Below the pieces are notes generated by a model that saw only the letters and a list, made by a program, of their open reading frames with translations, did not search any database and was not told the DNA's origin. This document shows, piece after piece, positions 1-62,481 of a stretch of 62,481 nucleotides of DNA. The DNA is from a virus. The position numbers were made by a program, and so were the translations under genes. Position 1 is the stretch's first letter. Each line of letters begins with the position of its first letter. Where the stretch lies: IMG/VR virus record IMGVR_UViG_3300030103_001665, positions 1-62,481 of that record, one strand, 5' to 3'.

Positions 1-146
1 ATAGCACTTGTTTCTCCAAAACAAATAGCTCTAGTAGTTTGAGGAGTACCTAAAGTAACAGTGTAGTTACATGTAGTAGATAAGCTTCCAACTGATGAAA
101 CGCAAGATGATGATGCATCTGTCAATGTAGCTTGGAATTCATAATC
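1..146. repeat. Terminal direct repeat, left copy (circular contig overlap)
   Basis: Bases 1-146 match bases 62336-62481 with a single difference (A at 78, G at 62413). The minus-strand reading frame continues without a break from base 1 into base 62335, so this is best read as the overlap of a circular or circularly permuted genome. The mismatch changes a TCT serine codon to TCC, a silent change, as expected from strain variation in a population assembly. Confidence 0.93.
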
Positions 147-3100
147 ACCATTTACTGTTGTTCCAGAGCTTAATGTTACAATTCCTGTTATTGAGTCTAT
201 AGAAAACACAGCGGTTGAACCTACTGGTGAAGAGATAATTGCTAAAGTATAGCATAATTCTTCTGTGTTATTAGTAACATCCGCGCTACCATTTACACCG
301 TTAGTAAATTGACCAAAAGATCCACTTGTTGAAGTAGTATATCCTGTAGATGTTCCTCCACATGCTTGTTGAACACCTGAATCTGTTCCAGTTGAAGGAG
401 TAAATCCTCCTATTGTAGGGGTTATATTTGTTAAATCAATAGTTATTTGATTGTTTAATGTATCTATAAAAGCACCACTATTATAACTAGTTTCAAAAGA
501 TACTTGAAATTGATTTGATTTTGATCCTGAAGAAGCTCCAAACCAAAATAATTGATTTGTTTGAATATCAAAATCTACTAATGAAGCACCACCACCAGTT
601 GATCTAATAGTAAATACTCCTGTCACATCAATACCATTACCATCAATAACTTGAGTTATAGTAGGAACAGAGTCAAGAGTTAATTGATTACCTGCAGAAT
701 CTGTAAAACTAAATGAAGTTATTATATTTGAAGGATTAGCAGCGTTTTCTGCAAAACTACCAGTTGAAACTGTAGTTCCTGAAACACCCGCGTATTCATT
801 TACCACTTGTGTATTTAGTGTTACAAAATTACCTGAAGTAGATGATTCGTAAAATATTTCTAATTGACTTTCTACAGGTGTAGTTTCTGAAACACTTAAA
901 AAAGGAGTCATACAACCATCTACTGTAAGCATACCTGAACCCCATGTATCGTCTGTTACTCTTGCACCTAGCGTATTAAGTTGCGGCGCACCTGCTTGAG
1001 TTAGCTGTGGTTGAGATTCTTCAGCACCAACTTTTAACCCCATTGCTATAGGAGTTTGTTCTTGATTATATAAACTTTGATACACACCAGTGGTTCCCCA
1101 TGGTATAGCTGCGGTAGCTACTGTATTATCAAAAGCTCCTGGAGCAGCGTTAGCAGTAAAAGGAGAGTTACCAAGTTGTAAACCACTTTGACCTATACTT
1201 CCAATAGTAACAGCCTCGTCATCTAGTCTTCCTGGAAAATATTGAGTATTCCACGGGTATGATCTAGTGTTATAATAGTTACCAGCTCCACTTTTATCAC
1301 GATTATCAATTGTTGGGTTATTAACTCTACCAATTAGATTAACAGAAGCTGAAAACTCATCTTGTAATGGTCCAACTTCATTTAAATCTCTAGGAACTTT
1401 ATTTATATTATCACCTAGTAAAACAGCAAATGCAACACTACCATATTCTTTAGAGTTTATTACTGGATAACCAGAAATATATCCTGGTAGATAAACATTG
1501 TAATATTCTTGTTCTTGTTGTTTTACAACTAATTTATATGATTGCCAACCTGTTGGGTTTGGATCGTTAACTATAGTTGTAACAACAGCCCCAGTACCTC
1601 CTGCTGGAGAGACAGATTGTTGAAATAATATTTGATCTGTTCCATAACCTGTACCAGCTGTAACTATTTCAATTCCTGTTATAACTCCTGCTGCAACTGC
1701 AGTTACTTTATATTCTAAATCAACACCGTATGCTAAATTTCCTGTAGGATAAGATGTTTTTATTACATCACCAACAGTATAACCTACTCCGCCACCGTTT
1801 AAAATTAAACCATCTACACTTGTGTCATCTTGAGATTTGTATAAGCCAGGTTCACCTGTTGTTGTATTTGGTATTGTTTGTGTAATACCATTATTAACTT
1901 TTACTCTTAAAACATTACCTAACCATTTATATATCGTTGTTGCGTCTGGTGAAATACCTGTAGCTATAGCACTGTTAGGACCACCAACATCACTCCAACT
2001 TTTATAAGGTACATATATTGTAGAACCATTTACATTAGGATCAGTATCGTTACTAGATAAAACAACACTAGACGCTCTACCGTACCTGTCAGCTAAAACA
2101 AATCCTACTTGGTAATTTCTATTTTGTTTAACAGAATGATTAGGATATTGAGCATAGTTATTATATTGTAGTGCTTTATTGTTGTTTGTAACTTCATAAT
2201 TTAAAGAGTTTGGAGGTGTATAACCTTGTACAAAGTTTCCGTAAATAACTCTATTAGCTGAAATTTCTTGTGCCAATGCTTTTACTGGAACATTATCATA
2301 AACTCTATTTTGTTCACTTGTAGGTAATGTACGATATGGTTTTATAGATTTATAGTCAAAGTTGTAGTACCACTGAGTTCCTGTAGCTGCTACTGTATTA
2401 GGTATTTCTTCTACTGAAGATACTATAGAATTAGTTACAGGTATAGTTTCTAATATTTTTACAGATGTAGCATCAGATTCTTTATATAAAATTTCTATAT
2501 CAGTAACTTTATAACCATCAATTAAACTAGCTACTGCTGTTGCAGCGCTAGTTCCATTATCTGGTAAAGGAACTTTTAAAGAAACAGTATCTATTTTATT
2601 TGTAAACCATTCTACAATAGTAGAATCATAAGTATTGAGCATGTCTTGTAATTGCTCTGGTTTACCTCCTCCAAAATAACCATCATTTTTAGGTATAAAA
2701 CAAATCTGTGTGTATGGAGCAGCTAGTGAATATTCGTTATCTTCATATTTAAATCTATAACTAAATCTTACAAATTTTTCTTCTATTAAATCTGGGTCTC
2801 CTGTAAAAGTAGAATTATAATTAGGGTTTGCTGAAATAGTTATATCATTTGTACCAGCCGCAACTGTTACATCTTTTGTTAATTCTAATACAATACTAGT
2901 GCCTGGAGTTATAGTTGTTACTTCAGAAATTAAAATTTCATTTGCTAAACTAACACCCATAGTTGTGCTTGTTATATAATCACCTACACGTGGGGTTGGT
3001 TGCGGTGTTTGTTCAGCATCAGTATTATTAAAATCATATACAATAGTAAGTGGATTACCCGCAGCTACAGGACCAGCTGCTGTAGAAACTGTAGTTTCAA

Positions 3101-4262
3101 AACCTCTTACTAATTTATCATCGTGAGAGTTTTTCATTGTGGTATTACTAAATGTAATAGGTATAGTAGTACCACCATATGAACCTGGGGTTTGACCAGC
3201 ACCTCCACTCTTAAAATTATTATATATAGTTACTGAAACACCTGGATTAATAAATATTACATTCCATAATTCTTGATCAAGTTGTGCTGGAAAACCAGTT
3301 GCTATATCTCCTATTTGAATGTTAGTAGTGTCAGCCATAGTTAAACTATATCCTTTTCTAACAGCATCTATAGCACCTCCAGTAATTTGTCTAATAGTTT
3401 GATGTAATACTAAAGGAGTTTCATAAGGATAATATTTAGCTACAGATATTTGATCTTCATTTACGTAATGAACAGGTGAAATTAAAGATGTCGGATTAGC
3501 ATTGTTTACATTTATTTTTCTAGGTTGATTCCTATTGTCTGTCCAAAACAATAAATCATCTATTAAATTAATTCCATATATTCTAAAATCTTGATGGAAA
3601 TTTAAAAAAGCACCTCTAACAAGTAAAGTGGTTACATCTGTATCAATATTATATCTATGTATAGTGTTAGTCCAACCTATATTTATTGTATTACCAGGAG
3701 CACCACCTGTATTAGCAAATACAACGTTTTGACTTATAGTTATATTATAATTTGGAGCTCCTCCAATACCTGTAACTATAGGGTCAACTCCTTGTCCACC
3801 TCCTGCAGAAGGTACACCATTCCAATTATCACCCCATAAAAGCATTCCTACTTGTATACCTACGACTGTAGGGTTTAATTGATTACCCGCAACATCAAAT
3901 ATTTGTATGGTTGTAGTAGCTGTAACCCCTGCTGGATCAGCATACACTACTAAATCTCTAGGACATCTTCCACTGCTAGAGTATCCAGCACTCATTATAT
4001 ATAAATTATTAGTAGTCTCATCTGTATATTGACCAATAATTTTACCAGCATAAAAATCTGGATTTGTTAAAGTGTTTTTACCTGTATATAAATATGTTAA
4101 TTCAGTATTACCTGGTATATTCTCAAACTCTCCTACATCAGCACCTTCTGATCTACTTATTTGTAGATTTTGAGCATCTCTATATTCACCGTTTGGTAAT
4201 ATTCTACTATCTAAGTCTTTATTCATCTTAGATTTTAGAAAAGTATTAACTATTTGTGGCAT
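1..4262 (-). CDS. Large tail protein, nozzle/muzzle-like, N-terminal 1,420 codons (continues at 62335..61678)
   Basis: This is the first part of a protein of 1,639 aa whose C-terminal 219 codons lie at 62335-61678. The ATG at 4262 follows the neck gene stop with a 3-base gap. The N-terminus has a short basic segment followed by GEYRDAQNLQISRSEGADVG (near residues 25-44), a signature I associate with beta-propeller nozzle/muzzle proteins of marine podoviruses and crAss-like phages. The middle is rich in Thr, Asn and Gly, as in beta-structured virion proteins. From about residue 1150 come cadherin/Ig-like stretches, for example AVFSIDSITGIVTL near residue 1354. The position after the two neck genes and before other tail and ejection genes fits a tail tube or nozzle. 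The C-terminal beta domains could contact host surface glycans; that is inference. Confidence 0.75.
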   Translation of the reverse strand, partial: MPQIVNTFLKSKMNKDLDSRILPNGEYRDAQNLQISRSEGADVGEFENIPGNTELTYLYTGKNTLTNPDFYAGKIIGQYTDETTNNLYIMSAGYSSSGRCPRDLVVYADPAGVTATTTIQIFDVAGNQLNPTVVGIQVGMLLWGDNWNGVPSAGGGQGVDPIVTGIGGAPNYNITISQNVVFANTGGAPGNTINIGWTNTIHRYNIDTDVTTLLVRGAFLNFHQDFRIYGINLIDDLLFWTDNRNQPRKINVNNANPTSLISPVHYVNEDQISVAKYYPYETPLVLHQTIRQITGGAIDAVRKGYSLTMADTTNIQIGDIATGFPAQLDQELWNVIFINPGVSVTIYNNFKSGGAGQTPGSYGGTTIPITFSNTTMKNSHDDKLVRGFETTVSTAAGPVAAGNPLTIVYDFNNTDAEQTPQPTPRVGDYITSTTMGVSLANEILISEVTTITPGTSIVLELTKDVTVAAGTNDITISANPNYNSTFTGDPDLIEEKFVRFSYRFKYEDNEYSLAAPYTQICFIPKNDGYFGGGKPEQLQDMLNTYDSTIVEWFTNKIDTVSLKVPLPDNGTSAATAVASLIDGYKVTDIEILYKESDATSVKILETIPVTNSIVSSVEEIPNTVAATGTQWYYNFDYKSIKPYRTLPTSEQNRVYDNVPVKALAQEISANRVIYGNFVQGYTPPNSLNYEVTNNNKALQYNNYAQYPNHSVKQNRNYQVGFVLADRYGRASSVVLSSNDTDPNVNGSTIYVPYKSWSDVGGPNSAIATGISPDATTIYKWLGNVLRVKVNNGITQTIPNTTTGEPGLYKSQDDTSVDGLILNGGGVGYTVGDVIKTSYPTGNLAYGVDLEYKVTAVAAGVITGIEIVTAGTGYGTDQILFQQSVSPAGGTGAVVTTIVNDPNPTGWQSYKLVVKQQEQEYYNVYLPGYISGYPVINSKEYGSVAFAVLLGDNINKVPRDLNEVGPLQDEFSASVNLIGRVNNPTIDNRDKSGAGNYYNTRSYPWNTQYFPGRLDDEAVTIGSIGQSGLQLGNSPFTANAAPGAFDNTVATAAIPWGTTGVYQSLYNQEQTPIAMGLKVGAEESQPQLTQAGAPQLNTLGARVTDDTWGSGMLTVDGCMTPFLSVSETTPVESQLEIFYESSTSGNFVTLNTQVVNEYAGVSGTTVSTGSFAENAANPSNIITSFSFTDSAGNQLTLDSVPTITQVIDGNGIDVTGVFTIRSTGGGASLVDFDIQTNQLFWFGASSGSKSNQFQVSFETSYNSGAFIDTLNNQITIDLTNITPTIGGFTPSTGTDSGVQQACGGTSTGYTTSTSGSFGQFTNGVNGSADVTNNTEELCYTLAIISSPVGSTAVFSIDSITGIVTLSSGTTVNGDYEFQATLTDASSSCVSSVGSLSTTCNYTVTLGTPQTTRAICFGETSA

Positions 4263-4265
4263 ATT

Positions 4266-5504
4266 TTATCTTTTTATCCATTTAGATTTTCCACGCATTA
4301 CTTGAACTATTTCATCAAGTTTTACATTAGATAATCTAATTTTAGCATTTCTTAATTTAGCACTTTTTTCTCTACGTAATCTTTGTACTATATACTCAGG
4401 TTGATTAATTCTAGTAGATATAATAGCATGTGAAATATATGCGTATAAAGCATCTTCTGCCATTTTAGGTATTCTACTATCTAAATCATAAGCAAGACCA
4501 TCTGATACATATTCTAGTATAATTATTTGACCTACTAAATTACTAGAAAAAGAAACTTTACCCTCTCTATCATTCATTGTAAACCAACCATTGTATTGAG
4601 CATATTGCGGTGACATACCATATTGTTCACCCCAACCCCAATACCAATAACCTCCATAACCCCAATTATAACCAGCCCAATCCATACCTTCATTATATAA
4701 TTGAAGATTAAAGTTTTGACTAATTAAATTAGTATTAGCATTTGCCCATCTTTCTTCTGTAATAGATGTGCCTTCTAGGTTTTCAGAAAAATTATCTTGT
4801 GTAGGTGTTCCATACCCATCTTGAATAGGCATTTCATATGGAGAACTAGTTAAGTTGTTTGAAGGATATATTATTCTTTGCACTCCTAAATCATCTATTC
4901 TAGATATTCTAACATAGTTTACATAATCTTGAGGTAATATTACACTTAAACTAGGTGGTATAGTAAGTTCTTGAGACTTAATAGATTTTAAAGTATCATA
5001 ACTAAATTCTTGTAAACCTCTTTTAGCATGGAATATTATATCAGTTCTTTTAGCGTTAGATATAAGTTTGTTTTCTCCTACAAAGCCTACAATAAAATTA
5101 TTAACTACATCTTGTAGTGTTAAATAAGAATAACTACCATAATTTTGTTCTACAGTTGTTCCATAAGCGTCTCTAGCGCCAAAGTTTCCACCATCAATAG
5201 TTTTTAATTGACAAACTAAAACATTATTTTGAGGTAGCGCAACTCCTAGTGTAATAACATTTCTGTCCACTGTATAAGTAGTAATATATTCTGTATAAGT
5301 AATACCATCTGCACTGGAGTATAATTTAAAATTATTTTTTCCATAATTAATATTGGTTGGATCAGAACTACCTAATATTAAATCTGTATTAAATGTAAAA
5401 GTAAATACTGTTTGACCTAACGCATTACTTACTACAAATCCCTGCGCTCCCGCGTAATATTGTTCATTAGTTTCGGTGATTAATCCACCATTTGGTGTTG
5501 GCAT
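4266..5504 (-). CDS. Virion neck/tail adaptor protein (412 aa)
   Basis: This 412-residue protein lies between another neck-type gene and the large nozzle-like gene, with 3-base gaps on both sides. The first 120 residues look beta-rich. The middle is more helical, and there is an aromatic patch containing YWYWGWG near residue 285. The C-terminal quarter is strongly basic (RRLRREKSAKLRNAKIRLSN). Head-tail connector or tail tubular A-type proteins occupy this place in podovirus and crAss-like gene orders. I recognise the general type from context and composition, not from a diagnostic motif. A structural role is likely; the exact part of the virion is uncertain. Confidence 0.6.
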   Translation of the reverse strand: MPTPNGGLITETNEQYYAGAQGFVVSNALGQTVFTFTFNTDLILGSSDPTNINYGKNNFKLYSSADGITYTEYITTYTVDRNVITLGVALPQNNVLVCQLKTIDGGNFGARDAYGTTVEQNYGSYSYLTLQDVVNNFIVGFVGENKLISNAKRTDIIFHAKRGLQEFSYDTLKSIKSQELTIPPSLSVILPQDYVNYVRISRIDDLGVQRIIYPSNNLTSSPYEMPIQDGYGTPTQDNFSENLEGTSITEERWANANTNLISQNFNLQLYNEGMDWAGYNWGYGGYWYWGWGEQYGMSPQYAQYNGWFTMNDREGKVSFSSNLVGQIIILEYVSDGLAYDLDSRIPKMAEDALYAYISHAIISTRINQPEYIVQRLRREKSAKLRNAKIRLSNVKLDEIVQVMRGKSKWIKR

Positions 5505-5507
5505 ATC

Positions 5508-6242
5508 TTATTGTTTTTCGTTTGCGTCTTGTGTAGCGACTGCTTGAGAAGCTGCTTGTATTATTGTTGGATCTTGTATTATAACTCCTGCATAAGCTAA
5601 TATCCTTAATATTAATTCATCTTGCTCTGTTACGTCTAAATCAAACTGTATTGAAGAACCTGAAGAGTATAAATAAGCTCCTTGAGCGTTTGTGGTAAAA
5701 CCCCATACAACATTTAAAGGTTTAGCTAAATATGAAATAGTAATATCACTAATTATCGTAGTTGGATATAGTGTTATAATATTATTCTCATATGAATATA
5801 TAGGAAATTTTTCTGATGGTTGAGTTAAAGGGGAAAGTAATAATTGTTTTAACTCGTTAGGTTGTATGTATTGACCTAGATCTGTATTTTTATAAAAAAC
5901 AGAACCTAATCTGTATAATGTATCTGTAGTTCCAACAACAACTGGTGTGTCGGGAACTGCAAAGTCTAATAAAGTAAAACCACTAGTAGTGGCAATATTA
6001 GTAGGTGTAGCAGTTCTTTGAAAAAACTGTAACTTTTGTTCTATGTTTTTTACACGGTTTGCATATTCAGTATCATTTTGTGAAACTCTATATTGTTGAT
6101 TTAAATCACTTGCGTAACCTTCAAATATAGTTAATTGAGCTTGAGTAGCAGCTTTATTAAACTCATCAGGAGTCATATAACCTCTCTGCTGTTGGTTAAG
6201 GATCAATAATACCGTTTGATATACTGTATTTACGTTTACCAT
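5508..6242 (-). CDS. Head-tail connector/ring-type structural protein (244 aa)
   Basis: The 244-residue protein starts with a helical segment (VYQTVLLILNQQQRGYMTPD) typical of a conserved structural family in Bacteroidota phages that is placed after the capsid genes. A Thr/Val-rich beta region follows, then an acidic helix (VTEQDELILRILAYAGVII). It is the first gene after a hairpin terminator and probably starts a transcription unit with the next neck gene. I infer a connector or ring role from order and family resemblance. There is no enzymatic motif. Confidence 0.6.
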   Translation of the reverse strand: MVNVNTVYQTVLLILNQQQRGYMTPDEFNKAATQAQLTIFEGYASDLNQQYRVSQNDTEYANRVKNIEQKLQFFQRTATPTNIATTSGFTLLDFAVPDTPVVVGTTDTLYRLGSVFYKNTDLGQYIQPNELKQLLLSPLTQPSEKFPIYSYENNIITLYPTTIISDITISYLAKPLNVVWGFTTNAQGAYLYSSGSSIQFDLDVTEQDELILRILAYAGVIIQDPTIIQAASQAVATQDANEKQ

Positions 6243-6260
6243 TATATTTTTATTAATTTA

Positions 6261-6289
6261 ATACAAAGGCGGACGAATCCGCCTTGTAT
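6261..6289 (-). terminator. Hairpin between head gene and neck genes
   Basis: ATACAA-A-GGCGGA, a CGAA loop, then TCCGCC-TTGTAT form a 12-bp stem with one bulged A. It is the most GC-rich element in an AT-rich gap, lying downstream of the 273-aa head gene in the direction of transcription. The run of U after the stem is weak (TTAAATTAATAA), so partial termination or RNA processing is also possible. Confidence 0.65.
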
Positions 6290-6298
6290 CATTTAGTG

Positions 6299-7120
6299 TT
6301 ATGCTAGTCTTTTATCTATTGACTTATATACTTCAACTCCTTCATCTGTTTTAAACCAAGCAGCTAATGCTGAATAAGGGTTTTCATCAAAAGGAACTGT
6401 CATTAATTTTCTATCATTACTAGCCCAATGTATAGATCTTTGATCTGGAGATATTCTTAAAATACCTTGTTCAACAGCGTTGATACCAAAGTTTCTTAAT
6501 TGTACATTTTCATCATTAGCTAAAGATAAAAATAATCTTGGGTTTCTTTTAGCAAGTATCATTAAGTCTCTTCTTAATTCTTTAGAGCTCAATTGTGTCA
6601 CTTTACTTCCCGCTTCTACTCTAACAATTGCTTCAGCCATATCTACATCCATATCTCTAGCTGCATTTAAAGCTTCAATTTCCCATTCAATTAATTCTAA
6701 ATCATTTTCAGCAATTGCAGCTGGTACAAATTCAGAATATTTTCTATCTTTCATAGGGTGATATAAAGATAATAATTTTTGTAAAATTACATTTTCTTTA
6801 GGAACGGATAATGATCCATCTCTAAAAGTAATATGACCTAGAGTAACCTCTCCTTTTTGTTCATCAACAAATGGAGATGACATATTAGTAGCATATCTTA
6901 ATTCTCTTTGAGTTTGTGATTTTGTATCAAACCACAACAAAGCATGCTTTTTGGTGTGTTTACTAGGTATAGTGAGAGTTAAAGGTTCTTTATTACCTTT
7001 TAGTATATACGTTCTATCTTTTATTTCCCAGTTATCTTTTTTTACAACTGGTTTTTCTTTTTTAGGGGTAGCAACCATAATTGATTCTTCTACCACTTCT
7101 TCTTTTTTATTTTTTGCCAT
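6299..7120 (-). CDS. Head-associated structural protein (273 aa), downstream of major capsid
   Basis: The N-terminal 30 residues are charged and lysine-rich, followed by a beta-rich segment and then a helical acidic/basic region (residues ~120-200). It is separated from the capsid gene by a strong terminator and is therefore likely expressed at a different level. The start lies in an AATTATATTATATT leader also seen before the scaffold gene. Proteins of this size and place are found in related marine phages, but I know of no assigned function. Head completion or decoration is a reasonable guess. Confidence 0.5.
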   Translation of the reverse strand: MAKNKKEEVVEESIMVATPKKEKPVVKKDNWEIKDRTYILKGNKEPLTLTIPSKHTKKHALLWFDTKSQTQRELRYATNMSSPFVDEQKGEVTLGHITFRDGSLSVPKENVILQKLLSLYHPMKDRKYSEFVPAAIAENDLELIEWEIEALNAARDMDVDMAEAIVRVEAGSKVTQLSSKELRRDLMILAKRNPRLFLSLANDENVQLRNFGINAVEQGILRISPDQRSIHWASNDRKLMTVPFDENPYSALAAWFKTDEGVEVYKSIDKRLA

Positions 7121-7150
7121 AATATAATATAATTAAATAGTTTAAAAAAT

Positions 7151-7186
7151 AATAATTACCTCCACCCGAAGATGGAGGTTATTATT
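7151..7186 (-). terminator. Intrinsic terminator after the major capsid gene
   Basis: AATAATTACCTCCA and TGGAGGTTATTATT pair over 14 bp with one mismatch, enclosing CCCGAAGA. Read on the minus strand, the stem is followed by a U-rich run (TTATTATTTTTTAA). It lies 12 bases beyond the capsid stop, as expected for a terminator limiting read-through from the most highly expressed late gene. Confidence 0.8.
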
Positions 7187-7197
7187 AATGTGAATAA

Positions 7198-8655
7198 TTA
7201 CACTCCTTTGAATAATACAAAGTTGTTAGCAGCTTGAGTTACTAAACATCTTTCAGAAAGGAAGTTAACTTCCATTGCATCAAGAGTTGAAGTAAATGCA
7301 CCACCAACAGAACCTGTTAACCAAGATTTCATTCTTCTATCATCAGTTTGTGAAGCTCTATATCTTACGTGTAAGAAAGGTCTTCTGATGTTAGTTCCTA
7401 AAATTTGATCGTAAACAGTTGTAGTACCAGCAGGAACTAAAACTCCTTCAATAGAGTTTGGTCCAGTCACAGCACCACGAGTTGAAGCGTCATTAAGGTA
7501 TTTCCAGTCAGTCTTATAGAAATCATATGAACCTCTTCTAAAACCGCTAAAACCTAAGTTTAATGCCATTTCTTCTGAGTTTTCAAATAATCCATAAGCA
7601 GTACCACCTGAAGATCCAGATGAAATTGCAGCAAGCATATCATCAAAATCTAAAGCTGTTTGTCTGTCTAAGAATAACATGTTTTCTTCAATTGCTCCTT
7701 GAGTATCTAAGTTTCTAAGAATGTCGTCAAAGTCACTAATACCTGCAGCAGCCGAGAATCCAACTTGCACGTTACCTCTAGCTTGAATAGCAGCAAAAAG
7801 ACCTTCTGATCCTTGAGCTTCACCTACTGTAAGAGCAGATGCAGCAGCTACTAATTCAGCTTCTACACATACCATTTCTAAGTAGTCTTCAAATCTTAAT
7901 CTAGTTTCAGATTCAGCTTTAAGATACCATAAATAACCACCTGTTCCGTCTTCAGTTGAAACTTCAATCCAACCTATTTGAGCAGTATCAGAACCAGATA
8001 CAACATACTTGTCTCTGATTATTACTGGTCTATTACTGAACTGAGTAAGCGTAGGCTCAACACTAACCATATCATTTCCTGTAGCAGGAGCAGCGCCTTG
8101 CGCAGCATTAGGTGTAGTTTGTCCTTTTCTATATTCAGAACCGTAAACAAAGATTTTAAAAGCTCCAACAATTCCAGCAGCAGCTATAGTAGCAGCCGTG
8201 TAACAGTCTCCGTTTATTTGCACTGGTCCTGCACCTACGTTAGAATCACCTACTAGGAATTTTGCTTCGTTACCAAAATCATCCAATAATACAATTGTAG
8301 ATCTTGGAGAGATTACGTTAGTAACACCTGCTGGTATTTGAATACCATCAGAAAAACCTGCAGCAGGAGCAACTCTTGTACAGTTGTCATATGCAATGTG
8401 TAATCTATTTTGTTCTGACCAGATTACTTGGTCACTTGTCATTGGAAGTTCAGCACCGACCATTCTTAAAAATCCAGATAGTGTTCTGTTTCCATATCTC
8501 TCTACTTCTGCTTCGTAAATTTCAGGCAGATATTGTTGAGCGAAAGAATCAGAATCACCAGGATTTGCTCCTCCATTAAAGGATAAGAAATTAGTTGATA
8601 AAGCTTCCTGTACTTGACTCGGTACTATCGAGCCAAACTGTGGGGATAAAGCCAT
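7198..8655 (-). CDS. Major capsid protein
   Basis: The 485-residue protein starts MALSPQFGS and carries QQYLPEIYEAEVERYGNRTL near residue 40, then a TSDQVIWSEQNRLHIAYDN segment. Such phrases are characteristic of capsid proteins from marine Bacteroidota podoviruses and crAss-like phages. Ala/Gly-rich composition, length, and position after portal and scaffold and before a terminator all fit an HK97-fold shell protein. Codon use looks more GC-rich than in neighbours, as is common for highly expressed genes. The leader is A-rich (AATTTAAAAAAA) with no Shine-Dalgarno. There is no sign of a separate protease gene next to it. Confidence 0.87.
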   Translation of the reverse strand: MALSPQFGSIVPSQVQEALSTNFLSFNGGANPGDSDSFAQQYLPEIYEAEVERYGNRTLSGFLRMVGAELPMTSDQVIWSEQNRLHIAYDNCTRVAPAAGFSDGIQIPAGVTNVISPRSTIVLLDDFGNEAKFLVGDSNVGAGPVQINGDCYTAATIAAAGIVGAFKIFVYGSEYRKGQTTPNAAQGAAPATGNDMVSVEPTLTQFSNRPVIIRDKYVVSGSDTAQIGWIEVSTEDGTGGYLWYLKAESETRLRFEDYLEMVCVEAELVAAASALTVGEAQGSEGLFAAIQARGNVQVGFSAAAGISDFDDILRNLDTQGAIEENMLFLDRQTALDFDDMLAAISSGSSGGTAYGLFENSEEMALNLGFSGFRRGSYDFYKTDWKYLNDASTRGAVTGPNSIEGVLVPAGTTTVYDQILGTNIRRPFLHVRYRASQTDDRRMKSWLTGSVGGAFTSTLDAMEVNFLSERCLVTQAANNFVLFKGV

Positions 8656-8667
8656 TTTTTTTAAATT

Positions 8668-9879
8668 TTAATTGTTAAATGTTCGTTTTTTGATTTTCAA
8701 TTTTGATGAATCTGCTCCACTAACAGCTTTAACCTTGAAACCACCTACATAAACGTCCCCACCTGCAACTTGCCTTGGTGCGTCCATACTTGGGTTTTTA
8801 GATTTCTGTACAATGGTTTTAACACCATCTGCTTTACCTTGCTCATAAAAATGAGAGGCGAGTTTATCAGTATTCATCGCAGCATATAAAGCTTTGTGAT
8901 AACCTGCTGTGTCACTAATCTTTCCATCTTTGTCTAAAAATTTTTCTACAAAATTAGAAATATTAGATTGAGTTTCAGCTATCTTACTCGGATCTTGAAC
9001 TTTATACCTAAACTTTTTATCTCCCACATTATAATCAAAACCTTTGAAATCAGTGTTAAATAATTTATCAGTACGATTTTTAAAATCCTCTTGAGTTTGC
9101 TTTATAGTTTCTTGCTGTTTATTGTAACGATTAAAAAAGTCCATTGCTTTTTGCTGATCTTGAGTAACACCAGGTCTTTGCTTTATTTCAGCATAGTACT
9201 GGGTTTTTCTTTTCTCTAAATCTTGCTTAGCTCCAGCAACCGCTTCTTTATAAGCTAACTTTTTTCTTCGTATGTCTTTTTGCTCATCTAATTCTTCATC
9301 ATATTTATAATCTTCCATTATAAGACTAATATCTTCAGAGTCTAAATGAGGTTTTGTTTTTCTTAAATATTCTTTTAAAAGTTGATCGTTGTTTAATTTA
9401 GAATAATCTTTATTTAATTCTACATAATCTTCAACTGTACCACCAGTTTCTTCCATAAACTTTACTAGTTTATCTACATTTTCTGGTAATTTAGATTGTT
9501 CTACAACTTTTTCTTTTACAATTTCTTTTTTTGGTTCTTCTTTTGATTCAACTATTTCTTCTATTATTTGGATCGGAGATTCTTCTTTAGCATCTGTATT
9601 GTCGACCCGTACTTCTTCGTCCACTTTTTTGCTATTTCCGGATGTTTCAACCACAGGTACTTCTTCTGTTTTTCGCTCTTGAACGGCATCTTTTTCTGGT
9701 TTTTTTGTTAAATCAACTTTTATTGGTTCTTGTATTTTAATATTAGGATCTTTAGATAAGTCTACTTTTGCTACTTCAACTTTTTTACCTAATTGTTTTG
9801 GTTTTTGAGATTTTACTTTATTTTTTAAAGTAAATTCACCTTCTTGTTTGACCTCTACGGCCGCTTTTTTTTGTGACAT
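8668..9879 (-). CDS. Capsid scaffolding protein candidate
   Basis: This 403-residue protein is dominated by Lys and Glu. Low-complexity acidic/basic repeats fill residues 1-150, long predicted helices or coiled coil fill 150-320, and a basic C-terminal tail ends in KLKIKKRTFNN. That composition, with a small basic C-terminus next to the capsid gene, is classic for an internal scaffold whose C-terminus binds the shell protein. It lies directly between portal and capsid genes. No enzymatic motif is visible. Assignment rests on composition and gene order. Confidence 0.72.
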   Translation of the reverse strand: MSQKKAAVEVKQEGEFTLKNKVKSQKPKQLGKKVEVAKVDLSKDPNIKIQEPIKVDLTKKPEKDAVQERKTEEVPVVETSGNSKKVDEEVRVDNTDAKEESPIQIIEEIVESKEEPKKEIVKEKVVEQSKLPENVDKLVKFMEETGGTVEDYVELNKDYSKLNNDQLLKEYLRKTKPHLDSEDISLIMEDYKYDEELDEQKDIRRKKLAYKEAVAGAKQDLEKRKTQYYAEIKQRPGVTQDQQKAMDFFNRYNKQQETIKQTQEDFKNRTDKLFNTDFKGFDYNVGDKKFRYKVQDPSKIAETQSNISNFVEKFLDKDGKISDTAGYHKALYAAMNTDKLASHFYEQGKADGVKTIVQKSKNPSMDAPRQVAGGDVYVGGFKVKAVSGADSSKLKIKKRTFNN

Positions 9880-9904
9880 AATATAATATAATTAAAAATT
9901 AATA

Positions 9905-12298
9905 CTAAATAACTGGTGCTTGTCCTGCTTGATTTTCAAAATCTATTGGTAATAAATCATTTTTTCTTTGATCTATCATTTGACTTTGCTGTGTGCCAGC
10001 TATCCTTGTTCTTTTATCTTTACGATCTTCTATTTCTTGTTCTTTCATTGTTTCACGCTGAGTTTTCATTTGCTCTAATTGCAATTGATAATTAAACTCT
10101 TCAGCCATTAATTGACGTTTAATCTCAGCTTCTGTTTGCATACGTTGTATTTCAAATTGAGACTTTGCTTGTTCAAAGTTTACTTTCTCCGAAGTTAAAG
10201 CTTGTTGTTTTTGAACCTCTGCTTCTGCTGCTTTTTCCGCTGCAGCTGCATTAGCCTGAGCCTGTTGTTGAGCCATTTCAGATTGCATCTGTCTTTCTCT
10301 TTGTAATTTACGTCTTCGCTTTTGCTTTAACATTTGATTAGCTAGTTTTAAATTACGTATTTGACGTAACTCAATAGCGTCTTCTAAATCTATACCACCA
10401 CTAGATAAAGCAACTTGTATGTTTTGTTCTAATTTAGCTTTTTCTTCTTCATCTGGTTCTAAATCTAAAAATATACCAAAGTCATGTAGATTTAATTTAT
10501 CTATTTGTCTTAATGTAGAAGTGTTAAATATGTTTAAACTATCTCTTAATGCATTAGCCGTTAAAGGATAATCTAACATATCTTTTATTTTTTTAGAAAT
10601 ATTTTCACACATTCTTAATGTTAAAAATAAACTAGCATTGTTTATATGTTTAGTAGCTATATTAGATGCTTGAGCTGCAAGTTTTTGTAATCCAACTAGT
10701 GTATTACTATCTTGTATACTTCCATCTCTTGCTTCGTTTAATCCCGTCACATCTCTTATCATTTGTAAATAATAATTATATGTAGATATTAAACTTTGTA
10801 TTTTCGCCTGACCAGATCCGCTACTTAATTCTTGTACTGGAACTTTACCTCTATTTAATTCACCATCTTGAGTAAGTGATCTACCTACAACAGAACCAGT
10901 TTGAAAATACATATTCAAAGCTTCCTGTGGATTATAATTAGTACCATTTCCAAGATCAACCTCTGCTAAACCATCCATATCTAGAAATACACCATCTGGA
11001 ACCATTCTAGCAATTACTTGTTGAAGTTTTAAATGAGTTATTTGAATCATATCCGCAAACCCAGTTATTCTGCTAACTGTAGAATCAATACGTCCTTTGT
11101 ACATTCTTGGAGCACAAATCGCGTAATTCATTTCTACTTTAGTTGTATCCGCAAAAGGTCTTGTCATGTTTTTACACATCTCCCATTTTAACAACATATC
11201 AGTTCCTAAAACCTTAACACCTTTGTATAAAACCTCTATAGTTCTACCAACTCTTTCAAAGTTTTCATTTTCAGGTGGATTAAATGTATCTGGTTTTTCA
11301 ATAGCTTTAACTAACCCTTGTTCTGTTTGTTTTATCTTAAAAACCTGATCCATATATGTTTTATATTCAAAATATAAAACTGGTATAGTATTTTGATCAT
11401 TTGGTCCATTACCATATCCATACATGTATGTTCTATTACCTTGGTACTCTTGGATTTTTTTTAATTCACTATCTGATAAGTTTGGAAACTGTTTAGCAAT
11501 TTCAGGTAAAGTAACCATTTTATATTCACCAACATAATATATATCTTCAAAATTTGGATCTTCTGTATAAGAATATACTAAATTAGCAGGATCAACATAA
11601 TCAATAGTTATACCATTTGAAGTATTAAAATTTGTTTTTACAGCTCCTATACCACAAGTAACTAGATCATAGTTTATTCTTCTTCTAATTAAATCCCATC
11701 TATTTACATCTAATACTTGATTGATAGCTTCTTCTTCTGCTATTTCTATACCCTGCTTATAAGATAATTGCATGTGTAATTCTAATTCTTCTGCATTTTC
11801 AGGCATTTTATCTTCTGGTACATCTGTATTAAATAGATTAGAACCTAGAGTACTAGTTATTCTTTTCATTACATCTCTAGCAAACATATCTTGCGCTAGC
11901 ATTTCTGCATAGTTAGTTCTTTTTTCTACTGATGCAGGATCTTGAGCAAAAGCATTAACATCATAATCTTTATTAGATATACCATTTGTTAATATATCTA
12001 CAAATTTAGAAATAATAGGAACTGGTTTCCAATCTAAATTTAAATAAGATAAATCACCATTAATAGATAATTCATCTTTATATTTTTGAGTAGGTTGTTC
12101 ACCTCTTGCATACAACCTTAATCTATTGTAGTTATTCCAAGTAGTTAAATACCTATTACCATTAGTTCTTCCCTGAGAAAACCACTCTTGCTCTATAGCT
12201 TGAGCCACCTGCTCGCCATATTCAAAGCTTGCTTTTTCCGCGTCGCTAACCACTTGGCTAGGGAAAATACTACTACCGTTAGTGTATATACTCTTCAT
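9905..12298 (-). CDS. Portal protein
   Basis: The 797-residue protein sits directly after the large terminase gene (1-base spacing) and before scaffold and capsid, the standard portal position. The N-terminal half contains YNRLRLYARGEQPTQKYKD and WKPVPIISKFVDILTNGIS, phrases typical of portals in crAss-like and related marine phages. The C-terminal 170 residues are a long, Gln/Lys/Glu-rich helical region (about 630-760), compatible with the barrel and crown helices. It would form the dodecameric DNA channel at one capsid vertex. Strong by context and moderate to strong by sequence. Confidence 0.85.
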   Translation of the reverse strand: MKSIYTNGSSIFPSQVVSDAEKASFEYGEQVAQAIEQEWFSQGRTNGNRYLTTWNNYNRLRLYARGEQPTQKYKDELSINGDLSYLNLDWKPVPIISKFVDILTNGISNKDYDVNAFAQDPASVEKRTNYAEMLAQDMFARDVMKRITSTLGSNLFNTDVPEDKMPENAEELELHMQLSYKQGIEIAEEEAINQVLDVNRWDLIRRRINYDLVTCGIGAVKTNFNTSNGITIDYVDPANLVYSYTEDPNFEDIYYVGEYKMVTLPEIAKQFPNLSDSELKKIQEYQGNRTYMYGYGNGPNDQNTIPVLYFEYKTYMDQVFKIKQTEQGLVKAIEKPDTFNPPENENFERVGRTIEVLYKGVKVLGTDMLLKWEMCKNMTRPFADTTKVEMNYAICAPRMYKGRIDSTVSRITGFADMIQITHLKLQQVIARMVPDGVFLDMDGLAEVDLGNGTNYNPQEALNMYFQTGSVVGRSLTQDGELNRGKVPVQELSSGSGQAKIQSLISTYNYYLQMIRDVTGLNEARDGSIQDSNTLVGLQKLAAQASNIATKHINNASLFLTLRMCENISKKIKDMLDYPLTANALRDSLNIFNTSTLRQIDKLNLHDFGIFLDLEPDEEEKAKLEQNIQVALSSGGIDLEDAIELRQIRNLKLANQMLKQKRRRKLQRERQMQSEMAQQQAQANAAAAEKAAEAEVQKQQALTSEKVNFEQAKSQFEIQRMQTEAEIKRQLMAEEFNYQLQLEQMKTQRETMKEQEIEDRKDKRTRIAGTQQSQMIDQRKNDLLPIDFENQAGQAPVI

Positions 12299-14512
12299 TT
12301 ATTTTATTATTTTTGATAAAGAACCTCTATTATCATATTTTTTAATTCCTAAATTGTAACTCTGTCTAACTATTTTTGGAATAGGTCTATATTTATTTTT
12401 ATTACAAGCCATTAAAGCAAGTCCTGAACTAATAGAAGCATCATGAGTGGTTCTATTATTTATATCAAATCTACTCCAATCATTTAATGTGCGTTGAAAA
12501 TAAGTATCACCATGTGTGTTATCTGATCTTAACCCTACATAGTTTTCAATATAACTTTCTATCGCAGAAGCATGAGCCTGTTTAATATCTTCACTTGAAT
12601 TAGGTATTCCACCTATTTCTCTTTCGGTTACTGATAATTTATTATATATTTTATCAGGTCTATTCATTGCAAAACCTCTGTAACCTCTACGTTTAAAATG
12701 ATATAATAATCTTGGTTTATTGTTTTCAGCAAGTAATGGCATTCCATAAAATATACACGCCATAAGAACATCTTCAAAAAAGATCTCTGCTGTTTGTGGT
12801 CTTGCTATATATTCTAAAAAGAAGTGATTAGGTGGAACATCTTCCATGCTAAATTTAGTTAAACCATGAAGAGATCCTTTAGAACCTCTTTTATCTACAG
12901 TACCAGATATATCATAAGGGTCACATCCAAATGCTCCAAGTGTTTCATTTCCAGGATATTTAACACCTAGTTTATTTATTACATTATTTTGTAATCTTTT
13001 AGGCGGAACCCATGAAATAAAAAATCTTCCATTTTTATTTGGATTAAAAACTACTTCAGTATCTTTTATTCCTCCTATCCATTGAAAACTTCCTTGTGTT
13101 ATAATTGCTGAGTTTTTAACATCTTCATTCCAATCTATTTGCTCATAGATTTTTGTTAAATTAAACAATGATGATTTTGCTTCATCTCTAAAAGCATGTT
13201 CAGTTGTTCTTGGAAATTGTCTATAAAATTCATTTAAAGCATCTTGATCTTGTTTTAAACCATCAACTTCATTTTGCCAATAATCAACTACGCCTAATGT
13301 TATAGGAACTCCTTGTGGTCCTTTAATTAAATCTTTCGGTGTTTCAAATACAGGTATTCCATAAGAATCAATGTATCCTTCGTAGTTCCACTCCATAGGT
13401 ATGAACAAACTATATAATCCCGAACGAGTCTGTCCGTTGCGGTTTCTTTGTGTGACGTCTGAATCATTATATAATTTTTTAAAATTACTACCACCTTTAT
13501 CTAAAGCGTTTGATGTTGAACCCATCATACATTTACCGATAATTCTACTACCTAATCGTAAACAAGTTTTAGTAACTCTCCAGTTGTTTAATATATTGTT
13601 AGGTCTTTCCCATTTACCACTCTCATCGTGTACTAATAATTTTAATTTTTCACCATCATAACTATTATCACCTGTATTTTTCCAATCAATAGTAGTATCT
13701 AATCCTTGTAATTCTGGAAGTGTTTCATTTTGTGTAAGTTTACGTCTAGTAAATTTACTTGCTGGAACTCTATAAGCTAATTCTGTTTTAGGTCGATCCA
13801 TACCATCTTGAATCGGTTTAAAAAAGAAAGGATAATTAACTGATATAGGTACAACTTTATCAGTAAACATTGTTTTTGCATCAGGTCCTGATTTTGATAA
13901 TATACCGTATCTACTATCAGAAGATATTGTTGCTTGATTAACTGTTTCACCTGAAGCCATAAATGAAAAACCTGAACGTCTATTCTTAAGATAACACATT
14001 CCATAACATCTATCATCAGCTTTACAAGCTTCCCAGAATATAAAAAATAATCTGTTTGCTTGTCTAAAATCTGGTTTACCTACATCAATTTTACTCCATT
14101 GTAAATACATGTAATGGGTTCCAGTTATATAAGTTTTTACATCATTATTATAAAACCAAAATCCTTCATCTCTACGAATAAATTCTTTATCAATATAATC
14201 GTACCAAGTTTCTTTAAAATCTAAAGGATAATCTTCCCAATCAAAAATAGTTTTAATTCTTTTTAATTCTTTAGGTAGAGGTTGATACTCAAATTTATTA
14301 TCTTTAAATTTAATTATTTCTTTTTCTTTAGGTAAAGCTATTTTAAGGTTTTGTATTTCGTATATTTCACCTATTTCACCTGTTTTAGATATAACTATTA
14401 CATCATGTTCTACGTTATATCCATAATCCCATTTTTTATACCTATTATTTTTTTTAATAATTTTAGGTTTAATATGGTTATCTAATATTTTATATAAGGT
14501 TTGTTGATACAT
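12299..14512 (-). CDS. terL: Terminase large subunit (DNA packaging ATPase-nuclease)
   Basis: This 737-residue protein has an N-terminal ATPase with an atypical Walker A-like segment (YLKNRRSGFSFMASG, near residues 175-190) and a Walker B of the form KLLVHDES (near 292) ending in the expected acidic pair. A C-terminal RNase H-like nuclease starts with FGCDPYD (near 525). The deviating Walker A and the overall layout recall the terminases of crAss-like phages. It would pump genome-length DNA into the prohead through the portal. It is followed at once by the portal and preceded by a small gene that may encode the partner subunit. Confidence 0.9.
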   Translation of the reverse strand: MYQQTLYKILDNHIKPKIIKKNNRYKKWDYGYNVEHDVIVISKTGEIGEIYEIQNLKIALPKEKEIIKFKDNKFEYQPLPKELKRIKTIFDWEDYPLDFKETWYDYIDKEFIRRDEGFWFYNNDVKTYITGTHYMYLQWSKIDVGKPDFRQANRLFFIFWEACKADDRCYGMCYLKNRRSGFSFMASGETVNQATISSDSRYGILSKSGPDAKTMFTDKVVPISVNYPFFFKPIQDGMDRPKTELAYRVPASKFTRRKLTQNETLPELQGLDTTIDWKNTGDNSYDGEKLKLLVHDESGKWERPNNILNNWRVTKTCLRLGSRIIGKCMMGSTSNALDKGGSNFKKLYNDSDVTQRNRNGQTRSGLYSLFIPMEWNYEGYIDSYGIPVFETPKDLIKGPQGVPITLGVVDYWQNEVDGLKQDQDALNEFYRQFPRTTEHAFRDEAKSSLFNLTKIYEQIDWNEDVKNSAIITQGSFQWIGGIKDTEVVFNPNKNGRFFISWVPPKRLQNNVINKLGVKYPGNETLGAFGCDPYDISGTVDKRGSKGSLHGLTKFSMEDVPPNHFFLEYIARPQTAEIFFEDVLMACIFYGMPLLAENNKPRLLYHFKRRGYRGFAMNRPDKIYNKLSVTEREIGGIPNSSEDIKQAHASAIESYIENYVGLRSDNTHGDTYFQRTLNDWSRFDINNRTTHDASISSGLALMACNKNKYRPIPKIVRQSYNLGIKKYDNRGSLSKIIK

Positions 14513-14790
14513 TACTTAGATCTTCCTTCAGCAAAACCTTTAAATTCTTTAGGTTTTTTAGTTTCTTGTTCAACTTTACCTTCTATGATATTTTCTTCTT
14601 CATTTATTTTTGATAAAATTTCAAAAGCATCAAATATAGCTAGTTTTTTTGTAGCTGCAGCATTTTTTAATCTGTCTGCGGAAATATCTGGTCCAAAATC
14701 TATAATCGGTTCTTTAGCAACTTTAATCAGTTCTTCAACTGCCACATGCCCAGCTTGGATTATATTCTTTTTTATTTTCTTTATCTCCAT
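14512..14790 (-). CDS. Small conserved protein upstream of TerL (small terminase candidate)
   Basis: The 92-residue product has a helix (residues ~37-66, ISADRLKNAAATKKLAIFDA) and a charged C-terminus. Its stop overlaps the TerL start by one base, indicating translational coupling. Position and size suit a small terminase subunit that recognises packaging DNA. I cannot see a clear helix-turn-helix, so this is a positional guess. Its 5' end overlaps the next upstream gene by 56 bases in another frame. Confidence 0.45.
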   Translation of the reverse strand: MEIKKIKKNIIQAGHVAVEELIKVAKEPIIDFGPDISADRLKNAAATKKLAIFDAFEILSKINEEENIIEGKVEQETKKPKEFKGFAEGRSK

Positions 14791-15340
14791 ACTTAATTAC
14801 AATATCATTTGATTTCATACAATAAAGGCGTTCTTCATCTATAAAAAACTCCCATTCAGCACCTGGTTTAAAACCTACCATATCACCTGGGTTAATTTTA
14901 GATGCTTCTAATGAATTATTACCAATTTTTAACAACCCAATATAAGGATCTTCTTTTCTATTCTTTAAAGAATCAGAATTTTTTAATGGTTTTATAAAAC
15001 ATCTTTCACCAAAAGATTTCCATGTATCTTTATTTTTGTATAAATATATTTGATCCATACTTGCAAAATACATATTATCTTTAAAATAAGATCTACTATT
15101 TTTTTGTACACCTTTCATATCATAGAATCTTCTAAATATGTTTTGATGAACAATAATAATATCTCCTTTTTTAATAGGTGTAGAAAAAGCAATTGGTGTT
15201 TCAATTACTTTTGCCAACCTATTTACAAATTTCCAAGATTCAACTTTTGTATTTAAAATTAAATCTTTTTTACCTACTTTTTTACTATTAGCATACCTAT
15301 CACCTATAGGTTCTATAATAAAATCATATAAACTTTTCAT
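14735..15340 (-). CDS. GroES-like co-chaperonin-related phage protein (201 aa)
   Basis: The N-terminal 110 residues follow a small beta-barrel pattern: FIIEPIGDRY at residues ~7-16, then TPIKKGDIIIVHQNIFRRFY near 55-75, resembling the GroES barrel and the equivalent proteins of marine phages. It is twice the size of a normal GroES. A C-terminal part contains GDMVGFKPGAEWEFFIDEERLY, a second barrel-like strand set. It sits beside terminase, portal and capsid genes, where a T4 gp31-like helper for capsid folding would make sense. No clear mobile loop can be assigned, so an alternative is a structural protein that merely shares the fold. Confidence 0.45.
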   Translation of the reverse strand: MKSLYDFIIEPIGDRYANSKKVGKKDLILNTKVESWKFVNRLAKVIETPIAFSTPIKKGDIIIVHQNIFRRFYDMKGVQKNSRSYFKDNMYFASMDQIYLYKNKDTWKSFGERCFIKPLKNSDSLKNRKEDPYIGLLKIGNNSLEASKINPGDMVGFKPGAEWEFFIDEERLYCMKSNDIVIKYGDKENKKEYNPSWACGS

Positions 15341-15567
15341 TAATACTGTAAATCGTATTCAATAGAAATAGCCATTTGTGAGTTAAATTTTTTCCAAGGT
15401 AATATTTCGCCACTTTTCTTTATATGAATATTATATGAATTATCTTTCTCTTCAAATAAAATGTGAGAAATTATATGATTACCATATACTTCTTGACCCA
15501 CTGAATAATGCATGGCATTATTTTTATAATCAGCACCAATGCTAATTTTACGTATTACACTACTCAT
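15340..15567 (-). CDS. Conserved hypothetical phage protein (75 aa)
   Basis: The small, beta-rich protein starts MSSVIRKISIGADYKNNAMHY, a phrase I have seen in marine phage genomes without a function. The following residues (YSVGQEVYGNHIISHILF) suggest a compact beta fold. The stop overlaps the next start by one base and the start overlaps the preceding gene by 8 bases, so it is part of a tightly coupled set upstream of the packaging genes. Confidence 0.6.
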   Translation of the reverse strand: MSSVIRKISIGADYKNNAMHYSVGQEVYGNHIISHILFEEKDNSYNIHIKKSGEILPWKKFNSQMAISIEYDLQY

Positions 15568-15820
15568 TTTCTTCTTCTTCTTCTGCTACAACATTTGTGT
15601 AAGAACCGTCTTCTAAATTTATATTTATTGAACCGTAATTATTTTCTAATTCTTTTTTGAATTCTTCTTGATCTTGATTAACACCAGCTAACTCATGTAA
15701 AAAACCGTGTTTTTGAGATTCTACTAATCCAATATTAAATACTATATTGTTTAATTTTGTTTGAAAATCTTTTACTGTTTCAAATTCTTTTTCTGTTATT
15801 TTTTTAATTTCTTCACTCAT
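15560..15820 (-). CDS. Hypothetical acidic helical protein (86 aa)
   Basis: Mostly helical with a coiled-coil-like segment (residues 1-60, EKEFETVKDFQTKLNNIVF) and an acidic tail of consecutive Glu residues. No function is recognised. It overlaps the next gene by 8 bases. Similar small proteins accompany terminase genes in other marine phages. Confidence 0.55.
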   Translation of the reverse strand: MSEEIKKITEKEFETVKDFQTKLNNIVFNIGLVESQKHGFLHELAGVNQDQEEFKKELENNYGSININLEDGSYTNVVAEEEEENE

Positions 15821-15830
15821 TTTATTTAAT

Positions 15831-16190
15831 TTAATTTGTTAATATCCAATGTCTTTTATACACTGTAATATGGTTTGCATCTCCTTCAAACTGGCAATGT
15901 AATTTTCCATCTACAAAACTATACTTTATAAATACTTCGTAATTTTTTTCTTTATTTATTAGTTTTGTTTTAATATAATTTTCACCTTCTTCAATTACTA
16001 TTTCTGGTAAAGATTTATTTTCAGCAAAAGAAAAATTAATAAATTCATAACCTTTTTTTTCATCATGTAATATAACTACATAATAACTTGTTTTGCCACT
16101 TGACCAGGTTCCTCTTAATTTGTCACCTAATTCTGTACTGTTTATAGCAATGCTAAATAGCATAACTATACATAATAATAATTTTTTCAT
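15831..16190 (-). CDS. Exported small protein, possibly lipocalin-like (119 aa)
   Basis: Residues 1-18 form a Sec signal peptide (MKKLLLCIVMLFSIAINS). The mature part begins near TELGDKLRGTW and is beta-rich with a GTW-type first strand, reminiscent of small lipocalin-like or META-like barrels. There is no lipobox. The product would be in the periplasm or secreted. Its place between holin and packaging genes does not explain it. It adds to the group of exported proteins near 47.7-50.5 kb. Confidence 0.6.
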   Translation of the reverse strand: MKKLLLCIVMLFSIAINSTELGDKLRGTWSSGKTSYYVVILHDEKKGYEFINFSFAENKSLPEIVIEEGENYIKTKLINKEKNYEVFIKYSFVDGKLHCQFEGDANHITVYKRHWILTN

Positions 16191-16220
16191 TTAATTTTAA
16201 TTAATTTAATTTAATACTTC

Positions 16221-16250
16221 TATAGATATAATCACTTGTTTTTATCTATA
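16221..16250 (-). terminator. AT-rich inverted repeat upstream of exported-protein gene
   Basis: TATAGATA and TATCTATA form an 8-bp inverted repeat around a 14-base loop in the 61-base gap after the holin gene. It could be a weak terminator or an operator near a late promoter. The absence of GC pairs argues against strong termination. Confidence 0.4.
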
Positions 16251-16251
16251 T

Positions 16252-16707
16252 TTACCCTTTGAATATGCTTGTAACCTTTTCACTACTTCGACCACCGAAA
16301 TAAGCTAGAACAACAGCCATCATAACTTTTTCAAAAGTATCGTTCCATAATTCATTTATATGAAAAGGTATTGTTTCTACACTATCTAGTATACCCGCAA
16401 AAGAAAATACAACAATACACCATACTAAAACTAATGGACGTACATTTTTTGACATCCAAGAATCAGACATAGAATCTGCTTCCCACCTTGATGTTATAGC
16501 TTCTATTTCTTTATTCTGTTGTTCGTATATTATTTGTTGTAATTTTATCTTATCATCTGCAGGAGCATCTGATTTTATTATTTCAGTTATAGCTTCTTTA
16601 GGAGAAGTTACTCCTTGTAATACATTACCTAATGTAGGATTTATTACAGTTGCTGCGCCAAGCAATAATTGCCCAACGGTCGTATCTTTAAATGCTTTTT
16701 TTGACAT
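16252..16707 (-). CDS. Holin, GTA holin-3TM-like
   Basis: The 151-residue membrane protein has an amphipathic/hydrophobic N-terminal stretch (residues ~10-30), the family phrase WEADSMSDSWMSKNVRPLVL (near 80-99), a hydrophobic segment LVLVWCIVVFSFAGIL and a further one near VMMAVVLAYFGG. This matches the three-segment holin family first known from gene transfer agents. It would make the inner-membrane lesion that releases endolysin. The likely endolysin (M15 peptidase) lies far away at 46.7 kb. The stop of the upstream gene overlaps this start. Confidence 0.75.
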   Translation of the reverse strand: MSKKAFKDTTVGQLLLGAATVINPTLGNVLQGVTSPKEAITEIIKSDAPADDKIKLQQIIYEQQNKEIEAITSRWEADSMSDSWMSKNVRPLVLVWCIVVFSFAGILDSVETIPFHINELWNDTFEKVMMAVVLAYFGGRSSEKVTSIFKG

Positions 16708-17993
16708 TAACTATTTTTATTAGTTGCACACCCAGCTTTACATCTACCTTTGTTAGTAAATACTACACCATCAATGACTGCTCTAATTCCACCCATTAAA
16801 TCAATATCAGGTATATGAAATCTAAAACTACCACCTGATGATTTACTACTTCCAGGAACTCCTAAATCTAAAGATGGAGGTGGTATTACATCTGGCTCTT
16901 CTACTGGTGTTGGTTCCGGTGGAAATACTTCTTCTGATACATTAACTATCTCTACAGCGTCAGTTTTTGGTGGACAATATCTATGTCCTTCTGGTTTTCC
17001 TGGTGAAGGACATGGAGCGTTAACAAACTCTTCCCATTCTTGATCAGGTTTAGCAGGATTATAAAAATCCTTACCTTCTCCCTCAATTCGTCTTCTACCA
17101 CCACCACCTGGTTCTTCTATAATTTCAGTTCCAGTTCCTGGTGTTACTATTCTTGTTATAATTTTATATCCTCCATCATCTAATTCTACTCTTTCTGTGG
17201 TAGTTACATTATCCTCAGGTCTATATACATAATCATAACCCTCTTGTTCATTGTTAGATCTTTCATCTGTACCATGATTTGATTGAAGAGGACTATTTTT
17301 CATCATGTTTAAAGCTGATCTTTCATCATCTTCAACTATAGTGTAACCTCTTGGAACAGCGTTATATCCTTCTCCTTTGTAATCTCCCATTACATAATTT
17401 TTATTAGGATTTCCAGCTACAAATTTTCCATCAACAATACTAACTACTCCTCCACCTTCTACCATCATTTCATATATTTGATCTCCAGTCATTTGCTCGG
17501 CAGGTATATTTTTATAAGCTTCTTTTTCTGAATCCCACTCTCCTTGTCTAACATTGTATTGACGTGTGCCAGATACACCTTTATTTTTTCTACCTCTATC
17601 AACTACAACCCTTCCATGTTGGTCTCTAAAAATATCTACACCTGTTAATCTACCAAAAAATCCTCTTTGTTTTTTAGATCTTTTAAAGTTTTTAATTTTA
17701 TCATAATCATCTGCTTTAAAATTACCACCAGCAATAGCTCCTTGATTATAATAATCTGCTAATTGATTAGCATACTCCATAGCTATTTCTTTTTCTGATC
17801 TTCCACCTCTAATTTTTTTATCGCCTCTTTGTCCAAACGTACTTTGTCCTTTTATTTCTCTAAACTGTCTTTGACCAGTAACATTTCTACCGTCATGCTG
17901 ATGTTCCCAGGGATTACCCGATCTATCTGTTACCCTGTGTTTTAAAGGACTTGTAATTTTGCCAAATGGATTGTTGTGTTGTTTATACCCCAT
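16707..17993 (-). CDS. Late protein with SPL/DERS motifs and proline-rich tail (428 aa)
   Basis: The N-terminus is basic and polar (NNPFGKITSPLKHRVTDRSG). The middle has a charged region, two DERS motifs (DDERSALNMMKNSPLQSN and TDERSNN, near residues 225-250), a Thr/Gly-rich stretch and a proline/cysteine-rich C-terminal third (CPSPGKPEGHRYCPP, PPEPTPVEEP). The end, RFHIPDIDLMGGI plus a Cys pair, is a short hydrophobic tail. No enzyme domain is seen. The SPL and DERS motifs are shared with neighbouring late proteins, suggesting a shared partner or processing enzyme. Confidence 0.6.
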   Translation of the reverse strand: MGYKQHNNPFGKITSPLKHRVTDRSGNPWEHQHDGRNVTGQRQFREIKGQSTFGQRGDKKIRGGRSEKEIAMEYANQLADYYNQGAIAGGNFKADDYDKIKNFKRSKKQRGFFGRLTGVDIFRDQHGRVVVDRGRKNKGVSGTRQYNVRQGEWDSEKEAYKNIPAEQMTGDQIYEMMVEGGGVVSIVDGKFVAGNPNKNYVMGDYKGEGYNAVPRGYTIVEDDERSALNMMKNSPLQSNHGTDERSNNEQEGYDYVYRPEDNVTTTERVELDDGGYKIITRIVTPGTGTEIIEEPGGGGRRRIEGEGKDFYNPAKPDQEWEEFVNAPCPSPGKPEGHRYCPPKTDAVEIVNVSEEVFPPEPTPVEEPDVIPPPSLDLGVPGSSKSSGGSFRFHIPDIDLMGGIRAVIDGVVFTNKGRCKAGCATNKNS

Positions 17994-17995
17994 AA

Positions 17996-18340
17996 TTAAT
18001 ATTTTTCAAATGGATCTGTTTTTGAATATGCTTCGGCTTCCCATGGTAAGTTTTGAGCGCCTTCTTTCATATCATCTCGTGAATATTTTTTACCTTTCCA
18101 ATAAACAAAATCTTCATCGTAATCTAAATCACCTCTTTGCATTTGATCTATGTGAACTTTTTCGTGTTCTATTACACTTTCTCTTTCTTCTGGATCGTTT
18201 ATTTTATTTGATACTAATATAGTACCATTTTTATTTGCTTTCCCTAAAACACCTTCTTCTAAATCAACATTATGTATAGGTGTATTATCTTCCATAAATG
18301 GAGCATTGATTTTAAAACCTTTACTTAATCTAAAAAACAT
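17996..18340 (-). CDS. Zincin-like metallopeptidase (HExxH), 114 aa
   Basis: VIEHEKVHIDQM (near residue 57) contains an HExxH zinc motif, and PWEAEAY about 40 residues later supplies a candidate third glutamate ligand, as in gluzincins. Small proteins with this layout are common in marine Bacteroidota phages. There is no signal peptide. It could process virion proteins or act in the host; no substrate is indicated. It lies next to proteins sharing SPx and DERS motifs, which are possible cleavage sites by inference only. The start follows the 50-aa gene within 5 bases. Confidence 0.72.
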   Translation of the reverse strand: MFFRLSKGFKINAPFMEDNTPIHNVDLEEGVLGKANKNGTILVSNKINDPEERESVIEHEKVHIDQMQRGDLDYDEDFVYWKGKKYSRDDMKEGAQNLPWEAEAYSKTDPFEKY

Positions 18341-18344
18341 ATTA

Positions 18345-18497
18345 TTATTTATAAGGAAATTTTTTATTTAAATAGTTTTGTCTTTCTTGACAACCACAGG
18401 GTTTATTAAGGCTGCTGGCAATATTCTGCACAACAGCCTTAATACCTGTTTTGTTAGTGAACTTTGCGATTGAATCGCCTAATCCTCTAGACTTCAT
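18345..18497 (-). CDS. Small conserved Cys-motif protein (50 aa)
   Basis: The translated product ends in PCGCQERQNYLNKKFPYK. The CGCxxRQxxLN-FPY ending is a widely conserved signature of tiny phage proteins that I cannot link to a function. The start MKSRGLGDSIAKFTNKTGIK is amphipathic. It fills the gap between the metallopeptidase and the 133-aa gene exactly, supporting a real gene. The Cys pair and basic composition allow a metal-binding or virion-associated role. Confidence 0.75.
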   Translation of the reverse strand: MKSRGLGDSIAKFTNKTGIKAVVQNIASSLNKPCGCQERQNYLNKKFPYK

Positions 18498-18499
18498 AC

Positions 18500-18901
18500 T
18501 TAAGCAACTTTAAATGATTTAAAGTAAACTCTTTTAGTAGGATCGTAAGCAGCGTTAACATCTGTTACGTCTTGTGGTAAAGTAACACTAGATTTTACGC
18601 CACCAGGATTAGCTGTAATAGCTCTATTAATAGCTTTTTTAACTTTATTAATATATCCTGTTGATGTTGGTTTAGCACTTGCAGCTCCAGGATCTGTAGC
18701 TTCTGCATCTACAGAAAAAAGAACTGTTACTGTTTTAGTAGCAGTAGTTAAAGTTGCAGACATTGCGTCTCCTGCTCCATTAGCCGCTACAGCTACAGTA
18801 AGAATAGAATCAGCTAATAATAAGTTGTCTCCATCTTCTGCTGGTACAGCACCTGAGTTGTCTTGTCCACCTGTTACGTGAAAATTAATCCATTTTGCCA
18901 T
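18500..18901 (-). CDS. Putative virion protein (133 aa)
   Basis: Starts MAKWINFHVTGGQ and is rich in Ala, Thr, Val and Gly, with alternating beta-type patterns (residues 25-75) and a short basic helix (NKVKKAINRAI). Proteins that begin this way occur repeatedly in phage structural regions. No catalytic motif. The gene is preceded by an A-rich repeat leader, suggesting strong initiation. Confidence 0.55.
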   Translation of the reverse strand: MAKWINFHVTGGQDNSGAVPAEDGDNLLLADSILTVAVAANGAGDAMSATLTTATKTVTVLFSVDAEATDPGAASAKPTSTGYINKVKKAINRAITANPGGVKSSVTLPQDVTDVNAAYDPTKRVYFKSFKVA

Positions 18902-18919
18902 GATTTTTGTTTTTAATTG

Positions 18920-18943
18920 TTTTTGTTTTTGTTTTTGTTTTTG
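18920..18943. repeat. TTTTTG hexamer repeat, four units, in a gene leader
   Basis: Four consecutive TTTTTG units (CAAAAA on the coding strand) lie about 20 bases upstream of the 133-aa gene start, inside a 66-base gap with no gene. On the minus-strand mRNA this gives an A-rich, unstructured leader. In Bacteroidota such leaders promote initiation in place of Shine-Dalgarno pairing; slippage-driven length change is possible. Confidence 0.8.
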
Positions 18944-18967
18944 GTTTTATACAGTTCCATGACTGTT

Positions 18968-19384
18968 TTATTGTCCACCGAAAAGGGTGTGAATTTTAGT
19001 AGGTATATAACCTAACGAAACTGATGGATTAGAATTTACTTTTGAACCTTTTAACTTTTCCTCTCCTTTAGGAGCTCCATTTTTAGTATTGTCTTCTTTC
19101 TCTTCAGCTTCCTTTTTCTCTTTTTTCTTATCTTTATTTTCTTTAATAGCTTTACCTATATTAATTAAACCTTGAGTAAATTCTTTACCACCACTATTAA
19201 TAGAAGCATAGTTAGTTTTACTACTTAAACTGTAATCACCTGGATTAGCACTAACAGTAGGTACAGATATGAAATTTGTAGGCATACTGCTTTTATAACT
19301 AAATGGTGATCTATTATTAAACCCTATATTAAAAGAATTTTTATTACCTAAAAAGTTTGTTCTAAATTTTCCTATTGTTTCCAT
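18968..19384 (-). CDS. Late low-complexity protein (138 aa)
   Basis: Asn/Ser-rich N-terminus (KFRTNFLGNKNSFNIGFNNR followed by SPF), then a Lys/Glu low-complexity block (residues ~82-105) and a polar tail. No domain recognised. The SPF motif near residue 27 links it to the adjacent SPx-motif proteins. Probably a virion-associated or DNA-associated late protein. Confidence 0.5.
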   Translation of the reverse strand: METIGKFRTNFLGNKNSFNIGFNNRSPFSYKSSMPTNFISVPTVSANPGDYSLSSKTNYASINSGGKEFTQGLINIGKAIKENKDKKKEKKEAEEKEDNTKNGAPKGEEKLKGSKVNSNPSVSLGYIPTKIHTLFGGQ

Positions 19385-19385
19385 A

Positions 19386-19961
19386 TTATCCCGCGTGGTA
19401 ACCTCTTAAAGCAGCTTTTGCCTTTGATTCACTACCATATTTAGCTGGCCAAGGTTTATCTGTTTTGTTACTAATAACTCTCCATGCTCCACCCATTTGT
19501 TTAACACATCCGCTTCCACCTTCAGACTTTGCACATGCATTCATTGGTGAATCAGATCTTTCATCAATCATTTCATCAATCATTTGATTTCTTATTTCAC
19601 CTGATCTTTCGTCGTTTACTTTCACTTTTGGCTTAGGTCTTATGTGTCTAGTCATATTACCACGAGGTTGTGATCTTTCATCATCTACTTGAGCTTTTAA
19701 TTCATAATAAATATCTTGCTCATCTCCTTCATTTTTTCTAGCTATTTGCTTTGCTTCTCTTCTAATATGTCTATCATTATGTCTATGCATTGGCGAACAG
19801 TGCGAATTAGCTGGAGAATCATGATCATGTCTAACATTTTCTAAATAATGTAATCTTGCAGAATCTGACAAGTCTTTATTATATGCTTCTTTTGCATCAT
19901 ATCTCTCGTCTGCTCTTTTAGAAAAACGAGGGTGATTACCACTATATCTTTTATGTCCCAT
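19386..19961 (-). CDS. Late basic protein with three DERS motifs (191 aa)
   Basis: His/Arg/Asp-rich. DERS occurs in three contexts, VDDERSQ, VNDERSG and MIDERSD, with a related ADERYD near the N-terminus, and SP motifs occur as HDSPANSHCSPMH and SDSPMN. The C-terminal 45 residues form a separate compact segment (GAWRVISNKTDKPWPAKYGS) seen as an ending in other marine phage proteins. Nothing points to an enzyme. I infer a virion or assembly component built from repeated short motifs. Confidence 0.6.
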   Translation of the reverse strand: MGHKRYSGNHPRFSKRADERYDAKEAYNKDLSDSARLHYLENVRHDHDSPANSHCSPMHRHNDRHIRREAKQIARKNEGDEQDIYYELKAQVDDERSQPRGNMTRHIRPKPKVKVNDERSGEIRNQMIDEMIDERSDSPMNACAKSEGGSGCVKQMGGAWRVISNKTDKPWPAKYGSESKAKAALRGYHAG

Positions 19962-19963
19962 AA

Positions 19964-21010
19964 TTAACTCATTTTTGGATCAGAAGAGTAAGCTCCTTTT
20001 CCCATAGATTTTTTCATTCCTTTTGATTCGTCTCTACGATCTTTTAAAGATTGATTCATACTTGACTCTTTACCGTCTTTAGCTAAACTTTCGTCTAATC
20101 TCGCATTATATCCTTGTCTGTTAAATGGACTACTTTTGTGATGATGCTCATCTGCTTTAGTAGAATTTCTTGCTACGTGTTTTTTATAATCTTCATCACT
20201 TCCTGGATGATTTTTTCTTCCTCCTTTTGCTTTTACTGGTGAATTTGATCTTGGAGTTTTGTCATATTTTGGATGTTTAGCTGTGTGGTAAACCATTCCG
20301 TGATCTGTTGCTTCCCTTTTACTCATTTCACCATGTGACTTACCTGAATTTTTGTCTTTCATTTTAGCTGGTGATTTGGTAATAACAAAAGTTTCCCCAT
20401 GTAATACACCTTTTTTATGTCTACTAGTTTTTACTTTTCCTGAACCTGAAGCATCTCTAGTATCATAGTTTTCTATATTTATTCCACGTTTATCTGCTTT
20501 CTTTAATTTTCTTTTTAGAGATTTTAATTTTCTATCAAAACTTTTATCAACATTGTCAGTTCCAAAAGAAGCTTTTGCAGCATCAACTTGTTCTTGTTTT
20601 CTAGTAATACGTTTTTTAAGTCTATCTCCTTTTGCTTTTGCTGGAGAACCTTTAGCAGCTTCTTTCATTGGCTCAGTTTTATCACCATCTTTATCTAAAT
20701 CTAAAAAGTCTGGCTTAGCAGCTTTTGCCGGTGAATCTCCTTTTCTATGCATGTCATCTACGATAGGCATATATTTTAATTCATCAACTCCTTGAATTCC
20801 ATATTTGCTAGCGTTTTCCATAGGTGATTCATGACCTGCTTCCATAGGTGATTCGTGACCTGCTTCCATAGGTGATTCGTGACCTGCATACATTGGTGAA
20901 TTCATATACATAGCTGAATCTCTATGCATACCTTGCTTTTTTTCAGCTTTGTACACATGTAAAGCTGACTTCATCATTTTTACCGGGTTTTGTTTTTGTG
21001 AATAAGGCAT
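19964..21010 (-). CDS. Late lysine-rich protein with SPx repeats (348 aa)
   Basis: Highly basic and disordered in appearance. Three tandem HESPMEAG-type units are found near residues 41-64 (encoded by the 24-bp repeats at 20818-20889). Further SP motifs are spread along the chain: GDSPAK, KGSPAK, KSPAKMK, SNSPVKAKGG and KSSPFN. A DLDKDGDKTEP segment near 105 resembles a single EF-hand loop (DxDxDG). Function unknown. A packaged, DNA-binding or processed internal protein is plausible by composition. Confidence 0.6.
   Translation of the reverse strand: MPYSQKQNPVKMMKSALHVYKAEKKQGMHRDSAMYMNSPMYAGHESPMEAGHESPMEAGHESPMENASKYGIQGVDELKYMPIVDDMHRKGDSPAKAAKPDFLDLDKDGDKTEPMKEAAKGSPAKAKGDRLKKRITRKQEQVDAAKASFGTDNVDKSFDRKLKSLKRKLKKADKRGINIENYDTRDASGSGKVKTSRHKKGVLHGETFVITKSPAKMKDKNSGKSHGEMSKREATDHGMVYHTAKHPKYDKTPRSNSPVKAKGGRKNHPGSDEDYKKHVARNSTKADEHHHKSSPFNRQGYNARLDESLAKDGKESSMNQSLKDRRDESKGMKKSMGKGAYSSDPKMS
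20818..20889. repeat. Three 24-bp tandem repeats encoding HESPMEAG
   Basis: Units begin at 20818, 20842 and 20866. The first two differ by one base, and the third ends CAT instead of CTT. They are in frame and encode tandem HESPMEAG octapeptides, so copy number can change without a frameshift. Confidence 0.92.
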
Positions 21011-21043
21011 AATTGTTTTTTTTATTGTTGTTGTTTTTTTTAT

Positions 21044-21289
21044 TTATACTGGTAAATCTTCATACTTATCTGCATAGTCTGCAGGTAAATAAGATTCCAT
21101 AGAAGTTACTTGTTCAGCTGATAATTCTGTTTTATAAAAATCATTCATTAATACCCATTCAAAATGAGTTTTAATATTTTCTACATTATCATCATTTGCT
21201 ATTTGGGCTAATTGACCATCAATTTGACCTTTAATTACTTCTTTATGAGAATCCGGTGTATTTTCTGTTGTTATTACGTTTTTATACAT
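21044..21289 (-). CDS. Hypothetical acidic protein (81 aa)
   Basis: A soluble, probably helical, acidic protein (MYKNVITTENTPDSHKEVIK start, YADKYEDLPV end). No recognised family. It is the gene immediately downstream of the S74 tail fibre with a 21-base gap, a place often taken by fibre chaperones, but no similarity supports that. Confidence 0.5.
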   Translation of the reverse strand: MYKNVITTENTPDSHKEVIKGQIDGQLAQIANDDNVENIKTHFEWVLMNDFYKTELSAEQVTSMESYLPADYADKYEDLPV

Positions 21290-21310
21290 TTTTAATTTTT
21301 TTTATTATTA

Positions 21311-24300
21311 TTAAGCGTTTTCTAATGCTGTTACTTTAGCTGATAAATCTTGTATTGCTTTTACTAACACAGGCACTAATCTTCCGTAGGTTGCTTCAAG
21401 TTTTTCAGGGTTAGCGTCATAGATTAAATTTAAAAAATCATCATCTACTGATTGTAGTTCTTGCGCAATAAACCCAATATCTTTTTTACCTTTATTAGCT
21501 GAATAAAACTCTACTTGCGTTTCATTTCCTTGTTCGTTAATTTCTGTTCTTGTTTCTGCTCTATTATCCCAAACAAATTTTCTTGGTTTTAAAGAATCAA
21601 CAAAATCTAATCCATATGGTAAATCTTCAATACTTGTTTTATCTCTTTCATCTGATAAAGCAGTTATGCCTGTTACTTGACATCTTAAAGTTCCTATTGA
21701 TGAATTACCTAAAGTTATTTCATCAGAAATACCTGCGGCAGATGGAGCAGCTGTATAACCTAAAGCCATACTATTACTTCCAGTAAACGCTGTGCCAACT
21801 AAAATATCTCTACCTACAAAAGTATTATTACTTCCAGTATGAATACCATTTATTAAACATTGATAACCAATTGCTATATTACCGCTTCCAGTAGTAGAAT
21901 TATTATAAGCACTAGCACCCATAGCAACATTAGCAAAACCAGTAGCACCACCTGAATTACCTCTACCAGCTTCGTTTCCAAAATAGGTATTCATGTTTGC
22001 TTCATTATATTGTCCTGAGCCATATCCCGCTACTGTATTACCAAATTTATCTACGGTAGTTTCTAAAGTACTAGTTCCAATAGCAACATTTTTAAACCCA
22101 GTACCTAAAACTTCACCAGATTTATAACCTACTAAAACGTTGTTTTCACCACTAGTTAAACCACCACCTGAACTAGCACCAACTGATACATTATAATCTC
22201 CAGTTGTAATTTGATACATTGAAATTCTACCAATAGCAGTATTATATCCTGCTGCTGAACCACCAGTTGTAGCACCTTCTAAAGCTCTAGTACCAACTGC
22301 TGTGTTATAAGCTGAGGAAATATATCTTCCTGCGCCATCTCCAACAAATACTGTTTCTTGTTTTGCTGAGCTATTACCACCACCCGCTAATCTACCTATA
22401 AGAACCGCACCATCACCAGTTGTGAATGCTTTACCTGCTTGATAACCTAAAGCGGTAACTCCACCAGCAACTAAACCAGCATCGGTTCCAGCTTCATATC
22501 CTATAAGTGTGTTCTGTACTGAAGTCGTTACTCCATACCCAGCTTTATAACCAACATTAGTACAACCTGTTGCTGAGGTTTGTGAATACCCAGCGTTATA
22601 CCCTATTGATACACCAGCACCAGTTGAAGAATTAATGCTACGCCCTGCATCCATTCCAATTAATACAGTATTAGTTTTATCATTACCAGAATAACCTGCT
22701 CTTTTACCAACTACTACAGAACCTGTTGCGGTTCCAGAATAAGCTGCTCCGTGTCCTACCGCAACTGCATCATTTGCTGTAAAACCAGTTCCGTGAGCAG
22801 AAGTCCCAATTGAAACTGAACCATCTTGATTACCAGCATAAGCTGCTTGATAACCTATACCAATAGCGTCATTACCAGTACAATTGAAAGCAGCTTCAGT
22901 ACCAATACCAATATTCATTGAATAAACTCCTGGGTATCTGTTAGCAGCATAACCAATTGCAATGTTATCACTTCCAGTTGATTTTTCTCTCATTGCTTGA
23001 AAACCTATTGCAACATTTTTATCACCACTAGTTAAAGCATTTGCTGCTTCTTCTCCTATCACTAAATTCTTTTCTGCACCAGATAAACCTGCTGGAATAT
23101 TTATAAAATAAGCTGAATCATTTGCTAAATCAACGCTTACATCACTCAATCCATTTAAGTCACTAGCACCACCACCACCAGCAGCTTGTAAAGTTATTAC
23201 TCCAGTACCTGAACTAAATGTAAGTACATCACCGTCAGACGCACCGGATTGTAAACCTGGTATTCTTAATGCTGTTATATTTGCATCACCAAAAGTTATT
23301 TCATTGTTAACATCAACAGCAGAAGCAGTGGCTTCATGACCTATTATAATATTATTACTACCTATTGTAACTGCATCTCCTGCTTGATACCCTAAAACAG
23401 TGTTATTTGAACCTGTAGTTACGGCTGTTGCAGCTTTATAACCTATTGCAACATTATTTGTGCGTGTACCACCTGATCGCAATGCTTCAGAACCAATAGC
23501 TACATTGTAATTACTCGCTCCAGTTGGCGCTTGATTTGCTAAATATCCTATAGCAACATTATCTGTACCTGTATGTCCAAAGCCACCACCAAATGCGCCT
23601 TTACCAACAGCTGTATTTTTTTCACCACTTGCTGAATAACCTGTTTGGTCGCCCATGTAAGTATTGTTGTCAGATGTGGTATTACTATATCCTGATCTTT
23701 CTCCAACAAAAGTATTAGAACCACCACTTGTGTTTGAATAACCAGCTTGATAACCTATCATTATTACTCTATCTGCCGTATTACTTCTTCCTGATTCATA
23801 GCCAACAAATACACTTGCCTCACCTGTTGCTAAATACCCTGCATAAGCGCCAACAGCTACGTTTTTGTCTGAATCTAAACTTCTATATGCTTCTAATCCA
23901 ATAGCTACGTTATTAGATGCGTTTCCTAATCTACCAGGATAAGAACCTAAAAGAGTATTACCTGTACCATTAGTTATAGATTCTCCTGCATCATTTCCTA
24001 ATATAGTGTTATTGCCGGGGTTTCCAGATAACCCAGCAGGTATATTTACTAGATAACTTGAAGTTCCATCTATTAAACAATCAGTTAATCCGTTTAAATC
24101 AGTAGCTCCTCCGCCTCCGGCAGCTTGTAAAGTAATATTACCAGTTCCTGAAGAAAATGTTAAAACATCCCCATCAGATGCACCTGATTGTAATCCTGGG
24201 ATTCTTAGTGAATTTATAGTTGAATCACCAAATGTTATTTCATTATCAATTGTTGCGGAACTTGGTTCAGCATCATAACCTATAACAATATTATTATCAG

Positions 24301-24988
24301 AAGTTGTCATTGAAGCTCCTGCTCCAGCTCCAATTACTACATTTTTAGCCCCTGTGTGATCTCTACCAGCATCAGATCCTATTGCCACATTATAACTTCC
24401 AGTAGTAAATGCACCTGCTTGATAACCTATATTAGTGTTCTGTTCTGCTGTTGTGTTGCTATAACCTGCTCTATAACCAACACCAACATTTCTAGTACCA
24501 GATGTGTTAGAATAACCAGCTTGATAACCTATAGATGTAATACCAGAAGAAGTATTAACTCTAGCCGCTTCATATCCAATTCCAATTGAATTATTACCAG
24601 TAGCAGTATATAAAGCAAATTTTCCTATTCCTATAGATTGTGTCATGTTTCCTGTAAGACCTGCTGAACTACCAATAAGTGTAGTAGAATTTCCTGAAGT
24701 ATGACCTCTACCCGCATAGTGTCCAAAAGCAGTATTACCATCACCACTAGTTAAATCCTTTAAAGTTTCTACTCCAAAACTTACGTTGGAAAAAGAGCTA
24801 TTAGTTTGTCCTACAGGAATACTATAACCATATAAAGATTCTGCAGTAGCATTATATAGATAAGGTAATCCAGTGCTTATATTATTAGGTGCTATTCTTT
24901 TCATAGTGGTTCCTTGATAACCAGCTAAAAAATCTATTTGAGTAGGATCTGTTTCAGCTGTAAATGCTGAAAATTTTATATTTGCCAT
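21311..24988 (-). CDS. Tail fibre with YadA-like head repeats and C-terminal S74 self-cleaving chaperone (1,225 aa)
   Basis: Most of the chain consists of 14-16-residue repeats of the NxAIGYxAG type, the left-handed beta-roll of trimeric autotransporter heads. Two near-identical inserts begin ITFGDS/A-N-I-LRIPGLQSGASDG (about residues 249-310 and 553-620), and a third, shorter EITLGNSSIGTLR lies near 1090. Each begins or ends a repeat block, so the protein was built by module duplication. The C-terminal 115 residues match the peptidase S74 intramolecular chaperone: ALSDERDKTSI near 1109 with the cleavage Ser-Asp, then GLDFVDSLKPRKFVW, DIGFIAQEL and a final coiled coil. The mature trimer would be a host-binding fibre. 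Confidence 0.9.
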   Translation of the reverse strand: MANIKFSAFTAETDPTQIDFLAGYQGTTMKRIAPNNISTGLPYLYNATAESLYGYSIPVGQTNSSFSNVSFGVETLKDLTSGDGNTAFGHYAGRGHTSGNSTTLIGSSAGLTGNMTQSIGIGKFALYTATGNNSIGIGYEAARVNTSSGITSIGYQAGYSNTSGTRNVGVGYRAGYSNTTAEQNTNIGYQAGAFTTGSYNVAIGSDAGRDHTGAKNVVIGAGAGASMTTSDNNIVIGYDAEPSSATIDNEITFGDSTINSLRIPGLQSGASDGDVLTFSSGTGNITLQAAGGGGATDLNGLTDCLIDGTSSYLVNIPAGLSGNPGNNTILGNDAGESITNGTGNTLLGSYPGRLGNASNNVAIGLEAYRSLDSDKNVAVGAYAGYLATGEASVFVGYESGRSNTADRVIMIGYQAGYSNTSGGSNTFVGERSGYSNTTSDNNTYMGDQTGYSASGEKNTAVGKGAFGGGFGHTGTDNVAIGYLANQAPTGASNYNVAIGSEALRSGGTRTNNVAIGYKAATAVTTGSNNTVLGYQAGDAVTIGSNNIIIGHEATASAVDVNNEITFGDANITALRIPGLQSGASDGDVLTFSSGTGVITLQAAGGGGASDLNGLSDVSVDLANDSAYFINIPAGLSGAEKNLVIGEEAANALTSGDKNVAIGFQAMREKSTGSDNIAIGYAANRYPGVYSMNIGIGTEAAFNCTGNDAIGIGYQAAYAGNQDGSVSIGTSAHGTGFTANDAVAVGHGAAYSGTATGSVVVGKRAGYSGNDKTNTVLIGMDAGRSINSSTGAGVSIGYNAGYSQTSATGCTNVGYKAGYGVTTSVQNTLIGYEAGTDAGLVAGGVTALGYQAGKAFTTGDGAVLIGRLAGGGNSSAKQETVFVGDGAGRYISSAYNTAVGTRALEGATTGGSAAGYNTAIGRISMYQITTGDYNVSVGASSGGGLTSGENNVLVGYKSGEVLGTGFKNVAIGTSTLETTVDKFGNTVAGYGSGQYNEANMNTYFGNEAGRGNSGGATGFANVAMGASAYNNSTTGSGNIAIGYQCLINGIHTGSNNTFVGRDILVGTAFTGSNSMALGYTAAPSAAGISDEITLGNSSIGTLRCQVTGITALSDERDKTSIEDLPYGLDFVDSLKPRKFVWDNRAETRTEINEQGNETQVEFYSANKGKKDIGFIAQELQSVDDDFLNLIYDANPEKLEATYGRLVPVLVKAIQDLSAKVTALENA

Positions 24989-25010
24989 TTGTTGTTTTGT
25001 TTAATTTTTT

Positions 25011-25184
25011 TTATGGTGCTACTTCTTGTACCATGAGATTACCACCTGCTTCTGTTTCACATATATCACCGTTCTCTGCTAAAATAAAAAATGTAACAGG
25101 ACTAGGACCACCTCCACCTTGTATAGTTAAAGGTATTGCTAATATCGCATTGGCGTTAGCCAACATACTTGGTCCACCTGGCAT
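25011..25184 (-). CDS. Small hypothetical protein (57 aa)
   Basis: The start codon at 25184 gives MPGGPSMLANANAILAIPLT, a glycine-rich turn and VTFFILAENGDICETE. It fits between the 163-aa gene and the fibre gene with 1- and 22-base gaps. The Gly/Ala-rich, beta-type composition matches the neighbouring structural proteins. No family recognised. Confidence 0.6.
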   Translation of the reverse strand: MPGGPSMLANANAILAIPLTIQGGGGPSPVTFFILAENGDICETEAGGNLMVQEVAP

Positions 25185-25185
25185 T

Positions 25186-25677
25186 TTAGTTAAGTGCTAA
25201 AATGTTACTACAAGTTGTATCAGTTGCAAAAACTCTTATAGCTTGCAAAGGAATAAATGAAGAATCAGGTATGTTATTTAAAATTACATCATCTCCTGCT
25301 GGAGTTCTTAATTTTAATGTTGAACCTGCTCCTCCTGTGCCTATAAATAAAGTAAAAGCAGTGTCTCCGCTTATATTTCCTTTATATATATCATAAGTAG
25401 TAGCAGCTGTACTACTTTGCATTGTCAATGTAGTTGGTGATGCTATTGCTAGTATTTCATTAATTGCACCTCCAGCATATACTACATCTCCACCTCTAAT
25501 ATTGTAACCGCTAGGTGAAGCTGAGTTTGTAGTTGCGTTTGTAAAGTCTTGCCCAGCGTCAGTTAAAGTAGTTCCTACTGTAGCATTTGTTCCAGATGTT
25601 ATAATTCCAGGTTGTGGAATATTAAGTGTATCACTAGGGATAACAGGAACTGAACTGAATGGTTGATTGTTTGCCAT
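25186..25677 (-). CDS. Putative virion/tail protein (163 aa)
   Basis: Thr, Gly, Ala and Ser-rich with alternating beta strands (residues ~25-140), starting MANNQPFSSVPVIPSDTLNI. There are no catalytic motifs. This composition is typical of small tail or decoration proteins, and it lies in the fibre-associated gene cluster. Exact role unknown. Confidence 0.55.
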   Translation of the reverse strand: MANNQPFSSVPVIPSDTLNIPQPGIITSGTNATVGTTLTDAGQDFTNATTNSASPSGYNIRGGDVVYAGGAINEILAIASPTTLTMQSSTAATTYDIYKGNISGDTAFTLFIGTGGAGSTLKLRTPAGDDVILNNIPDSSFIPLQAIRVFATDTTCSNILALN

Positions 25678-25691
25678 GTTAGTTTTTATTA

Positions 25692-25919
25692 TTATTTATA
25701 TACTTTTGCTTTTTGTGTAATTGGACCCATACCAGAAAAAGGAACAGCACCAAGTTTTAGTTTCATACCGTATATACCTGAACTAGACCCTTCACCGTGC
25801 AGTCTACCTGCTTGGCTTAATGGTCCGTCCCATATATGAGTTTCTCCAACTATTCCACCTCTTTTACCACCCATATCTTTAGTGTGGCCTGGATCTATTT
25901 TAAAATCTTTGTGATTCAT
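25692..25919 (-). CDS. Small glycine-rich protein (75 aa)
   Basis: Begins MNHKDFKIDPGHTKDMGGKR and is rich in Gly, Lys and His. No family recognised. Located between fibre-associated genes and a Met/Gln/Ala-rich small gene, all closely spaced. Confidence 0.5.
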   Translation of the reverse strand: MNHKDFKIDPGHTKDMGGKRGGIVGETHIWDGPLSQAGRLHGEGSSSGIYGMKLKLGAVPFSGMGPITQKAKVYK

Positions 25920-25923
25920 AATT

Positions 25924-26202
25924 TTATAAGTTTATTAATGGTTTAGGTTTTTGAAATAAACCTCTTTGTTGTTCTGTTCCATAAATTCCTGCTGCTGCTT
26001 GCTGAGCAGAAGGATTAAAATTACCGGCTGTTGCCGCTGGCATTTCACCTACTACTGTATTTTCCATAGGCATTATTTCAGAACCTGGTTGATTCAAACT
26101 ATTAATTCCTTGACTTGCTAATTGTTGATTAGCTATTTGTTGAGCTGTCATTCCAGGCATCATGCCTCCAAACATAGCTCCAGCTGTAGGTATTGTGAAC
26201 AT
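25924..26202 (-). CDS. Small Met/Ala/Gln-rich protein (92 aa)
   Basis: I place the start at the ATG at 26202 (MFTIPTAGAMFGGMMPGMTA). An upstream ATG at 26229 would extend into the preceding gene, and this choice leaves a clean 1-base gap. Composition is Ala, Gln, Met and Gly-rich and likely disordered. No family recognised; possibly virion-associated. Confidence 0.5.
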   Translation of the reverse strand: MFTIPTAGAMFGGMMPGMTAQQIANQQLASQGINSLNQPGSEIMPMENTVVGEMPAATAGNFNPSAQQAAAGIYGTEQQRGLFQKPKPLINL

Positions 26203-26203
26203 A

Positions 26204-26650
26204 TTATCTATTTTTATCTTTATTAACATTATGTATAGAAGTTTGTAAAACTTTATCCATATATGTATTTCCTTTCATTATACTGTTTCTTCTTTCACTA
26301 GTTGGAATATCATCTTCACCTAGCATAATTCGGTAAATTCTTTGTATTAATTGTTTACCTTTAAAAGAAACCTTGTATATATTATATTTTTGAGTTGTTC
26401 TGTTTCTGTTTCTCCATACTACAACCCAATCACCTTGTATTAATCTATTCCATCTTCTATTTTCCCAACTATAAGAATAACTTCCCATTTTAAAATCTTG
26501 TATTGTAAATAAATCAATACAATCTAAATAAATTAATAATTCAAGGTCACTATCAGTTAAGCCGTTGTTTTTACAAGCCCATTTGCGTATTATACGGTAA
26601 TGTTTTAGCAAGTTTAAATCTTTAAGATCTCTTGCTTCTAGCTTTTTCAT
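26204..26650 (-). CDS. Winged-helix (MarR-like) DNA-binding protein (148 aa)
   Basis: The pattern of helices and a beta wing fits a MarR-type winged helix: RDLKDLNLLKHYRIIRKWAC helix, LTDSDLELLIYLDCIDLFTI, then a recognition region and the wing (WENRRWNRLIQGDWVVVWRN) followed by KYNIYKVSFKGKQLIQRIY. Similar proteins in marine phages are annotated as MarR-like. The stop overlaps the GroES stop/start region by 4 bases, and it may be co-transcribed with the chaperonins. It is the only DNA-binding regulator candidate in the late arm; target unknown. Confidence 0.6.
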   Translation of the reverse strand: MKKLEARDLKDLNLLKHYRIIRKWACKNNGLTDSDLELLIYLDCIDLFTIQDFKMGSYSYSWENRRWNRLIQGDWVVVWRNRNRTTQKYNIYKVSFKGKQLIQRIYRIMLGEDDIPTSERRNSIMKGNTYMDKVLQTSIHNVNKDKNR

Positions 26651-26910
26651 AAAACAACGACGACGTCTTGCGCCTTAATAACATGATATAATTTTTTGTT
26701 TATTTCTATTTGATGACCAGCATGACGATCAAAAAATATTTTATTATCTTTTTTTAACCCTACAACTTCTTCACCAACAGAAACAACATTAGCTTCTATG
26801 TATCTAATATCACTTCTATCGTTTTTATTAAGAAGTAAACCACCTTCTGATTTAGTTATTCCTTCTTCTTCTGTTTTTTGTATAATTAAATTTCTACCTA
26901 TTGCTTTCAT
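26647..26910 (-). CDS. groES: GroES co-chaperonin (87 aa)
   Basis: The first strand (AIGRNLIIQKTEEE), a short mobile-loop-like region (GITKSEGGLLLNKND), a barrel core (ANVVSVGEEVVGLKKDNKIFF) and the C-terminal VIKAQDVVVVL match GroES in order and length (E. coli 97 residues). Seven-fold rings would cap the GroEL chamber. It overlaps groEL by 17 bases in another frame, so it is likely co-translated. The order here is groEL then groES in the direction of transcription, the reverse of the usual bacterial groESL order. Confidence 0.88.
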   Translation of the reverse strand: MKAIGRNLIIQKTEEEGITKSEGGLLLNKNDRSDIRYIEANVVSVGEEVVGLKKDNKIFFDRHAGHQIEINKKLYHVIKAQDVVVVL

Positions 26911-28435
26911 TGCTACGTATATTATTAATTACACAATCAGTCGATAAAATAGTTGTTGCTACAGAAGCCGCGTTAGTTAAAGCACTTTTTGTAACTAGTA
27001 GAGGGTCTATAATACCTGCTTTAATCATATGTACCATATTTCCTGTAACTACATTTAGACCAAATCCTTCTTTTTCAGGTTCTGTATTTTTAATACCAGC
27101 ATTATCTAGTATTGTATAATAAGGAGATTTTACAGCATTGTAAAGAATATTTTCTCCTATATTATTTTGATCTAAAACTTTTGAAGCGTTTAATAAAGCA
27201 ATACCACCACCAGAAACTATACCTTCTTTAATTGCGGCTTTAGTAGCACAGATAGCATCTTCAATTCTATCTTGTTTTTCTTTTAACTCAATATCAGAAT
27301 TAGCTCCTACTTTTACAACAGCAACTTTAGCACTTAACCTTGCTAGTCTTTGTTCTAATCCTACAACTTCATGAGGTTTTAATTTTTTAGTTAACTTATT
27401 CTTAATATTGTTAATTATTTTTTCAACCTCTTCGTTTACTCCTTCTATTTGTATAATACTCTGATGTTTCTCAGTAGTAACCTTTGAACATGTACCTAAA
27501 TAGTCTACTTGTATTGTATTTAAATCGTCTCCAAGATTTTCATCTATAATTTGAGAATTTGTAAGTAATGCTAAATCTTCTAATATTTCTTTACGTCTTA
27601 AGCCGAAAGCTGGAGCATCTAAAACATTTACTTTTATATTACCTTTTATTTTATTCATTACAAGTGCTGATAAAACCGGAGGTTCTATTTCACCAATAAT
27701 TAATAAAGGTTTGTTTTGTTTTATAACATGCTCTAGTACTGATTGGATTTGTCTGATAGATTCTATTTTAGAATCAACTATCATTACTAAAGGGTTTTGC
27801 AGTTCGCAAATACCTTTATCTTTATCTGTTATAAAATTAGGATTTAACAACCCTTTATTATATTCTACACCTTCTACAACTTCTACTTTTGTTTCTCCAG
27901 CACTAGATGGTTCCATTATAACAATACCGGTTTTTCCTACTGAATTAAATGCATTTGCAATTAAATCACCAAGCTCTTTATCGTTATTAGTAGATATAGT
28001 AGCTATTTGCTCTATTCTATCATCTACAGGAACTGATTTACCTGCAATATGTTTTATAATTTTTTCAACACCATTTAAAATACCTTCTTTTATCTCTCTA
28101 GTATTTGTGTTATTTAATTCCTTATATGCTTCTTTTAATATAGCATGTGCTAATACGGTTGCGGTAGTTGTACCGTCTCCAGCTTCTTTAACTGTTTTGC
28201 GTGCTGCCTCTTTAATTAAAGTAGCACCTAGGTTTTCTACAGGATCTAAAAGGACAATAGAATCAGCTACTGTTACACCATCTTTAGTTATTACTGGATT
28301 TCCTTGTTGGTCTTCAAGAATAACACACTTGCCGCTAGCTCCTAAAGTGGAACTAACAGCATTAGTGAGTTTTTCAATACCTTTAAAGACCTGATTCTTG
28401 GCATTATCGCCAAAATTTAGGTTTTTTACTATCAT
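26894..28435 (-). CDS. groEL: GroEL chaperonin (513 aa)
   Basis: Homology to GroEL is clear throughout. The nucleotide-binding loop with AGDGTTTATVL holds Asp87, ITKDGVTVA holds the Asp52 equivalent, RIEDAICATKAAIKEGI holds the Asp398 equivalent near residue 390, and GGG-IALL follows. It would form the double ring that folds phage or host proteins. Length is 513 against 548 in E. coli because the C-terminal Gly-Gly-Met tail is absent. In the apical groove, positions equivalent to Y199, Y203 and L234 read Leu, Asn and Gln by my alignment, so substrate choice may differ. Probably serves capsid folding. Confidence 0.95.
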   Translation of the reverse strand: MIVKNLNFGDNAKNQVFKGIEKLTNAVSSTLGASGKCVILEDQQGNPVITKDGVTVADSIVLLDPVENLGATLIKEAARKTVKEAGDGTTTATVLAHAILKEAYKELNNTNTREIKEGILNGVEKIIKHIAGKSVPVDDRIEQIATISTNNDKELGDLIANAFNSVGKTGIVIMEPSSAGETKVEVVEGVEYNKGLLNPNFITDKDKGICELQNPLVMIVDSKIESIRQIQSVLEHVIKQNKPLLIIGEIEPPVLSALVMNKIKGNIKVNVLDAPAFGLRRKEILEDLALLTNSQIIDENLGDDLNTIQVDYLGTCSKVTTEKHQSIIQIEGVNEEVEKIINNIKNKLTKKLKPHEVVGLEQRLARLSAKVAVVKVGANSDIELKEKQDRIEDAICATKAAIKEGIVSGGGIALLNASKVLDQNNIGENILYNAVKSPYYTILDNAGIKNTEPEKEGFGLNVVTGNMVHMIKAGIIDPLLVTKSALTNAASVATTILSTDCVINNIRSNESNR

Positions 28436-28462
28436 TTGATTGAATTTAATTTGATTTAATTA

Positions 28463-28747
28463 TTACTTAAAGGTTTTTACGACTTTCGGCCCGTTTAAGA
28501 ACTCAAGCTTCTTTGTATAATGATCTACTGATGCATCTATTGCTTGTTCCGCTCCTTCTAAGGTCTCTCTTCGTGTTACATCTACCCAGTTTTCATCTAA
28601 ATCTAGGTATTCTGTTTGGTAAAAACCATTAGGTAACTGAGTTATTCTCCAATTACTTTTTTCAGCTACATGCTTCCAAAGGTCTATGGTTTCTTTTGTT
28701 ATTTGTGGTTGACTATTCCACGTTTTAGTCTGATAATAAAACGTCAT
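28463..28747 (-). CDS. Conserved hypothetical phage protein (94 aa)
   Basis: Aromatic-rich N-terminus (MTFYYQTKTWNSQPQITKET), a central WRITQLPNGFYQTEYLD-type strand region and an acidic helix (LEGAEQAIDASVDHY). I know this type from cyanophage-like genomes without a function. It precedes groEL in the same transcription unit with a 27-base gap. Confidence 0.55.
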   Translation of the reverse strand: MTFYYQTKTWNSQPQITKETIDLWKHVAEKSNWRITQLPNGFYQTEYLDLDENWVDVTRRETLEGAEQAIDASVDHYTKKLEFLNGPKVVKTFK

Positions 28748-28806
28748 TTGGTTTAGGTTTTATGTTAATGTTTGGTTTGTTGCTCTTTACCCGAGCCGGT
28801 TATGTT

Positions 28807-29334
28807 TTATGTATATACTCTAAGTTCTAGAAATATTTTCATGTTATCTGATTTTGTAGCAGCACCGGATTGTGCTAATACAAAATGATTTATCTGTACT
28901 GTACTTACTGTTGGAAACGTTACGATCTGTTGTCCTGGCCATTCATTAGTATCTAGAACACCATTTACTCCGTTTGCTCCAATAGATGGATTACTTACAA
29001 TCTGTGATTGGCTTGATGCCCAGGATTTCCCTGTCGTGAATGCATTTAATAGTGTCCCGGTGTAAACACCCACACTATTTCTTGTCCAAACTATATTTCC
29101 AACGCCGTTTGACATAATCGTAGCGGTTGGTGCAACTGCACCTCCACCGAAATTACTTAATTCTGCTACGTATGTAGTATATCCCAGTCCTAATGTCCCA
29201 GCTAAAGAAGAAAGATCTGATACAGTAAACTGTACAGTTCTATTCTGAGGTACGCTTGTTGAGGATTTCTGTGTACCTAAAACCAAGTCAGCTGAAACTG
29301 GAGTAACTTGTGGATATGAAATTATTTGTGCCAT
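28807..29334 (-). CDS. Tail fibre/virion protein candidate (175 aa), first gene of the late arm
   Basis: Begins MAQIISYPQVTPVSADLVLG, has a Val/Thr/Ser/Gly-rich middle and a C-terminal strand set ending FLELRVYT. This start (ISYP-x-V-x-P-x-x-x-D-x-V-x-G) is a common opening of fibre-type proteins in marine phages; the S74 fibre here starts in a similar way (KFSAFTAETDPTQIDFLAG). It is closest to the divergent control region and would be the first late gene transcribed leftward. Confidence 0.6.
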   Translation of the reverse strand: MAQIISYPQVTPVSADLVLGTQKSSTSVPQNRTVQFTVSDLSSLAGTLGLGYTTYVAELSNFGGGAVAPTATIMSNGVGNIVWTRNSVGVYTGTLLNAFTTGKSWASSQSQIVSNPSIGANGVNGVLDTNEWPGQQIVTFPTVSTVQINHFVLAQSGAATKSDNMKIFLELRVYT

Positions 29335-29474
29335 AGTATTTTGTTATTTGTCTATAGATATATACTTACACGTTAAAATAATAATTTACAATATATTTTA
29401 TGTATTATTTAAGTAAATTTAAAAATAACTGTGTAATATAGGTTATCTATTATATAATACCTTACTCCTATCTA

Positions 29475-29497
29475 GATATTATACGTAGTATAATATC
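29475..29497. promoter_or_regulatory. Palindrome containing TATAAT on both strands
   Basis: GATATTATAC, GTA, GTATAATATC: two perfect 10-base arms around a 3-base centre. Each arm includes a sigma-70-like TATAAT, one reading rightward (29489-29494) and one leftward. It lies 3-4 bases before the G-rich start of the candidate RNA at 29500 and could be a divergent promoter with a built-in operator. No good -35 hexamer is present on either side. Confidence 0.55.
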
Positions 29498-29499
29498 AT

Positions 29500-29609
29500 T
29501 AAGGGGGAGATATATTCGGTACCTCACATATCTAATGTACTGGTACCCTTGACTTTTTAGAAAGCTGCTTACATATAGAGAAGTAGGGCGTTCCCCCTCC
29601 ACTTTTTTT
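29500..29609 (+). ncRNA. Candidate small structured RNA ending in a T9 run
   Basis: A 7-bp closing helix pairs AGGGGGA (from 29502) with TCCCCCT, just before a run of nine T at 29602-29610. Inside are a hairpin bounded by two GGTACC sequences (29518-29523 and 29541-29546, with inner ACAT/ATGT) and a second 6-bp hairpin CTGCTT/AAGTAG. The layout (TATAAT upstream, multi-stem body, U-tract end) is that of a small RNA or a leader terminator. No known family is recognised. Confidence 0.45.
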
Positions 29610-29610
29610 T

Positions 29611-29623
29611 TGTCATTTTGTCA
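29611..29623. promoter_or_regulatory. TGTCA direct repeat, operator-like
   Basis: TGTCA-TTT-TGTCA: two half sites of the recurring TGACA/TGTCA element in the same orientation, just after the T-run of the candidate RNA. Variant of the palindromic sites at 29662, 29868 and 32088. Confidence 0.45.
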
Positions 29624-29661
29624 TAAAACTCATTTTATTTCACATACGGGCACTATTTTAA

Positions 29662-29674
29662 TGACATTTTGTCA
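29662..29674. promoter_or_regulatory. Palindromic site TGACA-N3-TGTCA
   Basis: Perfect inverted repeat TGACA-TTT-TGTCA, 54 bases before the first early-promoter element. The same 13-bp layout recurs at 29868 and 32088, which argues for a dimeric DNA-binding protein. Confidence 0.6.
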
Positions 29675-29727
29675 CTATATATACAACTTTTTTATATATT
29701 ACTAAAATACTTTTTAAGTTTTTTATA

Positions 29728-29760
29728 TCGAAAGTTAATACTAATATACTAAGATAATAT
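29728..29760 (+). promoter_or_regulatory. Early-promoter element copy 1
   Basis: TCGAAA-GT-TAATAC-N11-GATAAT. First of six copies with identical internal spacing, located 26 bases before the tiny gene at 29786. If TAATAC acts as the -10, transcription would start within the N11 segment. Confidence 0.7.
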
Positions 29761-29785
29761 AAATGTAACAAATAAAAACTATACA

Positions 29786-29863
29786 ATGCAAACAACTAAT
29801 ATATCACATAACTATTATATAATTAACAATGATAATACTATTACTTATATTAGAGACTTATAG
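29786..29863 (+). CDS. Possible tiny first early gene (25 aa)
   Basis: MQTTNISHNYYIINNDNTIT followed by YIRDL, ending TAG. It begins about 26 bases after early-promoter element copy 1, the same arrangement as the next gene after copy 2, so a translated micropeptide is plausible. Its length and low complexity leave real doubt. Confidence 0.35.
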   Translation: MQTTNISHNYYIINNDNTITYIRDL

Positions 29864-29867
29864 TCTA

Positions 29868-29880
29868 TGACATATTGTCA
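29868..29880. promoter_or_regulatory. Palindromic site TGACA-N3-TGTCA
   Basis: Perfect inverted repeat TGACA-TAT-TGTCA, followed by a looser TGACA-TTA-AGACA at 29889-29901, upstream of early-promoter element copy 2. Confidence 0.6.
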
Positions 29881-29911
29881 CACTACTATGACATTAAGAC
29901 ATATAGTGCAA

Positions 29912-29924
29912 TGACATCTTGACA
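29912..29924. promoter_or_regulatory. TGACA direct repeat, operator-like
   Basis: TGACA-TCT-TGACA, same 3-base spacer as the palindromic sites but with both halves in one direction, 33 bases before early-promoter element copy 2. Confidence 0.45.
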
Positions 29925-29956
29925 TATTAAACACATAAACAAACAAACACTTATAA

Positions 29957-29991
29957 TCGAAAGATAATACTAATAATACTAGATAATATAA
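29957..29991 (+). promoter_or_regulatory. Early-promoter element copy 2
   Basis: TCGAAA-GA-TAATAC-N11-GATAATATAA, ending 22 bases before the 80-aa gene. Same spacing as the other five copies. Confidence 0.75.
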
Positions 29992-30013
29992 TAAACAATT
30001 AATACTTAATACT

Positions 30014-30256
30014 ATGACTACAATTAACTCAAAGAGATTTGTAATAAGAAAATCTCTAATAAACAAAAACACAACTATTAATGTTGAATTCAAAAATGGT
30101 AAAACGTGCTCTTATAATCATGACGAGGTGTACAATATAATGAAAGATACACTTGAAAAATTACCTTGCTTCATAAAGTATAGCTCTTATACTTCATCAA
30201 CTAATGTACCAGTGATGGCAAGAGAGATAGTACAAATAATAAATCCAACTGTATAA
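30014..30256 (+). CDS. Small early protein (80 aa)
   Basis: Basic N-terminus (TTINSKRFVIRKSLINKN), a beta-like middle and a C-terminal hydrophobic stretch (VPVMAREIVQIINPTV). No family recognised. It is driven by promoter element copy 2, and its stop overlaps the next start by one base. Early position suggests a host-takeover role, but nothing in the sequence shows which. Confidence 0.65.
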   Translation: MTTINSKRFVIRKSLINKNTTINVEFKNGKTCSYNHDEVYNIMKDTLEKLPCFIKYSSYTSSTNVPVMAREIVQIINPTV

Positions 30257-30477
30257 TGAGAATAATAAAATACATTAACCCTTGCTTTCCTGAGAAAGAT
30301 TGGTACAGGTGTAATATCAAGAATGAAACTTATTCATCTCCTCATAGAGAACAGGTTGAACTGTGGCGAGATGATAAGCTAATCAATGCTGATTACTATA
30401 AAGAACTAGAAGAATTAAACAATAAATCTATACAATATATGTATGATAACAACCACAATAATTGGACAGGAGATTAA
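30256..30477 (+). CDS. Small early protein (73 aa)
   Basis: Trp/Tyr/Asn-rich soluble protein (PCFPEKDWYRCNIKNETYSS). Two Cys near the N-terminus. Overlaps the preceding gene by one base (translational coupling). Function unknown. Confidence 0.6.
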   Translation: MRIIKYINPCFPEKDWYRCNIKNETYSSPHREQVELWRDDKLINADYYKELEELNNKSIQYMYDNNHNNWTGD

Positions 30478-30478
30478 T

Positions 30479-30592
30479 ATGACTATAATAAATAAATATA
30501 CAGGTAGAGATATATCTACAGAATACTTAGCTTTAATGACAGGTATTATAACTAATGATGAATTTGAATTAATAACTTTAACAATTAAATAA
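30479..30592 (+). CDS. Tiny early protein (37 aa)
   Basis: MTIINKYTGRDISTEYLALM, then ITNDEFELITLTIK. The start is 1 base after the previous stop, and the gene ends just before promoter element copy 3, filling the gap precisely. The acidic C-terminal half looks helical. Function unknown. Confidence 0.55.
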   Translation: MTIINKYTGRDISTEYLALMTGIITNDEFELITLTIK

Positions 30593-30599
30593 AGAATAT

Positions 30600-30634
30600 T
30601 CGAAACATAATACAAATAAAGTAGGATAATATAA
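30600..30634 (+). promoter_or_regulatory. Early-promoter element copy 3
   Basis: TCGAAA-CA-TAATAC-N11-GATAATATAA, 12 bases before the 70-aa gene at 30647. Confidence 0.75.
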
Positions 30635-30646
30635 TAAATAACAAAT

Positions 30647-30859
30647 ATGAATACAATTAAATTTACATCTAAAACAACTTGCCGCTTAAATGGTATTGAC
30701 TACAAAGGTTATACAGTTGGTGACTTACCCAACTCATTTGGCTTCAAAGAAAAATATCTTGGTCTTGATGAAGAAGGTAATGATCAATACAAATACGGTA
30801 AATCACAATGGTTTAAGTATAAAGGTTTAACATTTATAGAAGCTCCATTAAAATGGTAG
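30647..30859 (+). CDS. Small early protein (70 aa)
   Basis: Beta-rich (MNTIKFTSKTTCRLNGIDYK) with conserved-looking aromatic and glycine positions (GYTVGDLPNSFGFKEKYLGL). It probably forms a small barrel. No family recognised. First gene after promoter element copy 3. Confidence 0.6.
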   Translation: MNTIKFTSKTTCRLNGIDYKGYTVGDLPNSFGFKEKYLGLDEEGNDQYKYGKSQWFKYKGLTFIEAPLKW

Positions 30860-31044
30860 TTACTAATATGAAAGAATTATGCGAGTATGGTAGACAAAAG
30901 AAACTATCTCGTAAGCATAAACACTTAGAAATGATTAAAATCTATGGTGAGTGTAAAGGTATGGGAGACAAGAATTATAAATTACCGCAAAAATCTTCGT
31001 TCCCTAAACAATATAAAGCGGCTTATAATAAAATATGGAAATGA
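30853..31044 (+). CDS. Small basic early protein (63 aa)
   Basis: Lys-rich and helical near the start (MKELCEYGRQKKLSRKHKHL), with two Cys. The ATG at 30853 overlaps the previous stop (ATGGTAG); an alternative start at 30868 is possible. Basic charge would allow nucleic acid binding. Function unknown. Confidence 0.55.
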   Translation: MVVTNMKELCEYGRQKKLSRKHKHLEMIKIYGECKGMGDKNYKLPQKSSFPKQYKAAYNKIWK

Positions 31045-31289
31045 AAATAAATAAAAATCTAAAAAGAGTCTTAGTCACTTTAGCTCTTATAACTGTAGGA
31101 TTTACTGCAGGTAAACAACAAGGTGAGCAAACTATATTAGATAGATGGGAAAATAGATGGTTTGAATCTGAATGGTATGACATTAGATCAATAGAAGAAT
31201 TCCTGTATGATATTGATTACTCTATAGAACTTGGAAGTAAAGTAGCAGTTGTAAATGGGAATAATCGAAACGTAATACGAATCAAGTAA
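31041..31289 (+). CDS. Small membrane-anchored early protein (82 aa)
   Basis: A basic start (MKINKNLKR) then one hydrophobic segment (VLVTLALITVGFTAG) forms an uncleaved N-terminal anchor, with an acidic, aromatic-rich domain outside or inside the membrane (EWYDIRSIEEFLYDIDYSIE). I chose the ATG at 31041 because it overlaps the upstream stop as ATGA. Its last 25 bases contain promoter element copy 4. Possible superinfection or membrane-stress role; not shown. Confidence 0.6.
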   Translation: MKINKNLKRVLVTLALITVGFTAGKQQGEQTILDRWENRWFESEWYDIRSIEEFLYDIDYSIELGSKVAVVNGNNRNVIRIK

Positions 31290-31299
31290 GATAATATAA
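31265..31299 (+). promoter_or_regulatory. Early-promoter element copy 4, inside the end of the previous gene
   Basis: TCGAAA-CG-TAATAC-N11-GATAATATAA. It starts within the coding end of the membrane protein and runs past its stop, 14 bases before the zinc-ribbon gene. Conservation across coding sequence supports function at the DNA level. Confidence 0.78.
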
Positions 31300-31313
31300 T
31301 AAACAAACAAAAT

Positions 31314-31502
31314 ATGTATTGTAAATGTGGAACTCTTGTGCACCCAGTGCGATTAGAATTAGGTTATAAAAATTGTGTTAGTTGTAGTAATACGGAAACT
31401 TACTCATACGTGCCTATTATCACCCATAAAACTGGTAATACTATACAAATAGTATCGCAAGCAGTTTCCGCATCAGTACATAAAGCGTGGAGGCGTAAAT
31501 AA
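31314..31502 (+). CDS. Small zinc-ribbon protein (62 aa)
   Basis: CKCGTLVHPVRLELGYKNCV followed by SC gives two Cys pairs (CxC and CxxC, about 17 residues apart), a compact zinc ribbon. The second half, HKTGNTIQIVSQ, matches a protein I recall from marine phages. Probably binds zinc and perhaps nucleic acid or host RNA polymerase. First gene after promoter element copy 4. Confidence 0.7.
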   Translation: MYCKCGTLVHPVRLELGYKNCVSCSNTETYSYVPIITHKTGNTIQIVSQAVSASVHKAWRRK

Positions 31503-31503
31503 T

Positions 31504-31617
31504 ATGAGATATAATTTTAAATCATCACAAGATGAAGCGTTACATTTCTTACATCTTAGAATAAAAAAATTAGTAGAGGAAAATAAAAAATTAAAAGAAA
31601 AATTAAATGGACAGTAA
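31504..31617 (+). CDS. Tiny coiled-coil protein (37 aa)
   Basis: MRYNFKSSQDEALHFLHLRI then KKLVEENKKLKEKL: a short leucine-zipper-like helix. Starts 1 base after the zinc-ribbon gene and overlaps the next gene by 11 bases. Function unknown. Confidence 0.55.
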   Translation: MRYNFKSSQDEALHFLHLRIKKLVEENKKLKEKLNGQ

Positions 31618-31795
31618 AAAAGCATATGAGATTATGAAAGAAGAGTATATAAATAAAGAAGCATTAGAACTTTGTAATCAAATAGAAAGACAACTAGAAA
31701 GAATAGTATCTTATGATGACGGGTTTTTAAATGATAAAACTTTTAATGAAATTAAAACACACGCCATAAAATTATTAAAAGAATGGCACTTGTAA
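31607..31795 (+). CDS. Small helical early protein (62 aa)
   Basis: Charged, all-helical protein (MDSKKAYEIMKEEYINKEAL). No family recognised. It is the last gene before the structured non-coding block. Confidence 0.55.
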   Translation: MDSKKAYEIMKEEYINKEALELCNQIERQLERIVSYDDGFLNDKTFNEIKTHAIKLLKEWHL

Positions 31796-32080
31796 TCTAG
31801 TAGACGAGTAGGTTAATTAGCGTTGTCCTATAAAGCATTTGCATATACGAGACAACACATAACTGAATTGCTAAATAGATTACTGATAACTAGGTATGGG
31901 AATAATAGTATTGGTGAGGGATCGTTATGAACTCAATACAATTATAACTACTGACGAGTATTGAGGTTCGATTCCTCAACTAGTTACTAAATACCGACTA
32001 CCTAACAGGTAAATCGACAACTTGGCTTCCTTGAGGTATCAGTTGTACAAAGCCAGTCGTAGTGAAAGTGGTCGGTAAAA
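31796..32080 (+). ncRNA. Structured non-coding block, candidate RNA(s)
   Basis: No gene is seen in 343 bases (31796-32138). Several strong helices are possible: GTTGTC/GACAAC (31823-31828 with 31851-31856), CTCAATAC/GTATTGAG (31932-31939 with 31958-31965), a perfect TTGAGG-TTCGATT-CCTCAA hairpin (31961-31979) identical in form to a tRNA T-arm, and a 10-bp TACCGACTAC/GTGGTCGGTA stem (31992-32001 with 32068-32077). Inside that last stem, ACAACT/AGTTGT and TGGCTT/AAGCCA can form an H-type pseudoknot. AACTAG (31888) can pair with CTAGTT (31980) as an acceptor stem. It is not a normal tRNA. Possibly one or two new RNA types, or a folded replication site. Confidence 0.55.
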
Positions 32081-32087
32081 TATTATG

Positions 32088-32100
32088 TGACAAAATGTCA
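32088..32100. promoter_or_regulatory. Palindromic site TGACA-N3-TGTCA
   Basis: Perfect inverted repeat TGACA-AAA-TGTCA directly abutting promoter element copy 5, the same layout as the sites in the divergent region. Confidence 0.65.
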
Positions 32101-32101
32101 C

Positions 32102-32136
32102 GCGAAACATAATACGAATAAAGAAAGATAATAATA
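32102..32136 (+). promoter_or_regulatory. Early-promoter element copy 5
   Basis: GCGAAA-CA-TAATAC-N11-GATAATAATA, next to the palindrome at 32088 and 2 bases before the 77-aa gene. Confidence 0.75.
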
Positions 32137-32138
32137 AT

Positions 32139-32372
32139 ATGAAACAAAAAACAATTTACGACTCATTATTACCTAACATTAAATCAAATTTTAAAGTTAG
32201 TGTTAGAAAATACGATACAGCTAAAAGACTAAAGTATGTTCTCATGTCTAAGTCTCTTTGGTATCAACTAACTATTGATGAACTAAGAGAATTAATAACT
32301 TATGCTGATATACAAGTATCTAACCTAGATAAATATAGTTTTATGTACGGTGATAATATAATAAAAAATTAA
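32139..32372 (+). CDS. Small early protein (77 aa)
   Basis: Basic N-terminal half (KSNFKVSVRKYDTAKRLKYV) and a helical, mildly acidic C-terminal half (YQLTIDELRELITYADIQVS). Possibly a small DNA- or protein-binding regulator. No family recognised. Confidence 0.6.
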   Translation: MKQKTIYDSLLPNIKSNFKVSVRKYDTAKRLKYVLMSKSLWYQLTIDELRELITYADIQVSNLDKYSFMYGDNIIKN

Positions 32373-32373
32373 T

Positions 32374-32631
32374 ATGAAACAAACTGATAACACTTTACCG
32401 AACTGGTTTGAAGGTACGGTATATGACGAAGGAGATAATATAACAAATCCTTTTACTGGTGAATCTTATTATTTAAATGCAGGAGAAACATCTATGTACG
32501 ATTTAATTATGGGAATTAATTATGTTGGTGATCATAGAGGGTGGGACGATGAAATGATTGAGCTGCATCAAAAAGCTTTATCTTGGTTTAGAAAAGTAAA
32601 CCCGCAAGCTTATATGGTATTATTAGATTAA
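32374..32631 (+). CDS. Small acidic protein (85 aa)
   Basis: Contains NITNPFTGESYYLNAGETSM and YDLIMGINYVGDHRGWDDEM, a conserved-looking compact fold with many Gly/Tyr/Trp. I recognise similar small proteins from marine phages but no function. One base follows the preceding stop. Confidence 0.6.
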   Translation: MKQTDNTLPNWFEGTVYDEGDNITNPFTGESYYLNAGETSMYDLIMGINYVGDHRGWDDEMIELHQKALSWFRKVNPQAYMVLLD

Positions 32632-32641
32632 AATTAAAATT

Positions 32642-33121
32642 ATGGCAACAAGAAACTTAGTAATGGTCGTAGACCGAAAACACAGTAGTAATTATCCACA
32701 AGGATTTAGCGTACATCCTGATATAGTAATGAAACATAGCTATGTTAACATGTATCAACACCATGACGGTTATCCTCAATGGCAAGGAGTACAAATAGCT
32801 AATTGGTTACTCGCAATGAATAATGGATGCCAAGATGGTAGTAGATTAGCCGCTAAATTTATACATGATATGTATTATGATAGTTGTTACTTATATAATA
32901 GTCCTGATGCAATAGATCACGAGTATAGATATATTATATGGTCAGGTAATAAAGATAAAATTCATGTAAGTTGTTGGAATATGTATAAAGGAGAGATTGT
33001 GTTTGTATTAACACCTGAAAAAATTATATCTAAATATATGGACGATATGGAATATACTGATTTTGCTAATGGTGAAATTAGGATGGGTAGAGTATGTAAA
33101 TGTACCTCAGACAATACATAG
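32642..33121 (+). CDS. Conserved hypothetical phage protein (159 aa)
   Basis: The opening MATRNLVMVVDRK and the phrase YVNMYQHHDGYPQWQGVQIA are typical of a conserved protein in T4-like cyanophages and other marine phages. It is beta-rich with several His, Tyr, Trp and Cys positions that could form an active site, but none has been assigned to my knowledge. Soluble, no signal peptide. Its early location suggests a role in takeover or metabolism. Confidence 0.65.
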   Translation: MATRNLVMVVDRKHSSNYPQGFSVHPDIVMKHSYVNMYQHHDGYPQWQGVQIANWLLAMNNGCQDGSRLAAKFIHDMYYDSCYLYNSPDAIDHEYRYIIWSGNKDKIHVSCWNMYKGEIVFVLTPEKIISKYMDDMEYTDFANGEIRMGRVCKCTSDNT

Positions 33122-33185
33122 ATAAATATTTCATATTTATAATGAATATAATTATATAATCACATGTTTAAAACAAGAATTACAA

Positions 33186-33218
33186 TCGAAAATTAATACG
33201 AAAAAAGACAGATAATAT
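33186..33218 (+). promoter_or_regulatory. Early-promoter element copy 6
   Basis: TCGAAA-AT-TAATAC-N11-GATAATAT, with the start codon (33217) overlapping the last bases. This overlap shows GATAAT is unlikely to be a -10 here, and that TAATAC is the better -10 candidate. Confidence 0.72.
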
Positions 33219-33459
33219 GACTGATGAACAAATTGAACAATTAGCTCAACGTGTAGCAAAATTAATAATTAATAATTTACACGAAGGATTAATTAGTGGA
33301 TTAAATGAATGGGAACCAGATGAAGAAGAAGATCTATTAGCTGAATTAGCTAAATGCATGACTTTGTTAGATAAGTATTTAAAAGCAGAGCAATATGAAA
33401 AATGCGAAATAATTAAAAATAAAATAAAAACAATAGAAAATAAACTTAGAAGATTATGA
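33217..33459 (+). CDS. Small helical protein with UVR-like motif (80 aa)
   Basis: Acidic middle (EWEPDEEEDLLAELAKCM) followed by LLDKYLKAEQYEKCEIIKNK, a helical hairpin resembling the UVR motif that mediates UvrB/UvrC or ClpC contacts. Its stop overlaps the ligase start. Perhaps a small adaptor. Function unproven. Confidence 0.55.
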   Translation: MTDEQIEQLAQRVAKLIINNLHEGLISGLNEWEPDEEEDLLAELAKCMTLLDKYLKAEQYEKCEIIKNKIKTIENKLRRL

Positions 33460-34292
33460 TGAAACCAATGTTAGCACACAAGTTTGATATTAAAAGAGTT
33501 GATTACTCTGAACCTGTGTATATTCAACCTAAACTAGACGGCGTCCGTTGTCTATTTACTAAAGATGGTGCTTTTTCTCGCACCGGTAAACAATTTATGA
33601 ATGTAGCTCATATTCATGCAGAGCTTATACCATTTTTTCAACAACAACCAGACGTTGTACTTGATGGTGAATTATACAATCATAAATTAAAAAATGATTT
33701 TGAAAAAATTATATCATTAGTACGTAAACAAAAACCTACAGCTGATGATAGATTAGAAGCTAGACAACTTGTACAGTTTCACGTGTATGATTATTTTGAT
33801 GGTGTTATGTATGATAATTATGAACAACGCATGAATCAACTAAACTGTGTTAATTTTTATGGTAAAAGTATAAAATATGTACCATCTTACAAAGTAAACA
33901 AACATGAAGAAGCTCTTAATATGCATCATGATGGTTTTCTAGCTGATGGTTATGAAGGTTCAATACTAAGACTAAATGGTTTATATAAACACGGTAGATC
34001 TTATGATCTTATGAAATTTAAAGACTTCAGCGATACTGAAGCAACTATTATAGGTTATGAAACAGGTAAAGGTAAACGCGAAGGTACTATTGGTAAATTC
34101 TTAATGCAAGATGATGAAGGTGTTAAGTTCGGTTGTCCTCCAGGTAAAGGCTACAACTACAAAGACCTAGCTAATATACTTGATAACATTGGCGATTATA
34201 TTGGCAAACGTGCTACCTTTACTTATTTCCAACGAACACAAGCAGGTTCATACAGACACCCGCTATTTAAATGTATTAGAAATTATGAATAA
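33459..34292 (+). CDS. ATP-dependent DNA ligase
   Basis: Residues 20-30 hold motif I, IQPKLDGVR, with the adenylated lysine near residue 25. DGELY (near 68), HVYDYFDG, DGYEGSILRL and LMKFKDF are nucleotidyltransferase motifs III-V. A C-terminal OB-type domain is short (TEATIIGYETGKGKREG onward). About 277 residues, a compact phage ligase. It seals Okazaki fragments and repair nicks. ATG codons at 33456 and 33459 are both possible; the first overlaps the upstream stop as ATGA. Confidence 0.93.
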   Translation: MKPMLAHKFDIKRVDYSEPVYIQPKLDGVRCLFTKDGAFSRTGKQFMNVAHIHAELIPFFQQQPDVVLDGELYNHKLKNDFEKIISLVRKQKPTADDRLEARQLVQFHVYDYFDGVMYDNYEQRMNQLNCVNFYGKSIKYVPSYKVNKHEEALNMHHDGFLADGYEGSILRLNGLYKHGRSYDLMKFKDFSDTEATIIGYETGKGKREGTIGKFLMQDDEGVKFGCPPGKGYNYKDLANILDNIGDYIGKRATFTYFQRTQAGSYRHPLFKCIRNYE

Positions 34293-34395
34293 ATTAATAT
34301 GGCAATTATACAACGACAATATGATAAGCGAAGAGGTAGCAAACCTCTTATTAGACAAACATTATAATAGACTAAATCACAAACGATATAGATGA
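34285..34395 (+). CDS. Tiny protein overlapping ligase end (36 aa)
   Basis: MNKLIWQLYNDNMISEEVAN then a basic tail. It overlaps the ligase stop by 8 bases, and its TGA stop shares ATGA with the next start, the usual pattern of coupled genes. Helical; function unknown. Confidence 0.55.
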   Translation: MNKLIWQLYNDNMISEEVANLLLDKHYNRLNHKRYR

Positions 34396-34904
34396 ATATA
34401 TTTTATTTACATTCTGACCCAGTTAAAGCTGCAAATATACAATACAATAAACATGTAGTTAAAATGATCTTAGAATCAGCTCAAATGCTTTGTACAGCTC
34501 ATCATCATTATGCTGAATTGTTAAATTATGATGCAGATTATATACCTTATAAAAAAGCACATTATAATCATCCGTCAACAATATGGACTAGACAAAACAG
34601 TAGACAATACTATTGGCTTTTTCATCATATGTTGGCTCTTGGTAATGAGTACACTAAACGTTATGGTAAGAAACATCTTAGTATAACAAAGTGTTTTGAT
34701 GCTCTTAAAAATTGTCCTGTAGGTATGCCTTTAGGCGGTGAGTTTAACGAACCACCTCAAGCTATGCCTGATGAGTACAAAGTTCCAGGTTGTAGCATCA
34801 CAGCTTATTGGAATTATTATGAAGGTGAAAAATATTTAGTAGCAGGAGCTACAGAAGAATTAATAACAAGAAATAAACTATATGACACGAAGAAAATTAT
34901 ATGA
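34392..34904 (+). CDS. Conserved phage protein (170 aa)
   Basis: Begins MNIFYLHSDPVKAANIQYNK and continues HVVKMILESAQMLCTAHHHY, a signature conserved in many phages including cyanophages. A further block HPSTIWTRQNSRQYYWLFHH carries invariant-looking His, Pro, Trp, Arg and Tyr residues, suggesting an enzyme active site. Some databases label such proteins as pyrimidine-dimer glycosylase-like, but I see no convincing match to T4 endonuclease V. Lies between ligase and the sigma factor, consistent with DNA metabolism. Confidence 0.65.
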   Translation: MNIFYLHSDPVKAANIQYNKHVVKMILESAQMLCTAHHHYAELLNYDADYIPYKKAHYNHPSTIWTRQNSRQYYWLFHHMLALGNEYTKRYGKKHLSITKCFDALKNCPVGMPLGGEFNEPPQAMPDEYKVPGCSITAYWNYYEGEKYLVAGATEELITRNKLYDTKKII

Positions 34905-34983
34905 ACACTTAATGAGTACCAATATTTTTGGTATAAAAGATAAAATAAAACAATTTAAAAAAGCAAAAAAGAGGAAAAAATGA
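34882..34983 (+). CDS. Tiny basic protein (33 aa)
   Basis: MTRRKLYEHLMSTNIFGIKD followed by a lysine-rich tail (KKAKKRKK). It overlaps the preceding gene by 23 bases and the sigma gene start by 4 (ATGA). This double coupling supports translation. Charge suggests nucleic acid contact or merely a coupling peptide. Confidence 0.5.
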   Translation: MTRRKLYEHLMSTNIFGIKDKIKQFKKAKKRKK

Positions 34984-35723
34984 AAAAATATAATATACAA
35001 AATTATATTCGATATAAAGAAGATTTAAAAGAATCTATACCAATTGACAAGCTTTATAAAGAATATAGTAGAAACCAACTTATAGTTAAATTTTTACCTT
35101 TAGTAGAAACTATGGCTAGAAAATTTTCAACTAGTCAACAAGCTTCTGGTATTTTAACAATCATGGATTTAATACAAATAGGTAGTTTAGGATTAACTAA
35201 AGCTGTTGACAAATTAGATTGGGATAAACTAGAAGAATCAGAAGATATAGAAAAAACATTAAAATCTTTTTTTAGTAAAAGAATTAAAGGTGCTATACGT
35301 AGACAAATTGACCAATTAAGAGGCAACATAAGAATACCAGAGCATAAACTTAATGAAATTAGAAATAGTAAAGATAAAAAAATGGTAGCAATGTTTTTTA
35401 ATTCTATATTTTTAAGTATTGACGTAAAAGTAAATGATGAAGATTTATTTAATCAAATACCTGATAAATCAGAACCATATAACATACCATTAATGAATGC
35501 TTATTTAAAAAGTTTAATGAGTAAACATCTTAGTGATTCACAATATGAAGTATTAAGATTATCTTATGGACTTGATTGTGATAAGTATTCAGCAAAAGAA
35601 ATTGCTGCAGAACTTAAGCTTGAAGGAAGCGGTAGTTATGTAAGAGTTTCTGAGCTAAAAAAACAAGCCGTACAGACTTTAATAGATAATGTAGATCACT
35701 CGCAAGTGCTTGACTATCTATAA
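34980..35723 (+). CDS. Sigma-70-family RNA polymerase sigma factor
   Basis: The 247-residue protein has region 2 (YSRNQLIVKFLPLVETMARK, then ILTIMDLIQIGSLGLTKAVD at ~60-80), region 2.3-3.0 (RIKGAIRRQIDQLRGNIRIP plus EHKLNE, as in RpoD WIRQAITRAI...RTIRIPVH) and region 4 (LSDSQYEVLRLSYGLDCDKY, SAKEIAAELKL, then a recognition helix near SYVRVSELKKQA). It should direct host core polymerase to phage promoters, which is needed because no phage RNA polymerase is present. The spacer between regions 3 and 4 is shorter than in housekeeping sigmas. Preceded by GAGG in its leader, unusual here. Confidence 0.88.
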   Translation: MKKYNIQNYIRYKEDLKESIPIDKLYKEYSRNQLIVKFLPLVETMARKFSTSQQASGILTIMDLIQIGSLGLTKAVDKLDWDKLEESEDIEKTLKSFFSKRIKGAIRRQIDQLRGNIRIPEHKLNEIRNSKDKKMVAMFFNSIFLSIDVKVNDEDLFNQIPDKSEPYNIPLMNAYLKSLMSKHLSDSQYEVLRLSYGLDCDKYSAKEIAAELKLEGSGSYVRVSELKKQAVQTLIDNVDHSQVLDYL

Positions 35724-35766
35724 GTTAGATATGTAAATTAAACTAATAACATGTAATTATATTAAT

Positions 35767-36279
35767 ATGACCATTAACGAAAAATTATCAACAATTCAGA
35801 CAAAGTTTAAATCGAAAAAAAGTAGATTTAACTCATTCGGTAAATATTACTTCCGGTCAGCCGAAGACATTCTCGAAGCAACAAAACCCTACTTATTAGA
35901 GTTAGGAGTATCAGTAGTAATTAATGAAGAACTTATTCCAAATGAATATGTTACTGTATTAAAAACAACTGCAACTATAACTGATGGTAAAGAAACAATT
36001 AATGCAACAGCAATAGTTGGGGTAGATCTAGAACAAAAAGGTATGCAAATGCCTCAGCGTTTTGGTTCCGCATCGAGCTATGGGAAGAAATATGCATTAG
36101 GAAATTTATTCCTAATTGACGATACTAAAGATAGTGATGCTACTAATACACACGGAAAAGATAAACTTAAAGACATTAACAAAGCTAAAAGTTATATTCA
36201 ATCTGGAGGTAAAATAGATGCTATTAAAAAGAAGTATCAACTAACGCCTGATCAAGAACAGGCACTTAAAACACTTTAA
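35767..36279 (+). CDS. erf: Erf-family single-strand annealing protein
   Basis: The core QMPQRFGSASSYGKKYALGN (near residues 92-111) followed by LFLIDDTKDSDAT is the Erf/Redbeta-superfamily signature (GSAxTYaRRYaL-type). N-terminal residues 1-90 make the beta-beta-alpha annealing fold; C-terminal 40 residues are a short helical domain (LTPDQEQAL). It pairs complementary ssDNA during recombination and replication. Directly followed by an exonuclease and an SSB-like gene, forming a recombination operon. Confidence 0.85.
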   Translation: MTINEKLSTIQTKFKSKKSRFNSFGKYYFRSAEDILEATKPYLLELGVSVVINEELIPNEYVTVLKTTATITDGKETINATAIVGVDLEQKGMQMPQRFGSASSYGKKYALGNLFLIDDTKDSDATNTHGKDKLKDINKAKSYIQSGGKIDAIKKKYQLTPDQEQALKTL

Positions 36280-37010
36280 TGAAAAAAGAAGATGTAATTA
36301 AAAAGTTACGTAATGATGAAGATTACTATGGAAATTTTGGTAAAAAATATCTTAGTAATTCTGATATTAGTGCTTTACTTACAAATCCTTTAGCTTTAGG
36401 ACAGCAGCAAGCTCAGCGACCTGCATTTCTAGTTGGTGGATACTTTCATACCGCTATACTAGAACCAGATAAACTGAAAAAGTACAAGGTTATACCTTCG
36501 TCAACTAGAAACACTAAAGCTTATAAAGAGATGTCTGGTGGTGAACTATGTTTATTACAGCACGAAGTCGATGCAATAGAACTTATGACTGACAAAATGT
36601 TAGACAATACAGTTTGTAAAGCAATGATACGTGATGCTAATACAGAGTACGAACTACCAAGTATTAAAGAGATTGAGGGTGAAATGTGGAAAGGAAAAGC
36701 AGATATTGTAAATCACAATGAGAAGCTAGTCATTGATTTGAAAACGACAGCTGACATAACTAAATTTAAATGGTCTGCATCCAAATACAATTACGATTCT
36801 CAAGCTTATATTTATAGTGAGTTGTTTGGTTATGAGATGGTTTTTATTGTAATAGATAAAAATACTCATCAACTAGGCATCTTTGACTGCTCACCAGAAT
36901 TTTATGCAAAAGGTCAAGACAAAGTCCAACGAGCAGTGGAATCTTATAGATTATTTTATAAGAACGATAACTTTGACCCAAAGCAATATTTTATTAATAA
37001 AACCTTATAA
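36279..37010 (+). CDS. PD-(D/E)XK exonuclease (RecE/Cas4-like)
   Basis: SNSDISALLTNPLALGQQQA begins a fold typical of phage exonucleases paired with annealing proteins. The catalytic signature GKADIVNHNEKLVIDLKTT (near 149-168) contains the D-x(n)-D/E-x-K arrangement, and YDSQAYIYSELFGYE follows with the conserved QxxxY. It would resect double-strand ends for the Erf protein; the one-base overlap (TAATG) with erf couples their synthesis. Length 243 residues, normal for the family. Confidence 0.83.
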   Translation: MKKEDVIKKLRNDEDYYGNFGKKYLSNSDISALLTNPLALGQQQAQRPAFLVGGYFHTAILEPDKLKKYKVIPSSTRNTKAYKEMSGGELCLLQHEVDAIELMTDKMLDNTVCKAMIRDANTEYELPSIKEIEGEMWKGKADIVNHNEKLVIDLKTTADITKFKWSASKYNYDSQAYIYSELFGYEMVFIVIDKNTHQLGIFDCSPEFYAKGQDKVQRAVESYRLFYKNDNFDPKQYFINKTL

Positions 37011-37011
37011 C

Positions 37012-37191
37012 ATGGCAAGAACCAGAAAAAACCAAACAAAAGTTTGTAGCGTAACAGGATTAGAAACTAGTGTAAATAATTTTTACAATAATCAAACTCA
37101 TGTTAAAGCTGTAGACAATTTAAGAAGAACGACAGGGGCTACTAAAGAGCAATTGTCAAGAATGTTTAACCAAATTAATCAATACGTATAA
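37012..37191 (+). CDS. Small basic protein (59 aa)
   Basis: The ATG at 37012 gives MARTRKNQTKVCSVTGLETS. An ATG further upstream lies inside the exonuclease gene. Basic N-terminus and helical C-terminus (TTGATKEQLSRMFNQIN); the phrase resembles small Cys-containing phage proteins with unknown role. Located between exonuclease and SSB-like genes. Confidence 0.6.
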   Translation: MARTRKNQTKVCSVTGLETSVNNFYNNQTHVKAVDNLRRTTGATKEQLSRMFNQINQYV

Positions 37192-37192
37192 T

Positions 37193-37504
37193 ATGGCAGG
37201 TATAATTAAAGGTAGTATTAATTTATCAGAAATACCTAAGGATAAAATTATTCCAGGTAAAAAAGGTAAATATCTACCAATATCAATTACGATAAACGAT
37301 GAAATCGATCAGTTCGGTAACTTCGGTCCAATCATAGTTGATCAATCAAAAGAGGAAAGAGAAGCTAAAGTTGCTAAGAAATATCTTGGTAATGTTAGAG
37401 TTGTATGGAGCAACGGAACTTTTCCTGAAGCACCAAAACAAGGTGCACCAGCTCCAGCACTAAAAGCTGCAGCAGTAAAAGTAGAAGACGATTTACCATT
37501 TTAA
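37193..37504 (+). CDS. Single-strand DNA-binding protein-like (103 aa)
   Basis: The N-terminal 70 residues suit a small OB-type beta fold (GKYLPISITINDEID, GNVRVVWSNG), then a Pro/Ala-rich linker and the C-terminal tip EDDLPF, which copies the acidic DDDIPF-type tail that bacterial SSBs use to recruit partners. It lies between recombination genes and primase-helicase, as expected for an SSB. The core is shorter than E. coli SSB, so the assignment rests on tail and context. Confidence 0.68.
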   Translation: MAGIIKGSINLSEIPKDKIIPGKKGKYLPISITINDEIDQFGNFGPIIVDQSKEEREAKVAKKYLGNVRVVWSNGTFPEAPKQGAPAPALKAAAVKVEDDLPF

Positions 37505-37514
37505 ATTAAATTAA

Positions 37515-39230
37515 ATGCAAGTAGAACAATACGAGATTAATGGATTTGCTATTGATACATTCAATCAGCATGGCCTAGAAGTTGGCAAGAAACAAGGGAC
37601 GTGTCCTTTGTGCTCACATACTAGGAAACCTAAGAATCAGAAGCTTAAATGTGCTTCTTATGATTGGGAACGGGGTCTCGGAACTTGTCACAATTGTAAT
37701 TCTACTTTTCAATTACATACATATAACCGTAAGGGATCAAACGAAAAGGAATATGTAAGGCCAGAGATGACTAAATATCTTTGTGTAAAAGATAAAACTC
37801 AACAATGGTTTGAAAGTAGAGGTATAACTCAACAGACCTTGGACGATCTTAAAGTTGGTCAAGGTCTTGAGTATATGCCACAAACTGGCAAGCAAGAGAA
37901 CACAATACAATTTAACTATGTAATTGGTAATCAACTTATTAATGTAAAATATAGAGACGGTAGAAAAAACTTTAAATTATATAAAGGTGCTGAAAAAATA
38001 TTTTATAACATTAATAGTGTTGTAGGATATGACAGTTGCGTTATAACTGAAGGAGAAATGGATGTATTAGCTTTGCATGAAGCTGGTGTAAAAAATGCTA
38101 TATCAGTTCCTAATGGCGCAACATTAAGTCATAACAATTTAGATTACTTAGATAATTGTATAGATTATTTTGATGATAAAACAAAGATAATACTAGCATT
38201 AGATACTGATGATCCAGGTTTAGCATTAAGAGCAGAGTTAGTTAGAAGACTAGGTGCTGAAACTTGTTATCTTGTAGATTTTGAAGACTGTAAAGATGCT
38301 AATGAATATCTTATAAAATATGGTAAAGAAAAGCTTAAACAAGTTATTAGTAAAGCAAGATCTTATCCATTAGAAAATGTAACCACATTTAAAGATATTG
38401 AAGGAGATGTTAAAGACTTTGTTAAAAACGGTTTTAAACCAGGTTATCAAGTAGGTTTATCAAACTTTGATGCAATATTTAGTACATATACTAGTCAGTT
38501 TATAACTGTTACTGGTATACCAAGTTCTGGTAAATCAGATTTTGTAGATCAAATGGTTGTAGGTTATAATAAAAACTATGGTTGGAAAACAGGTTTTGCT
38601 TCACCAGAAAACAGTCCTAATTATTTGCATGCTCATAAATTGATGCGTAAATGCTGGGGTAATATGCCTGAAGTAGAAGATATTGATTCAGATAAATGGA
38701 AAGAAGTTGGTAGTCATGTTAATGATAATTTCTTTTTTATTGATATGGATAAGTATAGTCTTGAATCAGTGTTACGTAAAGGTGCTGAGCTAGTTAAACG
38801 TAAAGGCATTAAATGCTTAGTCATTGACCCTTTTAATAAAGTTAGAGATAAAAACGCTAGCTCCTTAGATGTTAATACATATACTATGGAGTATTTAACT
38901 AAAATAGAAAACTTTGCTAAAAAGTTTGATGTATTAGTTTTTATTGTGGCTCATCCAACTAAAATGTATAAAGATAAAGACGGACAAATTGAAGAACCAA
39001 ATATGTATAACATTAAAGGTGGTGGTGAATGGTATGATGCTAGTTACCACGGTATATTAGTTCATAGAGATTATGATGCTAAAACAGTTAAAGCAAAAGT
39101 ACTTAAAGTTAAGTTTCAAAACCTTGGTGAAAATGGTGCTGAAGCTCATTTTAAATGGGAACCAAAATCAGGCTCATTTATACCACATGTCATAGATAAA
39201 ATTAAAGATGAACCAATGCCTTGGGAATAA
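37515..39230 (+). CDS. Primase-helicase, T7 gp4-like
   Basis: Zinc-binding primase region (C30, C33, C58, C61), then a TOPRIM domain with VITEGEMDVLALHEAG (near 173-188) and LDTDDPGLA. The C-terminal DnaB/RecA helicase has Walker A GIPSSGKSDF (near 333) and Walker B CLVIDPFNKV (near 433), with the helicase motif IVAHPTKM downstream. It makes primers and unwinds DNA at the fork. At 571 residues, it is the same size as T7 gp4 (566). With no phage polymerase seen, it presumably works with the host replicase. Confidence 0.93.
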   Translation: MQVEQYEINGFAIDTFNQHGLEVGKKQGTCPLCSHTRKPKNQKLKCASYDWERGLGTCHNCNSTFQLHTYNRKGSNEKEYVRPEMTKYLCVKDKTQQWFESRGITQQTLDDLKVGQGLEYMPQTGKQENTIQFNYVIGNQLINVKYRDGRKNFKLYKGAEKIFYNINSVVGYDSCVITEGEMDVLALHEAGVKNAISVPNGATLSHNNLDYLDNCIDYFDDKTKIILALDTDDPGLALRAELVRRLGAETCYLVDFEDCKDANEYLIKYGKEKLKQVISKARSYPLENVTTFKDIEGDVKDFVKNGFKPGYQVGLSNFDAIFSTYTSQFITVTGIPSSGKSDFVDQMVVGYNKNYGWKTGFASPENSPNYLHAHKLMRKCWGNMPEVEDIDSDKWKEVGSHVNDNFFFIDMDKYSLESVLRKGAELVKRKGIKCLVIDPFNKVRDKNASSLDVNTYTMEYLTKIENFAKKFDVLVFIVAHPTKMYKDKDGQIEEPNMYNIKGGGEWYDASYHGILVHRDYDAKTVKAKVLKVKFQNLGENGAEAHFKWEPKSGSFIPHVIDKIKDEPMPWE

Positions 39231-39479
39231 ATGCCACGAAAGAAAGATGTAATGGGACAATATATGCCTAGCGAAAAAGATAGAGAAGCTTACGCTTGGT
39301 GTATAAACAACGGAATATATATATCACCGTTTGCAAATGGAGAAGGAGCTTGGTATATAGAAATTAAAATGAATAATAAAATAAATAGATCTCCATTAAC
39401 ATATGGTCCAGTTTCAATATGGATACAGATGTATGAGTTCTATAAATACTATTATAAAAAATATGCGCAGAAAATTTAA
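39231..39479 (+). CDS. Hypothetical protein (82 aa)
   Basis: Starts directly after the helicase stop with no gap. MPRKKDVMGQYMPSEKDREA then YAWCINNGIYISPFANGEG and a Tyr/Lys-rich tail. The beta-rich centre is unlike common domains. It overlaps the following enzyme start by 17 bases. Similar small proteins occur in marine phage replication regions. Confidence 0.6.
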   Translation: MPRKKDVMGQYMPSEKDREAYAWCINNGIYISPFANGEGAWYIEIKMNNKINRSPLTYGPVSIWIQMYEFYKYYYKKYAQKI

Positions 39480-40104
39480 AAATGCAGAAGAAGCTTATAA
39501 TTATTTTCTAGATAAGATTATAATTGAAGGTGTTACATTTGGTGATACTAAAGCTTTATTTAATGTAGGTTTTACAATGGAAAATCCATTAGATAACCAC
39601 ATTATTAATAAAGAACGTAATTGGAAACTAGACTATGCTGAGGCTGAATGGCAATGGTATTTGTCTGGTGATCCTAATATTAAAAAACTAGGAGAAATAT
39701 ATGGTAAAATACCTGCTATATGGGAACGTATGGCTGATAGTAAAGGATATGTTAATTCTAATTATGGTTGGCAATGGCAGCGTTATGATCAAATAGATTA
39801 TGTTGTTGCAAAACTTAAAAATGTAAAAGATACAAGACATGCCGCAATATCTATTTATGATGCAAAAGAACATGATAGTTATGCTAAAGATACACCTTGT
39901 ACTTACGCGGTTCAGTTTACAATATTAAACAATAGACTAAATATGGCTGTTCTAATGCGTTCTAATGATCTCTGGTATGGTTTCTGTAATGACCAATACC
40001 AATTTAGTAACTTACAAAAATTAATTGCAGATAAATTAGATATTAAAGTTGGTGAATATTATCATTATGCACACAACTTGCATCTCTATAATAATAAATT
40101 ATAA
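39463..40104 (+). CDS. Thymidylate synthase/dCMP hydroxymethylase-like enzyme, C-terminally short (213 aa)
   Basis: EAEWQWYLSGDPNIKKL matches the ThyA Glu58 helix. KDTRHA aligns with the phosphate-binding arginine region, DTPCTYAVQF with the catalytic Cys (Cys146 of E. coli), and MRSNDLWYG with RSCD. YHYAHNLHLYNN gives the HxY of the dUMP site. The position of Asn177, which selects dUMP, is Asp in GFCNDQYQF by my alignment, as in T4 dCMP hydroxymethylase. The chain stops just after HLY, lacking about 50 C-terminal residues that close the folate site. The ATG at 39463 fits an overlap with the upstream gene. It may modify dCMP; activity is unproven. Confidence 0.72.
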   Translation: MRRKFKNAEEAYNYFLDKIIIEGVTFGDTKALFNVGFTMENPLDNHIINKERNWKLDYAEAEWQWYLSGDPNIKKLGEIYGKIPAIWERMADSKGYVNSNYGWQWQRYDQIDYVVAKLKNVKDTRHAAISIYDAKEHDSYAKDTPCTYAVQFTILNNRLNMAVLMRSNDLWYGFCNDQYQFSNLQKLIADKLDIKVGEYYHYAHNLHLYNNKL

Positions 40105-40106
40105 AT

Positions 40107-40892
40107 ATGTATTATTTATATCACATTCCTGGTAAAAAGATTGGTGTTACGTGTAATCTTAATAAAAGAGTTACGTTAACGCAGGGTTATAACCCAGATG
40201 AATATGAAGTTCTTGATCAGTCCGATGATATAGATTATATATCAGAGAAAGAGATAGAACTTCAACAGTCTTATGGCTATAAGATAGATCGTAAAAAATA
40301 TAATGAACTATTTAAATTTAATAAAAAAATGAAAATAAACGTAACAGAACAAACTACTACGTTTCCATGTCCAGTTAATAAATTAAAAGGACAACTGTTA
40401 GATAATATAGGTATGGAGTGGGAGACCGAACATGGTACTTTACATATCACAGAGAAAACAGTTCCTTGGATAATGAAAAACGTTAAAACATCTATGTATA
40501 ACAACAATAGATGCTACGTGTATAATAAAGCTTTTGCAAGATTATACGATAATAATAATTTGTTTTCAGAACCAATAATGGTTCAATGTGAAGATGATGC
40601 AATGTTTAGTAGAATTAGAGAATGGGCACAGGATAGAGGATTATACGATAAGGGTAATGCTCATACTCAATATGTAAAGCTTCAAGAAGAAGCTGGTGAA
40701 TTAGCTAAAGCATTACTTAAAGAAGACAAACCTGAAATTATAGATGCTATTGGAGATATGGTTGTTGTATTAACAAATTTGTCACACATGCAAGGTGTTA
40801 CAATAGAACACTGTATTGATAGCGCTTATAAAGTTATTAGTAAACGAACAGGTAAAATGATTAACGGAACATTTGTAAAAGATGAAAATTAA
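40107..40892 (+). CDS. GIY-YIG domain fused to MazG-type pyrophosphohydrolase (261 aa)
   Basis: Residues 1-70 resemble a GIY-YIG nuclease (YYLYHIPGKKIGVTCNLNKR with motif-like Tyr, Gly and Arg and a later conserved Glu in SEKEIELQQSYGY). Residues ~90-165 are a connector of unknown fold. Residues ~175-250 are a MazG-like all-alpha NTP pyrophosphohydrolase: YVKLQEEAGELAKALLKEDK with the E-E-x-x-E pattern and EIIDAIGDMVVVLTNLS with E-x-x-D. MazG removes unwanted NTPs or alters ppGpp levels. Location beside the ThyA-like enzyme and RNR suits nucleotide-pool control. Confidence 0.72.
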   Translation: MYYLYHIPGKKIGVTCNLNKRVTLTQGYNPDEYEVLDQSDDIDYISEKEIELQQSYGYKIDRKKYNELFKFNKKMKINVTEQTTTFPCPVNKLKGQLLDNIGMEWETEHGTLHITEKTVPWIMKNVKTSMYNNNRCYVYNKAFARLYDNNNLFSEPIMVQCEDDAMFSRIREWAQDRGLYDKGNAHTQYVKLQEEAGELAKALLKEDKPEIIDAIGDMVVVLTNLSHMQGVTIEHCIDSAYKVISKRTGKMINGTFVKDEN

Positions 40893-41178
40893 AACTAAAG
40901 ACAAGATAGTACAAACTGTACTAAGGAAGATGGACGAACGTAGTTTAATAGGCCAAAAGAAATATGGAGCTACAATGATGCAAGAAATTGAAGGTCAAGA
41001 AAAAGATCTTAATCGTTTTCTAATTGATGTACAAGAAGAATTAATGGATGCATTATTATATATTGAAGCAGCTAAACGCTGTTTAACTGATGAAATAGAA
41101 GAATGCATGATCAATAGACAAAAAAGTTTTAATGATAACATTTCAAATATCGAAGTATACGATGAAAAAGAGTTATAA
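40882..41178 (+). CDS. MazG-like nucleoside pyrophosphohydrolase candidate (98 aa)
   Basis: Residues 20-65 contain GQKKYGATMMQEIEGQEKDL and VQEELMDALLYIEAAKR, the QEE(L)xDALxY pattern of small phage MazG-like proteins, including dATP/dGTP-type pyrophosphohydrolases. It overlaps the fusion gene by 11 bases. Two such enzymes in a row suggest different dNTP targets; the split between them cannot be seen from sequence. Confidence 0.58.
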   Translation: MKIKTKDKIVQTVLRKMDERSLIGQKKYGATMMQEIEGQEKDLNRFLIDVQEELMDALLYIEAAKRCLTDEIEECMINRQKSFNDNISNIEVYDEKEL

Positions 41179-41602
41179 AAGAAAACGTGGACCTGTACAA
41201 GCAAAAAAGGTAACATATGATGGTATCAAATTTGCTTCAGGTCTTGAGCGTTATATGTATCAAGCTTTAAAAAAAGCTAAAATCAAAGCTACTTATGAAG
41301 GAAAAACATTTGAAATCGTAAGTGGTTTTGAGTTTGATACCACTTGTATTGCTAGATCAGCAAATGGAAAAGGAGATTATAAAGATAGAGGTAATAAGAA
41401 AATACTACCTATTAAATATACTCCAGATTTTATTGGTTGTAACTTTATAATAGAATGTAAAGGTAGAGCTAATGAGTCGTTTCCATTACGTTGGAAGTTG
41501 TTTAAAAAACATTTAAAAGATAACAATATAGATACAACCCTATATAAACCACAAAATCAAAAAGAATGCGACAGAACCGTAGAGTTAATCCTAAACTTGT
41601 AA
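41162..41602 (+). CDS. Endonuclease I (Holliday junction resolvase), T7 gp3-like
   Basis: GIKFASGLERYMYQALKKAK carries the catalytic Glu, and IKYTPDFIGCNFIIECKGRA holds the PD-(D/E)XK core (D...E-x-K). PLRWKLFKKHLKD completes the family pattern. The ATG at 41162 overlaps the preceding gene by 17 bases; an earlier ATG at 41132 lies deeper in it. At 146 residues, it is about the length of T7 endonuclease I (149). It resolves branched DNA before packaging. Confidence 0.88.
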   Translation: MKKSYKRKRGPVQAKKVTYDGIKFASGLERYMYQALKKAKIKATYEGKTFEIVSGFEFDTTCIARSANGKGDYKDRGNKKILPIKYTPDFIGCNFIIECKGRANESFPLRWKLFKKHLKDNNIDTTLYKPQNQKECDRTVELILNL

Positions 41603-41739
41603 AAGTAACAGCTAGAAATAACTATCGTGATCGTCAAGTAGACAAATGGTGGAAATGGTCATGGGAACAAAGAGGAAAAATTAAATATAAAGAACTTGTG
41701 AAATATCAAGATAAATATAAATTAAAAGTTTATGGATAA
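41566..41739 (+). CDS. Small basic protein (57 aa)
   Basis: The ATG at 41566, inside the end of the endonuclease gene, reads MRQNRRVNPKLVKVTARNNY, then KWWKWSWEQRGKIKYKE. It is rich in Arg, Lys and Trp, and probably contacts DNA or membranes. The overlap with both neighbours suggests coupling. No family known to me. Confidence 0.6.
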   Translation: MRQNRRVNPKLVKVTARNNYRDRQVDKWWKWSWEQRGKIKYKELVKYQDKYKLKVYG

Positions 41740-41878
41740 AGAAAAATGGAATTGGTCTTTGTCAATAGGTTTTTATCCAGGTATATTATTTGGATTAAGA
41801 GCTTACGAAGAAGAACAAAGTATAACCTATGTGTTGTATGTACCTTTAGTAGATATAGCATTAGAATTACCTTATTAA
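41732..41878 (+). CDS. Small membrane-associated protein (48 aa)
   Basis: MDKEKWNWSLSIGFYPGILF then GLRAYEEEQSITYVLYVPLV: two hydrophobic segments with a charged turn. It is a tiny conserved phage protein that I have seen upstream of nrdB in Bacteroidota phages. It ends one base before the nrdB start. Confidence 0.6.
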   Translation: MDKEKWNWSLSIGFYPGILFGLRAYEEEQSITYVLYVPLVDIALELPY

Positions 41879-41879
41879 T

Positions 41880-42848
41880 ATGAGTTTATTTAAAGAAAGA
41901 ATACCTTACAAACCGTTTGAATACCCAATATATTACACAGAAGGTTGGTTAAAACAAGCGCAGGCATTTTGGTTACATACAGAAATACCTATGTCAGGTG
42001 ATGTAAAAGACTGGAACGAAAAATTAACACCAGAAGAAAAAAACTTAGTAGGAAATATACTATTAGGTTTTGCTCAAACTGAATGTGCAGTATCTGATTA
42101 CTGGACACAAAAAGTCGTATCATGGTTTCCAAAACATGAGATACAGCAAATGGCTATGATGTTCGGCTCACAAGAAACAATACATGCTGTAGCTTATAGT
42201 TATTTAAATGAAACACTTGGACTTGAAGATTTTGAAGCGTTTTTACACGAACCCGCAACTGCGGAGAGATTTGATAACCTGGTTGGTTATGACGGCTCTG
42301 ATCCTGTGGGGATTGGTAGAAGCTTGGCTATATTTTCTGCTTTTGCAGAAGGTGTTAGTCTTTACAGTGCTTTTGCTGTTCTTTATTCTTTTCAGTTACG
42401 TAATCTTCTCAAAGGAGTAGGACAACAAATGAAATGGTCTGTAAGAGACGAATCATTACATAGTAGAATGGGTTGTCAACTATACAGACATATGTGTGAA
42501 GAAATACCAGATCTTAAAAACGATTGTAAAGAAGATATATATACAGCAGCTAAAATCATGGTTGATCTTGAAGAAAAATATATTGACAAAATGTTTGAAA
42601 TGGGTGATATTGAAAACTTAAAATCATATGACTTAAAACAATTTATTAGAAAAAGAACAAATGAAAAGCTACAAGAACTTGGTTACTCAGACAAAAGAAG
42701 ATTTTTCAACTATGACAAGGACGCAGCAGCGAATCTTGATTGGTTCTATCATCTTACTGGGGGTCACACTCACACTGACTTTTTTGCGATTAGGCCAACT
42801 GACTATAGTAAAGCAAATGAAGGAGAAGATTTTGAAGACATATGGTAA
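41880..42848 (+). CDS. nrdB: Class I ribonucleotide reductase small subunit
   Basis: The 322-residue protein carries all six expected metal ligands (E68, E99, H102, E157, E191 and H194) and the radical tyrosine Y106 in QETIHAVAYSYL, so it should make a tyrosyl radical cofactor. EGVSLYSAF and RDESLHSRMG are the second ligand helices. The acidic C-terminus (NEGEDFEDIW) is the usual peptide that docks to the large subunit. It supplies dNTPs from host ribonucleotides during replication. Typical length for the family. Confidence 0.94.
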   Translation: MSLFKERIPYKPFEYPIYYTEGWLKQAQAFWLHTEIPMSGDVKDWNEKLTPEEKNLVGNILLGFAQTECAVSDYWTQKVVSWFPKHEIQQMAMMFGSQETIHAVAYSYLNETLGLEDFEAFLHEPATAERFDNLVGYDGSDPVGIGRSLAIFSAFAEGVSLYSAFAVLYSFQLRNLLKGVGQQMKWSVRDESLHSRMGCQLYRHMCEEIPDLKNDCKEDIYTAAKIMVDLEEKYIDKMFEMGDIENLKSYDLKQFIRKRTNEKLQELGYSDKRRFFNYDKDAAANLDWFYHLTGGHTHTDFFAIRPTDYSKANEGEDFEDIW

Positions 42849-43111
42849 TGACAAGAAAAAGAAGATGGAGGTATAGATTATTGAAATTTTTAAGATATAC
42901 AAATAAATTAACTAGTTACCAGAAGTTTGCATCACGTGTAGGATATATGGGTGCTGCATTTTTAATAGCTGGTCAATGGACATTAGATCCTAGGTTATTT
43001 ATAATAGGATTTTGTTGTGTGATTGTACAGGTATCATCACGTAAACAATGGAACTTAGTTGCACTAAACTTAAATGGTTTAGTAGCATGGATAAATCATT
43101 TTTTAAAATAA
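42848..43111 (+). CDS. Small membrane protein (87 aa)
   Basis: Very basic N-terminus (MTRKRRWRYRLLKFLRYTNK), then hydrophobic segments (YMGAAFLIAGQWTLD and RLFIIGFCCVIVQV) and a polar end. The start at 42848 makes TAATG with the nrdB stop; an earlier ATG at 42842 is possible. Two inner-membrane helices are likely. Function unknown. Confidence 0.65.
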   Translation: MTRKRRWRYRLLKFLRYTNKLTSYQKFASRVGYMGAAFLIAGQWTLDPRLFIIGFCCVIVQVSSRKQWNLVALNLNGLVAWINHFLK

Positions 43112-43114
43112 ATT

Positions 43115-43351
43115 ATGGCACAAAATAAATTAAAACAAAAAGTAGAATCATTAACAAAAGTTGTACAAGCTTTAATAAAAGAACTACAACACAATGTAAG
43201 CATGGCTCAAGGAACATTAACAGCTTTTCAATTACACGTAGGTAAAGAAGAGTGGGAAAAAATTGTAGAAGAATTAAAAGACGTAGAAAAAAGAAAACAC
43301 GCAGCAGCCGCTGGTATTAACGAAAAAAAATTAGACTTAGATGTGGAATAA
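43115..43351 (+). CDS. Small coiled-coil protein (78 aa)
   Basis: Helical and Gln/Lys/Glu-rich throughout (KLKQKVESLTKVVQALIKEL). AQGTLTAFQLHVGKEEWEKI recurs in small proteins near RNR genes in marine phages. Overlaps nrdA by 11 bases. Function unknown. Confidence 0.6.
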   Translation: MAQNKLKQKVESLTKVVQALIKELQHNVSMAQGTLTAFQLHVGKEEWEKIVEELKDVEKRKHAAAAGINEKKLDLDVE

Positions 43352-45035
43352 TGAATGGATTAAAGGAGTAGATTATCCTGAATGGGGAGATAATGAAGTT
43401 TATAAAAAAACAATAGGAGGAGGTTATTTATATAATGAAGAAACACCTAAAGAAGCTTATAAAAGAGTTTCAAAAACAGTTGCAAGAAGGTTACAAAAAC
43501 CTGAAATGGCTGATTCATTTTTTAATTACATTTGGAAAGGTTGGCTTTGCTTGGCTTCGCCGGTTCTTTCAAATACTGGGACTGATCGCGGGCTTCCTAT
43601 CAGTTGCTTTGGTATTGATGTTGCTGACAGTATTATCGATATTGGACAGAAGAACTTAGAGATGATGCTACTCGCTAAACACGGCGGTGGAGTTGGTATC
43701 GGTATAAATCAAATAAGACCCGCCGGAGCTAAAATAACAGGTAATGGAACAAGTGACGGAGTTGTACCTTTTTGTAAAATATATGATTCAACTATACTCG
43801 CAACGAATCAAGGATCTGTCAGAAGAGGAGCTGCATCAGTTAATATCAACATTGAACATGACGATTTTGAAGAATGGCTCGAGATTAGAGAACCAAAAGG
43901 AGATGTCAACAGACAGTCTCTTAACTTACATCAATGCGCAGTCGTCGGTGATAAGTTCATGCGAAGACTTACTTCAGGAGATCAGAACGCAAGAAGAAAA
44001 TGGGGTAAACTCTTACAGAAACGTAAAGCAACTGGTGAACCTTATATTTTATTTAAAGGAAATACAAATAAGCAAAACCCAACAGCTTACAAAGAAAACG
44101 CATTAAAAGTACATATGACAAACATCTGTAGTGAAATAGTTTTACATACAGATGAAAATCACTCATTCGTTTGTTGTCTATCTAGCTTAAACCTAGCTAA
44201 GTATGACGAATGGAAAAATACAAATATCATTTATGACTCAATATGGTTTTTAGATGGTGTGCTTGAAGAATTTATACAAAGAGCTAAATACAGAAAAGGT
44301 TTTGAAAACTCTGTAAGGTTTGCCGAAAAAGGTAGAGCATTAGGTCTTGGTGTACTTGGTTGGCACACTCATTTACAAGAAAAAGGTTTACCATTTGAGG
44401 GTTTATTATCACAATATGAAACTAGAAGAATTTTTAGTCAAATCAAAATTGAATCTGAAAGAGCTAGCATGGCTCTTGCTGATGCTTATGGAGAACCTCT
44501 TTGGTGTGTTGGTACTGGTTTTCGTAATACCCATTTACGCGCTATTGCTCCCACTGTTAGTAATAGCAAACTTTCTGGAAATGTTAGTCCCGGGATTGAA
44601 CCCTGGGCAGCTAATGTATTCACGGAGCAATCTGCTAAAGGTACGTTTATTAGGAAAAATCCTACGCTTGTTAAAGTTTTGGAAGAAATAGGAATAAATA
44701 ATAAAGAAACATGGGACAAAATATTGGCAGATGGTGGTTCGGTACAGGATATAAAAGAATTAGACGAAGATACCAAAGAAGTATTTAAAACATTTAAAGA
44801 GATTAATCAATTAGAATTAGTTAGGCAAGCTGGTATACGTCAGCAATATATAGATCAAAGTGTAAGTCTTAATTTAGCATTTCCACAAGAAGCAAACCCT
44901 AAATGGATAAATCAAGTTCATTTAGACGCGTGGAAAAAAGGTGTTAAAACTTTATACTATATGAGAACAGAGTCCGTTCTTCGTGGAGATATAGCTAATA
45001 AAGCTATGGAAGACTGTGTAGCCTGTGATGGATAA
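43341..45035 (+). CDS. nrdA: Class I ribonucleotide reductase large subunit, short form without ATP-cone
   Basis: The 564-residue protein begins close to the catalytic barrel and lacks the ~100-residue N-terminal ATP-cone, so dATP shut-off via the cone is probably absent. Catalytic residues are present: C89 in PISCFG, N261-C263-E265 in NICSEIVL, and C278/C279 in SFVCCLSSLNLAKY. The tandem radical-transfer tyrosines are in KTLYYMRTES. The C-terminal CVACDG supplies the redox Cys pair. E. coli NrdA is about 760 residues. It forms the dNTP-making complex with NrdB, two small genes upstream. Confidence 0.93.
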   Translation: MWNNEWIKGVDYPEWGDNEVYKKTIGGGYLYNEETPKEAYKRVSKTVARRLQKPEMADSFFNYIWKGWLCLASPVLSNTGTDRGLPISCFGIDVADSIIDIGQKNLEMMLLAKHGGGVGIGINQIRPAGAKITGNGTSDGVVPFCKIYDSTILATNQGSVRRGAASVNINIEHDDFEEWLEIREPKGDVNRQSLNLHQCAVVGDKFMRRLTSGDQNARRKWGKLLQKRKATGEPYILFKGNTNKQNPTAYKENALKVHMTNICSEIVLHTDENHSFVCCLSSLNLAKYDEWKNTNIIYDSIWFLDGVLEEFIQRAKYRKGFENSVRFAEKGRALGLGVLGWHTHLQEKGLPFEGLLSQYETRRIFSQIKIESERASMALADAYGEPLWCVGTGFRNTHLRAIAPTVSNSKLSGNVSPGIEPWAANVFTEQSAKGTFIRKNPTLVKVLEEIGINNKETWDKILADGGSVQDIKELDEDTKEVFKTFKEINQLELVRQAGIRQQYIDQSVSLNLAFPQEANPKWINQVHLDAWKKGVKTLYYMRTESVLRGDIANKAMEDCVACDG

Positions 45036-45039
45036 TAAT

Positions 45040-45067
45040 AAAGGGGAACTCGATTGAGCTCCCCTTT
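45040..45067. terminator. Bidirectional terminator between converging arms
   Basis: AAAGGGGAACTC, loop GATT, GAGCTCCCCTTT: a 12-bp stem with one mismatch directly after nrdA. On the minus strand it is followed by TATTATTATC. It separates the rightward early arm from the leftward late arm. Confidence 0.87.
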
Positions 45068-45073
45068 GGTTAC

Positions 45074-45113
45074 AGGATCTTCGGGTATGGTACGCCCGTT
45101 ATATTTTGATCCT
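45074..45113. terminator. Second hairpin in the convergence gap
   Basis: AGGATC and GATCCT enclose an inner CGGG/CCCG stem and a T-rich loop part. It immediately follows the stop of the leftward 206-aa gene and could act with the first hairpin as a tandem terminator. Confidence 0.6.
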
Positions 45114-45733
45114 TAACATCTCCATCTTGCTCTTGCAGCTCTACCTCTTTCTCCTGTCCAACCTTTTGATCTAGCACAAAATGATTTTCTTCTAGCTTTT
45201 TCTTTTTCACTCAACTCACTAACTGGTCCAGTTACAGCTGTTTTTAAATTGCTACCAGGATTTTTTCTTTTATATTCTTTAACACCAGCTTCAGTCATAC
45301 CGGCTCCTTCTTCTACTGTTCTAAAATTACGACCTTTACCTTTAGTGGTTTTAGCGGGTTCTTTAGATGATTTTCTAGTAGGAGCACCACATTCTTCACC
45401 AGTCTTTACATTAACCCAGTTTTCCTTTTCAAACCAGTCTTTTAATGTGGCTCCTTTTTTACGAGCTCCACTTACTTCTGACTGTTGAGATCTTTCTCTT
45501 CTACCTGATCTACCAGCTGATTCTTTAGCTCTAATAACTTTTTGCCTTTGTTCTTCACTCATGTTATTTACCTTAGATTTAGGTAAACAAACCTTAGTTG
45601 TACCACCACCTTTTGTAGCTTTAGCTGGTGATGATTTTCTACAACTACCTTTAGCACCTGGTTGTGTGCCTGGAACTCTTTCATAACCTTTCCAACAGTT
45701 AAGTGGTGATATGTTTCTATACGGATGTGCCAT
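45113..45733 (-). CDS. Basic late protein, DUF5872-like with SPLN motif (206 aa)
   Basis: The N-terminus MAHPYRNISPLNCWKGYERV, then PGTQPGAKGSCRKSSPAKA, recalls a family of marine phage proteins. The remainder is Arg/Lys/Ser-rich with ENWVNVKTGEECGAP and a C-terminal ARRKSFCARSKGWTGERGRA end that resembles DUF5872-type basic proteins. Cys residues recur and might bind zinc or form cross-links. Likely a highly basic virion or DNA-associated protein. It is the last gene of the leftward arm. Confidence 0.6.
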   Translation of the reverse strand: MAHPYRNISPLNCWKGYERVPGTQPGAKGSCRKSSPAKATKGGGTTKVCLPKSKVNNMSEEQRQKVIRAKESAGRSGRRERSQQSEVSGARKKGATLKDWFEKENWVNVKTGEECGAPTRKSSKEPAKTTKGKGRNFRTVEEGAGMTEAGVKEYKRKNPGSNLKTAVTGPVSELSEKEKARRKSFCARSKGWTGERGRAARARWRC

Positions 45734-45735
45734 TA

Positions 45736-46749
45736 TTATTTCTTTTTACCTACGCCCCAATTTGAAGCTCCTCTTTTTCTACATTGAACTAATTGACCTG
45801 ATGCATAAGCGCTTGGCCAAACCTTTACAGCTGCTTTTACTTTATGATAACACGCATCTTTTTCACCTTTTTTTTTTAATGGAGACATCTTTAATTCTTT
45901 TAACTCTTTTTTACGCATAAAGTAATTGCTTCTAGGTTTATCAGCTTCGTAATGTGATTTTCTTTCCTTCATTGTAGTTCCATATAAAACAGAGGTTTTT
46001 AATTTCTCATCTTTTTTTTTTACTGGTTTTTTCTTTGCAAAAGGATCTATGTTTAATGGAGACATAGATGATTTTCTATTTGGAGCTAATTGCCATTTTT
46101 TAATTCCAGTTAGATCTTTTTCCTCAGCATCATTAGTAGGTATAAGTCTTAACTTCTTTTTAACAACATCATAATATTTTTCTCCTTTTTCCATATCATA
46201 TTCTTTTTGACCATCCGGTTTTTTAAGATATAATTCTTTTTCTCTTTTCCAAGCGTTTGATGCTGCTATACTATCATTTTCAGTAGCTGCTAACGGAGTA
46301 GCGTGCGGCATTTTAAATGTACCTATATTTTCTCTCATTTTTTCATTATGTTTAATTCCTTCTTTATTACCAGTTGTTCCTGGACTATTATATTTTCTTA
46401 CTTTACCCCAACCACCTGAGTGCATCATTTCTGAATCACAGTGATTAAATGGTGAAGATGATTCTCTTTTAAGTGCTGCTTTTAAAAATTTATAACCTTT
46501 ACTTAATCCTTTTGCAGCTAATCCAGCGGGTGCAAATGTTGTTGCAGCTTCTAATCCTAATTCCCATGGTTTTACCTTCTTATCACCGTCCCAATCTAAA
46601 TAATTTGTAACACGGTCAATAATTTTTTCACCTAGTTTTAATTTTTTTTTGTATGAACTTGGATTTTCTAATTTTCTTTTTTGAGTCATATTAGTACCCG
46701 GATCTCTATTTGCCCATTTAGCATCTGAATTTAACGGTGATTTTTTCAT
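45736..46749 (-). CDS. Basic late protein with SPL motifs (337 aa)
   Basis: SP motifs occur at KKSPLNSD (N-terminus), ESSSPFN, SSMSPLN and KMSPLKKKG. The C-terminal 45 residues contain ACYHKVKAAVKVWPSAYASG then QLVQCRKRGASNWG, a very distinctive domain seen in other marine phage proteins and some large viruses. The middle is Lys-rich with a DWDGDKKVKPWELG stretch that resembles an EF-hand-like loop. Function unknown; likely virion-associated. Its start overlaps the M15 peptidase stop by 3 bases. Confidence 0.62.
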   Translation of the reverse strand: MKKSPLNSDAKWANRDPGTNMTQKRKLENPSSYKKKLKLGEKIIDRVTNYLDWDGDKKVKPWELGLEAATTFAPAGLAAKGLSKGYKFLKAALKRESSSPFNHCDSEMMHSGGWGKVRKYNSPGTTGNKEGIKHNEKMRENIGTFKMPHATPLAATENDSIAASNAWKREKELYLKKPDGQKEYDMEKGEKYYDVVKKKLRLIPTNDAEEKDLTGIKKWQLAPNRKSSMSPLNIDPFAKKKPVKKKDEKLKTSVLYGTTMKERKSHYEADKPRSNYFMRKKELKELKMSPLKKKGEKDACYHKVKAAVKVWPSAYASGQLVQCRKRGASNWGVGKKK

Positions 46750-47204
46750 ATTACTTTATACTTTGTTTTTCTATCGTCTTTATATGCTTTAAGACATCTG
46801 TTTCTGTTATCTTCTTCTGACACATATGATATATGTACCCAGTTCGGATTCATGTCCGTACCAAATTCCCAAATCATTTGATCAAAATCTAAATTTTCTT
46901 TTATCCAATTATACATTTCAGCGTTTGTTTTATAACCAAATACATCGTCAATGTCAATTGCTTGTCCTTTACAATGTTGAGATGTTTTTGACCCACCGAT
47001 CTTAGTGTTAAGTTCAGATGATCTAAAAAATGAATTTACTTTTATTGGACCTCCAACCCATTCTCTTAATGGTTCAAATATTTTTTCTGCTAAAATCTTC
47101 ATATTTTCTACCTGCGTAGGATTAGGAGTATTATCTATACATCTACGTTTAGCAGTATTAGAATGTATTGCTTCCGCGTACGTTATGTGATTACTTATTT
47201 TCAT
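46746..47204 (-). CDS. M15-family peptidase (endolysin candidate)
   Basis: FFRSSELNTKIGGSKTSQHC then KGQAIDID gives the SxHxxGxAxD zinc motif, and NPNWVHISY supplies the second His. This is the D-Ala-D-Ala carboxypeptidase/peptidase M15A fold used as endolysin by many phages. I start it at 47204 (MKISNHITYAEAIHSN) because an upstream ATG lies inside the 47-aa gene. About 152 residues. It has no signal peptide and would rely on the holin. Confidence 0.85.
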   Translation of the reverse strand: MKISNHITYAEAIHSNTAKRRCIDNTPNPTQVENMKILAEKIFEPLREWVGGPIKVNSFFRSSELNTKIGGSKTSQHCKGQAIDIDDVFGYKTNAEMYNWIKENLDFDQMIWEFGTDMNPNWVHISYVSEEDNRNRCLKAYKDDRKTKYKVI

Positions 47205-47208
47205 ATTA

Positions 47209-47352
47209 TTAACTTCCATTAAATACAGCGTAAGCATTAACTTTACGCTTTTTACCAAAAGATATTGTAGCTATTAATTCTCTTCTATCTTTTGATTTTT
47301 CTTCTTGTGGGTAATACTTAGGATTAGTACTGTTTAGTTTTCTTTTTTTCAT
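47209..47352 (-). CDS. Tiny basic protein (47 aa)
   Basis: MKKRKLNSTNPKYYPQEEKS followed by KDRRELIATISFGKKRKVNA and YAVFNGS. Fills the gap between the M15 and 120-aa genes with 4- and 20-base gaps. Strongly basic; it could be a DNA-binding or lysis-associated peptide. No family known to me. Confidence 0.6.
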   Translation of the reverse strand: MKKRKLNSTNPKYYPQEEKSKDRRELIATISFGKKRKVNAYAVFNGS

Positions 47353-47372
47353 TTTAAAAAATAATTAACTAC

Positions 47373-47735
47373 CTATCTACCGTAATAATTTCTTACAGGC
47401 TTTTTCGGAAGTTTAGTAACCTCTTTTGACATTAAGTTATTTTCATTTTTTCCTAAAATATACCCACCTGTTGCTGCGGCGGCACCACCTATTCTCGATG
47501 TTAGAGATGGCTTTTTTAAAGTACCTACAACCGGAACATTTGTCGGTTTAATAGTTGCTTCAAAAGGAATTCTATTTTTATTTAAAAGTTTTAAATTTTT
47601 AGCAGGTACAGCCATAGGCTTTGATTGCTTTTTTAGGTGTTTCTTTAAAAAGTATTTTCCTATGTCTTTAAAAGGATTAAATTGAGCTGGACTACTTGTA
47701 CCAGCTTTTCCTGTATTTCTATATGGATTTGCCAT
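47373..47735 (-). CDS. Small basic protein with SPA motif (120 aa)
   Basis: Starts MANPYRNTGKAGTSSPAQFN, nearly the same opening as the 206-aa protein (MAHPYRN). A basic middle and a hydrophobic Gly/Ala segment (IGGAAAATGGYILGK) near residue 90 could insert in a membrane. The SPx motif links it to the other late basic proteins. Function unknown. Confidence 0.55.
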   Translation of the reverse strand: MANPYRNTGKAGTSSPAQFNPFKDIGKYFLKKHLKKQSKPMAVPAKNLKLLNKNRIPFEATIKPTNVPVVGTLKKPSLTSRIGGAAAATGGYILGKNENNLMSKEVTKLPKKPVRNYYGR

Positions 47736-47737
47736 TG

Positions 47738-48148
47738 TTAAAATTTATTTGCGTTATTTATTTCGTTTATTGATTCTTGTATTTCTTTTAAGTCTGCTGG
47801 CATAACAAGATCTAAACCAGCTTTGAACACGATTTCTTTAACGCCATCTTTAAATATAATTAAAGTTGGTGCCATACGTACTCTATATTTTTTCTTTGCT
47901 TCAGGGGCTTTTGATATATCTACTCTATAATAAATTACATCTTTTAGCTCTTGCCACTCAGCAAAACAATTTGCTTCATTAAACTTAGCCCAAAACTCTA
48001 CCACAACTGGTTTTGTTTTATCATCACCAAAAGCTTTATTAGTATTAATAGCTTTTTCAAAACTACTATCATCTATCCAATATTCCTCAGGAACATCTTG
48101 TTGACTAAAAGATAAAAAAGGTATTAAAAGTAAAATTAAGTATTTCAT
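47738..48148 (-). CDS. Exported thioredoxin-like protein with degenerate active site (136 aa)
   Basis: The signal peptide MKYLILLLIPFLSFSQQ is of flavobacterial type. PVVVEFWAKFNEANCFAEW is the thioredoxin WCxxC region, but only one cysteine remains, and the downstream cis-proline loop is MAPTLIIFKDG with KEIVFKAG strand pairing after it. The protein should be periplasmic. Loss of the CxxC suggests a binding or nonreductase role rather than disulfide chemistry. It adjoins the lipoprotein and beta-barrel genes, forming an envelope-directed group. Confidence 0.75.
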   Translation of the reverse strand: MKYLILLLIPFLSFSQQDVPEEYWIDDSSFEKAINTNKAFGDDKTKPVVVEFWAKFNEANCFAEWQELKDVIYYRVDISKAPEAKKKYRVRMAPTLIIFKDGVKEIVFKAGLDLVMPADLKEIQESINEINNANKF

Positions 48149-48435
48149 TATCTATTTTTTTGAATGTCATATAATCTTTCATCAATCTTACCAAGATCTT
48201 GTAGTATTTTATCTACATCTTCTTGAGTATCCATAATTGTTTGACGAATTAACTCGTCCTTTAAATCATATTCAACTCTATCAATAACAGGTTCAGGCAT
48301 TTGCATAGCAAGAGCAATATCCGATTGTAGCGCAAACCACATTGTGGTTAATGATACAACTCCTCCAATTATTATTCCTATTGTTTTAAGATCTAGTGTT
48401 ATTTTAGTTGATTCCCCTATTTGTGGTGCTTCCAT
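48148..48435 (-). CDS. Single-helix membrane protein with coiled coil (95 aa)
   Basis: A short cytoplasmic N-terminus, one membrane segment (TIGIIIGGVVSLTTMWFAL, residues ~18-36), then a charged helical tail (DTQEDVDKILQDLGKIDERL). This shape fits spanin- or holin-type accessory proteins. Stop/start overlap with the thioredoxin-like gene and a 32-base overlap with the lipoprotein gene indicate tight coupling. Confidence 0.6.
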   Translation of the reverse strand: MEAPQIGESTKITLDLKTIGIIIGGVVSLTTMWFALQSDIALAMQMPEPVIDRVEYDLKDELIRQTIMDTQEDVDKILQDLGKIDERLYDIQKNR

Positions 48436-49117
48436 TGCCTCTACTTATGTTGTTATTACTTGGTTTACTCATTGATGGTGAATAGCTTGGTTTAGAATAA
48501 GTAGGTGTAGAATTATAACTAGGTCGAGAATAATTGTTACTAGGTTTATAATTATTACTAGGTTTATAATTATTAGTAGGTTTATATACTGGTGGTTTAT
48601 AAGAATTATTTACAGGTTTAATTCTTGGTATAATAACTATAGGTTTTACTCTAGGTTTAGCTCTATTATTTGCTATTGCAGTTTCTAAAGATCTAGAGGT
48701 TCTTCTACTATTATTATATACTATGTTATAACTTTGATTATGAAATGGTCCTTGTAACATAGGATCTTGCCAAGGTCTTTGCCATCTCCAAGGTCTCATA
48801 TACCAATCCCAATAATTCCAAGGTCTATAGAAAAAAGAATTGTAACCAAAAACCCATGGATCATATATAAAGTTATAATCTAACCACAAAGGTCTAGTAT
48901 GCCAATAAGAATAATAAGGTTGATAATAGTGTAATCTAGGTTTTATAGGTTTAAACTCTAGTCTTATTATATTAGCATTATAACTTGTAAATATAGAAGT
49001 AGCATCTTGACCTTCTTCTAAATATATAGTATCTGATTGTGTAATAAGCTTATAGCTACTGCAACTAGCAAACGCCGCAATAACCGCCGCATAAAGGACA
49101 ATTTTCCATAATTTCAT
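48404..49117 (-). CDS. Phage-encoded lipoprotein, Tyr/Trp-rich (237 aa)
   Basis: Lipobox AFASC at residues 15-19 after a short hydrophobic signal places Cys19 as the lipid-modified residue. Residues 65-115 are exceptionally rich in Tyr, Trp and Phe (YYQPYYSYWHTRPLWLDYNF, then WNYWDWYMRPWRWQRPWQ). The C-terminal third is Asn/Ser/Pro/Tyr low complexity with repeated NNYKPS units. Expected at the outer membrane or periplasm face. Function unknown; candidates are superinfection exclusion or late envelope disruption. Confidence 0.75.
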   Translation of the reverse strand: MKLWKIVLYAAVIAAFASCSSYKLITQSDTIYLEEGQDATSIFTSYNANIIRLEFKPIKPRLHYYQPYYSYWHTRPLWLDYNFIYDPWVFGYNSFFYRPWNYWDWYMRPWRWQRPWQDPMLQGPFHNQSYNIVYNNSRRTSRSLETAIANNRAKPRVKPIVIIPRIKPVNNSYKPPVYKPTNNYKPSNNYKPSNNYSRPSYNSTPTYSKPSYSPSMSKPSNNNISRGNGSTTNRGIN

Positions 49118-50307
49118 TATTTAAGTGTTATGTTCAGACCAACTGAACTGTTATATATTTTACTATCCCAAAACTTAGTATACTCTCCTTCAAAAAATAT
49201 ACCCATATTTTTACTAAGCTTCCAACCAAATTGTACTCCGGTTTGATAATCTTCCCATTGTTCTTTCTCAGCATCTTCTACTAATCCACCAAGTCCCCAG
49301 TTGTTTCTATTGTGATAACTAAAAGCCTCATCACCTTTTACATAATCATGATATGGTAATAAGTAAGAACCATAAGCATGGAGCCAAAAGTTATTTTTAT
49401 AATGATAATAGTCAAAACCGACCACAGGTGATACAACACCAAAAGCATCTATACCTTCCCATATTTCATCATTATAACGATTCATCAAATCAGTAAATAC
49501 TGTTTGCCTGAACTGTAAATCAGTATAAGCTACGGTTTCACCTTGTTCATTAATCCAATACCAATCAGATACTGTTTCGCCTGTATAATCATCTTCATAT
49601 GTATAATAGATGTCATCATAACCATAATAAAAACCAAGTGTATACCACGGGTTTACTGCAAAACCGTCCTCAGTAGTTTCATTCAACCATATTTCTACAG
49701 GATTGTAACCATAAGGACGCTCATGAGTTCTAAAAATAGCGCCTGCACTTAATGAAAACTTTTTACCAATAGGTAGTTTAGCTCTTACCTCAGCAGATTT
49801 ATAATCAAAGTTTATTTTACCTTGTTTTCTGCTTTCAACTTTTATCATGTGGTATTTACCACTATGTTTTAAAAAATATCTGTGATTTTTAAATACATCA
49901 TTTCTAGTTCTTTCTTTTTCAGTATGAAATATATATTCAAAACCTTTAATAGATGAATTAGGAGCTGTCATAGCTACGTTAGATTCACCACCATCATAAT
50001 ATTGTTTACCTTTTATTTCATAATCAAACCTCGCGATCTTACGAACACCAAATCCGTAACGATAATCATAGTCATAATAATCAGTTCCATCTACTACAAC
50101 AGGAACATCATATAAACTTCCATTAGGATTTGTTCTTACAAAATAACTTGGTGCATTTTCTTTTGCATTTTTAACATCACCAGCTACATAAAACGTACCG
50201 TATTTAAATAATTCATTATAAATAGATTTAAAAAATTTACCTTTTTCTTTTTCTTGAGCTGATAAAGAAAAGCTTAGTAGAAATATAATAGCTAATATTT
50301 TTTTCAT
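49117..50307 (-). CDS. Predicted outer-membrane beta-barrel protein (396 aa)
   Basis: The signal peptide is MKKILAIIFLLSFSLSAQ. The rest shows alternating amphipathic strands with many Tyr/Trp/Phe and acidic turns (ARFDYEIKGKQYYDGG, AEVRAKLPIGKKFSLSAG, FWLHAYGSYLLPYHDYV). The final strand SVGLNITLK resembles a barrel terminus. I see no plug domain or enzymatic motif. Barrels of this type are unusual in phage genomes and would sit in the host outer membrane. The coupled start/stop with the lipoprotein (TAATG) hints at a joint complex. Confidence 0.7.
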   Translation of the reverse strand: MKKILAIIFLLSFSLSAQEKEKGKFFKSIYNELFKYGTFYVAGDVKNAKENAPSYFVRTNPNGSLYDVPVVVDGTDYYDYDYRYGFGVRKIARFDYEIKGKQYYDGGESNVAMTAPNSSIKGFEYIFHTEKERTRNDVFKNHRYFLKHSGKYHMIKVESRKQGKINFDYKSAEVRAKLPIGKKFSLSAGAIFRTHERPYGYNPVEIWLNETTEDGFAVNPWYTLGFYYGYDDIYYTYEDDYTGETVSDWYWINEQGETVAYTDLQFRQTVFTDLMNRYNDEIWEGIDAFGVVSPVVGFDYYHYKNNFWLHAYGSYLLPYHDYVKGDEAFSYHNRNNWGLGGLVEDAEKEQWEDYQTGVQFGWKLSKNMGIFFEGEYTKFWDSKIYNSSVGLNITLK

Positions 50308-50522
50308 TTATTTTTTGTTTTACGTGATTTTCTTTTTCTTTGTAAAGAATCCCACTCTTTTTTTAATATTGTTTTTATAGTTATAACATTTTTACATGTA
50401 TCTGTTGTTATAACTTTTACTCGGTAATTTTCAATTTTTTCTACTTTAACTGTAATACATTTTTTTTGCGCATTAATTGTTAAAGAAAAAGATAATAATA
50501 AGATTAGAATAATATTTTTCAT
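50304..50522 (-). CDS. Small exported protein (72 aa)
   Basis: Signal peptide MKNIILILLLSFSLTINA followed by Q, then about 53 mature residues, mostly short strands and Lys-rich, with two Cys (one close to the new N-terminus, one in TDTCKN). Its stop overlaps the barrel start. Likely a periplasmic partner of the barrel. Confidence 0.65.
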   Translation of the reverse strand: MKNIILILLLSFSLTINAQKKCITVKVEKIENYRVKVITTDTCKNVITIKTILKKEWDSLQRKRKSRKTKNK

Positions 50523-50612
50523 TTATTTATATTTTTTAAACATTAATTTATATAGCAATTTGTTCCAAGCTTGCTGTAACTTGTCGATAAATAGTTTTAT
50601 TTTTTGTTTCAT
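50523..50612 (-). CDS. Tiny amphipathic peptide (29 aa)
   Basis: MKQKIKLFIDKLQQAWNKLL then YKLMFKKYK. It fills the whole gap between the ejection-protein gene and the exported protein (3-base gap and direct abutment). Basic amphipathic helix, like membrane-active peptides. Small size keeps confidence moderate. Confidence 0.5.
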   Translation of the reverse strand: MKQKIKLFIDKLQQAWNKLLYKLMFKKYK

Positions 50613-50615
50613 AGT

Positions 50616-53600
50616 TTATTTTTTAGGCATTAACCAATATTCTAAATCACCCGTAGGTCTTGCGATTTGTATAAAATCTACATTTAACTTTCCATCAGGT
50701 TTACCTTTTGTCATTGGTATTCTTTTATAACCTTTAGTTTTTAATTTATTAGCTTCATTTTTATATTTTGTTTTTACAGCTTCATCTTCATCTTTTTCTT
50801 TATCAATAGTTGTTTGTAATCCCCAGTATGGTAAACCAAGTTCCCAACCAGAATATCCAAACATTAAAGATACTCTTTGCCAAATTTCAGTATCTTTATC
50901 TACAGCTTGCTTTAAGTTCATCATTATTCTTGCTGCTCTATCTAAAGGAATATTAGTTGTAGCTGATACAATTTGAGCAATAGATAAATAAGCTGGATTA
51001 TCTAAATTAAACCCTCTACGTTTAATCTCTTTTCTATTCCAAGAAAAAGTTTTTGCTGCACTTCTAAGTTTTCTAACTTTAGAATCAATAGCTGGTGAAA
51101 AATTAAACACTTCACTTACAGCATCTTCATACTTAGGATTTTTCTTAGCTCCTTGTTGTGTTAGTTTAATTATAACATCTTTAACTGTTGCAACAGCTGC
51201 ACCACCATACCCTAAACCTCTTAATATAGAATCAACCATACCATTAGCTATATTACCAGCTCTATCTTCTGCTGTTCTTTCTTCTTCATCATCTGATCCA
51301 AAAGCCAAAGCAAACACCGCTTGTTGCATAGCGTTAAATATTAAGTTTTGTACAAAACCATAATAAGCTATTTTAGATAAGTTTGTTTTCCAATCGCCTC
51401 TACCATTAGCTAAGTCTAATGCAGATTTTTTCATTATTCTAGCGTACTGCATAGGAGTGTTAGCAAAGTTAAGTATTAATCTACCAATACTACTTGCTTG
51501 TTGCATTGATATTCTATCAGTTCTACTTGATTGCTGTGATTCTTCTGATATTTGATAAAAATCATCAAATGCTTTAGCTTCTGCTTCAGCTTTAGTATAA
51601 ACATTACCTGTATCTATATTTACTTGTTTTAGTAAAGCATTTACTCTATTTCTATAAAAACTTGCACCACCAGTTGCTATTGCCATACTATCTGCAAATC
51701 TTGTTAATACAAAACCTTTATTAAGTAAATAAGCTATAGTACCTTTCATACCACCTTTTCTAGCGGCTTCTGCTATTTCTGATTCAGCAACGTTTATTTT
51801 TAAACCATTACGTCTTTGTACTAAATAATCAGAGTTTAACAACGTCATTACATCTGACCAGTATTGCTTTTGATTAGCAAACGCTTTTGATGCAGCTACT
51901 GGATTATTATCTGACCAGTTTAAAAAGTTTACACTAGATATAAGCTGTAATGTAGCAGATCTCATATTTAAAAACATAACTGCACCAACAGAATTATTTA
52001 ACCAATCTAACAAGTTGTTAACTTGAGGGTTCATACCTATTGGTCTGTTACTACCAGATTTCATTCTACCTAAAGAATTTTTCAATGCTAGTATAAAATT
52101 ATTTCCGTATAAAGCTTCTAGTTTATTTAGGTTTTTATCAGAGAATATTATATCTACATTTTGTTGCCAATTTTGTAACGCTTCTTTTCTACCTGCTTTA
52201 TTTAAATTTTGTATAATATCACTAGTAATATTACCAGCCACCCAATTATTTCCAGGTTTTGGATATGATTTACCTTTTTGAATAAATGCTATTTTTTCTG
52301 CAAATACTTTTAAATCAGCATTGTTTTCTATTTTATCAACTAATCTATTTAAATCTCTTGTAGAAAGCCCAGGTATTTCCATACCCTGCATGTTCCATAT
52401 ATAAACTCTTAAAGCTTGTGAGTGAGTAAAATTACCTACACCAACTGGTTTGTTTAAGTTTTTAGGAATATTATCTATATTTTTTCTTAAAGCTTGAAAA
52501 TCATTTGCCACAGATATTTTATCTGATATTACTTGTTGTTCTGCTTTATTAAATGGATCAAATAAATTATCTTTAAACCATTTTTTAGCTAAGTTACCTT
52601 TTTCACCTTTTGGTAATATTTTATATAATAAACCAGCAAAGTCTTCTGCTGATGGTGGAATAAAGAACTCAAATGTACCTACTTTTCTACCAGTTGTTTT
52701 AGCTCTAGCTTCTGAATAAGTTTTATACCATTTTTTTCCGCTTTGTTGCTCTATTATAACATTAAACTCTTTATCTAAGTTTTTTACTTTATTTTTCTTG
52801 GCCTGCTGTACTTTAGATTTAACATCTACTTGGTCAAGAATGTTTTTTACAGCTTGAACATTGGGTAAAGCATCGTCAGCAAAATAAAAATCATTATATC
52901 CTTGAGCTGTTTTATCTAGTACCCATAACGCTTTGGCATCAGGTGATCCATCTTCTAAACCTGTTATGTTTTCTAAAGGTATGTTTAAACCAATACCATC
53001 TAAAAACGCTTTAATAGATACCGCAGAAGCTTGTGGTCTAGCTGTTAAAACAAATATATCACCACTCCCAAACTTTTCTTGACGCTTTAAAGCTAAATCA
53101 GCTAATGGTCCTTTTTTTCCTTTTATTACTTTGTTAAATTCACTAAAATCAAATTCAGCACCTTGCTCTTGTAAGTTTTCAGATTCAACAGCAAACTCAG
53201 CTGGTGTAATTTTTTTAATACTACCATCAGGCATATTAACAATTACTTTGCTTTTGCTATAAGCTAACGTATCATCAAAATCAAATACACTAATACCTTT
53301 TGTAGGAGTATTAATATCTCTAGCTTTTTGAGCAGTTTGATCTGCATTAGACATGTCAACTATAGATTGCTCTGTAGTACCATTTTCTTTTATTAAACCA
53401 AATATTTTTTCTTTATTGTTATTTACTTGTTTAAAAGATTTTTTATTTGTTTTGTTTGCAGCTTCTAATTCTTTTTTAGCTTTATTTATAGTAGTTTCGC
53501 CTTTAAAAACCTTAACTAATAAATTATTCTGCATGTTTATATTATCAGTATTTTGATTAGCTTTAGATAAACCAAGTCCTAAACTTTCAGCGATAGTTAC

Positions 53601-56600
53601 TATTTCTCCATCTTTATAAGTAACATATTCATTTAAATTTATTTCAGGATTTCCTAATAAATATCTTACCCAAGTATTAGGTTTGTCCATGCTAAAAAAA
53701 TCACTAGGCAACTGACTTCTATAACCAGCTAAAGCTATAATGTCATCATCAGTTTTTAATAATTGACCTTGTGTATAATTATCTTTTAAAAATTTAAAAT
53801 CTTTATTTACGCTATTATTAATAAGCATTTCTAACACAACCTTAGTAGCGTTGCTTGACGGTAAAGTATGTTCAGCTACAAAATTTTTAGCATTAGAATC
53901 CAGTTGATTATTAGTTGAGAAAAATTTAATAGGAGCTAAAACTCTCATAGGATGTGTTGATATATTACCTTGAGTATTCAACCAAGTTCCCCAAAACTCT
54001 AATCTTTCTTTTATTATTTTACCATTACTATCTCTTATATCAGTATTTATACCGTCTATTATCTTTTTTAATACTTTAATTTTATTTTCTTGAAGCTCTA
54101 TAAATTTCTTGTCTTTTAATAAAGCTTTTCTTTTTTCAGGCTTCATCTTAGCGTATTTAGCTTGTTCAGCTTCTGCTTCTTTTAATATATTAAAATCTTG
54201 TTCAGTAAAAATTTTACCATATTTTGGACCTGAAAACAAAGATGTTTTAGATAAATCAGTTAATTCGTTTATATTTTGTTTTACTCTTTTATTAAATATA
54301 GATCTACCACTATCAGCCCAAGATTTTGTATTTAAGAAAAAAGCTGTTCCAAAATTATCTAAGTTTCTTATAACGCTTTCATCTCTGTTTCTTTTTTGCT
54401 CTGCATTAAAACCATTAGATAAAGCTTTGCCTTTTTTCTTAGCAGGATATAAATCATAACCAGCAATATTTGCTAATTGTCTAACACTCGATTTAACTAC
54501 ATTACCTATTTTTTTTAATTCATCTATTGTAAGTTTAGGTTTTTTAGCTGCAGGTTTTTTAATAAAGTCTTTTATTGATTTTGTAAAATCTTTAAGAGCA
54601 GAAGCTAAAGATCTACCAGCATTTCTAGCAGCTCTAAGTGTTCTAAGTCCAGCTTCAACAACACCAGTTAAAGCATTCATAGATAAGTTTGTTTTTCTAA
54701 ATGTTTCTAACTGTGAGATAGCGTCACTTAAAAAGTCCGCTTCAATGTCATTTATATTTTCTTCTGTTATTCTATTATTAATAACATCTTCAACAGTATT
54801 TTCTACAACATCTAAAGATGTATCTTCTAGATTTCTTTTATCTAAATTATATTCAACTTCATTTATAAATTGCTCTGCAGTTAGATTTGATCCTTTTAAT
54901 TCTAATCTACCTTGTAAATCAGTCATAAACTGCTGATCACCTCTTAATTCTTGCATTTGCTCTATAGCAATGCCTTCACCTAACAGACTATATAATGATT
55001 GTTGACGTTTTTCATTAGCTTTGAAATAATCTTTTACAGCTTCTAGTTGAGCATCTGTTATAGCTGGTATTTTATAAACTTGTTTTCTAAAGTCAGTTCT
55101 TTTACCATCTTCTATCTTAGTAGTAGGTGTAGTACCAGTTTGTTGAATATTAAATAATTTACCAAATCTTCTTTTTATCTGAGCAATAGGGATTGTAGCA
55201 ATAAAATCTTTAGTAACTAAACGATCTACATTGTTATTGTATTGTTCGCTGTTCCATTTACCAAGTTTATCTTTTATAAGTTTTCTATAAGCAGGTGTTT
55301 GAGTTTGCTTAACAATAGATTGTGCTACAACTTTTGGTGAAGTGCTTTCAGTTGCTACAGCTCTATTAATATCGTCTTTAATTTTAACTGTTTGCTCTGA
55401 TCTTACTTCAGGTGTAATATTTTCAGTTATTACTTCTAATGTAGCAGGATAAACTTTAGCTCTTGCAGTTTCAGTTGGCGCTACATCTATATCTACTTCT
55501 TCAGCTACAACTTCTCTAGCTTCTTGCTTATCAAGAGTTGTTATATCTCTTTGACCTATATATTTATCATAAATACCTTGTGCTTTAGGAGCAATATTAG
55601 CAGTTACAAATGTAGAAAAAGATCCTTTGTCTGGAGACCATCTTTCCATTATACCCGCAAACTCCTTGTTTATTTCAGCTATAGCATCTTCTCTAGCCAT
55701 ATCACCTTTCCGAGTATCAAACATGATAGCTGCTAAACCTATTTTATTGTATTGATCTAGTAAAGCCTCAACATCTACATTAGCAGGGTTTTCTTGATAT
55801 TGTCTAGCTAATTCATCGGCTTTTATTGATGGTTTTCTAGTTGGTAAAATACTCATACCAACAGTTGCATCTCTTTCTGCCTGTACTTCATTAACAAGTG
55901 TTCCTAATTCAACATCTATTTCTTTAACTCTATTAGTTTGATTTTGAGTTAACGCAGCATCATTTACTTCTTTAATAGTTTTTTGTAAAATATTTTTTTC
56001 TTTCAATAAACCAACTGCAGTTGCGTTAAGATTTAATCCAACAGGTTTTAATTGATTAACAGCGCTTTGCGTGTTTCTATAATTTAATTTTATTTGATCA
56101 GCAGTGTTTCTGTTTATTTCACCTATTTCAATTTTTTTAGTAATTTGATCATCAAGTATTTGTTGAGAATTTGATATTTGAGTTATATTTAAACCTTGTA
56201 TAGGAATTGTTTGGTTAAAATCTGGATTATAAATAGTTGTTATATCACTTATGTTATAATCTTCATTTATAGCTTTTAAATTATTGTTTATCTTATTTAT
56301 ATTTACAGCTTCTTTTAAACCACTTGTAACTTGCATAATATTTATAGGTCCAGCATATGTAGCTCCTCCACCTACTCCCAATAAAAAAGCATCACTAACC
56401 CCTTCAAATGGATCTTTACCTTTTATCATGTTTTGTGTAATCTGGGTTGCTACTTCTTCTATACCTTCTCCTAAAGCACCAGCTGGAGCTCCTATTTTTT
56501 TAAGAGCTGTGGAATACATTTCAATTAGTCCATTTTTAAATACTTTAACGCCTTCTTTTTTACCTACTTTTAATATTATATCTTTGTAAACTCTTCCTAT

Positions 56601-57539
56601 AGTACCTGTTCCAATCATTTCATAAAATGTTTCTGCAGCTCCTAAACCTAAAGCTTGAGCTATAAGTATACCATCGTTAGTGTCAGGGTTTTCTTCTTTT
56701 AATTGTTTATATTCTTGAGAAGCAAAAGGAACTGTATATTTTTGAAGCATTTGCATTCTTGTCATACCTCCTATTCCACTCATTAACATTGCAATACTTG
56801 TAGCAGAACTTTCTGCTAAACCACTTCCCATTTGTTGAAAACCCTCTTTCCAGTTACCTTTTTTAAAATTTTCAGTAATCCCTTGTATATCATAATTATC
56901 GTCATTCCATATAGCTTGTTGATTTTCTAGTTTTGTTGTTTCTTCTTCATAAAAATCTAATAAAGTACGTCTAAATGGAATATCAATTTTAATATCTTTT
57001 TTAAAAGCTTCAGCTGGTGTTTCTCCAGGTTCTCCTTGCCTCCATTCTTTATCTAAAACACCAAGATCAACTAATTGGTTTTGAGGCCAAGAAAAGACAT
57101 TATACGCAAATTCAGGAAGTCCTAATACCATTTCTCCTAAACGCGTACTGCTTAACATTAAATCAACACCAAAAACTTTTTCTAAATAACTTTTTTTTAA
57201 AGTTTTCTCTCTTTCTTCTCTTTCTGTTTTTTCTTCTAAATTTTCAGTAAATTCTTCTAACGCTTGTTCATCTTCAACTTCTTCAGTTTGGTCAACTACT
57301 TCGTCTGGAACTACTGAAACTTCTGATACTGTCCCCGTAGGTTGATCTTCTTGTATGTTACGAATTTCATCTTCAGTTTTTATTTTAGTTGTATAATCAG
57401 GACTACTAAGCAATAAGGCTTGTATTGCAGAAATTTCTTCTTCTTTTTCTTCTTCATTTACCGCAACTTCACTTATTAAAGGTTTAATAAAAAGTTGAGC
57501 AAGAGGATCTAGGTTGTTTTCTTCTGTATGATTCGACAT
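50616..57539 (-). CDS. Giant internal virion/DNA-ejection protein with HAD phosphatase-like domain (2,307 aa)
   Basis: Residues 1-130 are acidic. The N-terminal third has hydrophobic helices around 225-400. A segment near 606-660 (ERWSPDKGSFSTFVTANIAP) resembles sigma-70 region 2 linkers. Residues ~1410-1560 hold a HAD fold: FDFDDTLAYSKSK (nucleophile DxDD), VLTARP (motif II), a conserved Lys and FADDALPNV (motif IV). The C-terminal part has NFANTPMQYARIMKK and hydrophobic helices (YYGFVQNLIFNAMQQAVFAL near 2050-2080), as in ejection proteins of other marine podoviruses. Probably injected with DNA to form a trans-envelope channel; the HAD part may dephosphorylate a nucleotide or host molecule. 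Confidence 0.8.
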   Translation of the reverse strand: MSNHTEENNLDPLAQLFIKPLISEVAVNEEEKEEEISAIQALLLSSPDYTTKIKTEDEIRNIQEDQPTGTVSEVSVVPDEVVDQTEEVEDEQALEEFTENLEEKTEREEREKTLKKSYLEKVFGVDLMLSSTRLGEMVLGLPEFAYNVFSWPQNQLVDLGVLDKEWRQGEPGETPAEAFKKDIKIDIPFRRTLLDFYEEETTKLENQQAIWNDDNYDIQGITENFKKGNWKEGFQQMGSGLAESSATSIAMLMSGIGGMTRMQMLQKYTVPFASQEYKQLKEENPDTNDGILIAQALGLGAAETFYEMIGTGTIGRVYKDIILKVGKKEGVKVFKNGLIEMYSTALKKIGAPAGALGEGIEEVATQITQNMIKGKDPFEGVSDAFLLGVGGGATYAGPINIMQVTSGLKEAVNINKINNNLKAINEDYNISDITTIYNPDFNQTIPIQGLNITQISNSQQILDDQITKKIEIGEINRNTADQIKLNYRNTQSAVNQLKPVGLNLNATAVGLLKEKNILQKTIKEVNDAALTQNQTNRVKEIDVELGTLVNEVQAERDATVGMSILPTRKPSIKADELARQYQENPANVDVEALLDQYNKIGLAAIMFDTRKGDMAREDAIAEINKEFAGIMERWSPDKGSFSTFVTANIAPKAQGIYDKYIGQRDITTLDKQEAREVVAEEVDIDVAPTETARAKVYPATLEVITENITPEVRSEQTVKIKDDINRAVATESTSPKVVAQSIVKQTQTPAYRKLIKDKLGKWNSEQYNNNVDRLVTKDFIATIPIAQIKRRFGKLFNIQQTGTTPTTKIEDGKRTDFRKQVYKIPAITDAQLEAVKDYFKANEKRQQSLYSLLGEGIAIEQMQELRGDQQFMTDLQGRLELKGSNLTAEQFINEVEYNLDKRNLEDTSLDVVENTVEDVINNRITEENINDIEADFLSDAISQLETFRKTNLSMNALTGVVEAGLRTLRAARNAGRSLASALKDFTKSIKDFIKKPAAKKPKLTIDELKKIGNVVKSSVRQLANIAGYDLYPAKKKGKALSNGFNAEQKRNRDESVIRNLDNFGTAFFLNTKSWADSGRSIFNKRVKQNINELTDLSKTSLFSGPKYGKIFTEQDFNILKEAEAEQAKYAKMKPEKRKALLKDKKFIELQENKIKVLKKIIDGINTDIRDSNGKIIKERLEFWGTWLNTQGNISTHPMRVLAPIKFFSTNNQLDSNAKNFVAEHTLPSSNATKVVLEMLINNSVNKDFKFLKDNYTQGQLLKTDDDIIALAGYRSQLPSDFFSMDKPNTWVRYLLGNPEINLNEYVTYKDGEIVTIAESLGLGLSKANQNTDNINMQNNLLVKVFKGETTINKAKKELEAANKTNKKSFKQVNNNKEKIFGLIKENGTTEQSIVDMSNADQTAQKARDINTPTKGISVFDFDDTLAYSKSKVIVNMPDGSIKKITPAEFAVESENLQEQGAEFDFSEFNKVIKGKKGPLADLALKRQEKFGSGDIFVLTARPQASAVSIKAFLDGIGLNIPLENITGLEDGSPDAKALWVLDKTAQGYNDFYFADDALPNVQAVKNILDQVDVKSKVQQAKKNKVKNLDKEFNVIIEQQSGKKWYKTYSEARAKTTGRKVGTFEFFIPPSAEDFAGLLYKILPKGEKGNLAKKWFKDNLFDPFNKAEQQVISDKISVANDFQALRKNIDNIPKNLNKPVGVGNFTHSQALRVYIWNMQGMEIPGLSTRDLNRLVDKIENNADLKVFAEKIAFIQKGKSYPKPGNNWVAGNITSDIIQNLNKAGRKEALQNWQQNVDIIFSDKNLNKLEALYGNNFILALKNSLGRMKSGSNRPIGMNPQVNNLLDWLNNSVGAVMFLNMRSATLQLISSVNFLNWSDNNPVAASKAFANQKQYWSDVMTLLNSDYLVQRRNGLKINVAESEIAEAARKGGMKGTIAYLLNKGFVLTRFADSMAIATGGASFYRNRVNALLKQVNIDTGNVYTKAEAEAKAFDDFYQISEESQQSSRTDRISMQQASSIGRLILNFANTPMQYARIMKKSALDLANGRGDWKTNLSKIAYYGFVQNLIFNAMQQAVFALAFGSDDEEERTAEDRAGNIANGMVDSILRGLGYGGAAVATVKDVIIKLTQQGAKKNPKYEDAVSEVFNFSPAIDSKVRKLRSAAKTFSWNRKEIKRRGFNLDNPAYLSIAQIVSATTNIPLDRAARIMMNLKQAVDKDTEIWQRVSLMFGYSGWELGLPYWGLQTTIDKEKDEDEAVKTKYKNEANKLKTKGYKRIPMTKGKPDGKLNVDFIQIARPTGDLEYWLMPKK

Positions 57540-57548
57540 AATATTTAA

Positions 57549-59102
57549 TTAAGAATACTGTTCGATTAAAGCTGCTGTTTGTTCATCTAATTCTGCTGGA
57601 AGTTCTGAAACTTCTTCAGGTAGTTGTTGATAATATATTGGCATACCTTCTTGCCACTCATTAATACCTAACATGTCTTTGTAAAATTCTGGTAAAGGCA
57701 TTTCATTATCATTTAATGCTTTGATTAAATCTCTGCCTCTTTGAGTAAAACTTTCTAATGTTTCTTTAACCATAGTAGGTTGACCAGCAGGTGATGGTTG
57801 TGGTAACTTAACATCTAATGCATGATCTAATATAGCTTGCATCAACCAAGCTTTCTGAGCATCTACTAAACTTATTTTCTGACTACTATAAGGACTGATT
57901 TTATTAAATGCATATCTATTACCTACAAAATTTACTTTACCTTCAGGTGATAAATCTGTGTATAGTTTTTCTAAGTCATCTGTAACATATTCATTTATAC
58001 CTAATGGTAAATCTAAACCTAATCTTTTATTAGAATAACCTGATAGCACAGATACATTACCACTTGCAACTGCAAATAATCCAGCTATATGTGAATTTAT
58101 TTGAGATGTATAAGCAGGGGTTTTATTTATAGCTTCTGTGTTTATAGGTTTAATAAAATACCTTTTTATTTTATTATCATCAACAGAATACATAGGAATT
58201 TTTATAGATGTATCTTGTTCAGGATCTGAAGCATCTTGACTAAGAACAGAACCACCCAGGAAATATTGAGGTTGTAAAGTAGCATTTCTAGTTATACCAG
58301 CATTTTCAAATACATCCCCTAGTTTTAAACCTTGAGGAACCTCGCTTATATATAAATCTAATATTTCACCGGTTTCTACTTGAAAAGAATCTATTTCACC
58401 TGTTATTCTATAATATCCTTCACCATCTTCTTTGATAACTATATTTTTATTATTTAAAAAATCATTTACTACATAAGGTTTTTTATGTAAATATTTTTTA
58501 AAAGTTTTACCTTTAATTAAAAAATCTATATTTTGTTCTATAACAGCTATTTCTCCTGTTTTAGTTTGTTCAAAATAAAAATCACTTGTTACAGTTACAT
58601 CATCAAAATAATTAAACAACTTAGCAAAACCTGCAGCCATAAACATATTTCTATCTTTAACTTTTTCACTTGTACCGTTTATATTAATGTTTTCATAATT
58701 AGAAATAAAAGCTGGTAAGTTTTCTGGAGCTACAGCTTCTACACCTACAATTGTATAACCAACTAATTTAACCATTTGATCTAATCTACTAAAATAGTTA
58801 TCTATAAATCTTTTATCTTCTTTTATTTGTTCTTGAGACATGTTTTTAATGTCTAGACTTAATCTTGTTTGTCTTGCAATAACACCATCTAATGGTCTTT
58901 GTGCTTCTTCAATAAAGTTTTCTTTAGCTATTTCAGTTAAACTAGCGTCTTCATCTAAATTTATAGCAAGAGGGTAATTTAAAAAATCACGATATTTATT
59001 ACTAGCATCAGTAAAAAAATCCATTTCTAAAGTTCTTCTAGATCTAGAAACGTTAACTAATCTATTTAGTTTTTCCGTATTTGCTTTGATTAATTTATTC
59101 AT
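57549..59102 (-). CDS. Internal virion/structural protein (517 aa)
   Basis: Helical N-terminus (MNKLIKANTEKLNRLVNVSR), then a mixed region with beta strands near 200-330 and an acidic C-terminus (LPAELDEQTAALIEQYS). No catalytic motif is recognised. It lies between the large ejection protein and a gp14-like protein, the standard place for podovirus core or ejection proteins. Likely a second or third component of the injected core. Confidence 0.58.
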   Translation of the reverse strand: MNKLIKANTEKLNRLVNVSRSRRTLEMDFFTDASNKYRDFLNYPLAINLDEDASLTEIAKENFIEEAQRPLDGVIARQTRLSLDIKNMSQEQIKEDKRFIDNYFSRLDQMVKLVGYTIVGVEAVAPENLPAFISNYENININGTSEKVKDRNMFMAAGFAKLFNYFDDVTVTSDFYFEQTKTGEIAVIEQNIDFLIKGKTFKKYLHKKPYVVNDFLNNKNIVIKEDGEGYYRITGEIDSFQVETGEILDLYISEVPQGLKLGDVFENAGITRNATLQPQYFLGGSVLSQDASDPEQDTSIKIPMYSVDDNKIKRYFIKPINTEAINKTPAYTSQINSHIAGLFAVASGNVSVLSGYSNKRLGLDLPLGINEYVTDDLEKLYTDLSPEGKVNFVGNRYAFNKISPYSSQKISLVDAQKAWLMQAILDHALDVKLPQPSPAGQPTMVKETLESFTQRGRDLIKALNDNEMPLPEFYKDMLGINEWQEGMPIYYQQLPEEVSELPAELDEQTAALIEQYS

Positions 59103-59115
59103 AATTTTAAATTAT

Positions 59116-59802
59116 TTATGTCCCTGGAGTTAGCAATGCTGTAGCAAAATTAGTTATATTAGTACCCATTTGACCAACTGAACTTGCAGATGCCATAGAT
59201 GCTGCTGCTTGGTTTGCTGCAAAACCTTGATACATAGAGTTATACATGTTAATATCTGCATTAGTTCTTGCTTCTTGTGCTTGGTATTGGAATATTTCAC
59301 CCGCAATATCAGCATCTTGTACTCTTTGTCCTTGTTCTATTTGAACATCTTGAAACCTAGTAGTTGCCGCTACTCTTTGAGCTTGCGCAGCTTGTTCACC
59401 TTGAGCTTTCATTTGAGCATTTTGTGCTTCTTGTTTTTCTATACTAGCGGAAACTTGTTGTTTAGATTTTAAAGCAGCCATTGCTAAAGCTGTTGCTCCA
59501 CCTGCACTAGCACCAGTTTGTTCTAGTGTTTCTAATGTATTAGCTAATGCAATATCAGATTCTTCAGCTTGCATTTCTGCAGCAGCAGTAGATACTTGAA
59601 GATTTTCAAAAGGATTAGTTATTTGACTAGCTAAGTCACTTGCTAAACCAGATAAATCTGTTACTCCAGCATAAGGATTAATTATACCTTGTCTGTCTTC
59701 TATAGCTTGATCCATGTTAGCTCTTGCCTCACGTTTTAAAGATCTTTGCCTACGCATTTCTCTATGCTGTTTCCCAGACGCTATTGCACTAAATACTGCC
59801 AT
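59116..59802 (-). CDS. Internal virion protein, T7 gp14-like (228 aa)
   Basis: Helical, Ala/Gln/Met-rich throughout. Basic start (GKQHREMRRQRSLKREARAN) and long Gln/Ala heptad-like helices (ALKSKQQVSASIEKQEAQNA) with a Gly/Ala-rich hydrophobic end (NQAAASMASASSVGQMGTNI). T7 gp14 forms the outer-membrane pore of the ejection apparatus and has the same composition and size range. Assignment is by composition and order. Confidence 0.65.
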   Translation of the reverse strand: MAVFSAIASGKQHREMRRQRSLKREARANMDQAIEDRQGIINPYAGVTDLSGLASDLASQITNPFENLQVSTAAAEMQAEESDIALANTLETLEQTGASAGGATALAMAALKSKQQVSASIEKQEAQNAQMKAQGEQAAQAQRVAATTRFQDVQIEQGQRVQDADIAGEIFQYQAQEARTNADINMYNSMYQGFAANQAAASMASASSVGQMGTNITNFATALLTPGT

Positions 59803-60209
59803 TATTCTAAATTTTTAATTATTTCATAAGATGATTTAGTATCTACTGACCATCCTAATTTTTCGTGTGTTTCTCTTAAATGTTTACTTCTACCTATTGT
59901 AAACATATATTTTTTATTTTCTTTTCTACAAACTTGCTCAGACACGTTAATCAGCATCTCTATCGCGTCTTTTCTGTCACTTTCTTTATACTTGGGATTA
60001 GATACTATCCATTCAAGTAAAACCATTTCTGAGTTAGTAAAATATAAAAACCCTGCTACTACAGAAATATTATTTTTTTCAATTATTATACCACCAGTTC
60101 CATTATTTGGTAATAAATTTTTTGATGGAGGGGACCAACGCCACCACTTCCACCAATCTACTAACATGCTATAATCTTGCTCTGTTAGCTTTCTTGCATT
60201 AAATTTCAT
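59802..60209 (-). CDS. GNAT-like acetyltransferase (135 aa)
   Basis: The strand-helix layout and the phrase VVAGFLYFTNSEMVLLEWIV followed by SNPKY match the central GNAT strands in phage acetyltransferases associated with tail genes. RKDAIEMLINVSEQVCRKEN and YMFTIGRSKHLRE continue the fold. The canonical Q/RxxGxG/A acetyl-CoA loop is not obvious, so activity is uncertain. Overlaps the gp14-like start by one base. Confidence 0.6.
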   Translation of the reverse strand: MKFNARKLTEQDYSMLVDWWKWWRWSPPSKNLLPNNGTGGIIIEKNNISVVAGFLYFTNSEMVLLEWIVSNPKYKESDRKDAIEMLINVSEQVCRKENKKYMFTIGRSKHLRETHEKLGWSVDTKSSYEIIKNLE

Positions 60210-60214
60210 ATAAT

Positions 60215-61648
60215 TTATCTATTGTTGTAACTAGAACCAACGCTAAAAAGCTGAACAGGATCGGTGTCTGTAGCGTTATTTCCAGTTTTTAATCTTACAT
60301 TTAAAAACATACCTTTAATACCGGTAGTTGCATTATTAATTAATACTTGTTGAGGTATATTAAATGAAGATCCTTTTAAAGCTGCATAATATACATTTTG
60401 TTTTCTATCAAAACCAGCTCTATATTGTACGTTTGTATTTGGATCTACATAATAACCATCATCATAATTAAGAATATCAATACCCGGATATGTAGCGTTT
60501 GTATTAGGTAGTGATGGGTCTTGTGGATTTGTATCTATACCAGTTTTATCTGTAGTTATATTTGTAGCTGACCAACCATTACTACCAGTATAACTAATAG
60601 TTTTAAAAGTTTTAGTAATAGTAGGTATTGGATTAAATACAAAATCTACTGAAGATCCATATTGTTTTCCGTAAAAATTGTTGTATAAATTACTACTATA
60701 TTGTAACCATATTGCGTTATTTTTAAAGGTGTAATATTGACCTTGAGAACTAGTAGATAATTGAGGTGTATAGTCTTGGAAACTAACCCAACCATTTATT
60801 AAAGGATCAAAGTGTAAAGTTCTTAATCCACCTAATGTAACTACATAATTTTTTTGATATATGTCAAATCCTCCAGTTATTTCATTAGATAATGAAAGTG
60901 TAGTAACTGGTTCATTGCCACCAAGATTTTGCAATATATCTCTAAAATAATCTATCATACCATAATTAGATATTTCAGTGATTCCATTAGCGCCTAATTT
61001 TAACACAGCGCTTCTATCTCTATCTACAAAATATTTATTATAACCATATACAGCAAAAGATCCGGGATCTTGAGATATACCAAAATTACCTTCAAAAGCA
61101 GTAGGAGTTCCTATTACTAATCTACTATTCGCTTGTAATGGTTGACCTTCTTGAGTAAATATAACATCTTTATCTATTGGTGCTCTATTTACTTTACGCT
61201 CTTGTAGTATGATTAAATTAGTATTTTCTGCATATAGTTTTTGTATACTACCAGATGCTGGATCAACAGACCTTGTAATATCTTCACCAATAGGGAATTG
61301 ATTAGTATTATTAATACCATTTTTAGCATTATAAACACCTGAATATATTAAAGCATTTTGTCTTGTAATTTGTTTACTTTCTTCTTCTACAATATAAGCT
61401 TTATTACCAAAATCAACACTAGTATTATTATAACCACCTTTTATTCTAGCTTCTTCTACAAACCAATCTTCATAAGAGTTGTTATTAATATATCCTGCAC
61501 CTGTAACTAAATTAGGTGTACCTGTAGTTGTACCACCACTAGTACTAGTCACCGCGCCATCTTGTTCTCTTTTTTGTTCTTGAGCAAAGTTTTTTAATCT
61601 TTTTAACCAAAAGGTGTTAAAGTATGATACTTCTAATGTAGTTGCCAT
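60215..61648 (-). CDS. Tail protein, beta-rich (477 aa)
   Basis: Starts MATTLEVSYFNTFWLKRLKN, then a Thr/Gly/Ser-rich linker and many beta strands with Tyr and Asn clusters through to SSYNNR. In related marine phages this type follows the nozzle-like gene and is called a stabilisation or tail tube-associated protein. No enzymatic motif. It ends 29 bases before the nozzle-like gene stop. Likely part of the tail assembly. Confidence 0.6.
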   Translation of the reverse strand: MATTLEVSYFNTFWLKRLKNFAQEQKREQDGAVTSTSGGTTTGTPNLVTGAGYINNNSYEDWFVEEARIKGGYNNTSVDFGNKAYIVEEESKQITRQNALIYSGVYNAKNGINNTNQFPIGEDITRSVDPASGSIQKLYAENTNLIILQERKVNRAPIDKDVIFTQEGQPLQANSRLVIGTPTAFEGNFGISQDPGSFAVYGYNKYFVDRDRSAVLKLGANGITEISNYGMIDYFRDILQNLGGNEPVTTLSLSNEITGGFDIYQKNYVVTLGGLRTLHFDPLINGWVSFQDYTPQLSTSSQGQYYTFKNNAIWLQYSSNLYNNFYGKQYGSSVDFVFNPIPTITKTFKTISYTGSNGWSATNITTDKTGIDTNPQDPSLPNTNATYPGIDILNYDDGYYVDPNTNVQYRAGFDRKQNVYYAALKGSSFNIPQQVLINNATTGIKGMFLNVRLKTGNNATDTDPVQLFSVGSSYNNR

Positions 61649-61677
61649 ATATTATTATTACTCGTTTTATTAAATTA

Positions 61678-62481
61678 TTACAGTGGTCCACTGCAGTCTG
61701 CACAAGGATTAGCAGTTACAGTACCACTATCAAAAAACTCTACTGTAACCGAAGGAGCTGTTGGATCTGTACCACACCCCGGACTACCAATATTTTGTAC
61801 CCCATTAGTTCTAACTGCATATTCACCCGCTGTATTAAATTGAAAAGTAGCGCTGTCAGTAACTGATCCAGAACCAGATACTTCTAATAAAACAAAATTT
61901 CCAACAACCACAGAACTTGAATCTGTAGCTAATTGCCAAGGGTCAGTAGAAGAAGGTCTATATAGTATTGTAAAACGAGTAGCAAAATCTGTTGTAGTTG
62001 CTGTAACAGCTTTAGTTAATTTAACTACAACTGTCATTATTCCTTGAGTTAAAGAACCATTTGTAAAAGCTGGTGCTGGTCCAGGAAAACAATATAATGG
62101 AGCTACGTAAAAAGATAAAGCTTCTGATAAAACATTATAATATCTTAAAGCGCTTCCACCACTTGATGTTGTAGTATAACTAATACTTCCACTACCTGCA
62201 GATCCAGGTAGAGTAGATAAAAATGCATCGGTTTTACTTCCAGTTATTGTTCCATTTGAAACGGATTGGCTTACACCAAAAAATACTTCTAAAGGTAAAC
62301 CAGTACCCGCTTGACACGAAGTGTCTAAAGCAGCCATAGCACTTGTTTCTCCAAAACAAATAGCTCTAGTAGTTTGAGGAGTACCTAAAGTAACAGTGTA
62401 GTTACATGTAGTGGATAAGCTTCCAACTGATGAAACGCAAGATGATGATGCATCTGTCAATGTAGCTTGGAATTCATAATC
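61678..62481 (-). CDS. Large tail protein, nozzle/muzzle-like, C-terminal part (joins 4262..1)
   Basis: This frame enters from base 1 (bases 62336-62481 duplicate 1-146) and ends at 61678, giving the last 219 codons of the 1,639-aa protein described at 1-4262. The end includes FSVLSEALSFYVAP-like strands and ends PCADCSGPL with paired Cys. An ATG-like start inside this segment is not real: the frame continues unbroken through the junction. Confidence 0.78.
   Translation of the reverse strand, partial: DYEFQATLTDASSSCVSSVGSLSTTCNYTVTLGTPQTTRAICFGETSAMAALDTSCQAGTGLPLEVFFGVSQSVSNGTITGSKTDAFLSTLPGSAGSGSISYTTTSSGGSALRYYNVLSEALSFYVAPLYCFPGPAPAFTNGSLTQGIMTVVVKLTKAVTATTTDFATRFTILYRPSSTDPWQLATDSSSVVVGNFVLLEVSGSGSVTDSATFQFNTAGEYAVRTNGVQNIGSPGCGTDPTAPSVTVEFFDSGTVTANPCADCSGPL
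62336..62481. repeat. Terminal direct repeat, right copy
   Basis: Second copy of the 146-base overlap with bases 1-146; the single difference is G at 62413 against A at 78. Implies a unit genome of 62,335 bp. Confidence 0.93.

Follow-up and report, generated by a model that had tools for sequence, protein, structure and literature searches.

Reduction of tmRNA to its tRNA-like domain is described for mycobacteriophage DS6A (tRNA-like domain only), for jakobid mitochondrial tmRNA and for the ~65-bp forms of Mallomonadaceae plastids. The tmRNA of DS6A is little more than this domain, and a similar molecule strongly inhibits tmRNA, whether alanine-chargeable or not, perhaps via titration of SmpB (PMC4131195, PMC11915505). 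The base pair G3.U70, which is the determinant for alanyl-tRNA synthetase, is completely conserved in tmRNA (PMC3985003), while a T-arm/acceptor scaffold with the discriminator A73 is well established to be recognised by RNase P, 3' processing enzymes, EF-Tu and, in the case of tmRNA, SmpB (PMC3985003). The locus reported here shares with the reduced tmRNAs a tRNA-like upper half without the tag part, and sister copies in related phages match RF00023 and keep G3.U70 and A73. Unlike the reduced tmRNAs, however, the tRNA-like element without anticodon (TLS) of the phage under study contains C3-G70 (31890-31983) and has no RF00023 match up to E 10, many types coexist in its relatives, the helices are exchangeable, and two companion elements, A1 and B, are present.

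Other described systems can be set beside it. Complete or two-piece tmRNAs are encoded by phages such as Melnitz and mycobacteriophage Bxz1, and these are comparable in that an RNA gene of tmRNA descent likewise lies in the early region of marine phages. They are described as complete, whereas in the present case there is no mRNA-like domain and only a short distance separates the two acceptor halves. Like the present elements, GOLLD and ROOL are ornate structured phage RNAs near tRNAs, and a GOLLD has been reported beside tRNA-Met in a phage location (PMC12286853). GOLLD, however, is often over 800 nt, whereas the elements here are short, separable and shuffled, and identity with GOLLD or ROOL was rejected as no Rfam match was found and the block spans 343 nt. 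The minihelix-Ala substrate of AlaRS and the acceptor/T-arm substrates of RNase P have nearly the same design as the 46-nt elements of some relatives, but they are laboratory constructs, whereas the relatives' elements are natural and known here from sequence. The tRNA-like structures of plant RNA viruses have tRNA mimicry by a virus in common with this locus; they form the 3' ends of RNA genomes, whereas the present element would be internal to a DNA phage transcript.

The window is a virus record of 62.5 kb (IMG/VR record IMGVR_UViG_3300030103_001665, positions 1 to 62,481), which encodes portal, terminase, GroEL, ligase, sigma-factor and Erf proteins, and its terminase shares 62% identity with that of an uncultured podovirus, 45% with those of Flavobacterium elemo phages and 31-39% with those of Cellulophaga/Tenacibaculum phages. 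As originally predicted, positions 31796-32138 (343 nt) form a gene-free block with no ORF filling it, and the small ORFs on either side of it match no PHROG (four were compared) and give no Pfam hit above the cut-off. The + strand of the block folds better than its shuffles (z -3.7; A1 -2.5, TLS -3.35, B -3.05), and the upstream gene folds no better than shuffled sequence. ARAGORN identified 0 tRNA genes and no tmRNA in the window, and the proposed Rfam search gave no match in 31500-32400 even at E 10 (including RF00005 and RF00023), by which a real tRNA or tmRNA was rejected. The covariation comparison, also proposed beforehand, revealed compensatory changes in A1, in P2 and the outer stem of B and, within the TLS, in its T-stem and its short hairpin, in sets of 20-67 relatives depending on the element; as relatedness inflates pair counts, weight is placed on double changes, slid controls and the many unrelated stems instead of percentages. 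This covariation, together with the empty Rfam result, supports the notion of a new RNA family. The block is structured RNA on the + strand, consisting of at least three independent elements instead of one unit (Table 1); it is gene-free, covarying, modular and of a single orientation, with tmRNA-derived sister copies.

Table 1. Positions of the RNA elements and adjoining signals in the window
Feature	Position	Strand	Remarks
Element A1	31792-31883	+	stem around invariant internal-loop motif
A1 outer stem GTAATCT/AGATTAC	31792-31798/31877-31883	+	
A1 core GACGAGTAGGTTAATTAG facing ACATAACTGAATTGC	31803-31820/31857-31871	+	
A1 variable inner stem GTTGTC/GACAAC	31822-31827/31851-31856	+	
Element TLS, CTAG type	31888-31986	+	acceptor, linker, variable stem, GACG hairpin, T-arm
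TLS acceptor AACTAG(G) with (A)CTAGTT	31888-31894/31979-31985	+	
TLS linker GTATGG	31894-31899	+	
TLS variable stem ATAAT/ATTAT	31902-31906/31941-31945	+	
TLS variable stem GTATTG/CAATAC	31908-31913/31934-31939	+	
Exchangeable tip module GTGAGGGATCGTTATGAACTCA	31914-31935	+	within TLS variable stem
TLS 4-bp hairpin	31949-31960	+	invariant GACG loop
TLS T-arm TGAGG-TTCGATT-CCTCA	31962-31978	+	
TLS discriminator A (A73)	31986	+	
Element B	31992-32077	+	three-helix hairpin, nested P1/P2/P3, 21-nt loop
B P1 TACCGACTAC/GTGGTCGGTA	31992-32001/32068-32077	+	ten base pairs
B P2 CGAC/GTCG	32015-32018/32056-32059	+	
B P3 TGGCTT/AAGCCA	32023-32028/32050-32055	+	
B loop octamer CCTTGAGG	32029-32036	+	self-complementary, start of 21-nt loop
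Palindrome TGACAAAATGTCA, operator-like	32088-32100		repeats of TGACANNNTGTCA
Promoter/leader-like repeat CGAAACATAATACGAATAAAG..GATAATAATAAT	32103-32138	+	of next gene (ATG 32139)

IMG/VR contains 107 stretches with the core pattern of A1 (GACGAGTAGSTTAAYWRG ... ACATAASTGAATWGC), and the window has one copy against 0.02 expected. Among 67 distinct copies, its S-S' pair (31812-31863) is C-G in 54 and G-C in 13 with no mismatch, while the inner stem has 42 distinct sequences and is 91% paired, compared with 33% when slid by one base. The outer stem, the 5' strand of which overlaps the stop codon of an upstream 62-aa ORF, shows compensatory differences between the window and relative L075 (GTAATCTA/TAGATTAC and GTAAGATAG/CTATCTTAC, respectively). 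The inner-stem position is filled by several recurring hairpins, even by a mini tRNA-like element (L029, L098), and the AGTA/GAA faces of the core resemble the loop-E (sarcin-ricin) motif. The 11 pattern matches of A1 in bacterial genomes were rejected, as the second half is present in none.

Both the T-arm-like hairpin and the acceptor-like pairing (AACTAG/CTAGTT, 31888-31893/31980-31985) noticed earlier are present in the window TLS. A T-arm alone is not beyond chance in this genome (2 seen and 1.4 expected) and was dropped as evidence, whereas the combination of T-arm, acceptor and GG linker has one occurrence in the window against 0.007 expected per shuffle. The element contains the acceptor stem, the 5-bp T-stem with a TTCRANY loop and the A73 of a tRNA, the seventh acceptor pair being a G-A mismatch, and is followed by CTAA (31987-31990), the same trailer as that of the real tRNAs of these phages. 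Neither ARAGORN nor RF00005 at E 10 revealed an anticodon arm or full cloverleaf, the place of which is taken by a variable helix; decoding is thus excluded, and the predicted tRNA mimicry is supported by a T-arm/acceptor scaffold without anticodon. Across 39 copies in relatives, the T-stem is 99.0% paired (55% when slid) and the GACG hairpin 98.7% (28% when slid), both with double changes, while the acceptor is 99.6% paired and almost invariant. The tmRNA D-loop motif is absent from the window TLS, and this phage has no Ala-type TLS. The two copies of GACGAGTA, which had been taken for a duplicated unit, turned out to be different motifs, one a strand of the A1 internal loop and the other the GACG-loop hairpin.

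The 22 bases of the tip (GTGAGGGATCGTTATGAACTCA) recur identically in 21 IMG/VR stretches and cap unrelated stems in other phages, either inside an Ala-type TLS (L079, L226) or free-standing (L061, L075, L223, L231); two further tips also cap unrelated stems. This tip is nearly antisense to T-arms (GGGATCG..GAAC and GTTC..CGATTCC), most strongly to its own. The minimum-energy fold predicted for the window TLS has -29.0 kcal/mol, compared with -21.1 kcal/mol for the TLS fold (about 8 apart), because the tip pairs with the T-arm. By fold prediction, the T-stem is favoured in 36 of 39 CTAG-type copies and both TLS helices in 82 of 87 Ala-type copies. The modelled pairing in the window may be a switch, an accident or failing copy, or an artefact of prediction.

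The ten-base-pair stem noticed earlier is present as P1 of B. As compared over 24 distinct copies, P1 varies widely in sequence and is paired in most, P2 covaries (C-G to G-C, A-U to C-G) and P3 is almost invariant. An H-type pseudoknot had been suspected inside this stem, but its helix ACAACT/AGTTGT is 79% paired, the same as shuffles, without double changes, includes one pair exclusive to this phage (A-U in 1 of 20) and shares bases with the covarying P2 helix; the pseudoknot was rejected on these counts. The loop octamer is self-complementary in all 24 copies despite occurring in three versions (CCTTGAGG, CCTTAAGG and CAAGCTTG), which suggests that two molecules make contact through their loops, although one event could account for the difference between versions.

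An IMG/VR scan with a nearby ligase provided 80 related loci, in which the parts 31701-31990 and 31990-32085 occur separately and in different company, the last part of the block being a repeat. TLS of some type is present in at least 54 of 58 relatives, which hold 48 module combinations, these counts being lower bounds from regular expressions, and 171 T-arms with trailer lie in the early-gene direction and 0 in the opposite one. In the nearest relative, L003, the sequence around the block is 95-100% identical, but GTATGG and ACTACTGACG enclose another tip with exact borders, and B with the following hairpin (~112 bases) is missing, the gap lying exactly between CTAA and CGAAA; its downstream gene is 94-98% identical despite the absence of B. 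In L023, L095, L097 and L102, B sits inside an Ala-type TLS, and the cluster adjoins tRNA-Met in many relatives. Such hairpin swapping between near-identical genomes is an unusual natural case of RNA evolving by module exchange. The same clusters also contain a recurring large element (GGCATACWGGTCACGTTAGG...CGATCGTGGTGCGTCAAAACAG...; L061:8100-8200, L075:8710-8890 and others) and further internal-loop modules (AGAAATAGGAGAC/GTCACACTAACTT and CGGAAGTGTATTA). The block has no DNA match in cultured phages, and the elements are absent from the stretches read of Elemovirus elemoE, phi13:2, phi38:1 and MW202828. Literature searches on tRNA-like RNAs in phages of this sort yielded no account of them. 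RNAs resembling tRNA, and tmRNAs without a tag, belong to known kinds, while no named counterpart was found for A1, B or the module exchange, A1 and B being motifs absent from Rfam for which covariation support is already available.

The Ala-type TLS in relatives is typified by GGGCGTG...CACGTCC-A, with the variants GGGAGTG/CACTTCC, GGGGGTG/CACCTCC and GGGTGTG/CACATCC. Among 103 tabulated TLS, position 3.70 is G.U in 85 and the discriminator is A73 in 92, while pair 4 varies (C-G, A-U, G-C, U-A). With lengths of 81-83 nt, ten sister copies reach 57-69 bits against RF00023 (cut-off 47) and share GGTTTTGAC (D-loop motif) and CGGA with the normal Flavobacterium tmRNA used for comparison (396 nt, tag GENNYALAA). 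They contain neither tag frame nor pseudoknots, their length leaving no room for a tag, and have the Rfam match, G3.U70, A73 and elbow motifs of a tmRNA tRNA-like domain. Judged by sequence, some relatives hold a tmRNA reduced to its tRNA-like part; DS6A was the only phage case found in the literature, and the sister copies widen it to an entire clade of aquatic phages. The ARAGORN tmRNA call in L034 (tag ERTEVYYIC) was rejected; it is a TLS of the Ala type whose variable helix is long, and the tag is taken as an artefact, since unrelated helices occupy this position in other copies. Forms of 43-46 nt, which consist only of acceptor, short linker and T-arm, are found in many relatives and are absent from the window; they lie at L045:4912, L068:5004, L061:4464 and similar places, ~2.5 kb upstream of the main cluster. 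The 46-nt element at L046:4065-4110 (GGGCGTG-CTACGGTACTAAAGT-GCAGGTTCGACTCCTGC-CACGTCC-A) has G3.U70, A73, a T-arm and a 15-nt linker, and is almost a natural alanine minihelix.

A1, TLS and B would be small structured RNAs transcribed together with the early genes. The TLS keeps what the tRNA machinery reads (a 7-position acceptor arm, a T-arm, a GG linker able to form an elbow and an unpaired A73), its anticodon side being replaced by a helix with an exchangeable tip, and would most likely be released by RNase P of the host together with its 3'-end enzymes. Once processed, the TLS would be a decoy that draws off host factors binding tRNA or tmRNA, SmpB foremost, and damps host trans-translation during infection, whereas A1 and B would be separate companions, probably protein-binding, or in the case of B engaged in RNA-RNA contact through its self-complementary loop. 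Transcription and processing of the cluster are rather probable, titration of a host factor is possible though on balance unlikely, and the roles of A1 and B are speculative. A cluster of tRNA/tmRNA mimics acting as decoy, most likely for SmpB, is tentatively taken as the leading explanation, because the scaffold with A73 is read by tRNA factors and carries no anticodon, and because DS6A provides a precedent. As such a scaffold cannot decode, its retention in nearly all relatives implies that the phages gain from tRNA mimicry itself, and whether phages switch off host ribosome rescue by an RNA becomes a testable question. The covariation of the three elements, their single orientation, the wide presence of TLS in relatives, and the G3.U70, A73 and tmRNA matches of sister copies speak for the decoy. 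Against it count the C3-G70 pair, the missing D-loop motif and tmRNA match and the predicted tip/T-arm fold of the window's own TLS, as well as the absence of an Ala type from this phage; the rapid module exchange, too, suggests selection by something else than attachment to a single unchanging factor of the host. In a wider formulation, also put forward tentatively, the phages may carry an interchangeable RNA kit (A1, tRNA/tmRNA scaffolds, dimer-prone B and tips) recombining at exact helix ends, which would give each phage its own set of tRNA mimics subverting ribosome rescue or RNA-sensing defence.

The decoy is placed ahead of a role of the TLS as mere processing punctuation, i.e. a cleavage or end-protection signal by which RNase P and 3' tRNA enzymes would set early mRNAs, A1 and B apart as separate RNAs. 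The 43-46 nt forms have the design of the well-known minimal substrates of RNase P; the CTAA trailer is common to real tRNAs and TLS, and the TLS sits between coding units and A1/B. Punctuation is nevertheless the less likely of the two, as it accounts neither for the strictness with which the Ala type keeps G3.U70 and A73 nor for the large exchangeable helix or the tmRNA ancestry, and gene junctions without TLS exist. The swapped tip and missing B in L003 between nearly identical flanks, the 48 module combinations and the same tips on unrelated stems would fit an arms race, in which a fast-changing decoy or trigger blocker counters a host defence sensing or cutting structured or tRNA-like RNA; this is quite improbable, as no defence partner is known and the constant T-arm and acceptor point to a conserved host factor.

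A cis-acting untranslated region, either the 3' end of the upstream mRNA or a region that controls the gene at 32139 from its 5' side, is slightly less credible still. The outer stem of A1 begins within the stop codon that ends the 62-aa ORF, the block leads straight into the downstream gene, and an operator-like palindrome is present, but in relatives the same elements occur beside different genes, at a distance from these or nested in one another, and L003 dispenses with B while its downstream gene is nearly unchanged. Assembly into a larger particle made of RNA only, or into a dimer, as in GOLLD/ROOL and with the B loop as kissing contact, is regarded as distinctly doubtful: the octamer is self-complementary throughout its three versions and the cluster lies next to tRNA-Met in many relatives, like a reported GOLLD (PMC12286853), whereas the elements total only ~290 nt, are gained and lost independently and have no GOLLD/ROOL match in Rfam, and a single event may lie behind the octamer versions. 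Chance folding or a DNA replication or packaging site is highly improbable; a T-arm alone is indeed expected ~1.4 times in this genome, but compensatory changes in many relatives, the single orientation and whole-hairpin exchange argue against both. The replication site of the original prediction is likewise disfavoured, as the elements covary as RNA and all lie in the early-gene direction, and a divergent AT-rich region with repeats sits elsewhere (29335-30013).

Two further loci were noticed in the comparison. L206 (JABSQH010000086.1), a contig assigned to Ilumatobacteraceae by binning, contains a TLS of CTAG type together with the left half of A1, and is probably a misbinned phage contig. 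In L204 (phi38:1), a tRNA-like element with a long insert (20665-20830, - strand) adjoins the gene of an RtcB-like tRNA-splicing ligase and is possibly an interrupted tRNA.

Positions 32103-32138 lie outside the RNA elements, and the 3' end of the block, from about 32103 on, is the promoter-like leader of the next gene. CGAAANNTAATACNAA occurs in six exact copies on the + strand of the early region (29729, 29958, 30601, 31266, 32103 and 33187), which precede early genes and are followed by GATAATA, and is probably the early promoter or leader of this phage. TGACANNNTGTCA is found three times exactly in the window, at 29662 and 29868 in the divergent region and once in the palindrome, and six times with up to one mismatch, where 2.06 are expected. 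The divergent AT-rich gap itself, 679 bases in length, contains an inverted repeat (GGGGGAG...CCCCCTCC, ~29503-29600) followed by a T-run, and is a candidate control or origin region.

Follow-up and report, generated by a model that had tools for sequence, protein, structure and literature searches.

A conserved trio of phage envelope genes coding for a predicted outer-membrane barrel, a one-helix membrane protein and a thioredoxin-like protein, with a possible role in lysis

In the spanin pairs Rz/Rz1 of phage lambda and PseT.3/PseT.2 of phage T4, one subunit sits in the inner membrane and extends a helical tail into the periplasm, the other belongs to the outer membrane, and both are encoded beside the endolysin and holin genes. 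In the survey of Kongari et al. (2018), no spanin was found in 91 of 677 phages (13%), about 96% of the known spanin pairs had a periplasmic cysteine for an intermolecular disulfide, and an outer-membrane protein was proposed as a possible o-spanin (PMC6139136). For phages in which no spanin is recognisable, the gene trio described here is a concrete candidate for the means of breaching the outer membrane. The module is compact and portable, occurs beside unrelated endolysins and holins in hundreds of viral contigs of marine origin, and makes the idea of an outer-membrane protein acting as o-spanin directly testable.

The window, that is, the whole stretch of DNA analyzed, is a virus contig of 62.5 kb. 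Its terminase and portal proteins resemble those of flavobacterial podoviruses, with 45% and 41% identity, respectively, to Elemovirus (on Flavobacterium) and further matches to the Cellulophaga phages phi38:1 and phi19:3 and the Tenacibaculum phage Gundel; therefore, the host is most likely a marine member of Flavobacteriia. The closest relative in these two proteins is the uncultured MW202828 (62% identity in the terminase). The window also codes for GroEL, ribonucleotide reductase, thymidylate synthase and other replication proteins. The phage GroEL (26894-28435) matches phrog_5725 with an E value of 5e-140, and both GroEL and GroES are present in cultured relatives. The conclusions presented here are drawn from sequences, from structure predictions for single chains and from the neighborhood of the genes, and most of the contigs compared are fragments.

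Five open reading frames encoding exported or membrane proteins were confirmed at positions 47738-50522, as the original prediction had stated; they lie on the minus strand, with ends that overlap or touch each other (Table 1). In the order of transcription they code for a 72-aa exported protein, the barrel, a lipoprotein, a one-helix transmembrane (TM) protein and a thioredoxin-like (Trx) protein, and the successive joins are a 4-nt overlap of the ATGA type followed by overlaps of 1, 32 and 1 nt. According to a simple hydropathy rule, 9 of the 73 operon-consistent open reading frames in the window are exported-like. A run of at least five was obtained in 0.05% of the shuffles (P about 0.0005), so that five exported genes in a row are unlikely by chance. 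A glutamine occupies the expected +1 position of the signal peptide in the barrel, the Trx protein and the 72-aa protein, being invariant (Q18) in 38 aligned barrels and nearly invariant (Q16) in the Trx family. Glutamine at +1 is the Q-rule described for signal peptidase I substrates of Bacteroidetes (PMC5837995), and it supports, short of proof, export and cleavage of these proteins in a Bacteroidetes host. The large protein encoded upstream of the cluster (2307 aa) had no match in a PHROG profile search, and its stretch GISVFDFDDTLAYSKSK resembles a HAD-type phosphatase motif.

Table 1. Location of the five-gene cluster and of neighboring or lysis-related genes in the window.
Feature	Coordinates	Strand	Evidence
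GTA-type holin, far from the endolysin in this phage	16252..16707	-	phrog_3427 holin, E 1e-17; PF11351, E 6e-4, below gathering score
M15 peptidase endolysin	46746..47204	-	PF08291, E 8e-17; phrog_894 endolysin, E 2e-32
Small conserved ORF (47 aa) immediately preceding the endolysin	47209..47352	-	40/80 loci
120-aa ORF between trio and endolysin, probably a small phage-specific protein	47373..47735	-	One homologue in 80 loci
Exported protein of thioredoxin fold lacking CxxC (Trx, 136 aa), trio core	47738..48148	-	PF00085, E 1e-7; AF2 pLDDT 84
95-aa one-helix inner-membrane protein (TM), trio core	48148..48435	-	74/80 loci; alignment; phrog_1009
237-aa Tyr/Trp/Pro-rich lipoprotein (lipobox AFASC), variable accessory	48404..49117	-	BLAST homologues in 11/80 loci
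396-aa predicted outer-membrane beta-barrel, trio core	49117..50307	-	AF2 model; porin matches; 80 loci; at least 525 relatives
72-aa exported protein, variable accessory	50304..50522	-	Signal peptide; two Cys in mature part; homologues in 23/80 loci
Late protein of 2307 aa encoded upstream of the five genes, large virion/ejection type by position	50616..57539	-	Homologues before barrel in 68/80 loci

Relatives of the barrel were detected in at least 525 contigs of IMG/VR. The gene order barrel-TM-Trx was found in 130 loci, TM-Trx-barrel in 24 and barrel-TM-TM-Trx in 9, the last carrying a tandem pair of TM-family genes (for example L195, 6398-7001, and L064). Barrel-only cases were few and, judged from the coordinates, mostly fragments ending near the gene. 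The five genes are a conserved trio (barrel, TM and Trx) and two variable accessories. The cluster is a genuine set of envelope genes, but the "complete envelope set" previously claimed for it was overstated, since most loci lack the lipoprotein and the 72-aa protein. Searches with the 72-aa protein against Pfam, PHROG and NCBIfam gave no match below 0.01. Other lipoprotein or YfiM-like families occur in about half of the trio loci; one YfiM-like family of small exported proteins or lipoproteins (L093, 9401-9724) recurs beside the trio and the endolysin in 32 of 98 trio loci, and another recurrent neighbor is a protein of 47-80 aa starting MWKLTKQYW.

The variability of the two accessories, together with other exported proteins that come and go in the region, would be in agreement with independent accessory genes (morons) lacking a common function in a permissive late region. 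This explanation is quite improbable for the trio, which is constant across hundreds of contigs and stays together in the permuted order, and this maintained linkage argues for a joint function. The Mantel correlation of distances was 0.83 for TM-Trx and 0.23 for both barrel-TM and barrel-Trx. The Trx proteins of the permuted order share on average about 27% identity with those of the other lineage, and some barrels are 84% identical across both orders. Since TM and Trx distances covary while the barrel follows them weakly, and similar barrels pair with both lineages, TM and Trx are inherited as a pair, the barrel having been joined to two old and deeply different TM-Trx lineages. In addition, TM-Trx is present and the barrel was undetected in whole contigs of 58.4 and 60.6 kb (L391, L394; G016, G017), so the barrel is not obligatory.

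Homologues of the barrel and TM proteins were not found in cultured phages, even with divergent members at relaxed limits, and the only cultured-phage match for Trx was a weak one to a Streptomyces phage thioredoxin. The trio was found only in uncultured phages, and the literature searched, that outside subscription journals, held no description of it. It is a widespread and undescribed phage envelope module.

The Trx protein was confidently assigned to the thioredoxin fold by both the profile match and the AF2 model (Table 1), and it shares with thioredoxin (PF00085) the fold and the cis-Pro loop. Unlike thioredoxin, it is exported, lacks the catalytic CxxC and usually has NxxN in its place. 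In the protein of this phage, FN-EA-N is found where thioredoxin has WC-GP-C, N57 and N60 are invariant in 26 sequences, and the motif A-x-[FWY]-N-x-x-N is conserved in 137 of 181 distinct Trx sequences, with a second lineage that has neither asparagine. The earlier description as a signal-peptide thioredoxin-like protein stands for the fold and for the signal peptide, but the catalytic cysteines are absent. CxxC was found in none of the 131 family members, at odds with a redox-active thioredoxin; therefore, a role in binding rather than in redox work is suggested.

The prediction of an outer-membrane barrel was supported by the AF2 model and by structural matches to porins. The model, of moderate confidence (mean pLDDT 74, pTM 0.64), shows about 12 antiparallel strands, and together with the signal peptide this corresponds to a closed, even-stranded outer-membrane beta-barrel. 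The matches to porins included CymA (Z 12.8) and OmpG (Z 11) by VIA-align and NanC (2e-4) by Foldseek, both lists being used for the general fold only. In the model, the phage protein shares the general architecture of CymA and OmpG, which are 14-stranded porins, and of other outer-membrane barrels; unlike CymA and OmpG, it has about 12 strands, a large inserted loop, a viral family of its own and no significant sequence similarity to them. No Pfam, PHROG or NCBIfam family matched the barrel. A strong structural match over most of its length is the unnamed viral protein A0A516LKJ4 of BFVD (E 4e-26, TM 0.64/0.73, 23% identity). The BFVD matches include small predicted outer-membrane barrels of the DUF680 type in marine cyanophages, a group without spanins according to Kongari et al. 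(PMC6139136). L451, L452, L453 and L454 contain a divergent subfamily of barrels, about 350 aa long and accompanied by a TM and a Trx of their own; genes for exported proteins of 765-1058 aa come downstream of these barrels, and the M15 endolysin comes downstream of those genes.

A host origin of the barrel has been looked for and not found. The matches in metagenome-assembled genomes (MAGs) resemble misplaced phage contigs: MAGs labelled Woesearchaeota, Alphaproteobacteria and Maricaulis (L090, L091, L092, L093) hold contigs of this phage group, probably as binning errors, and five separate barrel copies occur in one 0.6-Mb "Woesearchaeota" bin. For the bacterial family to which one match belongs, 298 further genomes were searched and none contained the barrel family, so no host outer-membrane protein that the barrel might mimic was detected.

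These data bear on the roles in superinfection exclusion or receptor masking first suggested for the cluster, in which the barrel and its partners would alter the cell surface and block adsorption or injection by other phages. Other phages are known to encode proteins of the outer membrane or cell surface that act in this way, such as Lom/Cor-type proteins and Llp of T5, and the large barrel loop (residues 196-288) is placed outside by the inferred topology. However, this loop is conserved rather than diversified, with 27 of its 93 positions invariant, no host homologue was found in the 298 genomes, and the inner-membrane TM protein and the redox-dead Trx would be left without a role. The late-operon position beside the endolysin, and a linkage that persists as endolysins and holins change, also count against exclusion. 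No sequence match to a named exclusion family was found in Pfam, PHROG or NCBIfam, and with nothing else positive in its favor this role is not very likely. Even if exclusion were the function, the trio would still be a widespread undescribed envelope module with a redox-dead thioredoxin.

The porin-like predicted fold, and the position of the barrel after a large virion-type gene, would also fit a porin that makes the infected cell take up other compounds or become more or less permeable, or a protein that takes part in adsorption or in the assembly of the virion. Both are highly improbable. A virion role is unlikely because of the signal peptides, and the genes to which the barrel is linked are those for lysis, not those for metabolism or the tail, with the exception of a few loci of a different phage type (L074, L075) in which it comes after ribonucleotide reductase genes.

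The TM protein is predicted to have a single N-terminal helix and a charged C-terminal tail that probably forms a coiled coil, and hydropathy and a weak charge bias point to an N-in topology. No other protein encoded in the late regions of the window is clearly a type II membrane protein, and the only lipoprotein there is the one encoded at 48404-49117. The family phrog_1009, of unknown function, matched 18 of 22 TM-family members, and one member gave a weak match to a holin PHROG. The TM protein as the holin was set aside, though not firmly, because GTA-type or Phage_holin_4_1 holins occur alongside it.

The association of the trio with lysis genes has been analyzed in the deduplicated loci with enough surrounding DNA, and a member of an endolysin family was present within 3 kb of the trio in 106 of 111. 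Within 1 kb it was present in 94 loci, compared with a mean of 40 and a maximum of 55 in 2000 random placements in the same loci, a proximity that owes something to shared ancestry. The endolysin beside the trio is mostly an M15 peptidase, replaced by Amidase_2 in L055 and by PG-binding plus Amidase_2 in L069, where the holin is of the Phage_holin_4_1 type; in L075 a DUF5675 protein is encoded nearby. The GTA-type holin gene adjoins the endolysin and the trio in relatives of this phage, following them in L055, L093 and L105. An exported protein of 119 aa and unknown family is encoded in the window (15831-16190) directly downstream of this holin gene. Barrel-less TM-Trx pairs lie directly, or with one small open reading frame in between, before the endolysin and the GTA-type holin in L367, L378 and L391, and in L457 the TM gene alone lies directly before Amidase_2 and the GTA-type holin. 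This nested series of TM, TM-Trx and trio beside lysis genes ties each of them to lysis.

The barrel-less arrangements would also be expected if TM-Trx regulated lysis timing, in an antiholin-like or endolysin-controlling way, with the barrel as a separate outer-membrane factor. Co-divergence of TM and Trx to the exclusion of the barrel and the weak holin match of one TM-family member go in the same direction. Nevertheless, the barrel stays linked to TM-Trx in both gene orders, and the signal peptide of Trx and the predicted periplasmic tail of TM suit bridging, so that control of lysis timing is considered unlikely. Among the roles originally proposed, the two-membrane release device fits best with the genomic context, in which the trio is tied to several unrelated endolysin and holin families.

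The reading proposed as most likely is that the trio is a lysis module spanning the envelope, and hence a candidate for disrupting the outer membrane in phages that conserve no canonical spanin pair; a probability of about one half is given to this proposal. From the genes, their linkage, the predicted folds, the loss of the active site, the Q-rule signal peptides and the diversity of the associated lysis genes, we infer a topology, physical contacts and an action on the outer membrane as follows. The one-helix protein would be anchored in the inner membrane and would extend its charged, helical tail into the periplasm, where the redox-dead thioredoxin would bind it as a protein-protein adaptor, and the barrel would enter the host outer membrane through the export and assembly machinery of the host. 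The holin would open the inner membrane and the M15 endolysin would cut the peptidoglycan; then, the bridge formed by the trio could help to disrupt or fuse the outer membrane, the step performed by spanins in other phages. In this phage the lipoprotein may assist. Several observations weigh against the lysis module: the barrel covaries weakly with TM-Trx and was undetected beside it in the contigs of 58-61 kb, a TM protein of 95 aa is short for bridging the periplasm, and lysis regions attract unrelated accessory genes too. The broader proposal, that an inner-membrane helix, a pseudo-thioredoxin adaptor and a phage-encoded barrel replace the spanin pair in a large group of uncultured marine flavobacterial phages, as a new type of machine by which phages of diderm bacteria disrupt the outer membrane, is a tentative one.

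The replacement of spanins has been considered by counting Rz-like genes, defined as single-N-terminal-helix genes of 90-260 aa near M15 endolysins. Of the M15 loci lacking the trio, 40 of 58 had such a gene, and of those carrying the trio, 24 of 125. The latter number fell to 3 of 125 after removal of families that are evidently something else, but these exclusions were chosen once the data had been seen, so the raw 24 of 125 is the fair figure. However, the loci with the trio fall into what is essentially a single clade of the M15 tree, which leaves one or two independent contrasts with Rz-like genes. In an unbiased marine M15 sample, the 19 loci without a nearby trio were mostly without Rz-like genes too, and four of those examined have a divergent trio a few kb further off. 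The claim that the trio replaces an Rz-like spanin was consequently downgraded, the contrast being phylogenetically confounded and trio-less loci also being without Rz-like genes; it is compatible with replacement without demonstrating it.

Compared with the known spanin types, the trio lacks a constant lipoprotein subunit, since 42 of 98 trio loci are without the lipoprotein or YfiM-like families seen here, and it also lacks the cysteines of two-component spanins, the TM protein having none and the lipoprotein only that of its lipobox. As for unimolecular spanins, the lipoprotein has no C-terminal hydrophobic segment and the TM protein has no lipobox. The TM protein has one N-terminal helix, a charged helical tail and a location near endolysins, which would fit a type II (N-in, C-out) i-spanin, but its charge supports this topology weakly and its 95 aa are short. 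Given a lipoprotein that varies between loci, a TM protein free of cysteine and the absence of any one protein reaching across both membranes, the trio may act like a spanin but is not called one. Related podoviruses carry in the same neighborhood, beside their endolysins, the Rz-like genes gp35 of elemovirus, gp84 of phi38:1 and gp87 of Gundel (matching DUF6549), putative spanins that are single proteins of 184-215 aa with an N-terminal helix and are not homologous to the trio. With lambda Rz/Rz1 and T4 PseT.3/PseT.2 this window has in common, in addition to the general arrangement, an overlapping lipoprotein gene; the TM protein of the trio is much shorter than the membrane proteins of those pairs, has no cysteine and shows no sequence relation to them. 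Unlike in Rz/Rz1, the conserved outer-membrane partner in the trio is a predicted beta-barrel, and a third protein, periplasmic and of thioredoxin fold, is added.
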